This document shows, in pieces, positions 1 to 64,000 of a stretch of 64,000 nucleotides of DNA. The position numbers and the translations under genes are program-made. The notes under the pieces are model-generated. The model was not told the origin of the DNA and did not search any database. It worked only from the letters and a program-made list of their open reading frames with translations. Position 1 is the first letter of the stretch; each line of letters opens with the position of its first letter. This DNA comes from Singulisphaera sp. GP187 (GTDB lineage Bacteria > Planctomycetota > Planctomycetia > Gemmatales > Gemmataceae), in the NCBI GenBank assembly GCA_945905925.1, contig CAMDQN010000015.1, forward strand, positions 1-64,000. The letters are read 5' to 3'.

Positions 1-196
1 TTGACACGGGAAACCTTGGAAAACTCAGCGGTTTTCGTTTGGGTGGGATGCGGGTTGATGGCTGAAACTATTCGGTCGCCTGAGTCACAAACCATTCCCC
101 ACATTGCACTTGCTATGTCAACTCCAAAGATGTCATGAACTGTCAGCCCTTACGGTCGCGGCTCGGACCAGACGCTACACATTCACTGAAAGCGTT
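1..196. other. Left edge, no gene seen
   Basis: This stretch lies downstream of the pstCA stop. I see no convincing reading frame with family-like sequence, no tRNA-like fold and no strong terminator stem. It may hold the 3' end signals of the pst operon or the upstream part of a gene outside the window. Confidence 0.4.
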
Positions 197-2065
197 CTAG
201 TCCGCGCGAGCGGCAGCCACGACGCGCTTACCGGCCAGCAGGCGGACGCCGACGTTCAGGCACAACACCACCACGACCAACACAAACGCTCCGGCCCACG
301 CGAGGTTCTTCCGCACCTCGTCGGGCTTCGTCGCGAAGTCGTACACGTAGTACGGCAGCGACGGCGTCGGGTCGGAGAACGATCGCGCCAGGAACTGCGA
401 CCCACGCGCGGTCAGGATGAGTGGGGCCGTCTCGCCCGCGATGCGCCCCACCGCCAGCAACACACCGGTGACGATCGCCGGCAGCGCCGCGGGTAGCACA
501 ACCTTCAGAACGGTCTGCCAGCGGCTCGCACCCAGCGCGTAACTCGCTTCGCGCAAATTGTGCGGAACCAGTCGCATGGACTCTTCCGCCGAGCGGATCA
601 CCACGGGGAGCATCATCACGCCCAGCGCGAACGCCCCGGCCCACGCCGAATAGCCCCACCCGCGTTCGCCCGGCGCGAGCCAGAACGGGAACACGAGCAG
701 CGCGTACGCAAATACGCCGACGACGATGGACGGGACGTTGCCGAGCATTTCGGCCACGAACCGCACCGGGGCGACGAGCCGGTGCTTCCGGTACTCGCTC
801 AGGAGGATCGCGGCCATTAGCCCGACCGGAATGGCGAACACCGACGCCAGCCCGACGAGCGTCAGACTGCCGATCAGCGCGTGATAAAGACCCGGCGGAT
901 CGTCGTTCGGGAGGTTGGTGAAGAACGACACCTTCACCTGCCCGGCGCCCTTGTAAGTGATGTAACCGAGGATCAGGAACAGCGGCACGACAGTGAGGAA
1001 CTGACACAGCCACAGCGCCCACGTCATGAAGCGGTCGGCGCGGGCAGCGCGCCAGCGGGCGCGGGCGGCCCGGTCCGCGGAAGCCGCGACTTCGGCCGAG
1101 GTCGGCGGGGTCGGTTCGTCGGGCACGTTGATCGGGCGCCCGCTCCGCGCCCGCGGTGCCGACGCCCACCGCAACAACACCCGCGCGCCGACGTTCATTA
1201 TGAGGGCGATCACCAACAACAGAAGCCCCAGGGTGATGAGCACGGCGCGTTTCGTTACGTCCGCGGGGCCGGTTTCGTGCAGTTGCTTCGCGATGATGCT
1301 CGGGATCGAGTCGCCGGTCGCGGAGGGCGAGAAATCGAGGTACTGGGCATTACCAATCACCATCGTCACGGCCATCGTCTCACCGGCCGCGCGGCCGAGC
1401 GCGAGAATACACGCGGCGATGATGCCCGGTCGCGCGTACGGCAGAACTACTTTCCAGATGGTCTGCCAGCGGGTCGCGCCGAGCGCGAGCGCGCCTTCGC
1501 GCTGCGACCGGGGAACCGCCTGGCACACGTCGAAACTGAGTGCCGTGATGTACGGCAAGATCATCACCGCGAGCACCAACCCAGCCGCGACGATGCCCTC
1601 ACCGGACTGATTGTTGAACCCGAACAGCGAGTAGGCCGGTGCCAGCCCGCGCCGGGCGAGGAACTCAAGCGCCCAGAACCCGAAGATGACGCTCGGAATC
1701 GCGGCGAGCAGTTCGAGCAGGAACGAGCTGATTTTGCGCACGCGTGGCGACGCGATTTCGGAGAGGTACGCCGCGGCCCCGACGCCGAGCGGCACAGCGA
1801 CGACCATCGCGATCAACGACGTGGCGACCGTGCCGTAGATGAACAGGATCGCCCCGTAAGAGCCTTCGTTCGGGTTCCAATCAGAACTGGTCAAGATGCG
1901 AAGTTCGCCGATCCGCGAGAGTGCTGGCCACGCCTGGCCCACCAGCACCGCGACGAGCGCCGCGGCCACCGACAGGACGAAAATCCCCGCCCCCTGACCG
2001 AGCCCGAGGAACACGCGATCGCCCCACGACGATGGCGACGAACGGGGCGCAGCGGGTGCGTTCAT
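197..2065 (-). CDS. pstCA: Fused phosphate ABC transporter permease PstC-PstA
   Basis: Inner-membrane permease of the high-affinity phosphate importer, with both permease halves in one chain of 622 residues. Residues about 20-310 are PstC-like and 340-622 are PstA-like. Each half carries the cytoplasmic EAA loop that docks on the ATPase: EGALALGATRW in the first and REASYALGASRW in the second. A hydrophilic linker rich in Ala and Arg (about 320-365) joins them. The start was set at the ATG giving MNAPAAPRSS, because the open frame upstream runs through a palindromic repeat and has no family sequence. PstC and PstA are usually separate polypeptides of about 300 residues each. The gene follows pstS on the same strand across a repeat-filled gap of 245 bp; pstB is divergent. 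Family identification is firm; the fusion is seen directly because the frame is uninterrupted. Confidence 0.93.
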   Translation of the reverse strand: MNAPAAPRSSPSSWGDRVFLGLGQGAGIFVLSVAAALVAVLVGQAWPALSRIGELRILTSSDWNPNEGSYGAILFIYGTVATSLIAMVVAVPLGVGAAAYLSEIASPRVRKISSFLLELLAAIPSVIFGFWALEFLARRGLAPAYSLFGFNNQSGEGIVAAGLVLAVMILPYITALSFDVCQAVPRSQREGALALGATRWQTIWKVVLPYARPGIIAACILALGRAAGETMAVTMVIGNAQYLDFSPSATGDSIPSIIAKQLHETGPADVTKRAVLITLGLLLLVIALIMNVGARVLLRWASAPRARSGRPINVPDEPTPPTSAEVAASADRAARARWRAARADRFMTWALWLCQFLTVVPLFLILGYITYKGAGQVKVSFFTNLPNDDPPGLYHALIGSLTLVGLASVFAIPVGLMAAILLSEYRKHRLVAPVRFVAEMLGNVPSIVVGVFAYALLVFPFWLAPGERGWGYSAWAGAFALGVMMLPVVIRSAEESMRLVPHNLREASYALGASRWQTVLKVVLPAALPAIVTGVLLAVGRIAGETAPLILTARGSQFLARSFSDPTPSLPYYVYDFATKPDEVRKNLAWAGAFVLVVVVLCLNVGVRLLAGKRVVAAARAD

Positions 2066-2082
2066 AAGGGAGTTGTAGGTTC

Positions 2083-2309
2083 GTCTTGTAGGGTGGGACA
2101 AGGCTCTGCGCCGTCCCACGTTTGTCACCAGGAAGAAAGTCGGGCCCGCGACGACTCCACGACGAAACGTGGGTAGCGTCTCGGTTTGAGTTGTGGTGCA
2201 GGCGTCTGCGTGCATTACTCCAGCAGGCGAGACACCTGCACCACAAAAGGCAAACGCAGACACTACCGAAACGTGGGACGGCGCAGCGCCTTGTCCCACC
2301 CTACAAGAC
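2083..2309. repeat. Nested palindromic repeats between pstCA and pstS
   Basis: Two inverted copies of a unit of about 40 bp containing GTAGGGTGGGACAAGGC lie at 2083-2123 and 2270-2309. Each copy can also fold on itself (GTGGGAC with GTCCCAC). Between them, at 2193-2244, is a different palindrome with ends GTGGTGCAGG and CCTGCACCAC, which recurs at 29941-29994. The right-hand copy stops one base before the pstS stop codon. This could act as a processing or attenuation hairpin in the pstS-pstCA transcript, leaving the binding protein in excess over the permease, but that is inference. Confidence 0.85.
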
Positions 2310-2310
2310 A

Positions 2311-3369
2311 TCACTCAAACGTGACAGTGGCGAGCAACTCCGCCGCCTTCTTCGTGAGGTCCGCGGGAAGCGGGGCGTAGTCGAGTTCGGTCGCGAACGC
2401 CTGCCCGTCGCTTGTCGCCCACTTGAGGAACTCCACGATCACCGGCCCCTTGTCCTTCGGCAACTTCTTGAAGAAAATCGCGTAGCTCGCGCCGACGATC
2501 GGGTACGCGTCGTCGCCGTCCGCATCGGTGAACGAGAACGCCAGCGAATGCAGTGAGTACGGTTCTTTGTCCTGCTTCACCTTCATCGCCGCGTCCACGG
2601 CCGCAGTCACGGTAGTGGCGTCTGGAACAACCGGTTTGTTGGCCTTGTTAATCAGCGTGGCGAACGCGATCCCGCTCTTCTTCGCGTAGGCGAGTTCGAC
2701 GTAGCCAATGGTGTTGGGCGTGTTCTTCACGGCCTCTGCGACGCCGTCGTTGCCCTGCTTGCCGTCCACACCCGGCGGCCACTTCGGAGACTTACTCGTA
2801 CCCGGAGCCTTCGCGAACTCCGAACTGCGTTTGCTCAGATACTCGGTGAAGATGCTCGTCGTCCCGCTCGAGTCGGACCGGCACACCGGCGCGATGTCCT
2901 TGTCCGGCAGCGCGACGCCGGGGTTCAGTTTCGCGATCGCCGGGTTGTTCCACTTCGTCACCTTCTTCAGGTAGATGTCGGCCAGCACCTCACCGTTCAG
3001 TTTCAGATCCTTGACACCGTCCAGGTTGTAGAGGACCGCCACGGCCCCGATCGTGACCGGGACGTGAACCACCTCGCCCCCGGCCGTCTTCGCGGCCTCG
3101 ATTTCCTTCGCGTTCATCGGCGTGTCCGAACAGCCAAAGTCAATGTTCCGGGAGGTGACGTTCGAGATGCCGTAGCCGGACCCCTTCGCCACGTAGTCGA
3201 TCTCGACATTCTTGGCCTTCTTGTACTCGCCCGACCACTTCTGCATCAGCGGATCAACGAACGTAGCGCCGCCAGCGCTGATTCGCGGGGCGTTCGACGA
3301 ACCCTTACCGCACCCACCCGTGAACGGAAGTGCGAACACGAGCAGAGCGAGCAGCAAAAGGCAGCGCAT
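2311..3369 (-). CDS. pstS: Phosphate-binding lipoprotein PstS
   Basis: Solute-binding subunit that captures phosphate outside the cytoplasmic membrane and delivers it to PstCA. The protein has 352 residues. It starts MRCLLLLALLVFALP, a lipoprotein signal with the acylated cysteine at position 20 (TGGC). The PstS ligand loops are present: SAGGATFVDPLMQKW after the signal, KGSGYGISN, FGCSDTPM and RSDSSGTTSIF. A longer open frame exists upstream, but this ATG directly precedes the signal peptide. The gene is first in the minus-strand pair pstS-pstCA and is divergent from pstB. No sequence I can call a Pho box with confidence was found in the shared 207-bp gap. Confidence 0.95.
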   Translation of the reverse strand: MRCLLLLALLVFALPFTGGCGKGSSNAPRISAGGATFVDPLMQKWSGEYKKAKNVEIDYVAKGSGYGISNVTSRNIDFGCSDTPMNAKEIEAAKTAGGEVVHVPVTIGAVAVLYNLDGVKDLKLNGEVLADIYLKKVTKWNNPAIAKLNPGVALPDKDIAPVCRSDSSGTTSIFTEYLSKRSSEFAKAPGTSKSPKWPPGVDGKQGNDGVAEAVKNTPNTIGYVELAYAKKSGIAFATLINKANKPVVPDATTVTAAVDAAMKVKQDKEPYSLHSLAFSFTDADGDDAYPIVGASYAIFFKKLPKDKGPVIVEFLKWATSDGQAFATELDYAPLPADLTKKAAELLATVTFE

Positions 3370-3576
3370 AAGGTTGTCTCTGAGCGAGTTGAAAATCAGT
3401 TCAGATATTGTCAACTTATCGCCCGCTAACTCGCGGTGCGCGAAGGTTTGATGAAGACCCGGCACGAGTGCGCGATGGCACTCCGGACCATCATTCTATC
3501 TTCTTCGATTCTTCACACTTGTCAGGTAGAACAAACTCAGTAAGCACGTCGGCCAAAACGAGAACCAATCGTGAAC
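3370..3576. promoter_or_regulatory. Divergent promoter region between pstS and pstB
   Basis: This gap separates the divergent pstS and pstB starts and must hold promoters for both. It is more AT-rich than the surrounding genes (around 3375-3425 and 3490-3540). Phosphate genes are usually controlled by PhoB, but I could not see a pair of direct repeats matching a Pho box. Confidence 0.4.
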
Positions 3577-4398
3577 ATGACCCTCCCGACTTTAGCCAGG
3601 CCGCACTCCGCGAAGGCCACGGACGCGTTCCCGGTCGCGAAGGCGACGGAGAAGATCGCGGTTCGCGACGTGAACTTCTGGTACGGTGCGAAGCAGGCGC
3701 TGTTCGACATCAACCTGAGCGTACCGGAATGCTCGGTGGTCGCGTTCATCGGACCGAGCGGGTGCGGCAAAAGCACGCTGTTGCGCCTCGTTAACCGGAT
3801 GAATGACTTGATCGAAGGCACACGGCTGACCGGTCAAATCCGGCTCGACGATCAAGACATCTACGCGGCCGATCAGGACGTGGTCGGCCTGCGCCGGCGC
3901 ACCGGGATGGTGTTCCAGAAGTCGAACCCGTTCCCGAAGTCGATTTACGAGAACGTCGCCTACGGCCCGCGAATCGCTGGCGAACGGAACCGCGCCCGGC
4001 TCGACGAGACCGTCACGCGGTGCCTGCAGCGCGCGGCGCTGTGGAACGAAGTCAAGGACCGGCTCGGCGCCAGCGCGCTGGAACTGTCCGGCGGTCAGCA
4101 GCAACGGCTCTGTATCGCGCGTGCTCTCGCCACCGAGCCGGAAGTGCTCCTCATGGACGAACCGGCCAGCGCGCTGGACCCGAAGAGCACGCAGGCGGTC
4201 GAAGATTTGATCGCGGAACTGAAACGCGATTACACGATCGTGATCGTCACGCACAACATGCAACAAGCGGCCCGTGTCTCCGACCAGACCGCGTTCTTCT
4301 TCGAGGGGAAACTGATCGAGAGCGGCGCGACGGAACAGGTGTTCCGCCGGCCGCGCGAGAAGCAGACCGAGGACTACATCACCGGGCGTTTCGGCTGA
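3577..4398 (+). CDS. pstB: Phosphate ABC transporter ATPase PstB
   Basis: Cytoplasmic ATPase that powers phosphate import through PstCA. The protein has 273 residues, slightly longer than typical PstB because of an N-terminal extension of about 25 residues before [11 protein letters not shown]. The Walker A motif is GPSGCGKST, the ABC signature is LSGGQQQR, Walker B is LLMDEP and the switch histidine lies in [12 protein letters not shown] two codons upstream (3571) is an alternative start. It stands alone on the plus strand, divergent from pstS-pstCA. PhoU, which often closes pst operons, is not in the window. Confidence 0.94.
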
Positions 4399-4419
4399 TC
4401 GCGGCGCGAACTGGCTTTG

Positions 4420-4489
4420 ACGAACGGCCAGCGTAAGTTGGTTGGTGGGACGCATCACTCTCACCAGCCAGTTTACGCTGGCCGTTCGT
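4420..4489. repeat. Palindromic repeat, 17-bp perfect arms
   Basis: Arms ACGAACGGCCAGCGTAA (4420-4436) and its exact complement (4473-4489) lie between pstB and the next gene, ending 11 bp before the downstream ATG. It may terminate pstB transcription. It belongs to the general pattern of palindromes in gaps here. Confidence 0.8.
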
Positions 4490-4500
4490 TTGGTCACACC

Positions 4501-5529
4501 ATGAAAGCCATTCAGCTCGAACAGCCCAAAGCGTTTCGCGAGATCGACATCCCCGAGCCGGCGCAACCGGGACCGGGCGATGCGGTCGTGAAGGTGTTTC
4601 GCGTCGGCGTGTGCGGCACCGACTACAGCGGTTACCTCGGCAAGATGCCGTTCTTCAGCTACCCGCGAATCCCGGGTCACGAACTCGGCGTGGAAGTGGT
4701 CGCGGTCGGCGACGGCGTCACCAACGTGAAGGTGGGCGATAAGGCCGCGGTCGAGCCTTACATCAACTGCCAAAAGTGTTACTCGTGTACCCGCGGGCAC
4801 ACCAACTGCTGCGAAAACCATCTGACACTCGGCGTTCACGTTGACGGCGGTTTGCGCCCGCTGTTCACGGTACCCGCACGGAAACTGCACGTCTCCACGA
4901 AGCTCACGTTCGAGCAACTGGCGCTGGTGGAAACGCTCGGCATCGGCCTCCACGCCATTAATCGTTCCAACCCGCGCGCAGACGAAACCGTGTTCGTGAT
5001 CGGGGCCGGGCCTATCGGCCTGAGCGTAATCGAATTCGCGAAGCTGGCCGGCAGCCGCATTATCGTGATGGACTTGAACGAGCAACGTCTGGCGTTCGTG
5101 CGCGACAAGATGGGCGTGACCGAAACGATTCTCTCGAAGGGCGTTCTCGAAGACGACGTGAAGACGTTCACCGAATTGACCGGCGGAAAACTCGGCAACG
5201 TGGTGGTGGACGCGACCGGCAGCGCGCGGAGCATGAACACCGCGTACAACTTCGTCGGCTTCACCGGTCGGCTGGTGTGGGTCGGCATCACGCAAGACAC
5301 ACTGTCGTTCACGCAACCGCTGATGCACCGTCGCGAGATGACGTTCATGGCGAGCCGCAACGCGCTGAGCCACGAGTTCACTCGCATCATCCGACTGATC
5401 GAAGGCGGGATGCTGGACACACGCCCGTGGGTGACACACCGTGCCTCGATCGCGGACCTGATCGGCGTGTTCCCGACGTGGCTGAAGCCGGAAACCGGCG
5501 TCGTGAAGGCGATGGTCGAGGTGAGTTAA
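4501..5529 (+). CDS. Zinc-dependent alcohol/polyol dehydrogenase (MDR family)
   Basis: Medium-chain dehydrogenase/reductase of 342 residues that should oxidise an alcohol or polyol with NAD(P). Catalytic zinc ligands are the Cys in VGVCGTD and the His-Glu in PGHELG. The structural zinc loop is CQKCYSCTRGHTNCC, with the four-cysteine spacing of zinc-containing members. The Rossmann nucleotide site is VIGAGPIGLSV, followed by an acidic residue in MDLNEQR. The domain order (GroES-like fold, then Rossmann fold) and length are standard. The start is the ATG just after the palindrome at 4420-4489. Sequence style resembles the sorbitol/threonine dehydrogenase branch, but substrate cannot be assigned. 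It appears monocistronic. Confidence 0.88.
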   Translation: MKAIQLEQPKAFREIDIPEPAQPGPGDAVVKVFRVGVCGTDYSGYLGKMPFFSYPRIPGHELGVEVVAVGDGVTNVKVGDKAAVEPYINCQKCYSCTRGHTNCCENHLTLGVHVDGGLRPLFTVPARKLHVSTKLTFEQLALVETLGIGLHAINRSNPRADETVFVIGAGPIGLSVIEFAKLAGSRIIVMDLNEQRLAFVRDKMGVTETILSKGVLEDDVKTFTELTGGKLGNVVVDATGSARSMNTAYNFVGFTGRLVWVGITQDTLSFTQPLMHRREMTFMASRNALSHEFTRIIRLIEGGMLDTRPWVTHRASIADLIGVFPTWLKPETGVVKAMVEVS

Positions 5530-5577
5530 GCGAGTGGCCCCGCCGGGACCACCGCTAAACAGCGATGCGAAGAGAGG

Positions 5578-6492
5578 TCACTTCTTTTCATTGCCCGGGT
5601 TTGATGAAGCCTTTGCCTTCTCCAACAGTCCGCGTGATTTCATCCAGTCGCCAGCACGGTCGGGCCAACTCGCGCACGGGTGCGGCACCTTCTTCATGCC
5701 GTAGCCGTGGCCGCCGGTCGCGTAGAGGTGTAATTCCGCGGGTGCGCCGGCTTTCTTCAACGCCATGTACAGCGCGACGCTCCCCTCACTCGTCACCGGG
5801 TCGTCGGACGAGTGCGCGAAGAACATCGGTGGCGAATCTTTCTTCACCTCGAACTCCGGTTTGAGCGCGCCGCCTTTGTCGGTGAGGTACGCGGGGTACA
5901 CGAGAACCGCGAAACTCGGTTCATGAGAGAAGACTTCGTCCACCTTATCGACCTTGTCGTACAGCCGCTTCTTGGTGAGCGCCGTGCAAACGGTGAGGTG
6001 ACCGCCAGCGGAGAAACCGAGCATCCCAACCCGCGCCGGGTCGATGCCGAGTTCCTTCTGCATGCTCCGCACAAGGCTGATCGCGCGCTGCGCGTCCTGT
6101 ACCATCGCAAGGTTGTCCGGCGTCTGCGCTTCGCGCTTCGGAACGCGGTACTTGAGCAGCACAGCGGTGACACCGAGTTTGTTCAGCCACTCGCACACAT
6201 CAGAGCCTTCGTGCTCGATGGCGAGAATGTTGTACCCGCCGCCGGGCGTGACGATGATCGCGGTGCCGTTCGCTTTGTCTTTGGACGGCGAGTAGATGGT
6301 GATGGTCGGTTCGCTCACGTTCGCGAGCCGCTTCACGTCAAGTTGGCCTTTCTTCGTTTCGAGATACTTCTCGGCGCCGATGTCTTTCGTCTCGCCTGGC
6401 GCCTTGCCGGGCCAGAGTTTCACGGGGTCTGCCCCTTGGGCAGATAGTGTGAGTGCGAGTGTGAATGCGAGTGAGAACCACAGACGAGCCAT
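5578..6492 (-). CDS. Secreted alpha/beta hydrolase (esterase/xylanase-like)
   Basis: Predicted exported esterase of 304 residues. Residues 1-20 form a signal peptide ending at about SAQGA. The oxyanion-hole motif is PGGGYNI and the nucleophile elbow is GFSAGGH. A likely acid and base follow in HSSDDPVTSEGS and GGHGYGM. This arrangement matches the acetyl-xylan-esterase-like hydrolases common in planctomycetes, in the BD-FAE/Abhydrolase_3 group. It lies 44 bp downstream of the minus-strand sulfatase gene, so the two may be co-transcribed and act on sulfated or acylated polysaccharides outside the cytoplasm. Exact substrate is unknown. Confidence 0.85.
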   Translation of the reverse strand: MARLWFSLAFTLALTLSAQGADPVKLWPGKAPGETKDIGAEKYLETKKGQLDVKRLANVSEPTITIYSPSKDKANGTAIIVTPGGGYNILAIEHEGSDVCEWLNKLGVTAVLLKYRVPKREAQTPDNLAMVQDAQRAISLVRSMQKELGIDPARVGMLGFSAGGHLTVCTALTKKRLYDKVDKVDEVFSHEPSFAVLVYPAYLTDKGGALKPEFEVKKDSPPMFFAHSSDDPVTSEGSVALYMALKKAGAPAELHLYATGGHGYGMKKVPHPCASWPDRAGDWMKSRGLLEKAKASSNPGNEKK

Positions 6493-6507
6493 GAAGCACC
6501 TCGATTG

Positions 6508-6533
6508 AGTTTAGCGTTCGTCCCGGAGGGACG
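6508..6533. repeat. Half-copy of the TTTAGCG palindrome family
   Basis: The gap between sulfatase and esterase contains TTTAGCGTTCGTCCCGGAGG followed by GACGA, with a small self-complementary core. It matches one arm of the family that appears complete at 26174, 27541, 49586 and 59113. It ends just before the sulfatase stop codon at 6537. Confidence 0.6.
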
Positions 6534-6536
6534 AAA

Positions 6537-8015
6537 TCACTTCTCTGGAAACACGTCCTTCTCCCCAATTGGCTTGCCCTCCCAGATGGGCACGCCGTCA
6601 GTGTACGTCAGAAGACGACCGGCACTGCCGGGCAACGGAGCGGCGCTCTTCGCCGGCGCCCACTTCGCCAACTCCTTCTTCACGTCGGTGAGCTTCAAGT
6701 CCTTCGCCCGGTTCGTCCACTCGTGCGGGTCAGTGTCACGGTCGTAGAGTTCCTCACTGCCGTCGGCGTAGACGATGTACCGCCACTTCTCGGTGCGCAC
6801 ACCGTGGTTACCGGGGTTGTGAGTGGTGATCGCGGGGCGAGTGCGCGCCGCCTTCGCGTCCTTCAACTGGGGCACCAGACTCAACCCCTCGTTCGCCTTG
6901 TTCGCGGGAAGTGAACACAGATCGAGAATCGTCGGGTACATGTCGAGCAGTTCAGCGGGGCGGTCGCACTTCGCGTTCGCGACGATACTCGGCCCTGCGA
7001 AGATCAGCGGCACACGCGTCGAACGCTCCCACAGCGTGTTCTTCCCGGTAATGCCTTTCTCGCCGAGGTGCCAACCGTGATCACTCCACAACACCACAAC
7101 GGTGTTCTTCTCCAGACCGCTCTCGCGCAGCGCATCGAGCACGCGACCCACTTGCGCATCGACGAAACTGATGCTCGCGAGATACGCACGCACGAGTGGC
7201 ACCCACTGCTTGCTCTCTTCGAGCCACTTCAATCGCGGTTCAGGTAACTTCCAGTGTAGGTACGACGCGAACCGCGGCAGGTCGTCGCGGTCGTCGGCCT
7301 TTACCTTCGGCAAGATGAGCTTGTCGGCGGGATAAAGATCGAACCACTTTTGCGGTGCGTAGCAAGGCACGTGCGGGTGCTGGAACCCGACCGCGAGGAA
7401 CCACGGGCCGCGCGGCGGCTCCTTGAGTTGCTTCGCGGCCCACGTCGCGATGTCGTAGTCGAAGCACTCTTCGTCCTTCTCCGGGAACGCACCCCAATCG
7501 ACGAGCGGGTGCGGATCAGGCGTCGTCACGAACTTCACCTTCGGTCGCGGTTGCATCACGCCCGGCGGACCGAACGTATCGACTTCCGGCGAGCGATCCG
7601 CTTTCGGCGGGTAGCCCCCGTGGAAGATTTTCCCCGTGCTGGTGGTGGCGTACCCGTTCTTCTTGAACCACTGGAAGATGGTCGCGTGATCCTTGAACTT
7701 CTCCGCGGTGCGGAACCACGGGCTCAGCGCGTACACGCCGGTTGTGGACGGCCGCAGCCCAGTCAGCAGGCTCGTGCGCGACGGGTTGCACAGCGGGCTT
7801 TGGCAATGCGCGTTCGTGAACGTGGTGCCGCGGGCCGCGAGTTTGTCGATGTTCGGCGTCTTCACCTGCGGATGCCCGCCGAGCGGCCCGACCCAGTCGT
7901 TCAGGTCGTCGATCGAGATGAACAGCACGTTCGGCTTCTCGGCGCTCTTGGCGAGCGGGGGGCGTAAGCCCCCTGATACAGTTACAACCAGAACGAGAGC
8001 GAGAATGCAGCGCAT
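6537..8015 (-). CDS. Secreted sulfatase, iduronate-2-sulfatase-like
   Basis: Sulfatase of 492 residues that should hydrolyse sulfate esters on polysaccharides in the periplasm or outside. The formylglycine site is Cys76 in CNPSRTSLLTG, the C-x-P-S-R signature. The metal-binding start of the domain is LFISIDDLND and later metal residues lie in WSDHGWHLGEKG. The domain style (DLNDWVGPLGGHPQ, VGFQHPHVP) fits iduronate-2-sulfatase relatives. The start gives MRCILALVLVVTV, a signal peptide. Residues 14-22 (SGGLRPPLA) are encoded by an arm of an intergenic palindrome family inserted in frame in the signal peptide region. The gene precedes the esterase on the same strand and is divergent from the DUF1549/1553 gene. 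Confidence 0.9.
   Translation of the reverse strand: MRCILALVLVVTVSGGLRPPLAKSAEKPNVLFISIDDLNDWVGPLGGHPQVKTPNIDKLAARGTTFTNAHCQSPLCNPSRTSLLTGLRPSTTGVYALSPWFRTAEKFKDHATIFQWFKKNGYATTSTGKIFHGGYPPKADRSPEVDTFGPPGVMQPRPKVKFVTTPDPHPLVDWGAFPEKDEECFDYDIATWAAKQLKEPPRGPWFLAVGFQHPHVPCYAPQKWFDLYPADKLILPKVKADDRDDLPRFASYLHWKLPEPRLKWLEESKQWVPLVRAYLASISFVDAQVGRVLDALRESGLEKNTVVVLWSDHGWHLGEKGITGKNTLWERSTRVPLIFAGPSIVANAKCDRPAELLDMYPTILDLCSLPANKANEGLSLVPQLKDAKAARTRPAITTHNPGNHGVRTEKWRYIVYADGSEELYDRDTDPHEWTNRAKDLKLTDVKKELAKWAPAKSAAPLPGSAGRLLTYTDGVPIWEGKPIGEKDVFPEK
7950..7976. repeat. In-frame repeat arm inside the sulfatase signal peptide
   Basis: The 27 bp (GGCGAGCGGGGGGCGTAAGC plus CCCCTGA) match the arms of the intergenic palindrome at 19135-19223. 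Read on the minus strand it is nine whole codons, giving SGGLRPPLA at residues 14-22 of the sulfatase. The length is a multiple of three, so the frame is kept. Confidence 0.8.
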
Positions 8016-8112
8016 GACGATTTCCGACGTGAACCGACCCGTGATGATACGGTACAATGCCGCGGCGCCCGCCATTGTGCCCCACCGCGCTCGCCACGAC
8101 AACGAGCTTTCC

Positions 8113-10971
<2,859 letters not shown>

Positions 10972-10984
10972 ATCGAGACCATCG

Positions 10985-11010
10985 TTTAGCGTGCGACCCG
11001 CAGGGGCGCC
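10985..11010. repeat. Half-copy of the TTTAGCG palindrome family
   Basis: The sequence TTTAGCGTGCGACCCGCAGG followed by GGCGCC lies in the 62-bp gap between the DUF1553 and DUF1080 genes. It is a single arm, with no complementary partner nearby. Confidence 0.65.
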
Positions 11011-11033
11011 GCCTCACCCCAAGAGATGTTCCC

Positions 11034-12125
11034 ATGCTCTCCCTCCGCTTGCTCGTCACCTGCCTTCTGGTTTCTGTTGCCGTCTCGCTACCAGCAAAAG
11101 ACAAGAAACCCGCCGCGCCCGCCGAGGCCGAGGCAAAGTCACTCTTTAACGGCAAGAACCTCGACGGCTGGGTGAACGTGAATTGCCACCCCGACACGTT
11201 CTTCGTGAAAGGTGACGAGATCATCACGACGGGCACGCCAACCGGCTTCCTTCGCACCGACAAACAGTACGAGAACTTCGAGTTGGACTTCGACTGGATG
11301 CACGTCGAGAAGGTGAAGATGGCGAACAGCGGGCTGTTCGTGTGGGGCGACCCGCTGCCGGGTGTTGGCACGCCTTACACGCGTGGCATCGAGGTGCAGG
11401 TGCTCATCAACTTCGCCCCGAAGGATGGCTGGGCAACGAGCCACGGCGACATCTTCAGCATCCACGGGGCACGCTGCACGCCGGACCGCCCACACCCGAC
11501 CCGCAAGGGCATGGAGCGGTGCCTGCCAAGCGAGGAACGCGTAAAAGGCGGCGGCGAATGGAACCACTACAAGGTGATCGCCAACGACGGCGCGATCAAG
11601 CTCCACGTGAACGGCAAGGAAGTGTCCGGCGTGAGCAAGAGCAACCCGCGCAAGGGCTACCTCGCGCTCGAAAGCGAAGGCGTCGAGTGCCACTTCAAGA
11701 ACATCAAGATCAAGGAACTGCCGAGCACGAACCCGAAGCCGGAAGAGATCGCACAGGAGGCGAGCGGGTACGTAAGCATTTTCAACGGCGTCGATCTTAA
11801 GGGCTGGACGGCGAAGGAGGGCGAGTGGAAGGTCGCGGGCGGCGTACTCAAAGCTGCGGGCAAGACCGATCTCGCGCGCGAGAAAATGCTGCCAAACGGC
11901 GGGGTAATCCAGTTCGACTGGAAGGTGCCCGCCAAGTCCACTGCGGGTCTGAGCCTCGACGCCAGCGGGACCGCACTCGCGTTCAAGGCAGAGAAGCCGG
12001 GGTTGTGGCAGCGGAGCAAGGTGGTTCTCACCCCGAAGGCCGGCGGCACGACCGTGGCATTCAAGTCAGTTGATGGCCTCGAAGTGATGAACGTGTTCGC
12101 TCTTGACCTCCCGGAGAAGAAGTGA
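11034..12125 (+). CDS. Secreted protein with two DUF1080 (3-keto-disaccharide hydrolase) domains
   Basis: Exported protein of 363 residues with a signal peptide ([20 protein letters not shown]). The first DUF1080 jelly-roll domain spans about 35-235 ([44 protein letters not shown]). A second, shorter copy follows at about 255-363 ([20 protein letters not shown]). DUF1080 proteins have a concanavalin-like fold, and some members cleave 3-keto-glycosides. The start is the internal ATG preceding the signal sequence; the upstream open frame is repeat sequence. Its stop overlaps the next start by one base (TGATG), so it is translationally coupled to the DUF1501 gene. Confidence 0.88.
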
Positions 12126-13546
12126 TGCCCGCGACGCAGACGAACACGCGCCTTGAGCAGCACCTCCTCAACCGTCGGTGGTTCCTCCGCGACTGCGGTG
12201 TTGGACTCGGCGCGCTCGCGCTCAGTTCGCTCGTCGCGCGCGATTACCGGCAGGGAGCCGGCGCCGCTGACGCGCCCAAGACGCACCACGCGGCCAAAGC
12301 GAAGAGCGTTATCTATCTGTTCATGGGCGGCGCGCCGAGTCACCTGGAACTGTTCGACAACAAGCCGCAGCTCGCGAAGTTCGACGGCACGCTCCCGCCG
12401 CCGGAACTCGTGAAGAACTACCGAGCCGCGTTCATCAACCCAAATTCAAAGCTCCTCGGGCCAAAGTACAAGTTCAAGAAGTTCGGGAAGAGCGGCACCG
12501 AACTCGGCGAGTTGCTCCCGCACCTCGGCGAAGTGGTGGACGACATCGCCATCGTGAAGTCGATGCGCACCGACGCGTTCAACCACGCGCCGGCGCAGAT
12601 CATGGCGCTCACCGGGCACCAGCAGTTCGGCCGGCCGAGTGCGGGCGCGTGGGTCACCTACGGCCTCGGCAGCGAGTCGAAAGACCTGCCGGGCTTCGTT
12701 GTGTTCAGCAGCGGGAACAAGGGGCCAAGCGGCGGGAACTCGTGCTGGGGCAGCGGCTTCTTGCCTTCAAGCCACGCGGGCACTTTGTTCCGCTCCGCGG
12801 GCGACCCGGTGCTCTTCCTCGGCAACCCCGCGGGCATCGACAGCGCGATGCAAAAGGACTCGCTCGACGCGATCAACGCGCTGAACAAGAAGCGCCTCGA
12901 TGTGGTCGGCGATCCCGAAATCTCGGCGCGCATCTCCGCTTACGAGATGGCCGGACGCATGCAGACGAGCGCGCCCGAACTGATGGACCTTTCGAAAGAG
13001 ACGAAGGAAACGCTCGCGATGTACGGCGCGGAGCCGGGCAAGCCGAGTTTCGCGAACAACTGCCTGTTGGCGCGCCGGCTCATCGAACGCGGGGTGCGGT
13101 TCGTGCAACTGTTCCACGAAGCCTGGGACCACCACGGCGGCCTCACCAACGGATTGAAGACCGAGTGCGGCAAGACCGACCGAGCGAGCGCCGCACTGGT
13201 AAAAGACTTGAAACAACGCGGGCTGCTGAAGGACACGCTCGTGATTTGGGGCGGTGAATTCGGGCGCACGCCGATGGTGCAGGGCGGCAACGACGGTCGC
13301 GATCACCACCCGAACTGCTACACCGTGTGGATGGCCGGCGGCGGGGTGAAGCCGGGGTTGGTACTCGGCGCCTCGGACGAACTCGGCTTCAACGCAGTGG
13401 AAGATCGCGTTCACATTCACGACCTGAACGCGACCATCCTTCACCTGTTAGGGCTGAACCACGAGAAGCTGACGTACCGACTGCAAGGCCGCGACTTCCG
13501 GCTTACCGATGTGCATGGGGAAGTGGTCGAGAAGTTGATCGCGTGA
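12125..13546 (+). CDS. DUF1501 twin-arginine-exported sulfatase-like protein
   Basis: Protein of 473 residues from the DUF1501 family, which has an alkaline-phosphatase/sulfatase-like fold but no proven activity. A Tat signal is visible ([21 protein letters not shown]), so it is probably exported folded. Conserved DUF1501 stretches are [57 protein letters not shown] and [23 protein letters not shown]. The histidines and aspartates in these motifs probably bind metal. It ends the 8.1-13.5 kb operon; partnership with DUF1549/1553 proteins is typical. A GTG one codon upstream is an alternative start, but the ATG fused to the preceding stop is more likely. Confidence 0.9.
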
Positions 13547-13565
13547 CGAGACACCTCGGCGAGCT

Positions 13566-13630
13566 GGTCGCGTACGCGACCGGAGGTTTAGCGTACTCAA
13601 TGCGCTACACCTCCGGTCGCGTACGCGACC
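13566..13630. repeat. Palindrome with 22-bp perfect arms at a convergent gene end
   Basis: Arms GGTCGCGTACGCGACCGGAG plus GT (13566-13587) and the exact complement (13609-13630) fill the gap between the DUF1501 stop and the RNA ligase stop. Each arm is itself self-complementary (GGTCGCGTACGCGACC). It may act as a bidirectional terminator for the two converging genes. Confidence 0.8.
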
Positions 13631-13640
13631 GGATCGCCTT

Positions 13641-14423
13641 CTATTCAAACAACTCCGCGCCTTGCGCCAACCGGTTTGGGATCAGTGGCCGGTCCTGCCA
13701 GTGGCCGTCCGCGGTCACCGTTTGCAGGAACTCGGCACGCACGAACTTGTACCGCTCCGTTACCACACCATCCGCTTCTACCTTCACATACAACCCTTCC
13801 ATTACGCCCGACAGGTCGGTCTGGCGCACGGCGCGTTCCACGTCCCAACCCAATCGCGCCACGTCCGCGCGAAACTGAATTGGGGCGTTCGGCGTGATGA
13901 AGTACGACGGGCCGACCAAAGCGCGCAAATACTCTTCACCGGGGAACTCACCCGCGAACAGCACCTTCACCGGTTTCACCGGTAACTCAGTGAGCAACTC
14001 CGCGCGCCGCGGCGTGTCGAGGAACTCGTCCGTCTCGGTGTCGAGGATGTCGAACTCCATGAAGTAGTGTGGCAGCGTGTCGTAGCACACGGTGTGCTTC
14101 GCGTACATCCACTCGCCGTACATCACGAAGCGGTCCACGAGCCGGTCGAGCAACCGATCGGACATCGCGCTGGCCCACTGCTTCAATAGGTCGAACTGCC
14201 GCTCACGCGGACCGCCGAGGAGGTAGTGCCCGCGGCTCTGCAACAGCAGCGCAAGGTCCGCGTCGAAGCTGACGCCGCAGTTCGCGCCGTCCATCTTCTC
14301 TTCGATGACGACGTGCTTGCCCTTCAGTTCGGACATGGGCAAGGCGTCCAAGTCCTCGTCGCCGGGTTGAAGGCGCGAACCGGTGAGGTGCCGCGTGCGG
14401 GGGTATTTGCGAATCGCGTTCAT
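13641..14423 (-). CDS. ATP-dependent RNA ligase family protein
   Basis: Nucleotidyltransferase-fold ligase of 260 residues that should join RNA (or nicked) ends using ATP. Motif I with the adenylated lysine is EEKMDGANCG (Lys43). Motif III is YGEWMY near 102, motif IV is EGLYVK near 219 and motif V is RYKFV near 235. The size fits compact bacterial RNA ligases with little beyond the catalytic domain. I chose the ATG giving MNAIRKYPRT, because the longer frame upstream translates a palindromic repeat. An ATP-dependent DNA ligase gene lies 0.8 kb away on the same strand and an HD-Pnk end-healing enzyme 10.6 kb downstream on the other strand, suggesting a shared role in repairing broken nucleic acid. 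Confidence 0.85.
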   Translation of the reverse strand: MNAIRKYPRTRHLTGSRLQPGDEDLDALPMSELKGKHVVIEEKMDGANCGVSFDADLALLLQSRGHYLLGGPRERQFDLLKQWASAMSDRLLDRLVDRFVMYGEWMYAKHTVCYDTLPHYFMEFDILDTETDEFLDTPRRAELLTELPVKPVKVLFAGEFPGEEYLRALVGPSYFITPNAPIQFRADVARLGWDVERAVRQTDLSGVMEGLYVKVEADGVVTERYKFVRAEFLQTVTADGHWQDRPLIPNRLAQGAELFE

Positions 14424-14432
14424 GGTGAAATC

Positions 14433-14559
14433 AACCTCTCCCCTAACTCCCTCCCCATCAGAAGGGAGGGGGGAAAACTTTCGCACTCTGGGTGCGTCAC
14501 TCCCCGCGCAGATGCGTCCTCTTCCCCCTAACTCTTTGTAGGGGTTGGGGGGAGAGGTT
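14433..14559. repeat. Diverged GGGGAGAGG-type palindrome upstream of the RNA ligase
   Basis: Left arm 14433-14473 (AACCTCTCCCCTAACTCCCT...) and right arm 14521-14559 (...GGTTGGGGGGAGAGGTT) are complementary at their ends and share the AGAAGGGAGGGG core with 10129-10216 and 50987-51058. It begins ten bases from the RNA ligase start codon. Confidence 0.7.
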
Positions 14560-14716
14560 TCTTGACACCCGTTCCGCGAGAAAGGTTCATTCGCGGCTCA
14601 ACGGCGTCCGATCATTCAACCTGAACGCGCGATCACATTCGCGCACAACTGACCTTGCGCCGAAGCGCCGCGCGGGGCAATACTCTCCCAGTTTTCCTAT
14701 CCAAAGGGGTTTTGTG

Positions 14717-15181
14717 ATGTCCGAATGGAAGGGGTTGATTCCGCACCTCGTGGTGAAGGGCGCGGCGAAAGCGATCGAGTTCTACACCACCGCACTCGGT
14801 GCGGTGGAACTGGCGCGGATGCCTCCCGACGACGGGCGCCTGATGCACGCGACGCTGAAGATCGGTGACGCGACGCTGTTCCTGTGCGACGACTCCCCAG
14901 AGTACTGCGGGGGCATGTCGCGCGCGCCGGCTGGACCCTCGCCGGTCACGCTACACCTGTGCGTGCCTAACTGCGACGCCGCCATCGCGCAAGCCGCGGG
15001 CGCCGGCGCGACGGTCACGATGCCGGCCGCGGACATGTTCTGGGGCGACCGCTACGGCCAGATCGTGGACCCGTTCGGACACGCGTGGTCGTTCAGCCAC
15101 TCGCTCACGGCCGAGCAGAAGGCCGCTGCCGAAAAGCAGTGGGCCGAATCGAACCCGTTCGGCGAGAAGGCGTGCGCCTGA
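14717..15181 (+). CDS. VOC family protein (PhnB/glyoxalase-like)
   Basis: Small cytoplasmic protein of 154 residues with the vicinal-oxygen-chelate fold. The paired beta-alpha-beta units begin at IPHLVVKGAAKAIEFYTTAL and at VTLHLCVPNCDAAIAQA. The C-terminal DRYGQIVDPFGHAWSFSH is characteristic of the PhnB-like subgroup, whose biochemical role is mostly unknown. An AAAGGGG ribosome-binding site (about 14702-14708) supports the ATG start. The gene stands alone and converges on the DNA ligase gene across a strong hairpin. Substrate cannot be predicted. Confidence 0.88.
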   Translation: MSEWKGLIPHLVVKGAAKAIEFYTTALGAVELARMPPDDGRLMHATLKIGDATLFLCDDSPEYCGGMSRAPAGPSPVTLHLCVPNCDAAIAQAAGAGATVTMPAADMFWGDRYGQIVDPFGHAWSFSHSLTAEQKAAAEKQWAESNPFGEKACA

Positions 15182-15217
15182 GTTCCCGTGGTCCATCGCG
15201 GAGTGACTGGACCGCGA

Positions 15218-15248
15218 AGAAGCCGCGCCTACGCCGGGCGCGGCTTCT
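15218..15248. terminator. Bidirectional terminator hairpin
   Basis: Twelve-base perfect arms AGAAGCCGCGCC (15218-15229) and GGCGCGGCTTCT (15237-15248) with a seven-base loop lie between the convergent VOC and ligase genes. The right arm overlaps the last codons of the ligase gene, whose stop codon is at 15229-15231. There is no U-run. Confidence 0.6.
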
Positions 15249-16563
15249 CGACGTAACCCTTGCTGGTCTTCTCCGCAACGAGTTTGTCGTACTCCTTCTG
15301 GGTCTTCGCCGCATCAGCGAATGACTTGCGTGTCTCGCGGCCCGGCGTCCCAGTCTTGCCCCACTGCGTGACCACCTCAGTTCCTTCCGTCCACACTTCC
15401 CAAAACTTGTTGGAACTGCCTTCGACGAACTCGAAGTACCGCTTCGTGGTTGTCGAAGGCACTATGGCGGGAGCCGGTGTTGGCGAGCGGGGTACGTCAG
15501 CCCCCTGTTTGGCTTCTGGTTCCTTCTTGCGTGTTGGCGGAGCGGCGTTGGGAAAGCCGTCGGGGCGCGGACCGACGTACACGGGGAACCGCAGCGCACC
15601 GTCTTCCGTCAGTTCCTGATACTTCACCGTGATGATGCTGCCTTTCGCGGGCGGGTTGTCGCGATCCTTGTCCTTCAACCCCGTGCCGACCTTGCAGGTG
15701 ACGCCACTGCTGAGCCGCACCCACAGCGCGCCCACGCGGCCCGCGTGGCGTCCCTCGCCCGGTTCGTAGTCCGTCACGATCACTTCCATATCGAGGAACT
15801 TCTTCACCTTCAGGATCGTTGAGGAGCGTGTTCGCTCGTAATGCGAGCCGGGTTTGCGAACCATCAGCCCTTCGCCACCGAGGGAAATGATCCGCTCCAA
15901 CTCGGTTTCGAGGTGTTTGTTACTCGCGCAGACGACGTGTTCGAGCAGAGTCGTAGCTGGCGACTTCCAGGACGGATGAGCGTCGGCGAGGAACTTCATC
16001 CGATCCTCGAACGGCCCCTTTGCGTCGGGCGCGTCGAAGACGAGATACTTCATCGGCTTCCAGCGTTCCGATTGGCCCTGGCTCCGGGCGACGTCGCTAG
16101 CCTCCTGGAACTTCTTGCGCCCGATCCACAACTCGCCGTCGAGCGGGTGGTCTGGCAGCCCCGCGGTGAACCAGTCGGGTGCGTAGTAGATGTTGTACCC
16201 TCGCGAGAGGAACTGCTTCCCGTCCCAGTACGCGCGCACGCCGTCGAGTTTCTCGCTCAACCACCAGCCGGTCAGGTCTTGTTCCCAGTTCCATGGTTCG
16301 CCTTTGAGCAGCGGCAACTCTTTCTTGTCTTCTGCGCCTTTCGGCTTGGGTGGGGCGATCGTGCCGGCCGCCGCGAGGCGTGCTTCCTCGACCGCGTCGC
16401 CACGGAGCTTGCGGATGTGTTTGCATGTCCGCGCGTTGCTCGGCATGTTCTGGTTGAGCCACGCGGGGCAGGAGCAGGAGTACACCCCGCCGACGTTCTT
16501 GATCTTGTAGGGGTTCTTGCCGGAACCCTGCATCTCGTAGATTTGGCCGTTTTCGAGGTCCAT
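15229..16563 (-). CDS. SWIM zinc finger - ATP-dependent DNA ligase - WGR domain protein
   Basis: Protein of 444 residues with three parts. Residues about 28-50 form a SWIM zinc finger (CSC at 30-32 and CKH at 47-49). Residues about 85-335 are a compact ATP-dependent DNA ligase: motif I SEKLDGVRAYW with Lys105, RGYNI, motif III LDGELW, motif IV GEGLMVRK, motif V ILKVKKF, then an OB-fold. Residues about 375-430 form a WGR domain (FEFVEGSSNKFWEVW, TQWGKTGTPG), known from PARP enzymes where it senses DNA breaks. The linker at 351-361 is encoded by a palindromic repeat arm. The protein lacks a long N-terminal DNA-binding domain, so the SWIM and WGR parts may place it on DNA ends. It lies near an RNA ligase gene. 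Confidence 0.88.
   Translation of the reverse strand: MDLENGQIYEMQGSGKNPYKIKNVGGVYSCSCPAWLNQNMPSNARTCKHIRKLRGDAVEEARLAAAGTIAPPKPKGAEDKKELPLLKGEPWNWEQDLTGWWLSEKLDGVRAYWDGKQFLSRGYNIYYAPDWFTAGLPDHPLDGELWIGRKKFQEASDVARSQGQSERWKPMKYLVFDAPDAKGPFEDRMKFLADAHPSWKSPATTLLEHVVCASNKHLETELERIISLGGEGLMVRKPGSHYERTRSSTILKVKKFLDMEVIVTDYEPGEGRHAGRVGALWVRLSSGVTCKVGTGLKDKDRDNPPAKGSIITVKYQELTEDGALRFPVYVGPRPDGFPNAAPPTRKKEPEAKQGADVPRSPTPAPAIVPSTTTKRYFEFVEGSSNKFWEVWTEGTEVVTQWGKTGTPGRETRKSFADAAKTQKEYDKLVAEKTSKGYVEKPRPA
15482..15510. repeat. In-frame repeat arm in the DNA ligase linker
   Basis: GGCGAGCGGGGTACGTCAGC followed by CCCCTGTTT is a variant of the arm of the 19135-19223 palindrome. On the minus strand it encodes KQGADVPRS within residues 351-361, between the OB-fold and the WGR domain. 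Confidence 0.7.
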
Positions 16564-16638
16564 GAGTTAATCCCGCGGTTGGTGGTGGAGAGAGGCTAAC
16601 GCGGGAGCGCGAGAGTTGCAACGGGCGTAGTGCCGCGG

Positions 16639-16800
16639 TCACACGAACAGCACCGCAACCCACACCGAGAAACCCGGCAGCACGTCGGGAATGGTGAGGC
16701 GCTCGCTCGGCCCAAATTGTTTGGGAATCGTGTCGTCGCGAAACACGACAACGTTGCGATGTCGTTCGCTCAGGAACACAACGAGCGTGATTCCCCCAGA
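16639..16800 (-). pseudogene. Probable C-terminal fragment of a Uma2-type (DUF820) endonuclease
   Basis: The gap of 422 bp between the ligase and nitroreductase genes holds a minus-strand frame ending NVVVFRDDTIPKQFGPSERL, then TIPDVLPGFSVWVAVLF. This resembles the end of Uma2-family restriction-endonuclease-like proteins (pattern VxVFR...L..PDVLPGFxxPVAxLF), which are abundant in planctomycetes. No catalytic core or start codon is present upstream, so it is a decayed remnant. The rest of the gap shows nothing clear. Confidence 0.4.
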
Positions 16801-16985
16801 TCGCCGAAGCCGTGGCCGAGGCGCGAACGGCATCGAGCATCAGCCGTGGCGCAGGTGCGGTCGTGCGTCCTCCCTTCGCTCCGCACGACCGCTTCAAATC
16901 TTCACCACCACGCGAGACCGCACCATGAAAGACCCGGGCGAGTCGCTAGCTATAAGCGGTACGTCACCTCGTGTTGGGAGTCCCC

Positions 16986-17630
16986 ATGCCCGTTCCGCCC
17001 GATACCGTTCTTGCGCAACTCGGCTGGCGCTACGCCACCAAGAAATTCGACCCCACGAAGAAAATCGCGGCCGACCTGTGGGCCAAACTCGAACAGGCGC
17101 CAGTGCTGTCGCCGTCGTCTTACGGGATTCAGCCGTGGAAGTTCGTCGTGGTCACCGACCCGGACGTGCGCACGCGATTACACGAGGTGTCGTACAAGCA
17201 GCCGCAGATACTGGACGCGTCGCACCTCGTCGTGTTCGCCGCGAAGAACCCGCCCACACCAGCCGACATCGACACCTATGTCGCACGCACCGCGGAAGTG
17301 CGAGGAACCACCGTCGAGGCGCTCGAAGGCTTCAAGCAGATGATGCTCGGGTCGCTGTCGCGCATGGACGCGGCCCAGGCGCACCGGTGGGCCGCGCGCC
17401 AAACCTACATCGCGCTGGGCGTGTTCCTTTCCGCCGCCGCGATGATGGGCGTGGACGCGTGCCCGATGGAGGGATTCCAGCCGGACAAGTACGACGAGAT
17501 TCTCGGTCTGAAGACGAAGGGGTTGGGGGCCGTGGTGATCGCCACCGCCGGCTACCGGTCGGCCGATGATAAGAACGCGAGTAACGCCAAAGTGCGTTTC
17601 GCCGTCGATGATGTGGTAATGCGCGTCTGA
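16986..17630 (+). CDS. NAD(P)H-dependent nitroreductase (NfsB-like)
   Basis: FMN-dependent oxidoreductase of 214 residues. Family features are YATKKFDPTKKI near the N-terminus, the FMN-contact stretch LSPSSYGIQPWKFVVV, and the C-terminal MEGFQPDKYDEILGLKTKGLGAVVIATAGYR. These match the oxygen-insensitive NfsB/dihydropteridine reductase group, which reduces nitroaromatics and quinones in vitro. Length is normal. It is cytoplasmic, monocistronic and preceded by the Uma2-like remnant. Physiological substrate is unknown. Confidence 0.9.
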   Translation: MPVPPDTVLAQLGWRYATKKFDPTKKIAADLWAKLEQAPVLSPSSYGIQPWKFVVVTDPDVRTRLHEVSYKQPQILDASHLVVFAAKNPPTPADIDTYVARTAEVRGTTVEALEGFKQMMLGSLSRMDAAQAHRWAARQTYIALGVFLSAAAMMGVDACPMEGFQPDKYDEILGLKTKGLGAVVIATAGYRSADDKNASNAKVRFAVDDVVMRV

Positions 17631-17650
17631 CCTTGCCAGAACGCGCAGTC

Positions 17651-17735
17651 AGTCTCAAGTCATCAAGTCCCAAGTCGAAGACAGAAAGCCATTCTTGGTT
17701 TTCGGCTTCGACTTGAGACTTGATGACTTGAGACT
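17651..17735. repeat. Palindrome with 30-bp arms reaching the ceramidase stop codon
   Basis: Arms 17651-17680 (AGTCTCAAGTCATCAAGTCC...) and 17706-17735 are complementary at 29 of 30 positions. The right arm ends inside the stop codon of the minus-strand ceramidase gene (17734-17736). The sequence style (CAAGTCATCAAGTC) is not seen elsewhere in the window. Confidence 0.85.
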
Positions 17736-19122
17736 ACTTCTTGAACTGCGCCCGGAGTTGCTTCAGTGCGGAGTCCACGAGCCTCTCGCCGCTGCCTTCG
17801 GCGCAACGGGCGCTGATCACTTCGTAGGCGCCTTGCGAGTATGCCACGCGGTTCGGAATGTAGCCGATGCTGCCGTTCGCGAGTTCCGCGATCATCGTCT
17901 GGCGGAACGGCGACCCGCGCTTGATCTGGATTCCTAACTCCACGAAGATTTCGCCCGGTAGGCTCACCCACGCGAGGTCTTCGCCGAGCGTAATCACCTG
18001 CACCTCGACCTGATAAGGTTTGCCGAGCCGCCCGGCCACGTCCACGGCTTTGAACGCCTGCACTTGATCGAGAAACTTCGGGACCGGCTTCGTTCCCTTC
18101 CCGATGTCCGCGAGAATCTGTTTCGCCACCATCGCTTCGTCGGCGGTCACGGCCGGAAGTGCGAGTTCCACCGTCTCGCTCGACACGCGAAGCGCGCCGT
18201 CGGTGGGCTTGAGTACCTCGAAGGTGCGTAGCACTTCCGCCGCGAGCCGTGTCCCGATGCGGGCCGCTTCGCCGTGCCCCTTCTGCGGCTTGTCACTCTC
18301 GACGTTGATGTGGTTGATGTCGCCGCACGTGCCGGTGGTGAACACCGTCACCACGTCGTCGCCCTTCACGGTTGCGAGCGCCTTCGACAGCGTGTACGGG
18401 TAGTCGGCGGAGTAGTTGAGGCCGCCGACGGTGTCGAGGTGCATCGCGAAGTTAACGTACACCGCGATCGGCTTCGGCTTGTCCTCATCGGTCTCAATGA
18501 AGACGACCGGCACGCTCGGGTCGGTCGGTCCGGCCGGGCGCACGATCTTGGGGTTCTTCTTGCCGGGGTTCCATCCGATACTGCCATCTGCCATGTGGAA
18601 GCGCCGGTTGAAGGCCAAGCCTTCTTCCTTGCCGGTGCCGAACGACACCTTCGCCGGCTTGCGTGCGTCGTCCGCTTTCTTCACGGCGTCCGCGATCTTG
18701 CCGGGCAACTCCGCGACGTAGTCCTTCGCGATCTTGCTTCCTCCGCTGAGTACCTCCGTGAGCGGGGAACCGTCCCACAACACCGGCCCGGTGTGCGAGT
18801 GCGTCGCGGAGATCATTACATTCGTGCCGGGAATCTTGGTTAGCTTCTCGATCAGCTTGCGCGCCTCTTCGACCACGCCCCGCCGGGTGGTGATGAGGTC
18901 GAGCGACACGAGCGCGACCTTCGTGCCGTCCTTCTCGAAGACGAGCGCTTTGGCGAAGAGTGGGTCGTGCGTTCCTTCCGCGCCGCGAACGGAGTAGTAG
19001 CCGGCCATCGGGCAGCCCTTCGGCGGCGTGATATCCACCGCGGACGCGCCCGCGCTGAGCGGCCCGGCCAGTGAGGGAAGTGCGAAGCCGAGTGTGATCG
19101 CGAGGGAGAGGAGAAGGCGCAT
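17734..19122 (-). CDS. Neutral/alkaline ceramidase-like secreted hydrolase
   Basis: Exported protein of 462 residues related to the N-terminal catalytic domain of neutral ceramidases, which cleave the amide bond of N-acyl sphingosine. A signal peptide covers residues 1-19 (MRLLLSLAITLGFALPSLA). The family start is AGASAVDITPPKGCPMAGY. The zinc-site-like ATHSHTGPVLWD follows, and a second conserved histidine lies in VNFAMHLDTVGG. The immunoglobulin-like C-terminal domain of full ceramidases is absent. In planctomycetes such truncated relatives are common and may act on other amides. It is preceded by a palindrome in its probable promoter region and followed by another that overlaps the stop codon. 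Confidence 0.85.
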   Translation of the reverse strand: MRLLLSLAITLGFALPSLAGPLSAGASAVDITPPKGCPMAGYYSVRGAEGTHDPLFAKALVFEKDGTKVALVSLDLITTRRGVVEEARKLIEKLTKIPGTNVMISATHSHTGPVLWDGSPLTEVLSGGSKIAKDYVAELPGKIADAVKKADDARKPAKVSFGTGKEEGLAFNRRFHMADGSIGWNPGKKNPKIVRPAGPTDPSVPVVFIETDEDKPKPIAVYVNFAMHLDTVGGLNYSADYPYTLSKALATVKGDDVVTVFTTGTCGDINHINVESDKPQKGHGEAARIGTRLAAEVLRTFEVLKPTDGALRVSSETVELALPAVTADEAMVAKQILADIGKGTKPVPKFLDQVQAFKAVDVAGRLGKPYQVEVQVITLGEDLAWVSLPGEIFVELGIQIKRGSPFRQTMIAELANGSIGYIPNRVAYSQGAYEVISARCAEGSGERLVDSALKQLRAQFKK

Positions 19123-19134
19123 GGGTGTAGCCTC

Positions 19135-19223
19135 AAGGCGAGCGGGGGCGTAAGCCCCCTGTTGGGAATGAGCGTCACGAAGGCAATAATACAAACAGGG
19201 GGCTTACGCCCCCCGCTCGCCTT
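19135..19223. repeat. Complete palindrome of the GGCGAGCGGGGG family
   Basis: Arms 19135-19163 (AAGGCGAGCGGGGGCGTAAG...) and 19194-19223 are complementary over about 29 bases, separated by a 30-bp AT-richer centre. Each arm also folds on itself (GGGGGC-GTAA-GCCCCC). It lies between the propeller gene and the ceramidase start. Single arms of this family occur inside the sulfatase and DNA ligase genes, and degenerate ones at 32434-32473 and 53334-53359. Confidence 0.85.
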
Positions 19224-19240
19224 CAAACGTTTGTGTCGCG

Positions 19241-20617
19241 TCACTCCGCGAGCGAGTAGCACGCGAGTTCCTTGTCGTTGCGCACGAACACGCACTTGTT
19301 CGCGAACGCGGGGTGCGTCCACAACACCTTGCGCCCGAACGCGGTCCCGGTCGGATCGAGCAACTTCGCGCGGCTCACCTCGTCGTACTTCGTCGGCGTC
19401 AGTTTCGCGATGATCAACTCACCCGTCTCCGCGAACAGGAAATAGCGGTCGCCGTTCTTCACCACGAACGCGGTTCCCGAACCGGCGCCCTTGAAATCTT
19501 CCGCTTCTTCCTTGCCGATCACCGGCTTGTGCGTGAACCAGAGCTTCTTGCCCGTCTCCAACTCGACGGCGCGCAACATGCCAGGCTGATCGACGCCAAA
19601 GATGGTGCCCGCGTCCACGAACGGTGTCATGTTTACCGGATGCAACCCGCGGTCCTTCGGTGCCTTCGCGCCTTTGTCGGCGGCTTCCTTCCAGAGCACC
19701 GCGGCGCCCGGTTTGTCCTTATCCAGTTTGAGAACGGCGCTCGCGCCAATGCCACCCGCGAACAGCCGGTCGCCGTGCTGACGCGGTCCCATGATCGACA
19801 TCCCGTACATCGGCTCCAGCGGAACCGTCCAGTAAATCTGACCGGTGACTGGGTCGAGGCCGTTGAGCGCGGAGGCGTGCCAGATCACCACCTGATCGAC
19901 CCCGCCGGCCGTGATGAGCGTGGGCGGGCTGTAGCCCGGTGCGCGGGCGTCGAGCGCCTTCCACTTCTCGGCACCGGTGTCTTTGTCGAACGCGACGACC
20001 GTCGCCCCTTCGCCCCCGACCAGACAGATGAGCAGGTTCTTGTAAACGAGCGGGTGTCCGCAAAAGCCCCACATCGGCGGCTTCGCGGCGTAGTCCTTCA
20101 CGAAGTTCTTCGACCAGATCACCTTACCGGTGTCGGCGCGAAGGCAGTACAGGTCGCCCATCGCGCCGAGCGTGTACACCTTCCCGCCAGACACGGTGGG
20201 CGTGCAGCGCGGGCCAGCCGGGTAGCTGATCTGGTACGTGCAGTCGTACTCGTGCTTCCACAGTTCCTTGCCGGACTTCGCGTCGAGGCACAGCACGCGC
20301 TCGGTGCTGGCGACCTTCTGCTTGATGTCGAACGGGTCGTCCGGGTTCTTGGCGCCCTTCGCGAGTACGCGGTCGGTGACGTACACCTTCCCGTCGGCCA
20401 CCGCGGGGCCAGCGTACCCGGCGGAAATGGAAACCTTCCAGACTTGCTTTGGGCCGTTCGCGGGGAGCGTGCGTGCGATACCGGTTTCGGCCCACACGTT
20501 GTCGCGGTTCGGCCCCATCCATTGCGGCCAGTCGTCCGCCATGGCGTGCAAGGGGCGGAAGCCTTCTGATGTGACAAGCACGAGGGCACCGAGAGCAAGC
20601 AGCGTGAAGCGAGTCAT
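19241..20617 (-). CDS. Secreted PQQ-type beta-propeller protein
   Basis: Exported protein of 458 residues built from quinoprotein-like propeller repeats, as in BamB or PQQ dehydrogenases. Repeat signatures include [11 protein letters not shown] at the start, [63 protein letters not shown] and [15 protein letters not shown]. The catalytic acidic residues of PQQ dehydrogenases are not evident, so it is more likely a structural or binding protein. The signal peptide (about 1-27) contains SEGFRPLHA, very like the repeat-encoded SGGLRPPLA of the sulfatase. It is divergent from the sulfatase-sialidase gene. Confidence 0.85.
20541..20575. repeat. Possible repeat-derived segment in a signal peptide
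   Basis: The DNA coding for SEGFRPLHA (residues 17-25) contains GCAAGGGGCGGAAGCCTTCT, a self-complementary-type sequence in style like the other repeat arms. Only one copy is seen in the window, so repeat origin rests on the similarity of position and peptide to the sulfatase case. Confidence 0.3.
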
Positions 20618-20731
20618 GCGGTTCTCCAGAAGTGCGGCGAGCGAGCGCCTTCGGGAAGGATACCAAAAACACGCACGCGGCTTACAAGCCGGTACTGGCG
20701 AACACTCCTCAGGCGGGGTATCGTGTGCGCC

Positions 20732-23299
20732 ATGAAATACACACTCCTCTCCTTCGCGGCGATTCTGTTCCTCGCCTCCTACTCGTGCGCGAGCGCGGCT
20801 GACACACCAAACGTCGTCCTGATCTTCACCGATGATCAGGGTTACGGTGATGTCGGCTGCTTCGGTGCGAAGGGGTTCGAGACGCCGAACCTCGACAAAC
20901 TCGCGAAGCAGGGCGTGAAACTCACCGACTTCCACAGTTCGCAGCCGGTGTGTTCCGCGAGCCGCGCGTCGCTCATGACGGGCTGTTACGCGAACCGCAT
21001 CGGCATCCACGGTGCGCTCGGGCCGAACTCGCGCCACGGCATCCACGCGGACGAAACCACTCTCGCGGAAGTGTGCAAATCGAAGGGCTACGCGACCGCG
21101 ATGGTCGGCAAGTGGCACCTCGGCCACCACCCGCAGTTCCTCCCGACGCGGCACGGCTTCGACTCGTATTTCGGGTTGCCATACTCGAACGATATGTGGC
21201 CGCATCACCCGGAAGCGAAGAAGGGCACCTATCCGAATCTGCCGCTATTCGAGAACGAAAAGATCATCGACGCGGACGTGACACCGGAAGACCAGCCGAA
21301 GCTCACGACGCAGTACACCGAGCGCGCGGTGAAGTTCATCACGGACAACAAAGCGAAACCGTTCTTCCTGTACGTTGCGCACTCGATGCCGCACGTCCCG
21401 CTGTTCGTGAGCGACAAGTTCAAGGGCAAGAGCAAGTCCGGGCTGCACGGCGACGTGATGATGGAAATCGACTGGTCAGTCGGCGAGATCATGAAAGCAC
21501 TCGACGACCACAAACTCGCGGACAACACGCTCGTGATCTTCACCTGCGACAACGGCCCGTGGCTCAGTTATGGCAACCACGCTGGCACCGCTGGCACGCT
21601 CCGCGAGGGCAAAGGAACCGTGTGGGAGGGCGGCGTGCGGGTGCCGTTCATCGCGCGCTTACCGGGCAAGATTCCCGCTGACTCCGAGTGCCGCATTCCC
21701 GCGATGACGATCGACGTGCTTCCGACCGTCGCGAAGCTCATCGGCGCGGACCTCCCCAAACTCAAGATCGACGGCAAGGACATCGGCGCGCTGCTTCGCG
21801 GCGAAGCCAAAGCGAAGACACCGCAAGAAGTGTACTTCCACTACTACGGCACGAACGAACTGCAAGCGGTGCGCAGCGGCAAGTGGAAGCTGATGCTCCC
21901 GCACACGTACCGCACGATGGACGGGCAACCACAAGGCAAGGACGGTGTGCCAGGCAAGTACAAGCAGGTGAAAATCGAGAAGCCAGAGTTGTACGACCTC
22001 GACGCGGACGTGAGTGAATCGAAGAACGTCGCGGACGCGAACCCCGGCGTCGTGAAAGTACTGCTTGCGCGCGCGGAGACAGCGCGCGAAGATATGGGCG
22101 ATTCGCTTACAAAGCGAGTTGGTAAAGGAGTGCGCGAACCGGGCCGATTGCCGCCCGAGAAAAAAGACGAGAAGAAGGATAAGCCGGAGTACACCGCGGA
22201 ACTGGTCTTCCCATTTCACAAACAGCACAACCACGCGCCCGGGATCGTGGAGTGCCCCAATGGTGACCTGCTCGTGTCGTGGTATCGCGGTAGCGGCGAG
22301 CGCTCCGCTGATGATGTCGCCGTGTACGCGGCCCGCAAGAAAGCAAAAGACGAGAAGTGGAGCGACGCGTTCCTCATGGCCGACACACCGGGCTTCCCGG
22401 ACTGCAACACCGCGATGTGGATCGACAAGGAAGACAAGCTCTGGCTGTTCTGGCCGGTCATCCTCGCGAACTCGTGGGAATCGTGTATTACGCAATACCG
22501 CACGTCGTCGGACTTCCAAAAAGACGGCGCGCCGAAGTGGTCGTGGCAGGCCAACATTCTGCTTACGCCAAAGGACTTCGAGGAGGTCATGCTCCGCGAG
22601 TTCGGCGCCTGGAAGAAGCAAATCAGTGACGCGACCAAGCTGCCGGTTACGCTCTCCGACGAACTCGTCAAGAAACGCGTTGGTGACAAACTGTTGTCGC
22701 GCCTCGGCTGGCAACCGCGATGCAAGCCCACAGAGTTGAAGTCTGGGCGCATCTTGCTGCCGCTATACTCGGACACGTACTCAGCGGGACTCATGGCGAT
22801 CAGTGACGACAACGGGAAGACCTGGACCGCGTCGCAACCGCTCGCGGGGTTCGGCAGCATTCAGCCGTCGGTGCTGGAACGCAAGGACGGCACGCTGGTC
22901 GCGTACATGCGCGAGAACGGCGTGTTCAAGAAGATTCGCGTTTCGGAATCGAAGGACAAAGGCGAGTCGTGGGGCACGGTCTATTCAAGTGAGTTACCCA
23001 ACCCAGGGAGCGGTCTCGACGCAGTGCGCCTCACGAGCGGCAACTGGCTCCTTGTCTACAACGACACCGTGAAGGGCCGCAACAGTCTCGCGGTGTCGCT
23101 ATCCGACGACGAAGGCAAAACCTGGAAGTGGACGCGTCACCTGGAGAAGCAGGATACCGGATCGTACCACTACCCCGCGGTGATTCAGGCGAAGGACGGC
23201 GGCATCCACGCGGTGTACAGCTACTTCGTCCCGAGCGGCAAGAGCATGAAACACGCCCACTTCAACGAAGCGTGGGTGAAGGAAGGCGACCCGAAGTAG
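20732..23299 (+). CDS. Secreted sulfatase fused to a sialidase/BNR-repeat domain
   Basis: Bifunctional exported protein of 855 residues. A signal peptide (1-22) precedes an arylsulfatase domain (about 25-455) with [16 protein letters not shown], the formylglycine site Cys74 in [19 protein letters not shown] and FTCDNGPW. A Lys/Glu-rich linker leads to a sialidase-like propeller (about 490-855) starting [20 protein letters not shown], with three Asp-box-like turns: [16 protein letters not shown] and SDDEGKTW. The sialidase half resembles planctomycete exo-alpha-sialidase proteins. The fusion suggests sequential removal of sulfate and an acidic sugar from one polymer. The ATG at 20732 was preferred over a GTG three codons upstream. 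The C-S-A-S-R variant in place of C-x-P-S-R is still a known formylglycine site. Confidence 0.88.
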
Positions 23300-23507
23300 G
23301 CACTCCGAACGAGTCGCGGTCGCAAGCGATATTGCCCACCTGGATCAGGACCACCGCAACACCCGATCCACCCATCACATCTTGAGACAGTGTTCGAGAA
23401 CAGGACAAGCCCAGCGCAGGAAATCACCTTGCGGAGCTTTCTGGTTCGATTTACCCGCACCACAAGTTACCATAACGGGTATCCGATATCCCCACCGGAG
23501 CGCTGCC

Positions 23508-24788
23508 ATGTCCGCGACTCGCCGTCAGTTCCTTGCCACTTCCGCACTCACGCTGTCCGCAGTTTCGTACACCCGCGCCGCGAACAAAGCGAACGAGAAG
23601 GTTCGCGTCGCCGTCATGGGGCTTCGCGTGCGCGGCAAACAACTCGCCCCGCCGTTCGCCGCGACGCCCGGCGTCGAGATCGCGTACCTCGTCGATCCCG
23701 ACCCCGCGATGGTGAAGCCCACGCTCGACGTGCTCAAAAACCCGGACCCGGCACCGAAGGTCGAGACCGACATTCGCAAGGTGCTCGAAGACAAGTCGGT
23801 GACGGCAGTGGTGGTGTCGGCCCCGGACCACTGGCACGCGCTGGCGACCGTGTGGGCGGCCGAGCGCGGCAAACACGTGTACTGCGAGAAGCCGGTTTCG
23901 CACAACTTGAACGAAGGCCGGCGCATGGTCGCGGCGGCCCGGAAGTACAAGGTCGTAGTGCAAGCCGGCACGCAGCGGAGGAGCCAGCCGAGCGTGATCG
24001 CCGCGCGCGAATACGTGCAATCGGGCAAGCTCGGGAAGGTCGCGTTCGCGCGAGCGTGGATCGCGGGGGCACGGCCCAACATCGGCTTCTCCAAGCCCGA
24101 AACGGCACCGAAAGGCGTCGATTACAACCTGTGGCTCGGGCCGGCGTCCGGCGAGTTCACCAAGAACCGGTTCCACTACAACTGGCACTGGTTCTGGGAT
24201 CTCGGCACCGGCGAAATCGGCAACAACGGCATCCACGGCCTTGATGTCGTTCGCAACGTGCTTCAACTCGAAGCGCCGACAAAGGTGAGTTGCGCCGGCG
24301 GTAAGTACCACTACGACGACGAGCAACAAACCCCGGACACGCAGATCGCGACGTTCGACTTCGCGGGCGGCCCCGGCGGCGCGGCCGGTTGCACCGTGCT
24401 GTGGGAACATCGCGTGTGGGAGAAGAAAGGACAAGGCCCGGAGGGTCAGTCCTACGGCATCTCGATTCACGGCGACAAGGGCACGCTCCTGTTCGACGGC
24501 GACGCGTGGAAGGTGCGCGGTGGCGACGACGCGGCCGAGAAGCCAAAGGGCGACATGGTCGGACTCCACGTTCGCAACTTCATCGACGCGATTCGCGGCG
24601 ACGCGAAGCCGAACGCGGAGATCGAGGAAGGGCACAAGAGTACGCGGTTGTGTCACCTCGGGAACATCGCGTATCGAACCGGGAAGGTGCTGAAATTCGA
24701 CGCGAAGACCGAAACGACCGACGACGCCGAAGCGAACAAGCTGTTGGGCCGCGACTACCGCAAGGGCTTCGAGTTGCCCACGGTGTGA
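23508..24788 (+). CDS. Tat-exported Gfo/Idh/MocA family oxidoreductase
   Basis: NAD(P)-dependent sugar oxidoreductase of 426 residues. A twin-arginine signal is present (MSATRRQFLATSALTLSAVS). The Rossmann domain starts VRVAVMGLRVRGKQL, where the usual GxGxxG is altered to GLRVRG. The conserved CEKPVSHNLNEGRRM holds the catalytic lysine of the EKP motif. The C-terminal domain contains GEIGNNGIHGLDVVRNVL and a closing YRKGFELP. Exported members with this architecture are widespread in planctomycetes and may work with the secreted sulfatases and DUF1080 enzymes on keto-sugars. It appears monocistronic. Confidence 0.9.
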   Translation: MSATRRQFLATSALTLSAVSYTRAANKANEKVRVAVMGLRVRGKQLAPPFAATPGVEIAYLVDPDPAMVKPTLDVLKNPDPAPKVETDIRKVLEDKSVTAVVVSAPDHWHALATVWAAERGKHVYCEKPVSHNLNEGRRMVAAARKYKVVVQAGTQRRSQPSVIAAREYVQSGKLGKVAFARAWIAGARPNIGFSKPETAPKGVDYNLWLGPASGEFTKNRFHYNWHWFWDLGTGEIGNNGIHGLDVVRNVLQLEAPTKVSCAGGKYHYDDEQQTPDTQIATFDFAGGPGGAAGCTVLWEHRVWEKKGQGPEGQSYGISIHGDKGTLLFDGDAWKVRGGDDAAEKPKGDMVGLHVRNFIDAIRGDAKPNAEIEEGHKSTRLCHLGNIAYRTGKVLKFDAKTETTDDAEANKLLGRDYRKGFELPTV

Positions 24789-24806
24789 GGTGTGGGTTTT
24801 TCGCGG

Positions 24807-24878
24807 CCGGCCGGTGAGAGCATCGCGCAACAAGCCGCGCCTCGCTCTCACCTGTCGATTGACACCGGCCGGTCGCCT
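24807..24878. repeat. Imperfect palindrome before the HD-Pnk gene
   Basis: CCGGCCGGTGAGAG near 24807 pairs in part with CTCTCACC near 24843 and with CACCGGCCGG near 24863. It lies in the 227-bp gap before HD-Pnk and may terminate the oxidoreductase transcript. Confidence 0.4.
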
Positions 24879-25015
24879 CGCTTCACAGCGTCGGCTTCCA
24901 CGTAGAACACCACGTCCGCGAGGCGTTCCGCTTCCGTGCGGTTGTTGGGCGCGTGAACCTCCTCACGCCGGCGCACTCCATTTCTCCGTGCGTCGTTCCG
25001 CGTTGAGGCTCCGTC

Positions 25016-26182
25016 ATGTCCGACATCTGGCGAATCCCCGGTTGCCCGGAACCACCTGATTGGAAAGTGGATGTGGCCGCGCTGCGTGCCACGTTCCCCT
25101 GGCTGGAACCACTCGCCGAGTGCCCGCAAGACCCGATCTTCCACGCGGAAGGCGATGTCCTCACGCACCTCGGCATGGTGCTCACGCAACTCGCCTCGCT
25201 GCCCGCGTTTCGCGAGCTACCGGAACAGGATCGGCACGTCGTCTTCGCGGGCACGCTGCTACACGACATCTCGAAACCCGAATGTACTCGCATCGAAGAA
25301 AACGGTCGCGTGCGCTCGCCCGGTCACGCGGTGAAGGGCGTTTACAAGGCGCGGCGCATCCTTACCGATGACGAAGCTTTCGCGCCACTGGGAACGCCGT
25401 TCGAGATTCGCGAACAGGTGTTGGCGCTCGTGCGTTGGCACGGCCTGCCCGCGAACTACCTCGACAAGCCGGACCCGATGCGCGCGGTGATCCTCACGAG
25501 CATGAACACGCGAATGGATCTGCTCACCATCCTGGCGGAAGCGGACCATCGCGGGCGCGTCGTGAAGAAGGAGAACGACGACACGATGACGCGAGTCGCG
25601 TTGTTCCCGGACTTCTGCGCCGAGTGCGAAGCGTGGGACGGTCCGCGTAACTTCGCGAACGACCATTCGCGGTTCCACTACTTCCGCACGCCGGGCGAAC
25701 ACCCGACGCTTCACCTCTTCGACGACACGAAGTGCGAAGTGACAGTGTCGAGCGGCCTACCCGGGAGCGGCAAAGACACGTGGGTGAGCGAACACGCGGG
25801 CGACCGCGAAGTGATCTCACTCGACGACATCCGGCGCGAGTTGGATGTGGAACCCGGCGAAAATCAGAGCGCAGTCGTGGCCGCGGCCTACGATCGTGCG
25901 AAGGTACTACTGCGTCGTGGGGAGCCGTTCGTGTGGAACGCGACAAACGTGTCGCGCATCCTTCGCGGTAAGGTGATCGACCTCAGCGCCGCTTACAAAG
26001 CGCGTCTGCGTGTGGTGTATCTGGAACCGCCAATCCCTCTGATCCGCGAGCGGAACGGCGACCGCGTGAAACGCGTGCCGGAGCGAGTGTGGGAGCGGTT
26101 GTTCGACAAACTCGACGTGCCAACGCCGGCGGAAAGCCACCAGGTCGAATACTTGGTGGGTCGAAACGATAAGGACGTTTAG
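25016..26182 (+). CDS. HD-Pnk: HD phosphohydrolase fused to polynucleotide 5'-kinase
   Basis: Two-domain protein of 388 residues. The N-terminal half has an HD phosphohydrolase core: HLGMVLTQL, the His-Asp pair at 83-84 in LLHDISKPE, HAVKGVYKARR and a late acidic residue in EADHRGR. The C-terminal half (about 240-388) is a P-loop kinase with GLPGSGKDTW at about 247-256, ISLDDIRRE and VWNATNVSR. This architecture matches the HD-Pnk enzymes studied from Runella, where the HD domain removes 2',3'-cyclic or 3' phosphate and the kinase phosphorylates 5'-OH ends, making breaks ready for a ligase. RNA and DNA ligase genes lie 8.5-11.4 kb upstream. The stop codon TAG is part of the palindromic repeat that follows. 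Confidence 0.85.
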   Translation: MSDIWRIPGCPEPPDWKVDVAALRATFPWLEPLAECPQDPIFHAEGDVLTHLGMVLTQLASLPAFRELPEQDRHVVFAGTLLHDISKPECTRIEENGRVRSPGHAVKGVYKARRILTDDEAFAPLGTPFEIREQVLALVRWHGLPANYLDKPDPMRAVILTSMNTRMDLLTILAEADHRGRVVKKENDDTMTRVALFPDFCAECEAWDGPRNFANDHSRFHYFRTPGEHPTLHLFDDTKCEVTVSSGLPGSGKDTWVSEHAGDREVISLDDIRRELDVEPGENQSAVVAAAYDRAKVLLRRGEPFVWNATNVSRILRGKVIDLSAAYKARLRVVYLEPPIPLIRERNGDRVKRVPERVWERLFDKLDVPTPAESHQVEYLVGRNDKDV

Positions 26183-26237
26183 CGTCGGCCCCGGAAGGGC
26201 CGAGCAAGTGGCCCCTCCGGGGCCGACGCTAAACGTC
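26174..26237. repeat. TTTAGCG palindrome supplying the HD-Pnk stop codon
   Basis: Arms GACGTTTAGCGTCGGCCCCG... (26174-26200) and the complementary sequence ending at 26237 frame a short loop. The last codons of HD-Pnk (GAC GTT TAG) are the first bases of the left arm, so the repeat forms the stop codon. It is also a candidate terminator. Confidence 0.8.
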
Positions 26238-26278
26238 TGTGTTCCTTTTCGTCTCATTGCTTCCCAATACGTCAACTC

Positions 26279-26728
26279 TCACTTCTTCCCGATCTCCTTG
26301 AACCGGATCGTCACCGCGCGCGGGTTGCCGTCGGTCAGCACCTTGTTAAACGGCTCCTTCACGTGATCGGCCTGCCCGATGTGCGTGCGGTTGTCGCGCA
26401 GCAACACGAACGCGGTCACGTAATAGCGGTTGTTCGCGTCCAGCTTCCCCGCCGCACCGATGGTGAACTCCTTCTTCGTCTCCTTACCGGTCGTGTGGCT
26501 GAACTCCTTCAGTTCGACCTTCTCCACCAAGTCCGCGCCCTTGTCCGCAAGGTTCTTGTTGATGCTGTAGAGCCGCAGCTCCACCACGCGGTTGTCGAAC
26601 GACGCGACCTCCTTCGGGATGATGACCGTACCCATTACCTTCGTGGTGTTGTCATTCTTCTCTTCGGCCGGTGCCGAAGTTGTGAAGGCGAGCGCAAGCA
26701 CAACCAAAACAGCGAGGCGCGCGAACAT
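26279..26728 (-). CDS. Small secreted YbaY/YscW-like protein
   Basis: Exported protein of 149 residues with a signal peptide (MFARLAVLVVLALAFTTSAPA). The mature part is a single beta-rich domain with GTVIIPKEVASFDNRVVELRL and YYVTAFVLLRDN, and a closing strand AVTIRFKEI. The pattern (modified polar strands, a YYVxAxV segment, then a terminal V-x-I-x-F strand) resembles YbaY/YscW lipoprotein-like domains, though no lipobox is present. Function is unknown in that family. It is divergent from the ECF sigma gene across a 204-bp gap. Confidence 0.6.
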   Translation of the reverse strand: MFARLAVLVVLALAFTTSAPAEEKNDNTTKVMGTVIIPKEVASFDNRVVELRLYSINKNLADKGADLVEKVELKEFSHTTGKETKKEFTIGAAGKLDANNRYYVTAFVLLRDNRTHIGQADHVKEPFNKVLTDGNPRAVTIRFKEIGKK

Positions 26729-26932
26729 GACTGTGACTCCGCGGCGTAAGAGGTATCGAAGGGAACGATACGGCACAAAGGGCGAGGCGACGAGAGCCAG
26801 CATCGCAACCGCGCCGGGCGTTCGTAAAATGTCCCACACTGGCGACACCCGCTCACCTCTCCACCTCCCGCCCAAACCGGGGCGCGTAAGTCGTCGCCCG
26901 TGGAACCGGTATCACTCACTGGAACACCCCGT

Positions 26933-27544
26933 ATGGCCGAACCGCCGCTGACACGCGTCACGCTGCTGACCCGTCTGAAAGACGGGCGCGACGCCGACGC
27001 GTGGCGCGAGTTCGTGCAACTGTACGGCCCGGTCGTGTACCGGTTCGCCCGCAATCGCGGACTCCAAGACGCCGACGCCGCCGACCTCATGCAAGACGTG
27101 ATGCGCAGCGTCGCCCGCAACGCCCACCGTATGGAGTACGACCCAAAGCGCGGCACCTTTCGCGGCTGGCTGTACACGGTCACGCGGAACAAGATTTACA
27201 ACTTCCTCAGCAGCCAGCGGAACCGCCCGCGCGGCACCGGCGACACCGACGCGCAGGAGCGGCTTGACGCCACGCCGGCACGCGAGGAAGAAGGCCCAGA
27301 CGCCGACTGGGAGAAGGAATACCAGCGCCGGCTCAGCGCCCGCGCGATGGAACTGGTGAAGGGCGAGTTCCAGCCGAACACGTGGTCCGCGTTCTGGCAA
27401 ACCGCGGTGGAAGGGAAAAGTGCCGCGGAGGTCGGCACCGCGCTGAAGATGAGCGCCGGGGCGGTGTACGTCGCCAAGAGCCGCGTCCTCGCCCGCTTGC
27501 GCGACGAAGTGCAGAAGATGATGGTTGAAGAGGATCAAGGTTAG
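26933..27544 (+). CDS. ECF-type RNA polymerase sigma factor
   Basis: Sigma-70 family factor of 203 residues of the extracytoplasmic-function type. Region 2 covers REFVQLYGPVVYRFARNRGLQDADAADLMQDVM and GTFRGWLYTVTRNKI. A charged, disordered linker rich in Glu/Asp follows. Region 4 is the helix-turn-helix KSAAEVGTALKMSAGAVYVAKSRVLARLRDEV. A GTG at 26900 could give eleven extra residues. It lies 69 bp upstream of a kinase that begins with an anti-sigma-like zinc motif, so the two probably form one signalling unit. The TAG stop codon is contributed by a palindromic repeat. Confidence 0.93.
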   Translation: MAEPPLTRVTLLTRLKDGRDADAWREFVQLYGPVVYRFARNRGLQDADAADLMQDVMRSVARNAHRMEYDPKRGTFRGWLYTVTRNKIYNFLSSQRNRPRGTGDTDAQERLDATPAREEEGPDADWEKEYQRRLSARAMELVKGEFQPNTWSAFWQTAVEGKSAAEVGTALKMSAGAVYVAKSRVLARLRDEVQKMMVEEDQG

Positions 27545-27599
27545 CCGCGACCCGGAGGGAAGCGAGAACGTTCGCGCTCCCCTCCGGGTCGCGGCTTAA
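27541..27599. repeat. TTTAGCG-type palindrome between sigma factor and kinase
   Basis: Arms TTAGCCGCGACCCGGAGGG (27541-27559) and its complement (27580-27599) lie inside the short gap of the sigma-kinase operon. The sigma factor stop codon TAG is bases 2-4 of the left arm. It might uncouple expression of the two genes. Confidence 0.8.
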
Positions 27600-27613
27600 C
27601 GAGTGTGACACCA

Positions 27614-29911
27614 ATGGCCGACAATACCACCACAACCGAGTGCCCGCCGCTGAGCGACCTGGAGCGGCTCGTGCGCGGGCGCTGCACCGACGCACGCACC
27701 GCGTGTTTGTGCGACCACGTCGGCAACTGCCCCGCGTGCCAGAAGCGGCTCGACGCGATCAGCGGCTCCGCGTCCGGTCTCGCGGACCACCTGCGCGAAG
27801 CCAGCACCGAGATTCCGGCCAACAATTCGGCGTACTGGCGCGCGCTCGCCGAAGCCGAAGAAGAACTCCGGCGCACCGCACTCTTCCAGGCCAACGGTCT
27901 CATCGATACGCCAATCCCACAGGACGAACTGAAACTCGACTTCCTCCAGCCACCCGACAAACTGAACCGGCTCGGCAAGCTCGCGCAGTTCGACGTGATC
28001 CGTGTCGTTGGTCGCGGCGGCATGGGCGTCGTGCTACACGCCTACGACCCGTCGCTCGACCGCGATGTCGCCATCAAGGTCATCGACCCAAAACTCGCGA
28101 ACAACGAGGTCGCGCGCCAGCGGTTCTGCCGCGAGGCGCGCGCCGCTGCGGCCGTCACCCACGACAACCTGGTCGCGGTCCACCAGGTGAACGAGGACGA
28201 GCCGTCCGGTCTGCCGTACTTGGTGATGCAACTCATCAACGGCGAGTCACTGGAACAGCGTATCCGGCGCGCCGGGAAGATGACCGCGGGCGAGGTCGCA
28301 CGGCTCGGAATGCAGGCGGCGGCCGGTCTCGCGGCGGCGCACGCGGGTGGTCTCATTCACCGTGACATCAAACCCGCGAACATCCTTCTGGAAGCGCCGG
28401 TCGATCGCGTGAAACTCACCGACTTTGGCTTAGCGCGCGCCGTCGAAGATGTAAAACTCACGCGCACCGGGTTCGTCGCCGGCTCGCCGCTGTACATGGC
28501 CCCTGAGCAGGCGCGTGGCGACGAAGTGTCGGCTCGCGCCGACCTGTTCTCACTCGGCACGGTGCTCTACGAGGCCGCGACCGGCACCGCGCCATTCGAC
28601 GCGAAGACGCCGCTCACAGTTCTTCGGCGCGTGTCCGACGAAACGCAAATGCCGCTCATGCGAATCAACCCGGACATCCCCAAGTGGCTCTCCGACGCGG
28701 TGGACAAACTGTTGCAGAAAGAAGCGGTGAACCGGTTCCAGACCGCGTCGGAAGTGGCGGCGGTGTTCGCGGCGGGATTAGTCGAGATGCGCCTGTTGTC
28801 ACCGCTCGACGTGCCCGCCGAAGTGTGCGCCGGACCGCGTACTGTGGCCCGGCGTGCCCTGCGGCAGCCGATCTGCTGGAAGGCGGTCGCGTGCCGCGTG
28901 CGACCGTGGGCCGGCGGCGCGGTTCTCGGCGCGCTGGTCATCGGGCTGCTCTGGATGTTCACCGGAACCGACAAGCCGGCTCCACCGGAGCCACAACCGG
29001 CGGATCCCGGCCCGGCGCCGCGCGTCACGTTGCGCGGCGCATCGGGAACGGTGTGGGCCACCGCGTTCCTCCCTGACAATCAGTTGGTCATGGGAATGGA
29101 AGACGGGTCCATCAAGATTTGGAACACTCAGAGCGGCGAACTGATCAACCAACTCGACAAGCAGGACGGGAACATCTGGACGGCAGACGTGTCGTCCGAC
29201 GGCAAGTTCCTGGTGACCGCGGCCGACGAATCGGACGTGACTTTCTGGAACCTGAAGACGTTCCGACGCGAGTTCCCGCTGGCGGAATCCACCTGGACGA
29301 AGGTCGCGGTGTTCAGCCCGGACGGCACGTACCTCGCGACTGGCAACCGGAGCGGAGTGGTGAAGGTGTGGCACTGGGAGCAGGGGATCCCTTACGCCCA
29401 ACTGCTCGGCCACCGCGGAACAATTCACGCCCTCGCCTACAGCGCGGACGGAACCCGCATCGCCAGCACCGGGTCGCACGGCACAATCAAGGTGTGGGAC
29501 TTGAAGAAGGGTGAGTGGGAAGTGGGCGGCGGCCCGCCACCGTCGCTGGAATTGACGCTCCACATCGGCGCGGTGTACGGGGTCGCGTTCAGCCCGGACG
29601 GGTCGAAGATCGCGAGCGCCGGGTGGGACGGTACAGTCCGTATCTGGAACGCGACCAACGGCACCCAACTTCACAAGATCGCGGCGCACGACGGCGACGT
29701 GTGGTCGGTTGCGTTCGGCGGGAACGGGAAGTGGATCGCCAGTGCCGGCTCGGACGGATACGTGAAGTTGTGGGACGTGGACACAAGCAAGGAAGTGTTT
29801 AGTTACCATACCGGGCGCGAGGTGCATGTGGTGCGGTTCGCCCCGGACGGCACCACGCTCGCCGCCGGCGGGCGCGACGGCACCGTCCGCGTCTGGGACA
29901 TTCGCAAGTAA
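27614..29911 (+). CDS. Ser/Thr protein kinase with anti-sigma-like zinc motif, TM segment and WD40 propeller
   Basis: Membrane kinase of 765 residues. Residues 10-45 are cysteine-rich with HVGNCPAC, the Hx3Cx2C pattern of zinc anti-sigma domains. The kinase domain spans about 125-395: glycine loop GRGGMG, lysine in DVAIKVID, catalytic HRDIKPANILL, DFGLAR and MAPEQARG. A transmembrane helix follows (GAVLGALVIGLLWMF). The outer part carries seven WD40 repeats, each ending in patterns such as GTIKVWDLK, GTVRIWNAT and GYVKLWDVD, enough for a closed seven-bladed propeller. This order suggests an outside sensor, an inside kinase and a sigma-binding tail. It directly follows the ECF sigma gene. The sigma-binding role is inference. 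Confidence 0.92.
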   Translation: MADNTTTTECPPLSDLERLVRGRCTDARTACLCDHVGNCPACQKRLDAISGSASGLADHLREASTEIPANNSAYWRALAEAEEELRRTALFQANGLIDTPIPQDELKLDFLQPPDKLNRLGKLAQFDVIRVVGRGGMGVVLHAYDPSLDRDVAIKVIDPKLANNEVARQRFCREARAAAAVTHDNLVAVHQVNEDEPSGLPYLVMQLINGESLEQRIRRAGKMTAGEVARLGMQAAAGLAAAHAGGLIHRDIKPANILLEAPVDRVKLTDFGLARAVEDVKLTRTGFVAGSPLYMAPEQARGDEVSARADLFSLGTVLYEAATGTAPFDAKTPLTVLRRVSDETQMPLMRINPDIPKWLSDAVDKLLQKEAVNRFQTASEVAAVFAAGLVEMRLLSPLDVPAEVCAGPRTVARRALRQPICWKAVACRVRPWAGGAVLGALVIGLLWMFTGTDKPAPPEPQPADPGPAPRVTLRGASGTVWATAFLPDNQLVMGMEDGSIKIWNTQSGELINQLDKQDGNIWTADVSSDGKFLVTAADESDVTFWNLKTFRREFPLAESTWTKVAVFSPDGTYLATGNRSGVVKVWHWEQGIPYAQLLGHRGTIHALAYSADGTRIASTGSHGTIKVWDLKKGEWEVGGGPPPSLELTLHIGAVYGVAFSPDGSKIASAGWDGTVRIWNATNGTQLHKIAAHDGDVWSVAFGGNGKWIASAGSDGYVKLWDVDTSKEVFSYHTGREVHVVRFAPDGTTLAAGGRDGTVRVWDIRK

Positions 29912-29940
29912 CGCGGATACGGGTTGGTGTCTGTTGTGTC

Positions 29941-29994
29941 GTGGTGCAGGCGGCTCGCCCGCAGAAGCAAAGAGCGGCGGGCCGCCTGCACCAC
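29941..29994. repeat. GTGGTGCAGG palindrome at convergent gene ends
   Basis: GTGGTGCAGGCGGC at 29941 pairs with GCCGCCTGCACCAC ending at 29994. It is the second copy of the element seen at 2193-2244 and stops two bases before the stop codon of the minus-strand DUF3299 gene. It probably terminates both converging transcripts. Confidence 0.85.
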
Positions 29995-29996
29995 GT

Positions 29997-31313
29997 TCAA
30001 TCCGCTTCGCCGATCTTGGCGTCCTTCAGCGAGAAGAGGTAGCCTTCGGGGTCGGTGTGGTTGAGCACGAGCGTGCCGGTGATCTTGATTAGCCCCTTAC
30101 GGAACTCCGCCGTTTTGCCCGCCTTCAGTTCGACGTTTAACAGCCCGGTCGGGTCGGGCACCTCGCAAAACCAACAGCCCACTGGGTATTCGAGCAGCAA
30201 GAACCCAGTCGCGGCGAGTTCGTCCTTCACCGGTTGCATGAAGCCGGTGAGCGTGACCGTTTTGCCATCGAGTTGCTCCAGGTACTTCGCGAACGATGCC
30301 TTGCCCTTCACGTTGATGCTCGTCGCGCCGAGCACGGGCCACGGCAGCGCGTTCACCTTGTCGTTCTCGATCGTGGGCAGCAGCGACTCGTCGAACGCCT
30401 TGATCAGCGGGCGCGACGACTTCGTTTTGATCGCGCCGCGGTGCTGCTCGTGCCCGGGCTTCTTCGCGAGTTCGTCGGCAGCGGCGCGGTACACGAGCCG
30501 ACGCTTGCGGAGGTCCGGCGAACCGAGGGCGAACTCCGTCACGCACCCGTCGAGCGCCGCGGCGGCTGCGCGCACGTCGCCCAGTGCGTTGCACAGTTCG
30601 CCGAGTTGCCACAGAAGCCGCGCATCGGCCGGTAGCCACAGCGCGAGTTGTTGCACCGTGATGAGCGCGTCGGCAGGAAGTTTCTTGGCTTCCGCTTCCG
30701 CGAGCGTGCCCGTCTCTGGCGCACCGGACGCACCAACGTACTTCACCCCGAATAGGTCGTCCACGGTTGCCGGCTGGTTCGCGGCCTTACCTTCCTTCAG
30801 TCGGAGCGTGACGAGTTTGAGATGCGCTTGCTCGGATGGCTTGAGCTTCGCGGGTGCGAGCCTGACCGCTTCTTCAAGTTGCGTCGCGGCGCGTTCGAGG
30901 TCGCCGGACAACTGGAACGCGGTGCCGAGGTTGGCCGCGATGCGGAAGTGTTCCGGGAACTTGCGCACCGACGGCGCGAGTACGTTGAGCGCCTTGTCTG
31001 GCCTGCCAAGCCGAATGTACACCGCGCCAAGATCCGCGATCTCGTCGGCGGTCAGGGCGCGGGTTTTCGCGAGCTTATCCAACCGCGCGGCGGCGGCGAC
31101 GTAATCGTCGCGGAGCGGCGACGGCAACCCGTCCGGGCGCTCGTACCCCGCGGCGCGAAGCGCGCGATGGTCCGTGAGGAACCCGGACGGACGGCTCGGA
31201 AGTTCCGCGAACACCTCGCCGGAGTAATGCAGTCCGGCCCGCGCGAACGCGGGAAACGCGAGTGCGATGACAGCGACCGTGAGCGTTCGCACATAGAATG
31301 AGTTCGTCGTCAC
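29997..31313 (-). CDS. Secreted TPR protein with C-terminal DUF3299-like domain
   Basis: Exported protein of 438 residues. Residues 1-26 are a signal peptide. The N-terminal half has TPR-like helices (LGAVYIRLGRPDKALNVLAP, NLGTAFQLSGDLERAATQLEEAV). The C-terminal part (about 330-438) looks like DUF3299: KYLEQLDGKTVTLTGFMQPV, FLLLEYPVGCWFCEVPDPTG and a final GTLVLNHTDPEGYLFSLKDA. The two cysteines in GCWFCE could bind metal or a cofactor, as in related periplasmic proteins of unknown role. It is monocistronic, with a palindrome immediately past the stop codon. Confidence 0.75.
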   Translation of the reverse strand: MTTNSFYVRTLTVAVIALAFPAFARAGLHYSGEVFAELPSRPSGFLTDHRALRAAGYERPDGLPSPLRDDYVAAAARLDKLAKTRALTADEIADLGAVYIRLGRPDKALNVLAPSVRKFPEHFRIAANLGTAFQLSGDLERAATQLEEAVRLAPAKLKPSEQAHLKLVTLRLKEGKAANQPATVDDLFGVKYVGASGAPETGTLAEAEAKKLPADALITVQQLALWLPADARLLWQLGELCNALGDVRAAAAALDGCVTEFALGSPDLRKRRLVYRAAADELAKKPGHEQHRGAIKTKSSRPLIKAFDESLLPTIENDKVNALPWPVLGATSINVKGKASFAKYLEQLDGKTVTLTGFMQPVKDELAATGFLLLEYPVGCWFCEVPDPTGLLNVELKAGKTAEFRKGLIKITGTLVLNHTDPEGYLFSLKDAKIGEAD

Positions 31314-31430
31314 GTCCAGCCCTCGTGGTGGCTCGCCCCGCTTCCACTATACCCGGTTTGCCGCCGCGAACTTTGCCGTTCGCTCGTCGCTTCACAACAT
31401 CAGTTTCTAACCGAGCAAGGACGCCGCACG

Positions 31431-32489
31431 ATGCCCCACACGATTCTACTCACCGGAGCGACCGGGTTCGTCGGATCGCACGTCGCGGAGGCGCTCGTTC
31501 GGCGCGGCGATACCGTTCGCACGCTCGCCCGGGAGGGTAGCGACACCACGTTCGTCAAGTCTCTCGGTGTCGGCGTTGTTCGCGGCGATCTCACTGACCC
31601 TGAGTCGCTCAATCGCGTCGTCGAAGGGTGCAATGTGATCGTGAACTGCGCCGCGAAGGTCGGCGACTGGGGGCACGTGGACGGCTACCGCGCCGTGAAC
31701 GTCGAAGGGCTGCGACACCTCCTCGACGCGACCCTCGGCCGCCCGCTCCAGCGCTTTGTTCACGTCAGTTCGCTTGGGGTGTACGAAGCGCGTCACCACT
31801 ACACCACGGACGAAACCGAGCCGCTGCCGAACGACCACATAGACGGCTACACTCAGTCGAAGGTCGAAGCGGAGCGGCTCGCGCTACAGTACCACCGCAA
31901 GCAAAAGGTTCCGGTCACGATCCTGCGACCGGGGTTCGTGTATGGCCCGCGCGACCGCATGGTGCTGCCGCGACTCGCGGACCGGCTGAAGGAGCGGAGC
32001 GTCATCTACATCTCGCGCGGCCGGTTCGCGCTGAACACCACGTTTGTGGGCAACATCGCGGACGCCGTGTTACTCGCGATCGACGCGCCGGCGGAGGTGA
32101 CCGTCGGTGAAGTGTTCAACATCACCGACGGCGAGTTCGTGAGTAAGCGCCGGTTCTTCGAGGCGGTGGCCGACGGGCTGGGTCTGAAGCGTCCGCGCGG
32201 GTTTCCCCCCGTGCCGGTGTGGTTCGCGCGAATCGCGGCGAACTGGCGCGAGAGCGTGTTCCGCCGCAAGAACGCGCCGAACCCGCCGCGCATCACGCAG
32301 GCGCAACTGAAATTCGCGGGCTTCAACCTGGACTTCTCCATCGCGAAGGCCCGCACCAAACTCGCGTACACCCCGCGCGTACTGTTCGACGAGGGCATGA
32401 AGCAAACGCTGCAGTGGTATCGCGGCCAACCTCAAGGCGAGCAAGGAGGCGTAAAAGCCCCCCGCCCGCCTTTGAACGCGCCAACGTAA
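31431..32489 (+). CDS. NAD-dependent epimerase/dehydratase (extended SDR)
   Basis: Cytoplasmic oxidoreductase of 352 residues. The NAD-binding motif is TGATGFVGSHV at 8-18. The catalytic set is the serine in VHVSSLGVYE and the Tyr-Lys pair in GYTQSKVEAE. The overall pattern (NVEGLRHLLDA, LRPGFVYGPRDR, FNITDGEFVSKRRFFEAVADGLG) matches extended short-chain dehydrogenases, close to the 3-beta-hydroxysteroid-dehydrogenase-like and nucleoside-sugar epimerase groups. The last 18 residues (about 335-352) come from a degenerate palindromic repeat. Substrate is not assignable. Confidence 0.88.
   Translation: MPHTILLTGATGFVGSHVAEALVRRGDTVRTLAREGSDTTFVKSLGVGVVRGDLTDPESLNRVVEGCNVIVNCAAKVGDWGHVDGYRAVNVEGLRHLLDATLGRPLQRFVHVSSLGVYEARHHYTTDETEPLPNDHIDGYTQSKVEAERLALQYHRKQKVPVTILRPGFVYGPRDRMVLPRLADRLKERSVIYISRGRFALNTTFVGNIADAVLLAIDAPAEVTVGEVFNITDGEFVSKRRFFEAVADGLGLKRPRGFPPVPVWFARIAANWRESVFRRKNAPNPPRITQAQLKFAGFNLDFSIAKARTKLAYTPRVLFDEGMKQTLQWYRGQPQGEQGGVKAPRPPLNAPT
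32434..32473. repeat. Degenerate GGCGAGC-family palindrome in the epimerase tail
   Basis: AAGGCGAGCAAGGAGGCGTA followed by AAAGCCCCCCGCCCGCCTTT is a worn copy of the arm seen at 19135-19163. It is translated as the C-terminal tail GEQGGVKAPRPPLN of the epimerase, beyond the normal end of the fold. Confidence 0.6.
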
Positions 32490-32568
32490 CAACTCCAACA
32501 CCTCTTGCTCGCGGCGCGTTATCATCTTTACGGGATTCAGTCGGTCCCAATTTCGCGGGGTGATATCC

Positions 32569-33654
32569 ATGTTCACGCGCGCGGTTTCTTTCGCTCTTTT
32601 GGTCGCGGTCGTTGGGTGCGCGAGGCCGGAGGGCCAGCCCGGCGCACCCACCACAAAGGCTTCCAAAGACGTTATCCCCGAGAAGGGGCCGCCCGAGACA
32701 AAAGGCGGAGCTACAGACCTGAAGACACCGAAGGTCAACGCGAAGGACGAGCCGACGGCGTTCGAGATTCGCATGGTGGACGACACCGTGGTGAAGGTAG
32801 TGCTGCTCGAATCGAACCTGTCGATCGTTACGAAGTACGGCAAACTGACGGTCCCCGCGAACGACGTTCGCAGACTGGAGTTCGGGTTCCGCTACCCAGA
32901 CGGCGCGGAAGCGAAGATCGACAAAGGCATCACGGATCTTGGTTCGTCGGATTTCCGCACCCGCGAGGACGCGGAGCAGACGCTGGCGGAGATCGGTAAG
33001 TTCGCGTTGCCCGCGCTGCGGCGCGCGGCCAGGAGCGAGGACGCGGAAGTGAACCGCCGCGCGAAGGCCGTTATCAAACTCCTCGAAGGGAAGCTCCCGG
33101 CAAACCAACTGGAGGTGCGCGACCACGACGTCGTCGAGACGGCCGAGTTCACCATCAAGGGGCGAATGGACGCGAACACGCTGAAGGTGCGCACGAAACA
33201 CTTCGGCGACGCGACCGTGAAACTGGCGGACATCCGCACGTTCCGAGCGGTCGGTTCGGCGTCGGCCGCGGAGTTCGCGCTGGACGCGAGCAAGTACGCG
33301 AAGATGACTCAGTCCGAGTGGAAGGAAACCGTGCTTGAAGTCAGTTCGGGGCAGCAGTTGGAGGTGACCGCCTCAGGGCGCATCGACCAGTGGCCTCAGG
33401 GGCCAGGGCAGTACATGTGCGGCCCGGAAGGGCAAGGCGGCGCCGGGTTCAATCCGGGCGGCGTGCAACGCCTCGGATTGCCCGGTCAGGTGATCGGGCG
33501 GATCGGCGCGAACGGAACGCCGTTCGCCATCGGCGAGGGGTACAAGGGCAAGGTGACCGAGAGCGGCAAACTTTACCTGCGCATCGGCGGCAGCCCGTGG
33601 AACTGCGAATCGACCGGCTCGTACAAGGTGAACGTGAACGTCACGACCCCGTAA
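32569..33654 (+). CDS. Lipoprotein with HEAT-like segment and LecA-like C-terminal domain
   Basis: Predicted lipoprotein of 361 residues, with the acylated cysteine at 17 (VVGC). A proline- and lysine-rich linker (20-65) is followed by a beta segment (AFEIRMVDDTVVKVVLLES), a short alpha-helical HEAT-like stretch (about 130-175, REDAEQTLAEIGKFALPALRRAA) and another beta segment. The last 110 residues (VTASGRIDQWPQGPGQYMCGPEGQGG, VIGRIGANGTPFAIGEGYKG, GKLYLRIGGSP, GSYKVNVNV) resemble the galactophilic lectin PA-IL/LecA fold. It may bind sugar at the cell surface. Identification of the lectin domain is by pattern only. Confidence 0.65.
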   Translation: MFTRAVSFALLVAVVGCARPEGQPGAPTTKASKDVIPEKGPPETKGGATDLKTPKVNAKDEPTAFEIRMVDDTVVKVVLLESNLSIVTKYGKLTVPANDVRRLEFGFRYPDGAEAKIDKGITDLGSSDFRTREDAEQTLAEIGKFALPALRRAARSEDAEVNRRAKAVIKLLEGKLPANQLEVRDHDVVETAEFTIKGRMDANTLKVRTKHFGDATVKLADIRTFRAVGSASAAEFALDASKYAKMTQSEWKETVLEVSSGQQLEVTASGRIDQWPQGPGQYMCGPEGQGGAGFNPGGVQRLGLPGQVIGRIGANGTPFAIGEGYKGKVTESGKLYLRIGGSPWNCESTGSYKVNVNVTTP

Positions 33655-33772
33655 GGGAAGAAGAAGGGGAGAAGGGGAGAAGGGGAGAAGGGGTGACGAA
33701 GACACAAGAGCGCCGTAACTTGGTCTTTGTCTCCCCCTCACCCTTTCTCCCCTTCACCCCTTCTCTTTCCCC
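33655..33772. repeat. Purine-rich palindrome (GGGGAGAAGGGG) at the start of the MutS-like gene
   Basis: Tandem GGGGAGAA units at 33664-33692 pair with pyrimidine-rich TCTCCCC and CTTTCTCCCC sequence at about 33730-33772. The element begins right after the lipoprotein stop codon and continues into the first codons of the MutS-like gene. Confidence 0.7.
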
Positions 33773-35582
33773 CGCGAGTGACACTCCTCTGTCACAACCT
33801 TCACCCGCTTCCGTTTACACCGAGCGATTGGCCGCGCGCCGGGCGACCGTTGCCGCGCTCGCGGCCCGCCTCGACACGCTCAGTTCCGCCAGGCTCGGTG
33901 CCTTCCTCGTGGTTCTCGTCGTCGCGGGGTTAGCCTTCGGCGCGGAACTGTTCTCGCCGTGGTTCACGCTGCTCCCCGTGTTCGTGTTCGTGTACTTCGT
34001 GGCGACGTTTGAAGCGGCTCGCGGGCGCAAGGCGTGGGCCGAGCGCGCGGCGCGGTTCTACGCGGGTGGCCTCGAACGGCTCGCGGGCAAGCCCTCCGGT
34101 GTCGGCGGTGGCGAACGGTTCGCGGACGTGGCACACCCTTACGCAGACGATCTCGACCTGTTCGGTCCGGGCTCCGTCTTCGAGCGAGTGACCGCATGCC
34201 GCACGCGCGCCGGTGAGGACACGCTCGCGAACTGGCTGCTGAACCCAGCTTCGCCCGACGAAGTGAAAGCGCGCCAGGAAGCGGTCGCCGATCTCGCGGC
34301 TCGGCTCGACTTACGCGAAGGAATTGCGGTTGCAGGTGCGGACGCGCCTGCGGCGGACTACCACCCGCTCGCGGAGTGGGGCACAGCGCCGCCGGACGCA
34401 CCGCCGCGTTGGAAATGGTGGGCGCTGGAACTGCTCGGTTGGCTGAACGTCCTCGCGTGGTTCGGCTGGTTCTTCGTCGGCACCTCGGCGCTCCCGGTCA
34501 TTGTGTTCGGTTTGCCTTCGCTCGTGCTCGTGCTGCCGTTACTCGACTGGACGCGGCGCGTTCTCAAACCGCTCGACCGCGCCGCCGAAAACCTTTCCCT
34601 GTTCGAAGCCGTTCTCGGCAGGCTCGAACGCGAATCGTTCAATGCGCCGCGGCTCAGGGAACTGCAAGACGCAATGCGGGCCGAAGGGGTCGCCGAGTCG
34701 GAACAGATTCGGCAACTCCGCATCCTGCTCGATGGGTACAACGCGCGGCGGAACGCGTTCTTCATCCCGGTCGCGGTGCTGCGCATGTGGAACGCAAGGT
34801 TCGCGTTCAAGCTCGAAGCGTGGCGCGTGCGATCCGGCCCCGCGATCGCGCGGTGGCTTCGCGCCGTCGGCGAGGCGGAAGCTCTCTCATCGCTCGCGGG
34901 CTACGCATACGAGAACCCGACCGACATTTTCCCCACGGTGGAAACAGGTCCGGTGCGGCTCTCGGCAGTCGGCGTCGGGCACCCGCTGATCCCCGCGGAG
35001 AAGTGCATTCGCAACGACGTGACACTTGGCGGTGAAGGTGGGCCGCGTGTGCTGATCGTGAGCGGGTCGAACATGTCCGGCAAAAGCACGATGCTGCGCG
35101 CCGTCGGCGTGAACGCGGTGTTGGCGTTCGCTGGCGGCGTGGTTCGCGCGACGAGCTTCGCGCTCACGCCACTGGCGCTCGGCGCGACGATGCGCGTGCA
35201 AGACTCGCTTCAAGAAGGTCGGTCGCGGTTCTTCGCGGAAGTCACGAAGGTCCGGCTCTTGCTCGACATCGCAACGCGAGAAGGCGGTCCGCCGCTGCTC
35301 TTCTTGCTCGACGAACTGTTCGCGGGGACGAACTCCGCGGACCGCGTCGCGGGCGCCGAAGGCGTGATACACGCGTTGCTCGCGGCCGGCGCAATCGGCT
35401 TCGTGACGACGCACGACCTGAGCCTGACGGCGGTAACCAACGCGATCCCGGGAGCCGTGAACGTCCACTTCTGCGACGGCTTCGCGGGCGGCGAACTGAA
35501 GTTCGACTACACGATGCGCGTTGGGGTGGTTCCGCACGGCAACGGTCTCGCGCTCATGCGCGCCGTCGGGCTGAAGGTGTAG
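33693..35582 (+). CDS. Membrane-anchored MutS-like ATPase
   Basis: Protein of 629 residues with a MutS-type ATPase domain but no mismatch-recognition domain. The N-terminal half has predicted membrane helices (LGAFLVVLVVAGLAFGAELF, LLPVFVFVYFVATF; later LGWLNVLAWFGWFFVG and VIVFGLPSLVLVLPLLDW). A MutS-core-like helical region follows. The ATPase has Walker A GSNMSGKSTMLRAVG at about 456-470, Walker B LLFLLDELFAGTNSADR near 535 and the H-loop in VTTHDLSLT. Such membrane MutS relatives are known in Bacteroidetes and planctomycetes but their job is not. The only in-frame start near the fold is a GTG inside the purine-rich palindrome; about 30 residues (SPSPFLPFTPS and neighbours) are repeat-encoded. 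Confidence 0.82.
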   Translation: MTKTQERRNLVFVSPSPFLPFTPSLSPASDTPLSQPSPASVYTERLAARRATVAALAARLDTLSSARLGAFLVVLVVAGLAFGAELFSPWFTLLPVFVFVYFVATFEAARGRKAWAERAARFYAGGLERLAGKPSGVGGGERFADVAHPYADDLDLFGPGSVFERVTACRTRAGEDTLANWLLNPASPDEVKARQEAVADLAARLDLREGIAVAGADAPAADYHPLAEWGTAPPDAPPRWKWWALELLGWLNVLAWFGWFFVGTSALPVIVFGLPSLVLVLPLLDWTRRVLKPLDRAAENLSLFEAVLGRLERESFNAPRLRELQDAMRAEGVAESEQIRQLRILLDGYNARRNAFFIPVAVLRMWNARFAFKLEAWRVRSGPAIARWLRAVGEAEALSSLAGYAYENPTDIFPTVETGPVRLSAVGVGHPLIPAEKCIRNDVTLGGEGGPRVLIVSGSNMSGKSTMLRAVGVNAVLAFAGGVVRATSFALTPLALGATMRVQDSLQEGRSRFFAEVTKVRLLLDIATREGGPPLLFLLDELFAGTNSADRVAGAEGVIHALLAAGAIGFVTTHDLSLTAVTNAIPGAVNVHFCDGFAGGELKFDYTMRVGVVPHGNGLALMRAVGLKV

Positions 35583-35729
35583 GCCGCGCTCCACAGAGAA
35601 GGCTCTCGCTTTTCTCCCCTGTCACGCGTTGCCTCCTGTCGCGAGATTCGTCGAACGACACAATCGGTTCAAGCCCCGCGACCGTAACGCCCGATATGAG
35701 AATACCCATTCTCTCGCGGGACGTGACTG

Positions 35730-36407
35730 ATGAACCAGTTCATTCGCGGGATCGCGCGCGCCGCGATCGAGTCGTTCGATCTGCCCGATACGGTCCTCGA
35801 AATTGGCTCCTATCAGGTCTCCGAGCAAGAAGAACTCATCAACTTGCGCGGGCTGTTCCCGGGTCGGCCCTACACCGGTGTGGACTTCCGCGCCGGCCCC
35901 GGTGTCGATCTCGTCGCGAACGTGGAGCAACTCCCGCTGCCCGACGCGAGCGTCGGCACGGTGGTCGCGTTCAGCGTGTTCGAGCACGTGAAGCAGTTCT
36001 GGAAAGGCTTCGACGAGGTGCGCCGCGTGCTTCGGCCAGATGGCGTGTTCCTCGTGTGCTGCCCGTTCTACTTTCACGTTCACTCGTACCCGCACGACTA
36101 CTGGCGGTTCACACCCGAAGCGTTCGAGTCGCTGCTCGAACCGTACCCGACGCGTATTCTGGGCTGGCACGGACCGGAGCGCCGGCCCTTGAACGTGTGG
36201 GCCGTTGCGTTCGGCGAGAAGGCGAAGGTGCCGACGGCGGCGCAATACGAAACGTACCGCGCGAAACTGACCGAGTACGCGAAGGAACCGCTGGGCTGGG
36301 GTCGCCGCTTGCGGTTCGGGTTAGGTCGCGTGCTGTGCGGGCGTCGGCCGTTCGCGCCTCATTTGGATCGTGAGAAGTGGAAGACCGAAGTGCGGAAGGC
36401 CGCGTGA
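35730..36407 (+). CDS. Class I SAM-dependent methyltransferase
   Basis: Methyltransferase of 225 residues of the Methyltransf_11 type. The SAM site is TVLEIGSYQVSEQ, a variant of the usual ExGxGxG. The next motifs are YTGVDFRAGPGVDLVAN, VVAFSVFEHVKQFWKGF and EVRRVLRPDGVFLVCCPF. HDYWRFTPEAFESLL is a stretch typical of methyltransferases encoded in surface-polysaccharide clusters. The C-terminal tail is basic. It is monocistronic here, so the acceptor cannot be inferred from neighbours. Confidence 0.85.
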   Translation: MNQFIRGIARAAIESFDLPDTVLEIGSYQVSEQEELINLRGLFPGRPYTGVDFRAGPGVDLVANVEQLPLPDASVGTVVAFSVFEHVKQFWKGFDEVRRVLRPDGVFLVCCPFYFHVHSYPHDYWRFTPEAFESLLEPYPTRILGWHGPERRPLNVWAVAFGEKAKVPTAAQYETYRAKLTEYAKEPLGWGRRLRFGLGRVLCGRRPFAPHLDREKWKTEVRKAA

Positions 36408-36433
36408 CGGCAAATCGGTGCTGCTGTGAAAGA

Positions 36434-36484
36434 AGTGAGCCGCAAGCGGCTTCGCGAGTCTCGCGAAGCCGCTTGCGGCTCACT
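36434..36484. terminator. Perfect 25-bp palindrome, bidirectional terminator candidate
   Basis: AGTGAGCCGCAAGCGGCTTC... (36434-36458), a single T, and the exact complement (36460-36484) form a stem of 25 pairs with almost no loop. It lies between the converging methyltransferase and DUF1501 genes. Confidence 0.75.
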
Positions 36485-36502
36485 TAGCTGATCTGACTTG
36501 TG

Positions 36503-37795
36503 TTACACCAACTCTTCGACCTTGTTGCGGTCGTCGAGAATGTACATCGGGCGGCCGGCGCCGTTCGGGAACGTGTAGCCCGCGTCAATGCCCATTGCAC
36601 CGTAGATCGTGCTGAGCAGGTGCGGCACCTTGTACGGCCGGTCCTTCGGGTACTCGCCCTTCGCGGAACTGCTGCCGATCGCCTGACCCATCTTCAACCC
36701 ACCGCCGGCGATCATCGCGCCCATCACGGGGGACCAGTGGTCGCGACCGCCGTCGGAGCCGTTGATCTTCGGCGTGCGACCGAACTCACCCCACATCACC
36801 GTGACCACGTCGTCCTGCATTCCGCGATCGTGCAGGTCGTTGATCAGGTTCGCGATGCCGCGGTCCACTTGCGGCAGCATCCGCTTCAGTTCCTTGAAGT
36901 TGCTCGTGTGCGTATCCCACCCGCCGATGGAGAGCGTCACACAGCCGACACCGGCTTCGACCAGCCGACGCGCAGTCAGGAACTGCTCGACGCCTTGGTA
37001 GCGGTCGCGGGTCTTCGGGTCTTCGTTCTTCAGGTCGAGCGCTTTCCGAACCACGCCGGAAGAGATCATGTCGAACGCGCGACCGGCGAACGAGTCCATG
37101 CCCTTCATAGTGCCGCTCGCGTCGATCTCGCGACGGGCCGTGTCGAACTTGCCGAGCAGGTCTTTGCGGTCGTCCATGCGGTCGGCGTTGACGCCGCTCG
37201 CGAGCCGCAGGTTTTCCATGCCAGCACCACTCGGCGTGAACGGCCGGTGCGCCACGCCCAAGTAACCGGGTTCGGTGCCCATGCTGCCGCCGCCGCGGAG
37301 CGAGACGAACGGCGGCACGTCGTTGGTCGCGCCGCTGCGGAGCTTCGAGATCACCGAGCCGAACGACGGGTGCGACGCGATCCGGTTCGTGTTCTCGCTG
37401 TACCCAGTGCTCACGAGCGAATCGGAGTGTTCGTCAACGGAGATGAGCGAGCGAACGCAGGCGAGTTTGTCCCACATGCGAGCTTGGAGCGGCATGTGTT
37501 CGCAGATTTGCACGCCGGGCACGTTCGTCTGAATGGGTTTGAACTCGCCGCGGAACTCCATCGGCGCTTCGGGCTTGAGATCGTACATGTCCATGTGGGA
37601 CGGCCCACCGGGCAGGTAGATCATGATGGCCGCCTTTTGCGGCGTGGACTTCACGGCACTTGCCGGGTCTTGCGCGGCCTTGAGACGGAGCATATCGGCG
37701 AGTGTCAGCCCGGCCCCGAATGCCCCGAGTTGCAGGAAGTTACGGCGGCTGATGTTGTCGCAATACCGTTGGCGGTCGCCCCAGAAAGTCAGCAT
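36503..37795 (-). CDS. DUF1501 twin-arginine-exported protein
   Basis: Second DUF1501 protein of the window, 430 residues. A Tat signal is present (NISRRNFLQLGAFGAGLTLA). Conserved stretches are IYLPGGPSHMDMYDLKPEAP, a VRSLISVDEHSDS segment, LSIGGWDTHTSNFKELKRML, VMWGEFGRTPKINGSDGGRD and PYKVPHLLSTIYGAMGID. It is more compact than the copy at 12125 and belongs to a different subgroup. No DUF1549/1553 partner is adjacent, which is unusual for this family. Confidence 0.9.
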   Translation of the reverse strand: MLTFWGDRQRYCDNISRRNFLQLGAFGAGLTLADMLRLKAAQDPASAVKSTPQKAAIMIYLPGGPSHMDMYDLKPEAPMEFRGEFKPIQTNVPGVQICEHMPLQARMWDKLACVRSLISVDEHSDSLVSTGYSENTNRIASHPSFGSVISKLRSGATNDVPPFVSLRGGGSMGTEPGYLGVAHRPFTPSGAGMENLRLASGVNADRMDDRKDLLGKFDTARREIDASGTMKGMDSFAGRAFDMISSGVVRKALDLKNEDPKTRDRYQGVEQFLTARRLVEAGVGCVTLSIGGWDTHTSNFKELKRMLPQVDRGIANLINDLHDRGMQDDVVTVMWGEFGRTPKINGSDGGRDHWSPVMGAMIAGGGLKMGQAIGSSSAKGEYPKDRPYKVPHLLSTIYGAMGIDAGYTFPNGAGRPMYILDDRNKVEELV

Positions 37796-37948
37796 GACAT
37801 AGCTCCGAGTGGCGGACAGGTGGGAAGGTCGGCAGGATCGCGGGAAGGTCCGGCAGCGCAGTTAGTAGCTAACCACAAAGATTAGCTTGAACGCGCTCCG
37901 GTCGCAACCGGAAAGTTCGGAATGTTCCGAACGGCGAAGGAATGTCGT

Positions 37949-38593
37949 TCACAGGGGCATTGAGCCGTCGTCCTGATCGGACGTGAAGCGGGCTTTGTTC
38001 TGCAGGAACGCCGCGACGCGCGGCGCCATGTAGTCTCGCAGCTCCGCGAGGCTCACCGGGCGGTACTCGCACGCGTCCACGCCCACGTCGCGTACCATCA
38101 TGCTCAGGTTCGCGTCGTCGTCGCGCCTCAGACGCCCGTGGACGTGCCCGTACAAGTGCCAGCTCCCGTGGAACGCCTTGTTCCAGCTCCGCATCGGGTA
38201 GTGGTTCAGCCAGATCTCTTGACCCTCGGCGCGAATCATCCCCTGCTCGATCGTATCGCTGAACACGGGCGTGATCTCTCCGCGATCGTGGTTACCCCAC
38301 ACGAGGAACACGTTCTCGCACCGGATGCGGTCGCGATAATGTCGAGCCTCCGCGAATCCGCCCAGGCAGAAATCGCCCAAAATCCAGAGCGTGTCGTCAA
38401 GCCCAACGCGTGTGTTAATGGCTTCGAGAAGTGCGTCGTCGTGGCGTTTCACCGTGTCGTCGGAGAGGCGGAGCCGCGCACGCGGGTCGCCGCGCAGAGC
38501 GGCTTTCTCCTCGCGCGACATGAACGGCCGCCCGCAATACTTGATGATGTTGCCGTGGCCGAAGTGCGTGTCGGCCGTGAACCAGAATTGCAT
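37949..38593 (-). CDS. Calcineurin-like metallophosphoesterase
   Basis: Cytoplasmic phosphoesterase of 214 residues. The two-metal site is built from FTADTHFGHGNI, ILGDFCLGG, VWGNHDRGE, NHYPMRSWNKAFHGSW and YGHVHGRL. The short form with the NHYP motif matches bacterial and phage phosphoesterases of unknown substrate, some encoded near RNA-repair genes. Its start codon directly abuts the palindrome at 38596-38725, so no Shine-Dalgarno sequence is visible. It may be co-transcribed with the DUF1080 gene upstream. Confidence 0.85.
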   Translation of the reverse strand: MQFWFTADTHFGHGNIIKYCGRPFMSREEKAALRGDPRARLRLSDDTVKRHDDALLEAINTRVGLDDTLWILGDFCLGGFAEARHYRDRIRCENVFLVWGNHDRGEITPVFSDTIEQGMIRAEGQEIWLNHYPMRSWNKAFHGSWHLYGHVHGRLRRDDDANLSMMVRDVGVDACEYRPVSLAELRDYMAPRVAAFLQNKARFTSDQDDGSMPL

Positions 38594-38595
38594 GA

Positions 38596-38725
38596 TAGTG
38601 TTTGGTGTTTAGTGTTTGGTGTTTGGAGGTATTTTAACCAGACACGCGACCCGTTTCACAGGTTCGATTGCCTGACCAAACCAGACACGAAACACGAAAC
38701 ACCAAACACCGAACACCAAACACTA
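38596..38725. repeat. GTGTTTGGTGTTTAG palindrome filling the DUF1080-phosphoesterase gap
   Basis: TAGTGTTTGGTGTTTAGTGT... (38596-38626) is complementary to the region of about 38676-38725 built from ACACCAAACACC units. The element spans the whole gap; its right end includes the stop codon of the minus-strand DUF1080 gene (38723-38725), and its left end touches the phosphoesterase start. Confidence 0.8.
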
Positions 38726-39286
38726 CTTCCCGTCGCTGATGCGGACGTTCTTGATGGCAATCCCGCCGAACTCGGCGCGGATGCTGAACGGCCCCTTCTC
38801 GGTCTTCGTTTTCTGCGTGCCGGCGGCTTCGCCGTTGATTTTGTACTCGACGCTGCCGCCCTTCGCGGTGATCTCCATCTTGTTCCACTCACCGACCTTG
38901 ATCTTCAGGTTCTTGGCGGTGGGGTTGATGTCGAATTTGGTGCCGAGGAACAGAAGGTCGTTGTTGCACTTGTCGTCCGGTTTGAAGTCGAACCGGATGG
39001 TGAAATCGCCACTCACAGGCGCTACCGTTTCGATGTACCGGTCGCCTTTCACGGCGGGGTCGATGACCAGCTCGCCGTCCTTCACCACGTAGCGATTGTC
39101 GAAGGCTTGGGTCTTGCCTTCGAGCAACACGGGCTTGCCGTCTTTGCCGGCGCCCTTCTGTTGCCAGCCGTCCAGGTTCTTGCCATTGAAGATCAGTTTG
39201 AAGCCGGATTCGAGTTTGAAATCGTCGGCCGCGACAACGAACGTCGTCGTCGCGCAGACCAGCAGCGCACAGGAGAGGAGACGCAT
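38723..39286 (-). CDS. Secreted DUF1080 (3-keto-disaccharide hydrolase) domain protein
   Basis: Exported single-domain DUF1080 protein of 187 residues. A signal peptide (MRLLSCALLVCATTTFVVA) is followed by [17 protein letters not shown], the family's N-terminal motif, then DFTIRFDFKPDDKCNNDLLF, VGEWNKMEITAKGGSVEYKI and FSIRAEFGGIAIKNVRI. It has one jelly-roll, unlike the two-domain copy at 11034. Probable role is glycan or keto-sugar hydrolysis outside the cytoplasm. The stop codon lies within a palindromic repeat. Confidence 0.87.
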   Translation of the reverse strand: MRLLSCALLVCATTTFVVAADDFKLESGFKLIFNGKNLDGWQQKGAGKDGKPVLLEGKTQAFDNRYVVKDGELVIDPAVKGDRYIETVAPVSGDFTIRFDFKPDDKCNNDLLFLGTKFDINPTAKNLKIKVGEWNKMEITAKGGSVEYKINGEAAGTQKTKTEKGPFSIRAEFGGIAIKNVRISDGK

Positions 39287-39646
39287 CGGAGGACACCTCG
39301 GGTTGAAAGGGAATTGTGTAGCCGCGACTCGAAGAGGAGCACGGCCGGAGTGACTTCGAGAGACAGATTACCGCGCCGGGTAGAGCGGGACCAGCATTGT
39401 GAAGCGAAGACGGACGCCGTCAGACGCGGCGCGGTCGGGACTGCTGGCGGATCGCCCTTCAATTGTCGTCTTTCTTTTTTAACTCGTCCTTACCCTATAA
39501 CAGCCCTGTGGTGTGTCGATGAGAGGCGGATGATATCGCGCGACAGACGTGTCGCGATCCGCGGCGCATTCCGTTTACTTCTGATCGGACCGCTCGGATC
39601 AGGTTTTCACCGGCACACGCCACCGGGCACAGGGAAAGCGGCACTT
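39287..39646. other. Divergent gap before the FAD oxidoreductase operon
   Basis: This 360-bp region separates divergent genes. It contains a T-rich stretch (about 39468-39484) and is otherwise featureless to me. It should hold promoters for both directions. A longer start for the oxidoreductase (ATG at 39530) is possible but adds non-family sequence. Confidence 0.4.
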
Positions 39647-41017
39647 ATGCACACTTGGAAGGTGGGGATTATCGGCGGCGGTCCCGGTGGCTTGATGACA
39701 GCGTACAGCCTGCAAAAGTGCGCGACCGTGCCGTACACAACGACCATCTTCGAGGCCGGAACGCGCCTGGGCGGGAAGATTCTCACTAACCGGTTCTCGC
39801 ACGCCGGGGCCAACTACGAGGCAGGCGCCGCGGAACTCTATGACTACTCACCCGTCGTGGACGAGGACGCGCTACGGGAACTGGTCGAAGAACTCGGCCT
39901 GTCGGTCACCCCGATGCGCGGGTCCGCGGTAATCATGAATCACCGCGTCCTGTCCAATCTCGAAGACATTCGTGACCACATCGGAGCCGGCGCGTGCGGC
40001 GCGCTGAGCGCGTTCGACCGGAGCGCCAAGGACCGGATCAGTCCGCACGAGTTCTACAATTCCGATGACCCAACCGGCGCGGACGCCGACCCGACCAACC
40101 GCCGGTTTGATACACTTCTCGCGGAACTCCCGGAGCCGGGCACGCGGCACTATATTCAAAACATGATTCACAGTGATCTGGCGACCGAGCCGGAAAAGAC
40201 CAGTATCGTATACGGCCTGCATAACTACTTGATGAACGACCCGTCCTACATGCAGTTATACAGCATCGCGGGCGGTAACGAACTTCTACCGCGGGAACTC
40301 GCCGCGCGTGTGCGCGCGACGAAGCACATGGAACACGCGGTCACCGCCGTAGGCAAGGGCGAGGACGGGAAACTTGTCGTTACTTCCACGCACCACGGAC
40401 ACGAGCGGCACGACGAGTTCGATTTCGTGGTGGTCGCACTGCCCAACAACTACCTGCCGTCGATTACATATCAAGGCGGGCGGTTGGCTGCAGCGCTGAA
40501 GGAACACTATGCACACTACGATCATCCGGCGCACTACTTGCGCATCACCATCCTGTTCGATAGAACGTTTTGGCGCGACGCGCTACCCGATTCATACTGG
40601 ATGCTGGACCGGTTCGGCGGGTGCTGTCTCTACGACGAATCTTCGCGCGAGCCTGGCGCCACGCACAGCGTGTTAGGTTGGCTTGTGGGCGGCGAAGCGG
40701 CCCGCGAGATGAGCGAGTTGAGTGACGAACAACTGATTGAGGCGGCACTCGATTCGTTGCCCGAATTTCTCTCTCACGGCCGTCGGTTCTACATCGAAGG
40801 TCGAATTCATCGCTGGGTCGGGGCGGTCAATGCGCTGCCCGGGGGAGTTATCAAGCGGAGCCTCGACCGGCGGCACCGGCCCGAACCGGTGGAACACCCG
40901 AACCTGTTCTTTGTCGGCGACTATTTGTTCGATTCCACACTCAACGGCGTTTTAGATTCGGCCGGATACGTGGCCGAATGGGTCGCCGCGCGGATGACCG
41001 AAACCTCTGGAGCATGA
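39647..41017 (+). CDS. FAD/NAD(P)-dependent amine oxidase-like oxidoreductase
   Basis: Flavoprotein of 456 residues. The dinucleotide-binding motif is VGIIGGGPGGLMTAYSL and is followed by the second motif EAGTRLGGKI, placing it with protoporphyrinogen oxidase/monoamine oxidase relatives. The C-terminal FAD motif is LFFVGDYLFDSTLNGVLDSA. The middle region is unlike well-known enzymes. It heads a tight operon: its stop overlaps the next start (ATGA) and the third gene follows after three bases. Partners are an RMD1-like protein and a membrane acyltransferase, an unusual set. Substrate is unknown. Confidence 0.85.
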   Translation: MHTWKVGIIGGGPGGLMTAYSLQKCATVPYTTTIFEAGTRLGGKILTNRFSHAGANYEAGAAELYDYSPVVDEDALRELVEELGLSVTPMRGSAVIMNHRVLSNLEDIRDHIGAGACGALSAFDRSAKDRISPHEFYNSDDPTGADADPTNRRFDTLLAELPEPGTRHYIQNMIHSDLATEPEKTSIVYGLHNYLMNDPSYMQLYSIAGGNELLPRELAARVRATKHMEHAVTAVGKGEDGKLVVTSTHHGHERHDEFDFVVVALPNNYLPSITYQGGRLAAALKEHYAHYDHPAHYLRITILFDRTFWRDALPDSYWMLDRFGGCCLYDESSREPGATHSVLGWLVGGEAAREMSELSDEQLIEAALDSLPEFLSHGRRFYIEGRIHRWVGAVNALPGGVIKRSLDRRHRPEPVEHPNLFFVGDYLFDSTLNGVLDSAGYVAEWVAARMTETSGA

Positions 41018-41859
41018 GATTGAGTGAGCACAACCAAATAGCCAGCAGCTCGGAGGTCGAACACGTCGCATTCGTTACCGAAGCCGCTGCCGGGCAAACC
41101 GTGTTGATAGAATTTCCCGAACCGATCAAGCGCCGGGCCGTACTGGTCCGTAGCAGTCCAGCCAGTTCGCACCCACAACCGGTTCCGGCCAACGAGTTGC
41201 TGATTCTCTCTGTCCCCGCGCCCGTGGAGGAAGACCCGAACCTGCTGGCCTGGGTGCGGGATTGGGTCGGTGCCGCCACACCGGATAACGACCACAAGAG
41301 CCAGATGATTGCGTTCCAGGGCGCGCAAATCTTCTGGGCGCCGGGGTGCATCGCGCTCGTCACGCACCCGGACCGGCGCGCTGCGGTTCGCAAGGCGTTG
41401 ATCGAGTTCGCTTATTACGAAAACGAACTGCGTGCCATCGAGCGCGACCTGGGTTTTCTGTGGCCGGACCTGGAAGCACACGCACCGCTCGCGTTCGAGT
41501 TCGACGAGAAATCGGTTCGCAAGCGGCAGCAACTCTCGAAGCGGTTCCAACAGATACTCGCGATTCGCGCTCGCCTCGCGCGGATCACGCCGCACGTACT
41601 CTGCCCGCATCTTCACCCGCCCACACTCGCCAGTCAGGTCGGTGAGCGCCTACGCGAGCGCACCCGACTGACGCACCGTCTCGAATTCATCAGCGGGCAG
41701 TTGGAGGTCTTCGAGCGCGTCTACGATTTGTGTGGCCAGCGTGCGAGCGACTTCATGCTGGCCCGAACGGGCCACACGTTGGAGTGGGTTATTATTATTC
41801 TGCTCTTAACCCAAACCATCCTCGTTGGCGTCGAACTTATGTCCACTCTGGGGAAGTGA
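41014..41859 (+). CDS. RMD1/DUF155-like protein with C-terminal membrane anchor
   Basis: Protein of 281 residues. The C-terminal part resembles RMD1/DUF155 proteins: an alpha-helical segment (LTHRLEFISGQLEVFERVYDL), then a hydrophobic tail helix (LEWVIIILLLTQTILVGVEL). In the middle, FEFDEKSVRKRQQLSKRFQQ is probably coiled-coil. Yeast RMD1 relatives are mitochondrial or cytoskeletal and of unclear function; bacterial ones are uncharacterised. The start overlaps the oxidoreductase stop by four bases, so the two are translationally coupled. Confidence 0.6.
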   Translation: MRLSEHNQIASSSEVEHVAFVTEAAAGQTVLIEFPEPIKRRAVLVRSSPASSHPQPVPANELLILSVPAPVEEDPNLLAWVRDWVGAATPDNDHKSQMIAFQGAQIFWAPGCIALVTHPDRRAAVRKALIEFAYYENELRAIERDLGFLWPDLEAHAPLAFEFDEKSVRKRQQLSKRFQQILAIRARLARITPHVLCPHLHPPTLASQVGERLRERTRLTHRLEFISGQLEVFERVYDLCGQRASDFMLARTGHTLEWVIIILLLTQTILVGVELMSTLGK

Positions 41860-41862
41860 GAC

Positions 41863-42945
41863 ATGCGCTATGCCTCGATAGATGTTCTCCGAACAATCGC
41901 GATATTCTTGATGGTGCTGGTTCACTTCATGGAGAATCTGTCGGGCGTCGACTGGGCGCCGGCCGGACTCGGGGCGCCCCTCTTTACCTTTCTCGTGGGC
42001 GTCAGTTATCGGCTCTGGCTCAGCTCGCAAGAGGCCAAGGGGAAAAGCGATAGTGACATCTCAACAGTCACGATCCGCCGCGGGCTGTTTCTCTTCGCGC
42101 TGGGGTTCGCCTTCAACATTCTCGTGTGGCTCCCAGAAGACACTTTCAACTGGGACGTGTTGACCCTCATCGGCGCCTCGTTGTTGATGTTAAATGTTGT
42201 CCGCAACCTCCCGCTCCCGGTTCTGGCGCTGATCGGAATCGTTGCGTTTATGTTAGGCCCGGTGCTGCGGGCTACCGCCGACTACCCGACGTACTGGACG
42301 CAAGGCTATTTCGACCCTGATCTCACGCTCTCGGACGTGGTACTCGGGTTCCTGGCGATCGGTTATTTCCCGGTGTTCCCCTGGATCCTGTTCCCCCTCG
42401 CGGGGTTCGTGACCGCGACACTGTTCTTCACGGACCCGTCGGAAAACGAACCGCCCACGATCAGCACCGCGATCTTCGGCGCGGTGCTGATCGTGGGCGC
42501 GGTAAGCACCCGGTTGCTTCGCTCTTACGCACCAGTCCCGGTTGCGTCAAATGTCTTGGGAGGGTGGACGATGTTTCCCGCGACTCTCGAATACATCACC
42601 GGAATGCTCGGGTTGGTGCTGGTGCTGTTCGCACTTGGGCATCGTTGGATCGACCGCAACCCGAAGTTCGCGGAGCGGAAGGGCTTGTTCAAAGTCGCAG
42701 GGACGTTCGGTAAGTATTCGCTCTCGATGTATTTATTGCATCACGTCGTGCATCTCTGGCCGTTGTGGATATACGGCGCGTCGATGGGTGAAGATCCGAC
42801 CCAGTTCTGGCGGAACGCGATTTCCGTGTGGGTCGCAATTCCTTTGTCGTTTCTATGTTTGGCGAGTTGTTATTGGTTGTTACGTTGGATGGAGCGAACC
42901 GAGCGGGGCGGCGTCGAATCCTGGATGCGCCATTTGTGTGATTGA
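41863..42945 (+). CDS. Multi-pass membrane acyltransferase (HGSNAT/DUF1624-like)
   Basis: Integral membrane protein of 360 residues with about ten helices. The N-terminal motif RYASIDVLRTIAIFLMVLVHF resembles the start of heparan-alpha-glucosaminide acetyltransferase-like (DUF1624) and acyltransferase-3 proteins, where the histidine helps transfer an acyl group across the membrane. A later segment, GKYSLSMYLLHHVVHLW, also fits these families. It is the third gene of the oxidoreductase operon, three bases after the RMD1-like stop. Codon use is more A/T-rich at third positions near the end than in most neighbours, hinting at recent acquisition, but this was not measured. Confidence 0.78.
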   Translation: MRYASIDVLRTIAIFLMVLVHFMENLSGVDWAPAGLGAPLFTFLVGVSYRLWLSSQEAKGKSDSDISTVTIRRGLFLFALGFAFNILVWLPEDTFNWDVLTLIGASLLMLNVVRNLPLPVLALIGIVAFMLGPVLRATADYPTYWTQGYFDPDLTLSDVVLGFLAIGYFPVFPWILFPLAGFVTATLFFTDPSENEPPTISTAIFGAVLIVGAVSTRLLRSYAPVPVASNVLGGWTMFPATLEYITGMLGLVLVLFALGHRWIDRNPKFAERKGLFKVAGTFGKYSLSMYLLHHVVHLWPLWIYGASMGEDPTQFWRNAISVWVAIPLSFLCLASCYWLLRWMERTERGGVESWMRHLCD

Positions 42946-43156
42946 CGCAATTCTCGGAGATCGCTCAAGTGCGGGTGGGGTGGGCCTACCAGTGCGGGAT
43001 ATAGGTCATAGAGACGGGCTTGAACTCCGCTTTGCGCAGTAACCGCTGGCCGTAATGGTCTTCGCAACTGGTGGGAATATCTATGACGGGTTTGCGTTCG
43101 TCACGAGATAGCCCCTGACTTTCGATTGATGTGGTCAGCCGCTTCCGCAGCAGCGT

Positions 43157-43195
43157 AAACGAAGACACCCGGGGAAACCCTGGGTGTCTTCGTTT
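43157..43195. terminator. Strong bidirectional terminator hairpin
   Basis: AAACGAAGACACCCGGGG (43157-43174), loop AAA, and CCCTGGGTGTCTTCGTTT (43178-43195) form an 18-base stem with flanking A and T runs, between the acyltransferase operon and the converging HExxH gene. The remaining gap (42946-43156) shows no gene. Confidence 0.8.
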
Positions 43196-43204
43196 CGGGC
43201 CGTG

Positions 43205-44263
43205 TTACGGTTTCGCCGGTCGCGGAAGTTCCGGCGGGAGCAGCAGGGAGGGCGGCGGGAGTTCTGGTGCTGTGGGGCGCACTACCGGACTGCTGCCGAA
43301 TGCGCTCGGGTCCGGCTGCGGGAGGTACGCGGGCTTCGCCGGCTCGCGGTCCGGGGCGGTTCCGCGAACGGCCTTAACCGGCGGTTCGAGCAGTGGCATC
43401 GACGGAGCCGCTGACGTGCGGAGTTCGGTCTTGGGGGCACTTCCACTACTCGTCAGACCGCCCGGCGGGGTCGTGTCGCGGGCGACCACGCGAGCCGGCG
43501 GTGTCTTCAGTGCGGTCAACCACGACTCTTCCAGCGAGTCGATCGTGTCGAAGCCGTACAACTTGCTCGCAGCCGCGTTCCAGCTCTCAGCGGTGTTACC
43601 CTGCATTCCGAGGCCGAGGAACTGAAGGAGCTTCGCGCGCCCTTCCTTACCGTCGCCGCCTTTCTTCACGAGGTAGTCCGACACGGAGTAGCCTTGTGCG
43701 TACAGCACGATCATGTCGCGCGGGTACTCGGTCATGCGGAACAGCACGCGGAGGCGAATCCCGCGACCGGCGTTCAACAGTTCGCGACAGCGCACATCGT
43801 GGTTGAAGCGTTCCTCGTCGTTCTCGCTGAGGACGCTCCCGCCTTCGTCGGCCCATCGCGGTACCGGGCGTCCGAAGTGGTGCGCGAAAACAGTGTGAGT
43901 TACTTCGTGCGGTAAAACGCTGTGAAGTAACTGCTTCGCATCGCCGCGAATCTCCATGCGGAGACTAGTGACGACCGGTTTGCCGGCGTCGGTGCTAAAG
44001 GTGAACGTAGTCGCGCCACCCGCGGAGCCTTGCGTGATCTGCACCTGAAGCGGACACCGGCGAGACCACTGCGGCATCTCTTTACCGGTCCACTCGATGG
44101 CCTTTTCTTTGCGGTAGAACTCGGCCATGTCGCCGAATTTCTTCGCGAGTTCGGCGGTCGGCGCTTCGGTGCTGAAGTTGGCCGTATCGTAATTCGCGGC
44201 GGACGCGATCGCGGGTGCCAGAAGCACCGCGACGAACGCGCTGATGTGCCGACGAAGAGTCAT
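43205..44263 (-). CDS. Secreted HExxH metallopeptidase-like protein (DUF1570-like)
   Basis: Exported protein of 352 residues. A signal peptide (1-22) is followed by a domain with HEVTHTVFAHHFGRPVPRWADEG. The HExxH motif (His119, Glu120, His123) and the downstream Glu140 in WADEG fit a zinc gluzincin-type peptidase site. The last 100 residues are a low-complexity Pro/Ala/Ser-rich tail (SLLLPPELPRPAKP), probably disordered or wall-associated. The family is frequent in planctomycetes; no substrate is known. It is divergent from the ApbE gene. Confidence 0.8.
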   Translation of the reverse strand: MTLRRHISAFVAVLLAPAIASAANYDTANFSTEAPTAELAKKFGDMAEFYRKEKAIEWTGKEMPQWSRRCPLQVQITQGSAGGATTFTFSTDAGKPVVTSLRMEIRGDAKQLLHSVLPHEVTHTVFAHHFGRPVPRWADEGGSVLSENDEERFNHDVRCRELLNAGRGIRLRVLFRMTEYPRDMIVLYAQGYSVSDYLVKKGGDGKEGRAKLLQFLGLGMQGNTAESWNAAASKLYGFDTIDSLEESWLTALKTPPARVVARDTTPPGGLTSSGSAPKTELRTSAAPSMPLLEPPVKAVRGTAPDREPAKPAYLPQPDPSAFGSSPVVRPTAPELPPPSLLLPPELPRPAKP

Positions 44264-44575
44264 TCCCTTGACCTCCGTGGTAATGACGACTGGGTCGCGT
44301 TATGCGCCCGTGGTGCGGTGAAGCAAGGGTCGTCAGGAGTCTAACCGCAACCGCTGTGCCGGGAATATGCGAGTCGCGACACCCGTAGAAATGTAGTCGC
44401 GCAAATTCCGGTGGGGGCAGTGGTTCGGGATTCGACGAGTCGTGACGGTCGGAACGGATCGCGTCGCACCTGGTGTAATAAGTACAGGTAGACGCGATCC
44501 GCACCGGCTTTGTAAGTGTTACAAGGAAAACGTTTCTGATCGCACTCGCGATTCGCTTCGCGCTGGGGGTCAACG
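44264..44575. other. Divergent gap before apbE with an operator-like hairpin
   Basis: This 312-bp region separates the HExxH and ApbE genes. The hairpin at 44455-44501 is the only clear structure; the rest has no family-like frame. It must contain promoters for both genes. Confidence 0.45.
44455..44501. promoter_or_regulatory. Nested inverted repeat upstream of apbE
   Basis: CGGATCGCGTC (44455-44465) pairs with GACGCGATCCG (44491-44501) and an inner ACCTG pairs with CAGGT around an AT-rich centre. It lies 74 bp before the ApbE start. It could be an operator or an mRNA hairpin; no known motif was recognised. Confidence 0.4.
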
Positions 44576-46108
44576 ATGTCCGTTCGCGTTTCGCTTTTTT
44601 CGCTTCTCGCAATTGTGGGTGGACTCGGCCCCGTGAACTCGCGATCGGCCGCTGCACTTCCGCAGAAGGTCAGCGAGTTCGAATTCCACCGCGACCACAT
44701 CCTCGGCACGTCGCTCGACCTGAGAGTTGTCGCGCCGGACGAAGTCACTGCGGAGGGTGCAGAACTGACCGCGCTCAACGAGATCGAGCGATTACGGCTT
44801 GTCTTCAGCACCTACGACGCGAAGAGCGAGATCAGCAAACTGAACGGCACGCGCGAGCCGACGCGTGTATCAGCGGACCTGGCCGAAGTGATCGAGACAA
44901 CGGAGGTGTGGCAGCGGAAATCGGGCGGCGCGTTCAACGGGCAGGTAGGCGAACTCGTGCGTATGTGGAAAGATGGCGAGAGGGCCAACCGCGTGCCGAA
45001 CACGGGCACACTCGACCACATCGTGGCCGACCTGAAGAAGCCGGGCTGGACGCTCGACGCGAACACCAACACCGTGACACGACTCAACGACCAACCGCTG
45101 AACCTGAACGCGATCGCAAAGGGTTTCATCAATCGGAAGGTGCTGGCCGCGGTGCGGAAAGAACACCCGACTGTAAGCGCGCTGCTGATCAACTTGGGTG
45201 GCGATGTGCTCGCGTGGGGTTCGCCTCCGGGCAGCACAAGCGGTTGGGTTGTTGGTGTGCAAGACCCTTCCAATCACTTCGACAACGCGCCTCCGATCGC
45301 GGGTTTGCAGTTGAAGAACCAGGCGGTTGCGACGAGCGGCGGCTACCAGCGTTTCTACACCATCGACGGAAAGCGTTACTCGCACATCTTCGACCCGCGG
45401 ACCGGGCGCCCGGCGGAAGGCGTCGCGAGCGCGACCGTGGTCGCGAACGACAGCACCACCGCGAACGCGCTCGCGACCACACTCTGCGTGCTGAAGCCGG
45501 AAGACGGCTTGAAGTTGATCGCGAGTGTCGAGGGCGCCGCGTGTCTCATCATCACGCCGGACGGTAAGAAGTTCCGCAGTTTCGGGATGGGTCAGTTCGA
45601 GGTGAGCCCCGCCCGCGCGTTCACTCCGCAAGAAAAGAAGGGCGAACCAAAGGCGGCGTGGCCCGCGGGCTACCAAGTGACGGTCGCGGTGGAGTTGCCG
45701 AAAGTCAACGCGAAGCAGTACCGCAAACCGTACACCGCGATCTGGATCGAGGACGACAAGGGCAAGGCGGTCCGCACGCTCGCGGTGTGGGGCAACGCCC
45801 CGAAGTATCTCAAAGACCTCAACGACTGGTGGAGGATCGGCAAAGGTGACGCGGACTTGGTCAAAGCTGTAACTCGCGCGACCCGCGGGCCGGGGAAGTA
45901 CGATCTCGCGTGGGATGGCAAGGACGACAAGGGGTACGCGCTTCCGCAGGGCACGTACACGGTTCGCGTGGAAGTTCACCGCGAGTTCGGCGAACACCTG
46001 CGGCAATCCGGCAAGATCGAGTGCAAGGACAAGCCCGCGACGACGAAGTTCGAGAAGAACGCGGAGACGGCCGAGACGGTGGTGGAGTTCAAGGAGAAGA
46101 AGAAGTAA
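44576..46108 (+). CDS. apbE: FAD:protein FMN transferase (ApbE) with C-terminal DUF2271
   Basis: Exported enzyme of 510 residues that attaches FMN covalently to Thr/Ser of target proteins outside the cytoplasm. After a signal peptide (about 1-26), the ApbE domain (35-340) shows GTSLDLRVVAPDE, LNLNAIAKGFINRKVL, LLINLGGDVLAWG, YSHIFDPRTGRPAEG and the Mg-binding DSTTANALATTL. The C-terminal domain (about 355-510) is DUF2271-like (VAVELPKVNAKQYRKPYTAIWIEDDKG). The stop overlaps the next start by one base (TAATG), so it is coupled to a PepSY-type membrane protein. Such pairs belong to extracellular flavin-based electron-transfer modules. Confidence 0.88.
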   Translation: MSVRVSLFSLLAIVGGLGPVNSRSAAALPQKVSEFEFHRDHILGTSLDLRVVAPDEVTAEGAELTALNEIERLRLVFSTYDAKSEISKLNGTREPTRVSADLAEVIETTEVWQRKSGGAFNGQVGELVRMWKDGERANRVPNTGTLDHIVADLKKPGWTLDANTNTVTRLNDQPLNLNAIAKGFINRKVLAAVRKEHPTVSALLINLGGDVLAWGSPPGSTSGWVVGVQDPSNHFDNAPPIAGLQLKNQAVATSGGYQRFYTIDGKRYSHIFDPRTGRPAEGVASATVVANDSTTANALATTLCVLKPEDGLKLIASVEGAACLIITPDGKKFRSFGMGQFEVSPARAFTPQEKKGEPKAAWPAGYQVTVAVELPKVNAKQYRKPYTAIWIEDDKGKAVRTLAVWGNAPKYLKDLNDWWRIGKGDADLVKAVTRATRGPGKYDLAWDGKDDKGYALPQGTYTVRVEVHREFGEHLRQSGKIECKDKPATTKFEKNAETAETVVEFKEKKK

Positions 46109-46806
46109 TGTCGCGTATCCACCGCTGGCTGCTCAAGACGGCACGCACGCTCCACGTGTACCTCACGCTCTTCGGGCTGACGCTCATCCTGTTCTTCGCG
46201 GTGACTGGTTTCATGCTGAACCACGCGGAATGGTTCCTGCCAGACGACGCGAAACTCGAAGCGCAAACGCGCAAGGAAACTCGCCCGCTCCCGCTGGACA
46301 AGATGCCGGGCGGGAAGTTGCCCGTGCCGTCCGCGGCGTCCGACGAAGCCACCGGCGAGGAGAAACTCGCAGTGGTCGAGGCGCTACGCAAAGAATTCGA
46401 CGTGCGCGGCGAGATGAGTTCGTTCGCGTTCGTGAAGGTTTACGACGAGGCACTCCAGACCGACCGGCAGCAGATCAAGGTGGAGTTCAAGCGCGCCGGC
46501 GGCGAAACGGTCACAACGGTCGACGTGGAGACCGCGAACACGGAGGTCGCTTCGACCTATCAGGGGTTCGCGATCGTGATGACCGACCTGCATCGCGGCA
46601 ATCGCGGGAACTTGACGAACGAGGTGAAGCGTACTGGTCGCGTGTGGAGTTTCGTGATCGACGGGACCTGCATCTTGTTGCTGATCATCTCCGCGACCGG
46701 CCTCGTGATGTGGTGGTCACTGAAGAGTCGCGGCAAGTGGGGCGCGGTGGTGTTTTTGCTCGGCACGGGGCTGAGCGTCGCGGTGTACTACTGGTTCGTG
46801 CCGTGA
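46108..46806 (+). CDS. PepSY-associated transmembrane protein
   Basis: Membrane protein of 232 residues. Helices lie at about 17-38 (LHVYLTLFGLTLILFFAVTGF), 185-205 (VWSFVIDGTCILLLIISATGL) and 212-230. Between the first two is a soluble PepSY-like domain facing outside, with an LNHAEWF start and EVRTGRVWSFVIDG-like end typical of PepSY-TM proteins. Family members accept electrons or anchor flavinylated domains. The start is fused to the ApbE stop. A target threonine for FMN attachment cannot be picked out with confidence. Confidence 0.85.
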   Translation: MSRIHRWLLKTARTLHVYLTLFGLTLILFFAVTGFMLNHAEWFLPDDAKLEAQTRKETRPLPLDKMPGGKLPVPSAASDEATGEEKLAVVEALRKEFDVRGEMSSFAFVKVYDEALQTDRQQIKVEFKRAGGETVTTVDVETANTEVASTYQGFAIVMTDLHRGNRGNLTNEVKRTGRVWSFVIDGTCILLLIISATGLVMWWSLKSRGKWGAVVFLLGTGLSVAVYYWFVP

Positions 46807-46842
46807 GCGAAGGGCGTTCCGCCCTTCGCCATCTTTTCGCCT

Positions 46843-47979
46843 TCACTTCACGGCTGCGTACGCTTTCTGGAACGCGGCAACACCCGCGCCCGCTTCGAAC
46901 TTGAAGCCCGCTTCGAGGAGCACCAGTTCCAGCGCGCTTAGCGCGCCGAGTACGTCGAACGCGTCCATGTAGCCCATGTGCGACAACCGCCAGATGTGGC
47001 CCTTCAGTGTGTCCTGGCCGTCCGCGAGCTTGTAGCCGTACTTCTTCTCCATCGCCTTGAGCACGGCGGTTCCGTCAACGCCTTGCGGTACCGTAATCAC
47101 GGTCAGTCCGCTGTTGGGGCGCTCCGCGAACACTTTCAGGCCCATCGCTTCCACCCCGGCGCGGCACGCGGTCGCGATCTTCGTGTGACGCGCCCACAGG
47201 TTCTCGATTCCCTCCGCGCGAATCTTCTTCAGGCTCACACGCTGGGCTTTGATCAGCGTGTTCCCTGGCGTGAACGGCGTGTCACTTTCCAGCAGCGACT
47301 TCCGGTATCGCCGTAGGTCGAGGTAAAAGCCGCGGGGCGCGGTCGCGTCGATCTTCTTCCACGCCTTCTCGCTCGCGCTCACGAACGCGAGGCCCGGCGG
47401 CATCATCAGTGCCTTCTGCGAACCGGTCACGACCACGTCGAGGTTCCACGCGTCCATCTTGCATTCCATCGCGCCGACGCCGCTAATGCCGTCCACCGCG
47501 AGCAACGAGTCGGTCTTCGCCACGATCTTTCCGAATGCTTCGAGGTCGTGCCCGACGCCGGTGCTCGTTTCGCTTAACGTGGTGAACACCACCTTTGTGT
47601 CCGGGTTGGCGGTGAGCGCCTGCGACAGCATTTCCGGCGTGACCGCTTTGCCGTAGGGCACTTCAACCGTGACGATGTTGGCCGCAAACGCTTTCAGAAT
47701 GCCGCGCCAGCGCTCGCCCCAGCGCCCCGCGGTGCAGAGAATCGCTTTCTCGCCGGACGCAAGCGTGTTGCTGACTGCGGCTTCCATGCCACCGGTGCCG
47801 GAACACGTGAGCGTGAACACCGGTTGCGCGGTCTGGAAGACGTACTTGAGGTCTTCGCTCACTTCCGCGAGGATCGCTTTGGCCTCCGCGGCGCGGTGGT
47901 ACGTCACCGGCTTCGCGAGTTCGAGGAGTGTCTCTTCGGGCACGGTGGTCGGGCCGGGGGTGAACAGACGCAACTTCAT
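46843..47979 (-). CDS. Serine-pyruvate/alanine-glyoxylate aminotransferase
   Basis: PLP enzyme of 378 residues of aminotransferase class V. The start KLRLFTPGPTTVPEETLLEL is diagnostic. The cofactor lysine lies in VVVTGSQKALMMPPGL, preceded by the aspartate in LLAVDGISGVGAMEC. The C-terminal segment WRLSHMGYMDAFDVLGALSALE is typical. The reaction is transamination between glyoxylate or pyruvate and alanine or serine, in photorespiration-like or serine-pathway metabolism. It is cytoplasmic and monocistronic, converging on the PepSY gene. Confidence 0.92.
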   Translation of the reverse strand: MKLRLFTPGPTTVPEETLLELAKPVTYHRAAEAKAILAEVSEDLKYVFQTAQPVFTLTCSGTGGMEAAVSNTLASGEKAILCTAGRWGERWRGILKAFAANIVTVEVPYGKAVTPEMLSQALTANPDTKVVFTTLSETSTGVGHDLEAFGKIVAKTDSLLAVDGISGVGAMECKMDAWNLDVVVTGSQKALMMPPGLAFVSASEKAWKKIDATAPRGFYLDLRRYRKSLLESDTPFTPGNTLIKAQRVSLKKIRAEGIENLWARHTKIATACRAGVEAMGLKVFAERPNSGLTVITVPQGVDGTAVLKAMEKKYGYKLADGQDTLKGHIWRLSHMGYMDAFDVLGALSALELVLLEAGFKFEAGAGVAAFQKAYAAVK

Positions 47980-48141
47980 CAGCGGATTCCGTCGTTGGGG
48001 CGAATTGGGTTAAGTGCAGCGGGTATTCTAAGTCAAGAGTTTCCGACTGGCAGGACAAGGAACGGGGAATGGGGTGCAGCGAGAAGGGCGGTGGTGCCGA
48101 TTAGTCGATTTGGAGAACCTCATTCGACTCGGTGTTGGCTC

Positions 48142-48996
48142 ATGCCCTTCGCGCGCGGACTTACGTTGTCGGTTGTGCTCCTCGCTTGCGGGTGCGCGCT
48201 CGCCACGAAGAAGGTGACGACCCCGGCGGCGACGCTCACGAGTGAAGACCTCGCGCAACTCCCCAAACCATCCGACGAGCGATACTTTGTCGTGTTCTTC
48301 GGAGCGCACGACGCGCGGCGTCAGCCGGCGCATGCGCACACGTGGGCAACGCTCGTCCGTGTGCGTGCCTCCGACGCTGGTCCCGGCGGGTCGGTCACAC
48401 CCGGTTGCGTGGACCCGGCGTTCGACGTTCACACCATCAGTTGGCTCCCGGTATCGGGCAAGGTCAATGCGCTGAAATACACCGTGGAGCCTGGGCGCAA
48501 CTACGACTTACATGAAACGATACGGTTTTCCGACGGCAATGCGTCGATCGCGGTGTGGGGACCGTATGAGGTGTGGCACGGGTTCGCGCACCGATTCCTC
48601 GTGCAGAAAGAGTTCCTCGACTCTGGCGCGGTCGGGTATCAGGCGGTGGATACGTTCGGCGAGGCGGCACGACGGGGTAACGGATGCGACTGCATCCACG
48701 CGATCAGTGACATGGATCCGCTCTACGCGCGGTTGCGGTACGCGCTCGCGTTCTACGGCAAGCCGGCGACGGCAAACATCGTCCGCCGGTTCATGCACTC
48801 GCCGATCTGGATCGACCCGCAGGCCGCGCACGACTGGCTGATTCCGCGCCTCGGGCTGGGCGCGTACACCCTCCAAAAGCGGAAGTACATCGGCTTCTCG
48901 AAGGAACACGAACCGGGCGCAGCGGCCGACCTGGACACACGCGCCCCAGTTCGACCCGTGGTGTCGACTTTGGTGCCGAACCGCAAGCAACCGTAG
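48142..48996 (+). CDS. Hypothetical lipoprotein
   Basis: Predicted lipoprotein of 284 residues with the signal MPFARGLTLSVVLLACGCA (lipobox LLAC, Cys16). I do not recognise the mature domain. It begins with a beta-rich region (YFVVFFGAHDARRQPAHAHTWATLV), then an acidic middle, then a segment with clustered cysteines and histidines (GNGCDCIHAISDMDPLY). It ends in a Pro/Arg-rich tail. HAHTWATLVRV suggests a Thr/His-containing sensor or transglutaminase-like fold, but this is a guess. It is monocistronic. Confidence 0.6.
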   Translation: MPFARGLTLSVVLLACGCALATKKVTTPAATLTSEDLAQLPKPSDERYFVVFFGAHDARRQPAHAHTWATLVRVRASDAGPGGSVTPGCVDPAFDVHTISWLPVSGKVNALKYTVEPGRNYDLHETIRFSDGNASIAVWGPYEVWHGFAHRFLVQKEFLDSGAVGYQAVDTFGEAARRGNGCDCIHAISDMDPLYARLRYALAFYGKPATANIVRRFMHSPIWIDPQAAHDWLIPRLGLGAYTLQKRKYIGFSKEHEPGAAADLDTRAPVRPVVSTLVPNRKQP

Positions 48997-49030
48997 CGCG
49001 AACCCGCGACGCGAGTCGTGTCTCCACTAA

Positions 49031-49058
49031 TCGGCCCCACGCTTTTGCGCGGGGCCGA
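49031..49058. terminator. Hairpin terminator after the hypothetical lipoprotein
   Basis: TCGGCCCC (49031-49038) pairs with GGGGCCGA (49051-49058) around CGC-CTTTTG-GCG-like loop sequence. It lies 35 bp after the lipoprotein stop and 28 bp before the small reading frame that overlaps rbfA. Confidence 0.55.
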
Positions 49059-49085
49059 CAGCATTTCGGAAGTAAGGAGGATCCC

Positions 49086-49202
49086 ATGCGTGCTCTTGTG
49101 ATCACTGTTCGCGTGGCACTCAACATCCTTCCTTCTTCCGAGGCGATATCCGATGAGTCGGAGACGACAGAAAGCAGACGAGTTCGCACATCTCGCGGGT
49201 GA
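49086..49202 (+). CDS. Possible small leader ORF overlapping rbfA
   Basis: A 38-codon frame starts at an ATG preceded by an excellent Shine-Dalgarno sequence (TAAGGAGGAT, about 49073-49083) and stops inside the rbfA coding region, 50 bases past the rbfA start. The peptide (MRALVITVRVALNILPSSEA...) has no family signature. It could be a translated leader that tunes RbfA synthesis, or the SD could simply serve a longer mRNA leader. Supported only by the ribosome-binding site and overlap. Confidence 0.35.
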   Translation: MRALVITVRVALNILPSSEAISDESETTESRRVRTSRG

Positions 49203-49554
49203 CATCAGCCCCGAGGACGGCGGCGACCCAAAGGCGGACCACAAGAAGCCGTGGAACGCACCAAAGCAAGCCGGCCGCAAATCACAACAACTGTGCGAGC
49301 AGGTGAAGAACGCGCTCGTGGGCGCGTTCGCATCGTGCGGCGATCCCGCGGTGCAAGCCGCGAGCGTTATCGCGGTGCAACCGGCCCCGCACTCGGGCCG
49401 GTTGCGGGTTCTGGTGGGTGTGCCGCCGGACTTCGACCACGACACGGTGGGCGAGGGCGTGGAGCGCGCCGCCGGGTTCCTGCGGAGCGAAGTGGCATCG
49501 GCGATCAGCCGGCGCCACGCGCCAGAACTGGTGTTCGAGGTGATACCAACGTGA
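49153..49554 (+). CDS. rbfA: Ribosome-binding factor A family protein
   Basis: Protein of 133 residues. Residues about 43-133 match the RbfA KH-like fold: RKSQQLCEQVKNALVGAFAS, an inner strand PHSGRLRVLVGV and the characteristic end GFLRSEVASAISRRHAPELV followed by FEV. RbfA binds the 30S subunit and helps 16S rRNA processing and cold adaptation. The N-terminal 40 residues are an extra charged extension. The family call rests on the C-terminal signature. Usually rbfA lies near infB and truB; here it is isolated, which is unusual, so this may be an additional or diverged paralogue. Confidence 0.65.
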   Translation: MSRRRQKADEFAHLAGDISPEDGGDPKADHKKPWNAPKQAGRKSQQLCEQVKNALVGAFASCGDPAVQAASVIAVQPAPHSGRLRVLVGVPPDFDHDTVGEGVERAAGFLRSEVASAISRRHAPELVFEVIPT

Positions 49555-49585
49555 TGTGTCTGCGCTTTGTTCTAACAGTTGTTAT

Positions 49586-49649
49586 TTAGCGTTCGACCCG
49601 CAGGGGCGTCCAAGTTCTTCGCAAGACGCCCCTGCGGGTCGAACGCTAA
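49586..49649. repeat. TTTAGCG palindrome with 25-bp perfect arms
   Basis: TTAGCGTTCGACCCGCAGGG followed by GCGTC (49586-49610) and its exact complement (49625-49649) lie between the converging rbfA and FG-GAP genes. It is a good bidirectional terminator candidate. Confidence 0.85.
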
Positions 49650-49683
49650 CTTTCTTTCTTGTTTTGCTTCTCGCACGGCAAAC

Positions 49684-50952
49684 TCACTTCCCCTGATTCC
49701 AGTAGATGCGCACGTTAAGCGTCGCGCGGCCACAAGCGATGATGTCGGGCTTGCCGTCGCCGTCGAGGTCGGCCACGGTGAGGTCTTCGACGGCCACGCC
49801 GCCATCGTCGAGAATCGTTCGCTCCCACTTCGCACCCTTGCCGTCGGTGCATTTGTACACGCGAACCCCGCGACGCTCTTTGAACACGTCGCCCATCTTC
49901 GGGTTCGGGTCGTCGCGCACGCCGATGACGAGTTCGTCCGCGCCGTCGCCGTCAAGGTCCGCGAACCACACGCCATGGCCCCACCGCAGTTGCTCGTCGA
50001 TGACGTGCCGCTCCCAGAGTTTCTCACCCGCCTTCGGCGGCGTGTACGTCACCACCTGGTTGCCGTGCCACGGCTCGATGGTCGCGATGACCCGCGCACT
50101 GTCTACCGTTCCGACCTCACCGACGCGCCCCACCTTGATTTCGCTCGCGCCGCGGTTGCCCTTCGGGTTGGCCTGGTTTCCCTCACCAATCTTGGTGGTA
50201 GTCCACTTGTCGTTGGCTCCGCGAATCATGTGAACGCCGTCGTAGCTCGTGACCAAGATGTCGGTCGCTGTCCGGCCCGGTACGCGACGGTATCCGTACA
50301 GTGCGAAGTTGTGGCACACGTTCAGTTCCTCCGACAGCACCTGCATCTTCCAGTTCTCTTTCTTCTCCGGCTCCTTCGCGGGCACCTTCAGCGCGACCAC
50401 GCGCACCGGTTTGCCGTCGGTCCACAGACCTTTCGCGCTCGACCCGCGACCCATCAAGGGCACGTGAACGATCTCCGGTTTGCCGTCGCCATCAATGTCG
50501 AAACAGCGGACGCGGTGAACCGTCGGCTCGTCGCACGGTAGTTCGTGCATCGTCCATTCGTCGGTGACGACCTTGCCGCGCTTCAACCAGACAAGTTGCG
50601 CCGCGTTCGCGGTGTCGAACGGTTTCCACGCCGCACCGACGACCAACTCCGGTAAGCCGTCACCGTCGATGTCGATGGCCGCGATGCAGACGTTGTCCGG
50701 CCGCGTCTTGCCGTCGAGGATGACGTGCTTCTTCCACGCGCCGTCTGCTTTACCGGGGTTCTGATACCACACGATCTTGTGCTGATCGACAACAACGATG
50801 TCGAGCTTCTTGTCGCCGTCGATGTCCGCGGTGATGACCGCATAGCCGATCTTCAGCCCGGTGTCGATCTCTTGCGTTTTGAATTTGGGCAAGTCGGCCG
50901 CGAATAGAGGGAGTGCGAACAGCGCAACGAGCGCGGAGAAGAGGTAGCGCAT
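49684..50952 (-). CDS. Secreted FG-GAP/VCBS repeat beta-propeller protein
   Basis: Exported protein of 422 residues. A signal peptide (1-18) is followed by propeller blades with calcium-binding DxDGDGxxD loops: DIDGDKKLDIV, DIDGDGLPELV, DIDGDGKPEIV, DLDGDGADELV and DLDGDGKPDII. These resemble integrin-like FG-GAP repeats that often bind glycans or other proteins outside the cell. No enzyme domain is attached. The gene appears monocistronic; the 245-bp gap on its 5' side holds a palindrome and the promoters for the divergent channel operon. Confidence 0.88.
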   Translation of the reverse strand: MRYLFSALVALFALPLFAADLPKFKTQEIDTGLKIGYAVITADIDGDKKLDIVVVDQHKIVWYQNPGKADGAWKKHVILDGKTRPDNVCIAAIDIDGDGLPELVVGAAWKPFDTANAAQLVWLKRGKVVTDEWTMHELPCDEPTVHRVRCFDIDGDGKPEIVHVPLMGRGSSAKGLWTDGKPVRVVALKVPAKEPEKKENWKMQVLSEELNVCHNFALYGYRRVPGRTATDILVTSYDGVHMIRGANDKWTTTKIGEGNQANPKGNRGASEIKVGRVGEVGTVDSARVIATIEPWHGNQVVTYTPPKAGEKLWERHVIDEQLRWGHGVWFADLDGDGADELVIGVRDDPNPKMGDVFKERRGVRVYKCTDGKGAKWERTILDDGGVAVEDLTVADLDGDGKPDIIACGRATLNVRIYWNQGK

Positions 50953-50986
50953 CGGGAGGGTTCTCCGTAAAGGTAAGAAGAAGAAA

Positions 50987-51058
50987 CCCCTCCCCCTCCC
51001 CTAAGAAGGGAGGGGCTAAATGCTGAAGCCACTCCCTTCTTAGGGGAGGGGGAGGGGG
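50987..51058. repeat. CCCCTAAGAAGGGAGGGG palindrome upstream of the channel operon
   Basis: CCCCTCCCCCTCCCCTAAGA... (50987-51015) and the complementary 51031-51058 form a long stem between divergent genes. It is the best-conserved intergenic copy of the family whose other copy is translated inside the DUF1553 gene. Confidence 0.85.
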
Positions 51059-51197
51059 CGCTTTCGAGTCGCCCAGTTTACCACATCGGCGCGATCGGTA
51101 CAGAGGCGCTTGCGGTCCGACAGTTGTGGTCCGACAATGGCACACTAAGATGGTGAGCGGCACCTCGGCCGCGCAATCATGAGTCGAGGGACGGTTG

Positions 51198-51986
51198 ATG
51201 TCGATACCCACGTCTCACCGCCCGGCGCGCGAGTGGCTCTTGCTCGTGTTGGCGTTGGTGCTCGTCGCGGGGTTGATCGCCCCGCTGTGGCAGCTCACCG
51301 GCAGCCCCGAATCGCGCGAAGAACTCGCGGCCCGGTGGACGCCGGAACGTTTGGCCCGGTTGTTCCTCGGTTTCGAGCAGGTCTTGTGCTACGTTTGCGC
51401 CGTGTGGGCGGCCCTCATTCTGCAAAGCCGCTATCGCGAGGTGTTGGGTCAGCGCCGCGCGTTCGGGATGGAACTTTTGCCGACCGACGAGGGCGCACGC
51501 ATTCTGCCAGAAGACGCCCGCCCGCTCACGCGGAAAGTAGAGCAAGTTACCGCGGGGCGGCCCTTTGTTCTCGCGAACATGATCAGGCTCGGTCTGGGGA
51601 AGTTCGCGGTAAGCAAGTCCGCGACCGACGTGGCGGAAGTGGTCCGCAACCAAGCGGACGTGGAGTTGTCGCGGTTGGTCACGGGGATGTCCACGGTGCA
51701 TTACCTCGCGTGGGCGATTCCGGCGATCGGGTTCGTCGGCACGGTTCGCGGCCTCGGCGGCGCGTTCGGCGTGAACGACCCCGACATCGTAGAGTTCACG
51801 CGACAGGCGAAGGACCAACTGAAGATCGCGTTCGACTGCACGCTCGTGGCGCTCGTGTTGAGCCTGGGGCTGATGTACTTCGTCCACGCGGTGCAGCGTG
51901 CGGAGGAAACGCTGGTCACGGACGCGCAGCAGTATTGTCAGGAACACTTGCTGTTGCGGCTGTATGATCCGTCCCGCGAAGCGTGA
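51198..51986 (+). CDS. MotA/TolQ/ExbB-type ion channel protein
   Basis: Inner-membrane protein of 262 residues. Helices lie at about 13-32 (WLLLVLALVLVAGLIAPLW), 57-77, 166-186 and 210-235. The third helix carries IPAIGFVGTVRGLGGAF, the signature of the MotA/TolQ/ExbB family, whose members use proton flow to drive work in the envelope. Between helices 2 and 3 is a long cytoplasmic loop, as in TolQ. Its family partner (ExbD/TolR/MotB) is normally next door; here the third gene has a matching single helix with a membrane aspartate. The TTG directly upstream is an alternative start. Confidence 0.83.
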   Translation: MSIPTSHRPAREWLLLVLALVLVAGLIAPLWQLTGSPESREELAARWTPERLARLFLGFEQVLCYVCAVWAALILQSRYREVLGQRRAFGMELLPTDEGARILPEDARPLTRKVEQVTAGRPFVLANMIRLGLGKFAVSKSATDVAEVVRNQADVELSRLVTGMSTVHYLAWAIPAIGFVGTVRGLGGAFGVNDPDIVEFTRQAKDQLKIAFDCTLVALVLSLGLMYFVHAVQRAEETLVTDAQQYCQEHLLLRLYDPSREA

Positions 51987-52086
51987 GTGCGAGTGAGAAA
52001 AAGACAGAGGAAGTGAACTGCAGCATTCCGTCTCCCGCTCGCATCGGTTTTTCACACTGTTTTACTCACATTCACACTGCGAAGCC

Positions 52087-53322
52087 ATGCTCTGGTCCCG
52101 TAAGCCAACCCCCGTTCACGATCGCGCGCGAGCGGTCGGCATCGACCTGACCGCGAGCCGCGTTCTCGCGGAAGCGGTCGGCGGGAAGACACACGCGATC
52201 GTCCTCGACGAGCCGGACGCGGAACTGGCGATGTTCATCGCCGGCGACCGGCGCGCGCCCGAAGTCGGGCGCGCCGGGTTCGCGCTGTGCCGCAAGATGC
52301 CGCACGTCGTCTGCTCGAATTTCCTCCCGACCCTCGGTCAGTCGCGCGAGTGGAGAATCGGTCGCCACGCGCTGATCGCGGAAGCCGCGCTGGGCCTCGT
52401 CTTCGAGAAGATTCGCGGGCCGATCGCGAACGAATCGGACGCAATCGCGCTCGCGCTGCCGGCGTACCTCAGCCCGTCGCAGGTGACGCGCGTGGGGATC
52501 ACCGCCGGGCGCGTGAAGTTCCCACTGAAGGGCACCGCGGTCGGCGCGCTGGCGCTCGCCGCTAACCGGGCCGCAACGCTCCTCGCAGGCAAGCCCGCGG
52601 CGCCGGGAGTTGCCGGCGCCGAGTGGGTGGTTCCGCTGCGGCCAGCGTCCGGCGGTCCCGGCGCGGTCGTCGTGATCGACGCGGACGAGTTCGCGAGTTC
52701 TGCCGTGCTCGTTTCCGTCGAGAACGACGTGGTTCGCGTGATCGGTTCCGCCGTGTGGCCACGGCTCGCGGTGAAGGTCTGGAAAGACAAACTCCTCGAC
52801 GCCATCGCGGACCGGTGCGTGCGGATGTGCCGGCGCGACCCGCGTGACTCTGCCGACGCGGAACAAATGTTGTTCGAGCAACTCGACGAGGCGTTCGACC
52901 GCGCCCGCGCCGGGCAGCGTATCGGCCTCACGGTCCGCACGGCCCACTGGTTCCAGGACGTGGTCCAACAGCCAGAAGAGTTCGAGACGCAGTGCGCCGC
53001 GCTCGCGCGGCTCGCGGGCGATTCGGTCCGTGACTTCGTGAGCGGCATCGGTCTGGCCGAACCGCCGCGCGCGGTGTGGCTCACGGACGCCGCGGGCCGG
53101 CTGCCCGGCTTCGTGCGTGCCGTACATGGCAACACGCCCGAGGGCACCGCGGTCGAGATCCTGCCGCCGAACGCGGTCGCGATTGCGACGGCGGCGCTGG
53201 TTCCGCGCTGGCTCGCGGGCGACCTGCCCCGTGCGCACCTCGATAGTATGATTCCGCTGGCAAAGGATTCCGCCGCGCCCGCCGAAGCCGCGAAGATGTC
53301 CGTGCCGCGCACCGGTCGCTGA
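52087..53322 (+). CDS. Hsp70/actin-like fold protein of the channel-vWA operon
   Basis: Protein of 411 residues with features of the actin/Hsp70 ATPase fold. The N-terminal phosphate-1-like strand is AVGIDLTASRVLAEAV. A middle SDAIALALPAYLSPSQV resembles the Hsp70 AVITVPAYF motif. A second phosphate loop-like strand is AVVVIDADEFASSAVL and an adenosine-like motif could be WLTDAAGRLPGFVRAV. The usual DLGGGT motif is not intact (DADEF), so nucleotide hydrolysis is uncertain. It lies 100 bp after the channel gene and 54 bp before the vWA gene, all on one strand, so the three are probably one unit. No signal peptide: it should be cytoplasmic. Confidence 0.7.
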   Translation: MLWSRKPTPVHDRARAVGIDLTASRVLAEAVGGKTHAIVLDEPDAELAMFIAGDRRAPEVGRAGFALCRKMPHVVCSNFLPTLGQSREWRIGRHALIAEAALGLVFEKIRGPIANESDAIALALPAYLSPSQVTRVGITAGRVKFPLKGTAVGALALAANRAATLLAGKPAAPGVAGAEWVVPLRPASGGPGAVVVIDADEFASSAVLVSVENDVVRVIGSAVWPRLAVKVWKDKLLDAIADRCVRMCRRDPRDSADAEQMLFEQLDEAFDRARAGQRIGLTVRTAHWFQDVVQQPEEFETQCAALARLAGDSVRDFVSGIGLAEPPRAVWLTDAAGRLPGFVRAVHGNTPEGTAVEILPPNAVAIATAALVPRWLAGDLPRAHLDSMIPLAKDSAAPAEAAKMSVPRTGR

Positions 53323-53333
53323 CGTAGCAGGAG

Positions 53334-53359
53334 AACAGGGGGTTAACACCCCGCTCGCC
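53334..53359. repeat. Variant arm of the GGCGAGCGGGG repeat family
   Basis: AACAGGGGGTTAACACCCCG followed by CTCGCC is a single arm in the 54-bp gap before the vWA gene, immediately upstream of its ribosome-binding site (AGCAGGAGGA). Confidence 0.65.
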
Positions 53360-53376
53360 CAGCAGGAGGAACCCCG

Positions 53377-54975
53377 ATGCGCGTTCGCCACAAACAGCCG
53401 ACGCTGGTCAGCATGTGGATGCTGGACGTGTTCTGCTGCGCGCTCGGCTGCGTCACACTCCTGTTCCTCCTCAACAGCCGCATGGCGATCGACAGCGCAA
53501 AGGCCAACCGCGCCGCGCTGGTCGATTTGGATCACGCCGACAAGAAACTCGCCGCGGCACTGACCTCGCTCGAATTGACCAGACTCAGGCTCACTTCCGA
53601 GGAAACCGAACGCGGGAAGTTGGCTACTTCGCTTTCCGAACTCAAAGACATTCGGCTGAAGCTCACGGACGAATCCCGGGCGCTCGCGGATCAACTCAAA
53701 GTCGTTAGCACCGAGCGCGACGACACCAATCGCAAACTCGAAGTCGCGCGTGCCGAAGCGATCGCAACTCGGACGCTGCTCGACAAAACCAAACTCGACC
53801 TCTCCGCGATCGAGAAGAAGGCCGGCGCGACCGCGAACGAACTCGCCGCCGCGCGTGCCGACATGACCAACGCGGACCTGCTCCTCAAAAAGCGGCAACG
53901 CGACATCGACTCGCTGATGAAGAAAGACGCTACGAGTGCAACGCAACTCGACAGCCTTCAGCGGCTCCTGCTCGCGAAGGACATCGAGCGGCTCGCGTTG
54001 GAGACACGCATGACCGCGACGCGCAAGGAACTCACCGACCTCGACGCGAAGCTCCGCGCCACACAGCGCGACCTCGACGCGCAGTTGGCCGTGGCGCAAG
54101 CGGCAGCGAAGGCCGCAGCCGAAGAGTTGGCGAACGCGAAAGCCGCTGCCAAAGCTGCTGCTGCGGACCTCGCGAACACGAAGGCCGGCGCCGCCAAGAC
54201 TGGCGACGAACTCGGCATCGCCCGCGCGCAGCTCAAAGACCTCAGCAAGAAGATCGACGACGCGAACATCACCATCATCGACCTGCAAGGCGACAAGGCG
54301 AAGCTTGCAGACAAGTACAACAAGTTCCAGAAGGAGAGTGAGGCGCGGTTCGCCGGCATCGCGATGACCGGCAAGAAGGTCGTGTTCCTCGTGGATATGT
54401 CCGGCAGCATGGGCAAGCGTGACCTGAAAACCGTGGACGACACGAAGTGGCCGCTCGTGGTGGAAACCGTTGGCAAGGTGATGCGGAGCATTTCCACGCT
54501 AGAACACTATCAGGTGATCGTGTTTTCGAGTTCGGCGCGGTGGGTGTTCGGTGCCGGCGAGTGGCAGACGTTCGACGGCGAGAAGTCGGTGAACGCGGTG
54601 CGCGCCGCGCTACTCAAGATCAAGCCGGAGAACGACACGAACATGTACGCAGCGTTCGAGAAAGCGTTCGCTCTCCGCGCCACGGATCTGGACACGATGT
54701 ACCTGTTCTCCGACGGCCTCCCGACGAGCGGCCCGGGGCTGACGATCGCGCAGCAGAACGCGAACCCACCGCTCTCGGAGACGGAGCAAGGCGTGATCCT
54801 GGGGAAGTACGTGCGCGACGCACTCGACCGCACCTGGAACCGTCCGGCCGCGGGCCGGTCGCGGGTCCGCATCAACGCGGTCGGGTTCTACTTCGAGAGC
54901 GTGGAGGTCGGCGCGTTCCTCTGGGCGCTGGCCCGCGACAACGACGGCAGTTTCGTGGGGATGTCCAGGCCGTGA
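53377..54975 (+). CDS. Membrane-anchored coiled-coil von Willebrand A protein
   Basis: Protein of 532 residues. It begins with a single membrane helix (MWMLDVFCCALGCVTLLFLL) containing Asp17 near its start, the position of the proton-binding aspartate in ExbD, TolR and MotB. Residues about 40-320 are a long coiled coil rich in Ala, Lys, Glu and Leu. The vWA domain follows, with the MIDAS motif DMSGSMG near 339 and further metal residues in NDTNMY and FSDGLPT. Coil and vWA would sit outside the cytoplasmic membrane. A strong SD (AGGAGG) lies eight bases upstream of the ATG. With the channel gene it suggests an ion-driven machine that moves or senses through a vWA head. This is inference from architecture. 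Confidence 0.8.
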   Translation: MRVRHKQPTLVSMWMLDVFCCALGCVTLLFLLNSRMAIDSAKANRAALVDLDHADKKLAAALTSLELTRLRLTSEETERGKLATSLSELKDIRLKLTDESRALADQLKVVSTERDDTNRKLEVARAEAIATRTLLDKTKLDLSAIEKKAGATANELAAARADMTNADLLLKKRQRDIDSLMKKDATSATQLDSLQRLLLAKDIERLALETRMTATRKELTDLDAKLRATQRDLDAQLAVAQAAAKAAAEELANAKAAAKAAAADLANTKAGAAKTGDELGIARAQLKDLSKKIDDANITIIDLQGDKAKLADKYNKFQKESEARFAGIAMTGKKVVFLVDMSGSMGKRDLKTVDDTKWPLVVETVGKVMRSISTLEHYQVIVFSSSARWVFGAGEWQTFDGEKSVNAVRAALLKIKPENDTNMYAAFEKAFALRATDLDTMYLFSDGLPTSGPGLTIAQQNANPPLSETEQGVILGKYVRDALDRTWNRPAAGRSRVRINAVGFYFESVEVGAFLWALARDNDGSFVGMSRP

Positions 54976-55210
54976 CGCCTAACCTCATACGTTCTTTTTC
55001 ACATTTCCTTCTTGCAACGCGTTTCCCGCAACCTTAAAAAGGAATTGTAGGTTGTCCTCGTCTCGCGACATCTTTCACTCTCCCAGTCATTTGTCTTGCT
55101 GGTCGCGAAATAGCACGCACTCGCGCCTGTGTTGACGGTTCAACCATCTCTGTTCGCGTCAGTAACTGTCGGTTTTCATTACCTCTCATGTGTACGTTCG
55201 AGGGCTCGCG

Positions 55211-56191
55211 ATGTTTTGTTCATCAGTTCGTCGCCACCCGGCGACCTGTCCCCCCAGACACCCGCGTCGCGGGTTCACGCTGATTGAGTTGCTAGTGGTG
55301 ATCGCGATCATCGCGATCCTCATCGGACTGCTCCTGCCCGCCGTGCAGAAGGTCCGCGAGGCCGCCGCACGCACGCAGTGTACCAACAACATGAAGCAGC
55401 AAGGCCTCGCCTTGCACGCGTACCACGACGCCAACGGGGGGTTGCCAGCAGGCAACTCACCATACACGAGCGCATTTCCGTTCGAAGGCTCGTGGACGTG
55501 GATGGGGTACATCCTCCCCTACGTCGAGCAAGAGAACGTCGCAAAGCAAGCCAAGACGTTCGCCAGCAGTGGCGGGTCGAACTGGTATTCGTGGTACAAC
55601 CCGGCTTGCCCGATCAAGATGAAAGCCTTCACTTGCCCGGCGGATGCCCGCGGGCAGCAAGTGTTCGTTGGCGCACCGTACGGGATCGTTGATCAGGCTC
55701 TGACCATGTATCTTGGCAACTCGGGGACGATTTCAGCGGACACCACCACCGCCAACGGTGTCCTGTACCTCGGCTCCAAAACCCATCTCTCCCTCATCAC
55801 CGACGGGACCAGCAACACGATCATGGTCGGCGAGCGCCCACCGAACTCGAACCTGGAGTTCGGCTGGTGGTTCGCCGCGTACGGGTACGACGGCCGGGGC
55901 AACGCCGACTGCGTAATGACCTCGAACGACGTGGCCCTGGCGAACTACTTCATCACCAATTACAACACCGCCCCCAACCTCCCCTGCAATGGGTCGGCGG
56001 CCCAAAAGATCGGGTTGCAGCCAGGCAATCCGAACGTCGGGTGCGACGCAGCTCACTACTGGAGTTTCCACCCAGGTGGCTCGCAGTTCATGATGGCCGA
56101 CGGCTCCGTTCGAATGATTTCTTACAGCGGTAACACCCTCATTCCGGCGCTCTCGACCCGGGCTGGTGGTGAGGTTGCGAACCTCCCCTGA
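55211..56191 (+). CDS. DUF1559 prepilin-like protein
   Basis: Protein of 326 residues of the planctomycete DUF1559 (SBP_bac_10) family. It starts with a type IV prepilin-like signal, [28 protein letters not shown], with the cleavage-site G before FTLIE. The C-terminal end has the H-x9-DG signature ([15 protein letters not shown]). The middle has [22 protein letters not shown] and [13 protein letters not shown]. The family is enormous in Gemmata; its members are exported and possibly assembled like pseudopilins, but function is unknown. A GTG at 55190 would add seven residues. The preceding 235-bp gap after the vWA gene has no visible gene. Two small lipoproteins follow. Confidence 0.93.
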
Positions 56192-56276
56192 TCGTGTCGT
56201 TCGTCCGACCCCGCTGGCGCAAAGTCACCGGCGGGGTCGGCCCACATTCACATTCATCCCTTCTTGGAAGCACTTT

Positions 56277-56444
56277 ATGAAAACGGTTTTGCTCGTTGCC
56301 GCGTTCGTTTTCGGCGCCTTGAACCTGACCGGTTGCTCGTCGGATACAACTCCCTCCACCGAAGCCAAGCCACCCGAGGACTCGGGCGCTGGAGCGGACG
56401 CAGCCGGAAAGAAAAGCCCGCGGATTCCTCCGATCAAGAAGTAG
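56277..56444 (+). CDS. Small lipoprotein downstream of DUF1559
   Basis: Peptide of 55 residues: MKTVLLVAAFVFGALNLTGC, then a short Ser/Thr/Pro-rich tail ending PRIPPIKK. The lipobox LTGC places the acylated cysteine at position 20. DUF1559 genes in this group are often followed by such small lipoproteins. It lies 85 bp after the DUF1559 stop and may be its partner in the envelope. Confidence 0.7.
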   Translation: MKTVLLVAAFVFGALNLTGCSSDTTPSTEAKPPEDSGAGADAAGKKSPRIPPIKK

Positions 56445-56497
56445 CCACGGCGCGACGACGATATGTTTGGCTGTGAGTTCATTTGCGGGTGGTCAGA

Positions 56498-56650
56498 ATG
56501 AGAAAAGTGTTGTTGAGCCTTGTGTGTGCCTGGTTTGGGTGTGATTCACCGAGTCCAAAGCCACCAAACGACCCGCCCCTTCCACCTCAAGACTCCGGCG
56601 CGGACAAGGGGACGAATGAACCCAGACCGGTCCCCCCGAAAAAGCAATAA
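56498..56650 (+). CDS. Second small lipoprotein, related to the preceding one
   Basis: Peptide of 50 residues: MRKVLLSLVCAWFGCDSPSP, then a Pro-rich segment ending RPVPPKKQ. The possible lipobox is WFGC (Cys15). The C-terminal P-x-P-P-x-K-K pattern recurs in the preceding peptide (RIPPIKK), so the two are probably a tandem duplication. The gap between them is 53 bp. No recognised domain. Confidence 0.6.
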   Translation: MRKVLLSLVCAWFGCDSPSPKPPNDPPLPPQDSGADKGTNEPRPVPPKKQ

Positions 56651-56688
56651 TGCGCCGGGTGGGGCGGGCGGCGTTTCATGCTTCGATT

Positions 56689-56722
56689 GCACCGGCCGCA
56701 GCGTCTTGCCTGCGGCCGGTGC
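56689..56722. terminator. Hairpin terminator after the small lipoproteins
   Basis: GCACCGGCCGCAG (56689-56701) and its exact complement (56710-56722) form a 13-pair stem with an eight-base loop, 38 bp after the second small lipoprotein. No U-run. Confidence 0.6.
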
Positions 56723-56731
56723 CGTTCTCGC

Positions 56732-56778
56732 GACCCTTCGCGACAATGACCCCGCGCCTTGCCTCGTCGCGAAGGGTC
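56732..56778 (+). promoter_or_regulatory. Hairpin that could mask the pgsA ribosome-binding site
   Basis: GACCCTTCGCGAC (56732-56744) pairs perfectly with GTCGCGAAGGGTC (56766-56778). The right arm contains GAAGGG, the only SD-like sequence before the pgsA ATG at 56783. Folding would hide it, so this may be a translational control element. Confidence 0.35.
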
Positions 56779-56782
56779 ACAC

Positions 56783-57373
56783 ATGTCCGCTTCACCTTCC
56801 CCGCCACCCGAATCGCTTCTGAACGTCCCCAACCTCCTCTCGTTCGCGCGTGTGCCGCTCGCGGTGGTGCTGTTCGCGTGCATCGTCCACGAAGCGTGGC
56901 TCGCGGGCCTGCTCGTGTTCCTCGTCGCCACCGCGACCGACTGGCTGGACGGCTGGTGGGCGCGAAAGTACGGCCCGCTCACGCTGGTCGGCCGCAACCT
57001 CGACCCGTTGGCCGACAAGATTCTCGTGTGCGGCACCTTCATCTACCTGATCCCGGTGGAGAAGGCCGGCATTCTCCCGTGGATGGTGACCGTGGTGGTG
57101 TGTCGCGAGTTGCTGGTGACGGGCATTCGCGGGATGGTGGAAGCAACGGGGAAGAAGTTCGGCGCGGACTGGTTCGGCAAACTGAAGATGGCTCTCCAGT
57201 GTGCGGTGCTGATCGGCGTGCTGCTGATCGCGTGGTTGCGCACGCTGGCCGGCACAACCGACGTACTCGCGGTGCTGAACCCGGTGCAAGAGGTGCTACT
57301 GTGGCTGATGCTCGCGGCGACCGTGGGTAGCGGCGCCCAGTACGTCGTGAAGGCCGCGAAGCTGTTGCGGTGA
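56783..57373 (+). CDS. pgsA: CDP-diacylglycerol-glycerol-3-phosphate 3-phosphatidyltransferase
   Basis: Membrane enzyme of 196 residues that makes phosphatidylglycerol phosphate. The CDP-alcohol phosphotransferase signature is intact: DWLDGWWARKYGPLTLVGRNLDPLADK, with the pattern DxxDGxxARxxxxxxxxGxxxDxxxD. Further helices include WMVTVVVCRELLVTGIRGMVEA, typical of PgsA. It has about five or six helices. The start was taken at MSASPSPPPES; the frame upstream of it lies in a hairpin. It is followed by a toxin-antitoxin-like pair. Confidence 0.93.
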   Translation: MSASPSPPPESLLNVPNLLSFARVPLAVVLFACIVHEAWLAGLLVFLVATATDWLDGWWARKYGPLTLVGRNLDPLADKILVCGTFIYLIPVEKAGILPWMVTVVVCRELLVTGIRGMVEATGKKFGADWFGKLKMALQCAVLIGVLLIAWLRTLAGTTDVLAVLNPVQEVLLWLMLAATVGSGAQYVVKAAKLLR

Positions 57374-57413
57374 GGCGCGCCGAACTGATACCATCAACAC
57401 AGGAGGATCACAC

Positions 57414-57674
57414 ATGGTCGCGCTATACGTCGGTGGACAGAAGGTTGAATGGGCGGATGCAGAGAGGGTACTTGCGGACCGGCCGTCTGGGGCCGATTCG
57501 ATCGAATTGCGCACCGACGCCGGGAAGGTGCTGGGGGTGGTCGTCCCCAACATCACGACCCGGCCAGACGATCCCGATTGGGTGAAGGCTATCACACCCG
57601 AAGAGATCGCGCGCCGAATGGCGGAGCCGGGGTACACGTTCGATGAGGTCAAAAAGCGGCTGGGCTGGGAATGA
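57414..57674 (+). CDS. Antitoxin-like protein of a two-gene module
   Basis: Small acidic protein of 86 residues. No DNA-binding domain is obvious, but it is short, acidic at the end (ITPEEIARRMAEPGYTFDEV) and precedes a RelE-like frame with a four-base overlap (ATGA), the usual antitoxin position. An AGGAGG site lies eight bases upstream of the ATG. The first half could be a beta-strand domain (VALYVGGQKVEWADAERVLA). Function by context only. Confidence 0.5.
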   Translation: MVALYVGGQKVEWADAERVLADRPSGADSIELRTDAGKVLGVVVPNITTRPDDPDWVKAITPEEIARRMAEPGYTFDEVKKRLGWE

Positions 57675-57931
57675 TTTTCACCATCATTTGGAAGCTTGCC
57701 GCGATCCACCAGATCGGCCAAATTGAGTCGCACGCGGACGATCCGGCTCGCGTGCGTGAAGCCGCGGCGCGCGTCGATTTCATGTTGCGCCGGATGGCGC
57801 GCGATCTGGGCGAGTCACGCGACCCCGGCTTCCGTGTGTGGTACGAAGACGTACTCGGCGTGTTCTACCGGATCGACGAAGACGCGATGCGCGTCGAAGT
57901 TCTCTTTGTTGGTCCGTCGCGTCGGCACTGA
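57671..57931 (+). CDS. RelE/ParE-like toxin candidate
   Basis: Protein of 86 residues: IIWKLAAIHQIGQIESHADD, then an amphipathic helix (REAAARVDFMLRRMARDLG), then strands ending VLGVFYRIDEDAMRVEVLFV. This helix-helix-beta layout matches RelE/ParE ribonuclease or gyrase toxins, although sequence identity to known ones cannot be judged. It follows the antitoxin-like gene with overlapping stop and start. Confidence 0.55.
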   Translation: MIFTIIWKLAAIHQIGQIESHADDPARVREAAARVDFMLRRMARDLGESRDPGFRVWYEDVLGVFYRIDEDAMRVEVLFVGPSRRH

Positions 57932-57952
57932 TGCCCACTACAATCTCCCGTA

Positions 57953-58033
57953 ACCAGCGGCCGTGGCCGAATTGAAGCGCTCTGATCGGTTGCGGAATGA
58001 TCGCCCGTTTCCACCTTCTCCACGGCCGCTGGT
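57953..58033. terminator. Inverted repeat after the toxin-antitoxin pair
   Basis: ACCAGCGGCCGTGG (57953-57966) and its exact complement (58020-58033) flank a 53-bp loop, followed by CTTTTCG. It lies between the toxin gene and the oxidoreductase start at 58052 and may terminate the module's transcript. Confidence 0.55.
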
Positions 58034-58051
58034 CTTTTCGTTAGGTGGAGA

Positions 58052-59107
58052 ATGACAGAGCAACTCGGTTTCTGTTTGGTGGGCTGTGGGATGATCGCCC
58101 GCTTTCACGCGAAGGCCATCCAAGAGATTCCCTCCGCGCGCGTTTCGGCGCTCGTCAGCCGCACCAAGGAGAGCGCGGAGAAACTGCTCGCGGACACGGG
58201 TCTGCCGCCGTGCCCGGTGTTCGCCACCGTCGAAGAAGCCGTCAAAGCCAAAGGCGTCGATGCGGTCATCATCACCACGCCCAGCGGCGCGCACCGCGAG
58301 CCGGCGATCGTCGCAGCCCAGGCCGGTAAGCACGTTGTCGTCGAGAAGCCGCTCGAAATCACCGGCCCGCGGTGTCAGGCGATCATCGAGGCGTGCGACC
58401 GCGCGAAGGTGAAACTCTGCACCATCTTCCCGTCGCGCTTCGGTGACGCAAATAACACCCTCAAAGCCGCTGTGGACGCGGGGCGATTCGGGCGCCTCAC
58501 ACTCGGCGAAACCACATGTAAATGGTGGCGCACCCAAGCCTACTACGACGAGGGCGGGTGGAAGGGCACGCAGGCGCTCGACGGCGGCGGTGCCATGATG
58601 AACCAGGCGATTCACAACGTCGATCTGCTGCTGTGGATGATGGGCGAGGCGACGCACGTGAGCGGGTTCACGGCCACGCTCGCGCACGATCGCATCGAGG
58701 TCGAAGACACCGCGGTCGCGGTGATTCGCTTCGCGAGCGGGGCGCTCGGCGTCATTCAGGCAACGACGAGTGTTCACCCCGGCTACCCGAAGACGATCGC
58801 GGTTCACGGTGACAAAGGGTCCGCGGTGATCGAGCAAGACGACGTGATGCGCTGGGACTTCACGCCCGCGACCGAAGAAGACGCGAAAGTGAAAGAGCGA
58901 TTTTCAACGAAGGTCGGCGCGAGCGGCGGCTCGGCCGACCCGAAGGCGATCAGCCACGAGGGGCACCGGCGGCAGCTCGCCGACTTCGTGGACGCGGTGC
59001 AGACGAATCGCGTGCCGAAGGTGGACGGCCGCGAAGGAAAGAAGGCGGTCGATCTGATTTGCGCGATCTACGAGAGCGCGAAGACGGGGCGGACTGTGGC
59101 GCTTTGA
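58052..59107 (+). CDS. Gfo/Idh/MocA family oxidoreductase
   Basis: NAD(P)-dependent oxidoreductase of 351 residues, without an export signal. The Rossmann motif is GFCLVGCGMIARFHAKAI. The catalytic lysine lies in VVVEKPLEITGPRC. The substrate domain has GGWKGTQALDGGGAMMNQAIHNVDLLLWMMG, a strong match to the branch that uses inositol or sugar substrates. The preceding gene pair is separated by an inverted repeat. It is cytoplasmic, in contrast to the Tat-exported copy at 23508. Confidence 0.9.
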   Translation: MTEQLGFCLVGCGMIARFHAKAIQEIPSARVSALVSRTKESAEKLLADTGLPPCPVFATVEEAVKAKGVDAVIITTPSGAHREPAIVAAQAGKHVVVEKPLEITGPRCQAIIEACDRAKVKLCTIFPSRFGDANNTLKAAVDAGRFGRLTLGETTCKWWRTQAYYDEGGWKGTQALDGGGAMMNQAIHNVDLLLWMMGEATHVSGFTATLAHDRIEVEDTAVAVIRFASGALGVIQATTSVHPGYPKTIAVHGDKGSAVIEQDDVMRWDFTPATEEDAKVKERFSTKVGASGGSADPKAISHEGHRRQLADFVDAVQTNRVPKVDGREGKKAVDLICAIYESAKTGRTVAL

Positions 59108-59112
59108 TCGTC

Positions 59113-59190
59113 TCTTCGTTTAGCGTCCGACCCGAAGGGGCCTGCTTGCAATGTGAAGCAGGCCCCTTCGGGTCGGACGCTAAACGAAGA
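59113..59190. repeat. TTTAGCG palindrome with 35-bp perfect arms
   Basis: TCTTCGTTTAGCGTCCGACC... (59113-59147) and its exact complement (59156-59190) are separated by an eight-base loop. It is the longest perfect palindrome I found here. It starts six bases after the oxidoreductase stop codon. Confidence 0.9.
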
Positions 59191-59264
59191 GCGCCCCGGC
59201 CGTCGGGCTTGTGTGGCGGAACGCGAGCGAGTTAGAATCGCGCATATCACCCCGGAGGACCGCC

Positions 59265-60107
59265 GTGGCGCCCGAACCGCCCCCGTACTTCGACGCATTG
59301 TTAGAGCGGCTCGCGACCGGTGACCCAGAGACCACCGCCGCGCTCAGTCGGCACGTCCACTGGGGCTACTGGACCGACCCCGATGCGAACCCCGGCACCG
59401 GCGCGGACTACGCGGTCGCGGCCGAAGAGTTGTGCCGCCGCGTGTGCGACGCGGCCTCAGTGCGCGACGGTATGCGCGTCCTCGATGTCGGCTGCGGCTT
59501 CGGAGGAACGATCGCGAGTCTCAACGAGCGGTTCCAGAACCTCGACATGACGGGCGTGAACATCGACGCCCGCCAACTGGCCCGCGCCGCGGCGATGGTC
59601 GTTCCCGTCAACGGCAACCGCGCCGCGTGGATCGAAGCCGACGCGTGCGCCCTCCCGTTCACGAACGAGCAGTTCGACGTGGTGCTCGCGGTGGAATGCG
59701 TGTTCCACTTCCCGAGTCGCGCGACGTTTCTCGCTGAAGCCGCGCGCGTCCTCAAACCCGGCGGGCGGCTCGCGCTCTCGGACTTCGTTCCCAGCGCCGA
59801 GGGACTGGCCGCGCTCCAAAAATACGACATCGGCGGACCCGAGACACGCGACAGTTATGGGCTGGTGAACGTGCTGTGCCCGGAAGCTGAATACCGATCA
59901 CTGGCGAGTGCCGCCGGGTTCGCGGCGCCAACGTTTGAGGACATCACGCCGCACACGCTCCCGACGTACAAGTTCCTCCGCGACATCGCGACCCGCTGGC
60001 AAGGGAACCGTGCAACTGCTTACGGCCGCACGACGCGCCGGCTGGAAGTGAGCAGTCGCGTGGGATGGCTGCGATACCTGATCATCGGCGCCACTCGGGG
60101 CGTGTGA
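59265..60107 (+). CDS. SAM-dependent methyltransferase
   Basis: Class I methyltransferase of 280 residues. The SAM-binding glycine motif is VLDVGCGFGGTIASL. The following motifs are DMTGVNIDARQLARA, DACALPFTNEQFDVVLAVEC and AARVLKPGGRLALSDFVPS. The pattern (HWGYWTDPDANPGTG, then a large C-terminal cap) is close to the gamma-tocopherol/sarcosine-type and small-molecule methyltransferases. The start is a GTG with CGGAGGA six bases upstream. It lies 18 bp before the LpxL-like gene, so both may be one operon acting on lipids. Confidence 0.88.
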   Translation: MAPEPPPYFDALLERLATGDPETTAALSRHVHWGYWTDPDANPGTGADYAVAAEELCRRVCDAASVRDGMRVLDVGCGFGGTIASLNERFQNLDMTGVNIDARQLARAAAMVVPVNGNRAAWIEADACALPFTNEQFDVVLAVECVFHFPSRATFLAEAARVLKPGGRLALSDFVPSAEGLAALQKYDIGGPETRDSYGLVNVLCPEAEYRSLASAAGFAAPTFEDITPHTLPTYKFLRDIATRWQGNRATAYGRTTRRLEVSSRVGWLRYLIIGATRGV

Positions 60108-60125
60108 CCGAAAAGGAGGCCACGG

Positions 60126-61109
60126 ATGGCGAAGAAGAACCGGAACCGCGCCACCGACTACGCGGTCTACCTCGCGATACGGTCGCTCGTCGCGGTGGTG
60201 CAAATGGTGTCGCCTCGGATCGCCTACGCGGTCGCCGACTTCTTCGCGTGGCTGGTGTACGTGCTGGTGAAGAGCCGGCGCCGGATCGCGCTGGAGAACG
60301 TTTGCGCGGCGTTCCCCGAACTCGGCGCGGACCCGGCCCGCGCCGACCGGCTCGTGCGCGCCATGTTCCGCCACTTCATCCGGGCCGTCGTCGAGCTAAT
60401 GATGCTGCCACGGAAACTGCACCCCACCACCATGCGGAAGTACCTCGTGTTGCCGCACGGGGCGAACATGCTCCCGCCGTACACCACCGACCGCGCCGCG
60501 CTGGTCGTCACCGCGCACTTCGGCAACTGGGAGATGGCCGGGTTCACGCTCGGGTTGTTCGGGTTCCGCACCTACGCCATCGCGCGCGTGCTCGACAACC
60601 CGTACCTGGAGCGATTCGTTCTCCACTTCCGTCAGCGCACCGGACAAACGATCATCGCAAAGAACGACGACTTCGCGCGCCTCACCGACGCGCTCAACGG
60701 GAAGGGGAAAGTGGCGACGCTCGCGGACCAGGACGCCGGGCCGCGCGGCGTATTCGTGGACTTCTTCGGCCGCCCCGCGAGCACGCACAAGGCGATCGCG
60801 CTGCTGGCGCGACAGTTCGACGCGGTGCTGGTGGTGATCGGTGTCCCGCGCGTGAGCCGTGCCGACTACCCTCAGTGTGCAGACTTCGACCCGGACAGCG
60901 CCCTGGCGCCGATGTACTACGCGATAAAGTGCGCCGACGTGATCGACCCGCGGGAGTACGCCGACGACCCCAACGCGGTGAAGGCAATGACCGCACGCTA
61001 TACCGCGGCGCTGGAGAAACTGATTCGCGAACACCCGGAGCAGTATTTCTGGCTGCATAGAAGATGGAAGCATCAACCGAAGGCGAAGACCGCGAAGCAA
61101 GCCGCGTGA
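60126..61109 (+). CDS. LpxL/HtrB-like lysophospholipid acyltransferase
   Basis: Membrane-associated acyltransferase of 327 residues. The catalytic motif HFGNWE (H-x4-E) is present, with the downstream conserved LADQDAGPRGVFVDFFGRPA and the C-terminal YFWLHRRWK typical of the LpxL/HtrB family, which adds the late acyl chains to lipid A. An N-terminal basic stretch and a membrane helix (FFAWLVYVLV) fit the family. A strong SD (AAGGAGG) lies upstream. Its presence supports a lipid A or related glycolipid outer membrane. It is 18 bp after the methyltransferase gene. Confidence 0.9.
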   Translation: MAKKNRNRATDYAVYLAIRSLVAVVQMVSPRIAYAVADFFAWLVYVLVKSRRRIALENVCAAFPELGADPARADRLVRAMFRHFIRAVVELMMLPRKLHPTTMRKYLVLPHGANMLPPYTTDRAALVVTAHFGNWEMAGFTLGLFGFRTYAIARVLDNPYLERFVLHFRQRTGQTIIAKNDDFARLTDALNGKGKVATLADQDAGPRGVFVDFFGRPASTHKAIALLARQFDAVLVVIGVPRVSRADYPQCADFDPDSALAPMYYAIKCADVIDPREYADDPNAVKAMTARYTAALEKLIREHPEQYFWLHRRWKHQPKAKTAKQAA

Positions 61110-61134
61110 CGGTCGAGAGCACTTTCAGTTAATG

Positions 61135-61210
61135 CGTAGCGTCTGGTCGGAGCCGCGACCGTCAGGGAGCGAACGTTCACACGCGCCCTGATGGTCGCGG
61201 CTCCGCTACG
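61135..61210. repeat. TAGCG-type palindrome with an asymmetric insertion
   Basis: CGTAGCG then GAGCCGCGACCGTCAGGG on the left pairs with CCCTGATGGTCGCGGCTCCG-CTACG on the right (ends 61210). About ten bases are extra in the left arm. The rest of the 238-bp gap to the SET gene shows nothing further. Confidence 0.7.
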
Positions 61211-61347
61211 AACTTTCTGAAAGAGCTCTAATACGCGACATTCAAACGCTCATCGACGCTCTACGTGGAACGTTTGGGGGATTTGGGCAGCCATCTCCCG
61301 GCTGCTATCGCGATTCCAAATAGGGGAGCTTCGAGTACCAGTGCGCG

Positions 61348-61734
61348 TCAAACGAATCCCAGGCGATCGCGGGCAGACGTGGTGTAGCAGTGGGAGAGTT
61401 CTTCGCCCGCGGCTACGTGGCGCACGGTGTGCAGGAACGCGCGGTCGCCGCGCACCTCGCGGACCATGTTTGGTGTGTCGGAGTGGTTCACCATTCCGCC
61501 GAAGCCGAGCGGCACCAAGAGCCAGGTTTCGCCGATGACGAACTTGTGATGGTCGGCAAAGTGCGAACAACGGTCGGCCGGTGAATCTCGCTCCACGAGC
61601 GTGCCGATGATTTCCAGTTCCACGCCGACGGGCAGATCGACACGGGCGAACACGCCCAACCCCGCGCCCACGATCGTGGACGACCGCAACTCGAACCGCG
61701 AATCCAGTTCGGCGATTACCGCTGGCGCGCTCAC
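61348..61734 (-). CDS. SET domain protein
   Basis: Small protein of 128 residues with a minimal SET domain, normally a protein lysine methyltransferase fold. Key motifs are GAGLGVFARVDLPVGVELEI, then GMVNHSDTPNM (the NHS-x-x-PN cofactor motif), AAGEELSHCY and a final YTTSARDRLGF. The start is a GTG overlapping the stop of the TPR-like gene by four bases (GTGA), so it is translationally coupled to it. Bacterial SET proteins of this size are usually of unknown target. Coupling suggests the repeat protein is its partner or substrate. Confidence 0.78.
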   Translation of the reverse strand: MSAPAVIAELDSRFELRSSTIVGAGLGVFARVDLPVGVELEIIGTLVERDSPADRCSHFADHHKFVIGETWLLVPLGFGGMVNHSDTPNMVREVRGDRAFLHTVRHVAAGEELSHCYTTSARDRLGFV

Positions 61735-64000
61735 TTGACCCACGGGGCGATGCGCTGCCACACGGCCCACAGCTTCGCGGTCAGCGCGCCGGCTTCGCCC
61801 GCCACGCACGACACCACCCGCCGGTACGCCCGCGCCGCACCCGCGGGCACGTCCTTCGCGGCACACGCGGCAGCGGCTACACGCAGCGCCTCCTTCGCTT
61901 CCTTGAACGCCGACGCTTTACCGTCGGGACCGGCTTGCTTCACCATCACGACTGCCTGTGCCATCGCCAAAATCAGGCGAGGCGCGTCGGACACGGTGAC
62001 CGCGTCGATCTTCGCCGTGTGCGCAATGGCCTCGTCCGGCTGGCCGCTGAGAGCCAAATCGAGCGCGAGCCACGCGCGGAAGTCCGCGAGCACGTCTTCG
62101 GAACCGCCCAGTTTCACCGCGGCCCGGCACACGTCGGCGGCGCGCTCGTCCTGATCCAGTAGCCTGAACGCGGTCGCCAGTGGGCGCAACATCCAAGCTT
62201 CGACATCTGGGCGATCGCGCCAGTCGGTCAGCCACGCGGACGCCATGCCAGGGTGCCCGGCTGCGACCAGCGCGGCCCCGGTCCGCGCCCACGCATCGTC
62301 GTCGGCACGAAGGATTTCGTTGTACTTCTGCACGATCCCCTGCACTGGTTTGCCTAACTCGGCGAGCGCCCACAGGTACGCGAGTACCACCTCTCGCCCG
62401 GCTTCGGGGTTCTGCGCGAGCAACTCCGGGAGCTGCTCGGAAACCTGTTCCGCCGTTCCACCGGCAACCGCGCGGTCGGCCCACAAACCCGCCACGTCCG
62501 CGCTCGCGTCGGGTCCGAACGCGAGTTCCTTCAGTTCGTCGGTGAGCTTCGCGGACCAACCTTCAGCGTCGAACGCTTGCACCGCTTCGCGGAGCGTGCC
62601 GCGCGTTACTTCCGGGTCCGACGCGAGTTCGCGGAAGTTCGACAGCGCGTGTTCGAGCGAACCCTGTCGGCACGCGACCTGAACCCCGCGCAAGCGCACC
62701 AGCGGGCCGTCCGTGTGCTCTTGAAGAGCGGCGTGCGTGCGCGCCGCGCTTGCGATGTCACCGGCTGCGAGTTGCTCCGTGATGAGGTTCAAGCCGGCCG
62801 CTTCAAACGTCGGGTCGAGGTCGAACGCCTTCTGGAAATCGGCCAGTGCGCCGCGCCGGTCCGCGAGACTGCGCCGGGCCTCGCCGCGGTAGATGTACGC
62901 GAGCGGATTAGTCGGTTCGAGTTTCACGAACTGCTCGCTCGCGTCAAGGCAGTCGCGCGGCCGCCCGGCCGTGTCGTACCACGCAGCAAGTTGCCGCCAG
63001 CCCAGCACGAAATGCGGTTGCTCGGTGACCAGTTGCCGCATGATGGAAATGGCCCGCGCGCGGTCCCCGCGGCGCGCCTCGATCCACGCGGCGCGGCCCC
63101 GCAGTTCGGCCGGGAGTGGTTCGCCAAGTTCTGGCGGCTTGCACGCGGCGATTGCTTCGTCGTAGCGACCCGCGAGCGCGAGTTGTTCGGCCTTGCAATC
63201 GTGCCCGGGCATGAACTTCGGGTACGCTTTGATGACCGTTTCGGCCGCGCGGAGCCGGTCGCCGGGATCCGCGTCTTGACCCTCGGGCGAGTCGATCCAG
63301 AAGATCGGTGTCCACGGGTGGAACGGCCCGCCGCTCTGCCACGACTCGCGCAGAACGCGGTACGCGTGGTCTTCCCAGTCGGCCGTACGGAGTTCGTTCA
63401 GCGCGGCCCGAATCGGGAACGCGGACGTGCCCGGACCTTCGCACACTTCCGCGAAGGCGCGTGTCGCTGTCTCGGGGTCGTCAGTCTTGCACGCGAGTTG
63501 GATCTGCTTCACCGCGACTTCCGGCCCGCCCGCGTGCTCTTGAAGCACCGCGAGTGCGACGCGAGCTTCGCGGAACTCCTCGTCGGCGAGACACGCGTCG
63601 AAGAGGATCGCGGCGGCCGGCGAGTAAGTCGCGCTGATCTTCAGCGCTTCTCGCAGGTCGCTCTTGCCGCCGTCGCGGTCGCCGGTTTGGAGCTTCGCCT
63701 CGCCGCGCATGGTCCACCCAGTCGGGTGGTGCGGTTGAAGCCGAACGAGCGCGGACGCGGCTTCGAGGTAGTGCCCGGACTTCGCGGTTTCGTTGTACCA
63801 GTCGGCGAGTTGGTGCCAGCCCCACACGTAAGCCGGATCGACCTTCACGAGCGCGTCCATGCTCTTGATCGCGTCCGGGTAGTCACCGCGCCGTGCGAGC
63901 ACCCACGCTTCGCGGCCTTGCAGAATCATTGGCATGTCGTCGGCGAACTGCGGCGGCTTGGCGGCTTCGATCGCCGCGTCGAACCGGCCCATCTCCGCGA
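61731..64000 (-). CDS. Large TPR-like repeat protein, 5' end beyond the window
   Basis: Partial protein; at least 756 residues are visible and the frame is open at the right edge. It is made of helical TPR-like repeats (GWHQLADWYNETAKSGHYLEAASALVRLQP; GWRQLAAWYDTAGRPRDCLDASEQFVKLEP). A supra-domain of about 260 residues is duplicated: the segment from GRFDAAIEAAKPPQF to ATRAFAEVC recurs from GRYDEAIAACKPPEL to ALSNFRELA. No signal peptide can be judged. It is probably a scaffold for protein contacts, in the same operon as the SET gene. Confidence 0.75.
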   Translation of the reverse strand, partial: AEMGRFDAAIEAAKPPQFADDMPMILQGREAWVLARRGDYPDAIKSMDALVKVDPAYVWGWHQLADWYNETAKSGHYLEAASALVRLQPHHPTGWTMRGEAKLQTGDRDGGKSDLREALKISATYSPAAAILFDACLADEEFREARVALAVLQEHAGGPEVAVKQIQLACKTDDPETATRAFAEVCEGPGTSAFPIRAALNELRTADWEDHAYRVLRESWQSGGPFHPWTPIFWIDSPEGQDADPGDRLRAAETVIKAYPKFMPGHDCKAEQLALAGRYDEAIAACKPPELGEPLPAELRGRAAWIEARRGDRARAISIMRQLVTEQPHFVLGWRQLAAWYDTAGRPRDCLDASEQFVKLEPTNPLAYIYRGEARRSLADRRGALADFQKAFDLDPTFEAAGLNLITEQLAAGDIASAARTHAALQEHTDGPLVRLRGVQVACRQGSLEHALSNFRELASDPEVTRGTLREAVQAFDAEGWSAKLTDELKELAFGPDASADVAGLWADRAVAGGTAEQVSEQLPELLAQNPEAGREVVLAYLWALAELGKPVQGIVQKYNEILRADDDAWARTGAALVAAGHPGMASAWLTDWRDRPDVEAWMLRPLATAFRLLDQDERAADVCRAAVKLGGSEDVLADFRAWLALDLALSGQPDEAIAHTAKIDAVTVSDAPRLILAMAQAVVMVKQAGPDGKASAFKEAKEALRVAAAACAAKDVPAGAARAYRRVVSCVAGEAGALTAKLWAVWQRIAPWVK

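Follow-up and report, generated by a model that had tools for sequence, protein, structure and literature searches.

Do three consecutive genes of Singulisphaera sp. GP187, encoding a channel subunit (g1), an Hsp70-like protein (g2) and a vWA-domain protein (g3), specify a single ion-driven envelope machine, and does it belong to a system already known? Ion-driven motors of 5:2 stoichiometry operate in flagella, in the Ton and Tol systems, in gliding and in Zorya. In the window, that is, the whole analysed stretch of 64,000 nucleotides (contig CAMDQN010000015.1), the three open reading frames lie at 51198–54975, all on the plus strand, as the initial annotation had placed them, with spacings of 100 bp between g1 and g2 and 54 bp between g2 and g3 (Table 1).

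Table 1. Features of the three-gene locus, in window coordinates
Feature	Position	Strand	Basis
g1 (P0001), MotA/TolQ/ExbB-type channel subunit	51198..51986	+	262 aa, PF01618 and fold matches
g2 (P0002), pseudo-Hsp70, no FHA domain	52087..53322	+	411 aa, DnaK profile match and model
Shine-Dalgarno-like AGGAGG ahead of g3	53364..53371	+	read directly in sequence
g3 (P0003), TPH-vWA protein	53377..54975	+	532 aa, VWA_2 match, invariant D17

The channel subunit g1 and the vWA protein g3

The g1 protein, initially annotated as a MotA/TolQ/ExbB-type channel, matches the PF01618 MotA_ExbB family (E 2.6e-7; 30.9 bits against a curated cut-off of 22.9), which bears out that assignment, and its hydropathy predicts four TM helices. 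The last two of these helices carry the pore residues T182 and T215, which align with T148 and T181 of E. coli ExbB, respectively, and are both invariant (38 sequences, several phyla). The g1 profile found no match among PDB sequences, but a fold search with the predicted structure (pLDDT 87.7) returned ExbB, TolQ, ZorA and MotA chains at a best Foldseek E-value of just 8e-4, TolQ and ExbB being the top-ranked folds.

The g3 protein is composed of a basic N terminus, one TM helix (residues 14–32) bearing Asp17, a coil spanning about residues 36–322 and, from residue 335, a vWA domain (VWA_2, E 9.5e-9) with a MIDAS. Because the basic N terminus precedes the TM helix, the coil and the vWA domain should be periplasmic by the positive-inside rule. 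Asp17 (in 'MWMLDVFCC') is placed like the aspartates of E. coli ExbD ('PFIDVMLVL') and TolR ('PLLDVLLVL'), consistent with the ExbD/MotB-type proton site proposed at the outset. It is conserved in all 38 host-family members and, in a 180-row cross-phyla alignment in which three rows begin past this column, in 177 of the 177 rows with a residue there; the ion-site motif reads [LIVM]D-x3-C-[GAS]-[LF]-G-[AC].

Residues 36–322 contain no proline, and their heptad periodicity was matched by none of 500 shuffles, in keeping with the coiled coil of about 280 residues first annotated. The median spacing from the Asp to the MIDAS is 290 residues in the host family and about 307 residues in two further planctomycete families. 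By comparison, the paired vWA proteins found in other phyla have spacings of 157 and 140 residues. Each of the MIDAS residues D340, S342, S344, T421 and D446 is conserved in 37 of 38 relatives, so that the MIDAS is intact, as also read initially; it is looser in the wide g3 set (D340 in 156/180). The C-terminal FVGMSxP is conserved, and the g3 sequence has no SHLS motif.

The pseudo-Hsp70 g2

The g2 sequence alone matches no Pfam or NCBIfam entry. Its family profile matches DnaK chains in the PDB (5.2e-16), and the predicted structure (pLDDT 82.7, pTM 0.85) matches Hsp70 NBDs over the full model length (Foldseek 1e-16, TM 0.70). The Hsp70 motifs GIDLGTT, DLGGGT and GGSTR are replaced in this copy by GIDLTAS, DADEFAS and TDAAGRLP, respectively, in agreement with the initial description of an actin/Hsp70-like protein with an eroded phosphate loop. 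Erosion of the phosphate-1, phosphate-2 and adenosine motifs extends to all orthologs compared, from the host family and from other phyla, and the loop-2 Asp and the RRDPR region are retained in host-family g2. The substrate-binding domain and lid of Hsp70 are absent from the protein, whose model consists of the NBD only; together with the eroded nucleotide motifs, the missing substrate-binding domain rules out a canonical Hsp70 chaperone. A phylum-wide search with the g2 profile returned chiefly ordinary Hsp70s.

Many g2 orthologs end in a C-terminal FHA domain (Pfam 1.2e-15 and 3.5e-11) with the signature SRRHC...GTxLNG, found in the wide set in 8 of 33 by Pfam and in 30 by an in-house profile, the weakest matches of which are doubtful; the copy at 52087..53322 has none. 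The presence of FHA in so many orthologs indicates signalling, and where the domain is present the g2 adaptor is probably phospho-responsive. In a single assembly (G001), g1 and g2 are fused into one open frame of 674 aa, which suggests that the two proteins contact each other in the cytoplasm. The FHA domains and this fused frame lend support to the earlier proposal that g2 is a switch or assembly factor, a role that appears plausible.

Distribution of the module within and beyond the host family

At least one ortholog of g1, g2 or g3 occurs in 87 of the 95 host-family genomes, with g1 in 85 (E below 1e-49), g2 relatives in 81 and g3 in 82 (E below 1e-30); no ortholog of any of the three is present in G058 and G068, which are complete genomes from two genera. 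Among forty host-family regions, in which order was judged wherever the contig allowed, the order g1-g2-g3 is kept in 36/36 measured contigs showing all three genes, several contigs have 4-bp overlaps between module genes, and one vWA gene per locus is the rule. The conservation of the module is therefore far beyond chance, and the three genes do form a shared neighbourhood in relatives, a check set by the initial annotation. In the g1 tree, the host family forms one clade (100/100). Inherited vertically, single-copy and near-universal in the host family, the module is more likely to have a housekeeping function in the envelope than one in defence.

The only recurrent neighbour in the host family is a divergent FG-GAP gene, which lies upstream of the module in 11 of 40 contigs. 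Neither a TolR/ExbD/MotB gene nor, beside the channel, TolA/TonB recurs around the host-family module, which rules out membership of Tol-Pal or Ton, whereas the other ExbB-like genes of the host genome are adjoined by ExbD-like genes.

Scanning the genome collection with g1 yielded 80 loci of other phyla, distributed over Verrucomicrobiota, Alpha- and Gammaproteobacteria, deltaproteobacterial lineages, Kiritimatiellota, Acidobacteriota and one Bacteroidota. In Verrucomicrobiota, Pseudomonadota, Desulfobacterota and others, the core is accompanied by a pair of vWA genes; two vWA genes are present in about 66 of the 80 loci and also in anammox planctomycetes. The Hsp70-like middle gene is not planctomycete-specific: g2 follows g1 and precedes the first vWA gene in 36 of the 80 loci, and it also sits between the channel and vWA genes of anammox planctomycetes. 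One locus scored without g2 (L193) has a 1.5-kb gap at the expected g2 position. Motors that are otherwise alike but have no g2 occur in alphaproteobacteria, Desulfobulbales, Puniceicoccaceae and two other planctomycete families; in general, the motor can therefore do without g2, whose presence and absence require 6–7 changes along the g1 tree. In this tree, anammox planctomycetes (f45; hydrazine synthase detected in 2 of 3 genomes) fall among Kiritimatiellota and Desulfobacteraceae, a placement suggestive of transfer.

Outside the host family, three extra genes precede g1, encoding a TM protein that combines PEGA repeats with an FGE-sulfatase domain (49 of the 80 loci), a TM-TPR protein (43/80) and a lipoprotein, U3 (38/80). 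U3 was found in 0/95 host-family genomes by a search that recovered the positive control, three anammox genomes, below 1e-145; the upstream genes U1 and U2 were looked for in the fetched host-family flanks only.

A proposed motor and its relation to known systems

Recently, Williams-Jones et al. 2025 (PMC12204202) predicted 'TPH-vWA' motors in Proteobacteria and Verrucomicrobia, in which a TolQ-like pentamer is joined by an Asp-bearing vWA protein without TolR. Their AF3 models put the Asp within a Thr ring, no phenotype is described, and the vWA genes occur predominantly as heterologous pairs, which is a tendency and not a requirement. The two-part core of our locus, channel plus vWA protein, is this already known predicted class, an assignment based on shared features and homologs in the same phyla rather than on a direct match to the Idiomarina proteins.

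With somewhat better than even confidence, we read the locus as a proton-driven 5:2 TPH-vWA motor with a vWA-tipped stalk of roughly 40 nm, in which g2 is a non-hydrolysing cytoplasmic subunit that assembles or gates the pentamer. Five g1 subunits would form a pentamer enclosing two g3 TM helices, and protons would pass by Asp17 of g3 and a ring of g1 Thr182/Thr215, as in ExbBD/TolQR; by analogy, the ion would be a proton rather than sodium. The g3 helices would then rotate or strain a dimeric coiled coil of about 287 residues (some 43 nm when fully extended), which would span the periplasm and hold the vWA head where its MIDAS may bind an outer-envelope ligand. At the cytoplasmic face of the pentamer, the Hsp70-fold g2 would aid assembly or gating; the FHA domain of many relatives, which the present copy does not have, would read a phosphothreonine signal.

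The motor part of this mechanism rests on homology. It is supported by the channel homology of g1 with pore threonines aligned to those of ExbB, by the invariant D17 in a helix that follows a basic N terminus, and by the published AF3 models of the class. The absence of any recurrent, separate ExbD/TolR/MotB gene around the host-family module, set against the ExbD-like neighbours of the other ExbB-like genes of the genome, the conserved gene order and the core shared with other phyla point the same way. For g2, the evidence lies in the Hsp70 fold, the motif loss, the FHA domains of relatives and the fused g1–g2 frame, from which we infer its location and role; the 5:2 stoichiometry, rotation, the proton and ligand binding are likewise inferred. 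An ion-driven envelope machine, as initially proposed, is still the likeliest reading.

Alternatively, within the same motor, g2 could be a scaffold or assembly chaperone devoted to the long coiled-coil g3 protein, without any signalling or gating function. Such a role would suit the Hsp70 ancestry of g2, its position beside the vWA gene and the missing FHA domain of the present copy. We nevertheless consider it rather unlikely, since the eroded nucleotide loops of every ortholog compared disfavour a cycling chaperone, g2 has no counterpart of the Hsp70 substrate-binding half, equally long coils occur in relatives (f29 and f57) that have no g2, and FHA in many orthologs speaks for signalling. 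Less probable again is that g1 and g3 form a ligand- or strain-gated ion channel or sensor, not a force-producing motor, in which vWA binding outside alters g2 inside. Although MIDAS domains of vWA proteins do bind ligands and the pseudo-Hsp70/FHA side could serve as an output module, all residues for ion-driven rotation are retained, and the lipoprotein, TPR and PEGA partners of relatives are typical of trans-envelope machines. A Zorya-like phage-defence motor would account for the weak match of g1 to the ZorA profile (PADLOC, E 0.0044) and for ZorA among its fold matches, but we regard it as scarcely credible and reject it: ZorB with an OmpA domain and ZorC/D/E were not found (by PADLOC, or as recurrent neighbours in the host family), g3 has a vWA domain where a peptidoglycan-binding domain would be, and a module that is single-copy, near-universal and of one clade in the host family does not resemble patchy defence genes.

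A wider picture can be drawn, albeit tentatively and at somewhat less than even confidence: widespread trans-envelope proton motors may be under cytoplasmic pseudo-Hsp70–FHA control that conveys Ser/Thr-kinase signals to the rotor, the host family having a near-universal, minimal three-gene version with a stalk suited to a wide periplasm. The pseudo-Hsp70 partner and, outside the host family, the three upstream envelope genes provide a parts list for the TPH-vWA class, and FHA-bearing g2 offers a testable idea of how these motors are regulated. That nearly every genome of a single planctomycete family carries the module, and with a stalk roughly double the usual length, may be linked to the unusual envelope of planctomycetes.

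Our comparison with known systems reveals that the locus shares with ExbBD/TolQR the g1 channel family, the pore threonines and the TM Asp in g3, whereas g1 has an additional N-terminal TM helix, g3 bears a coil and vWA domain in place of the small ExbD/TolR domain, and no TonB/TolA adjoins. In MotAB/PomAB flagellar stators the A subunit likewise has four TM helices and the B subunit an Asp, but g3 lacks the OmpA-type peptidoglycan-binding domain of the stator partner, and the fold and sequence of g1 are closer to Tol/Exb. Zorya ZorAB belongs to the same motor superfamily and also has an extended partner protein, with defence partners and an OmpA domain that the locus does not have. SHLS-type vWA force transducers (PMC12204202, Fig. 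4a,b) resemble g3 as inner-membrane-anchored vWA proteins near a TolQ-like gene; by comparison, they bind the motor side via SHLS/His and retain TolR genes. The g2 protein resembles the DnaK/Hsp70 NBD in fold and family profile, and differs in its lost nucleotide motifs, absent substrate-binding domain and, in many orthologs, an FHA domain.

The closest likeness is to the TPH-vWA motors (PMC12204202, Fig. 4c,d): the locus has a vWA protein with a conserved trans-pore-helix Asp in its N-terminal TM helix, in tight synteny with a tolQ-like gene that supplies the Thr ring, and no tolR/exbD. The host family is not listed for the class there, and it differs in that its vWA protein is single, not one of a heterologous pair, and its stalk is about twice as long as in other phyla. 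The initial annotation knew of no system whose partner ends in a vWA domain with an Hsp70-like protein encoded in between; the first half of this claim falls, because the TPH-vWA class has such a partner, and the second half stands, since the Hsp70-like gene is unmentioned in that work and the text of openly licensed PMC papers yielded no mention of an Hsp70-like/FHA partner of such motors. What is new here is thus a conserved pseudo-Hsp70 partner, often with FHA, added to the known TPH-vWA core.

Genes surrounding the module

The divergent FG-GAP-type and prepilin-like genes beside the module formed by the channel gene (g1), the pseudo-Hsp70 gene (g2) and the vWA gene (g3) show no strong recurrence next to it in relatives. 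In two relatives, a further actin-like protein with an MreB/MamK-type start (MDLGTFKTSVASS) is encoded at a distance of ~3 kb from the module. One family member carries a second g3-like vWA gene downstream; therefore, vWA pairs occur occasionally in the window's family as well.

Coordinates of neighbouring and related genes
Feature	Location
Divergent FG-GAP-type protein	window 49684-50952
Prepilin-like protein (contains '[16 protein letters not shown]')	window 55190-56191
Further actin-like protein	L050:943-2049
Second g3-like vWA gene	L058:1774-3318
ExbB-like/ExbD-like/TM protein gene set, window's own genome	L034:908-2028
Second ExbB-like family, example	G050:C748:1196-1771

Other ExbB-like genes

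Many of the same family genomes also hold a second, more distant ExbB-like family (E 1e-22 to 1e-28), with open frames of ~420-690 aa. An unusual gene set is present in the genome from which the window comes: an ExbB-like gene and, after it, genes for an ExbD-like protein of 197 aa (TM stretch FFVPFIDVLILLFG) and a TM protein of 227 aa.

The module outside the family

In the loci from other phyla (L140-L219), three genes recur 5' of g1, encoding a lipoprotein with no Pfam match (U3), a TM-TPR protein (U2) and a PEGA plus FGE-sulfatase protein (U1), and these are probably parts of the same machine as the g1 module. One such record, the MAG L182, is titled Klebsiella pneumoniae, probably a mislabelling; its module resembles nothing enterobacterial.

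Three anammox planctomycetes (L126, L127 and L128) possess the module in a seven-gene form, comprising lipoprotein, TPR, PEGA/FGE-sulfatase, channel, pseudo-Hsp70-FHA and two vWA genes. Their placement in the tree, nested within other phyla, suggests horizontal transfer of the module.
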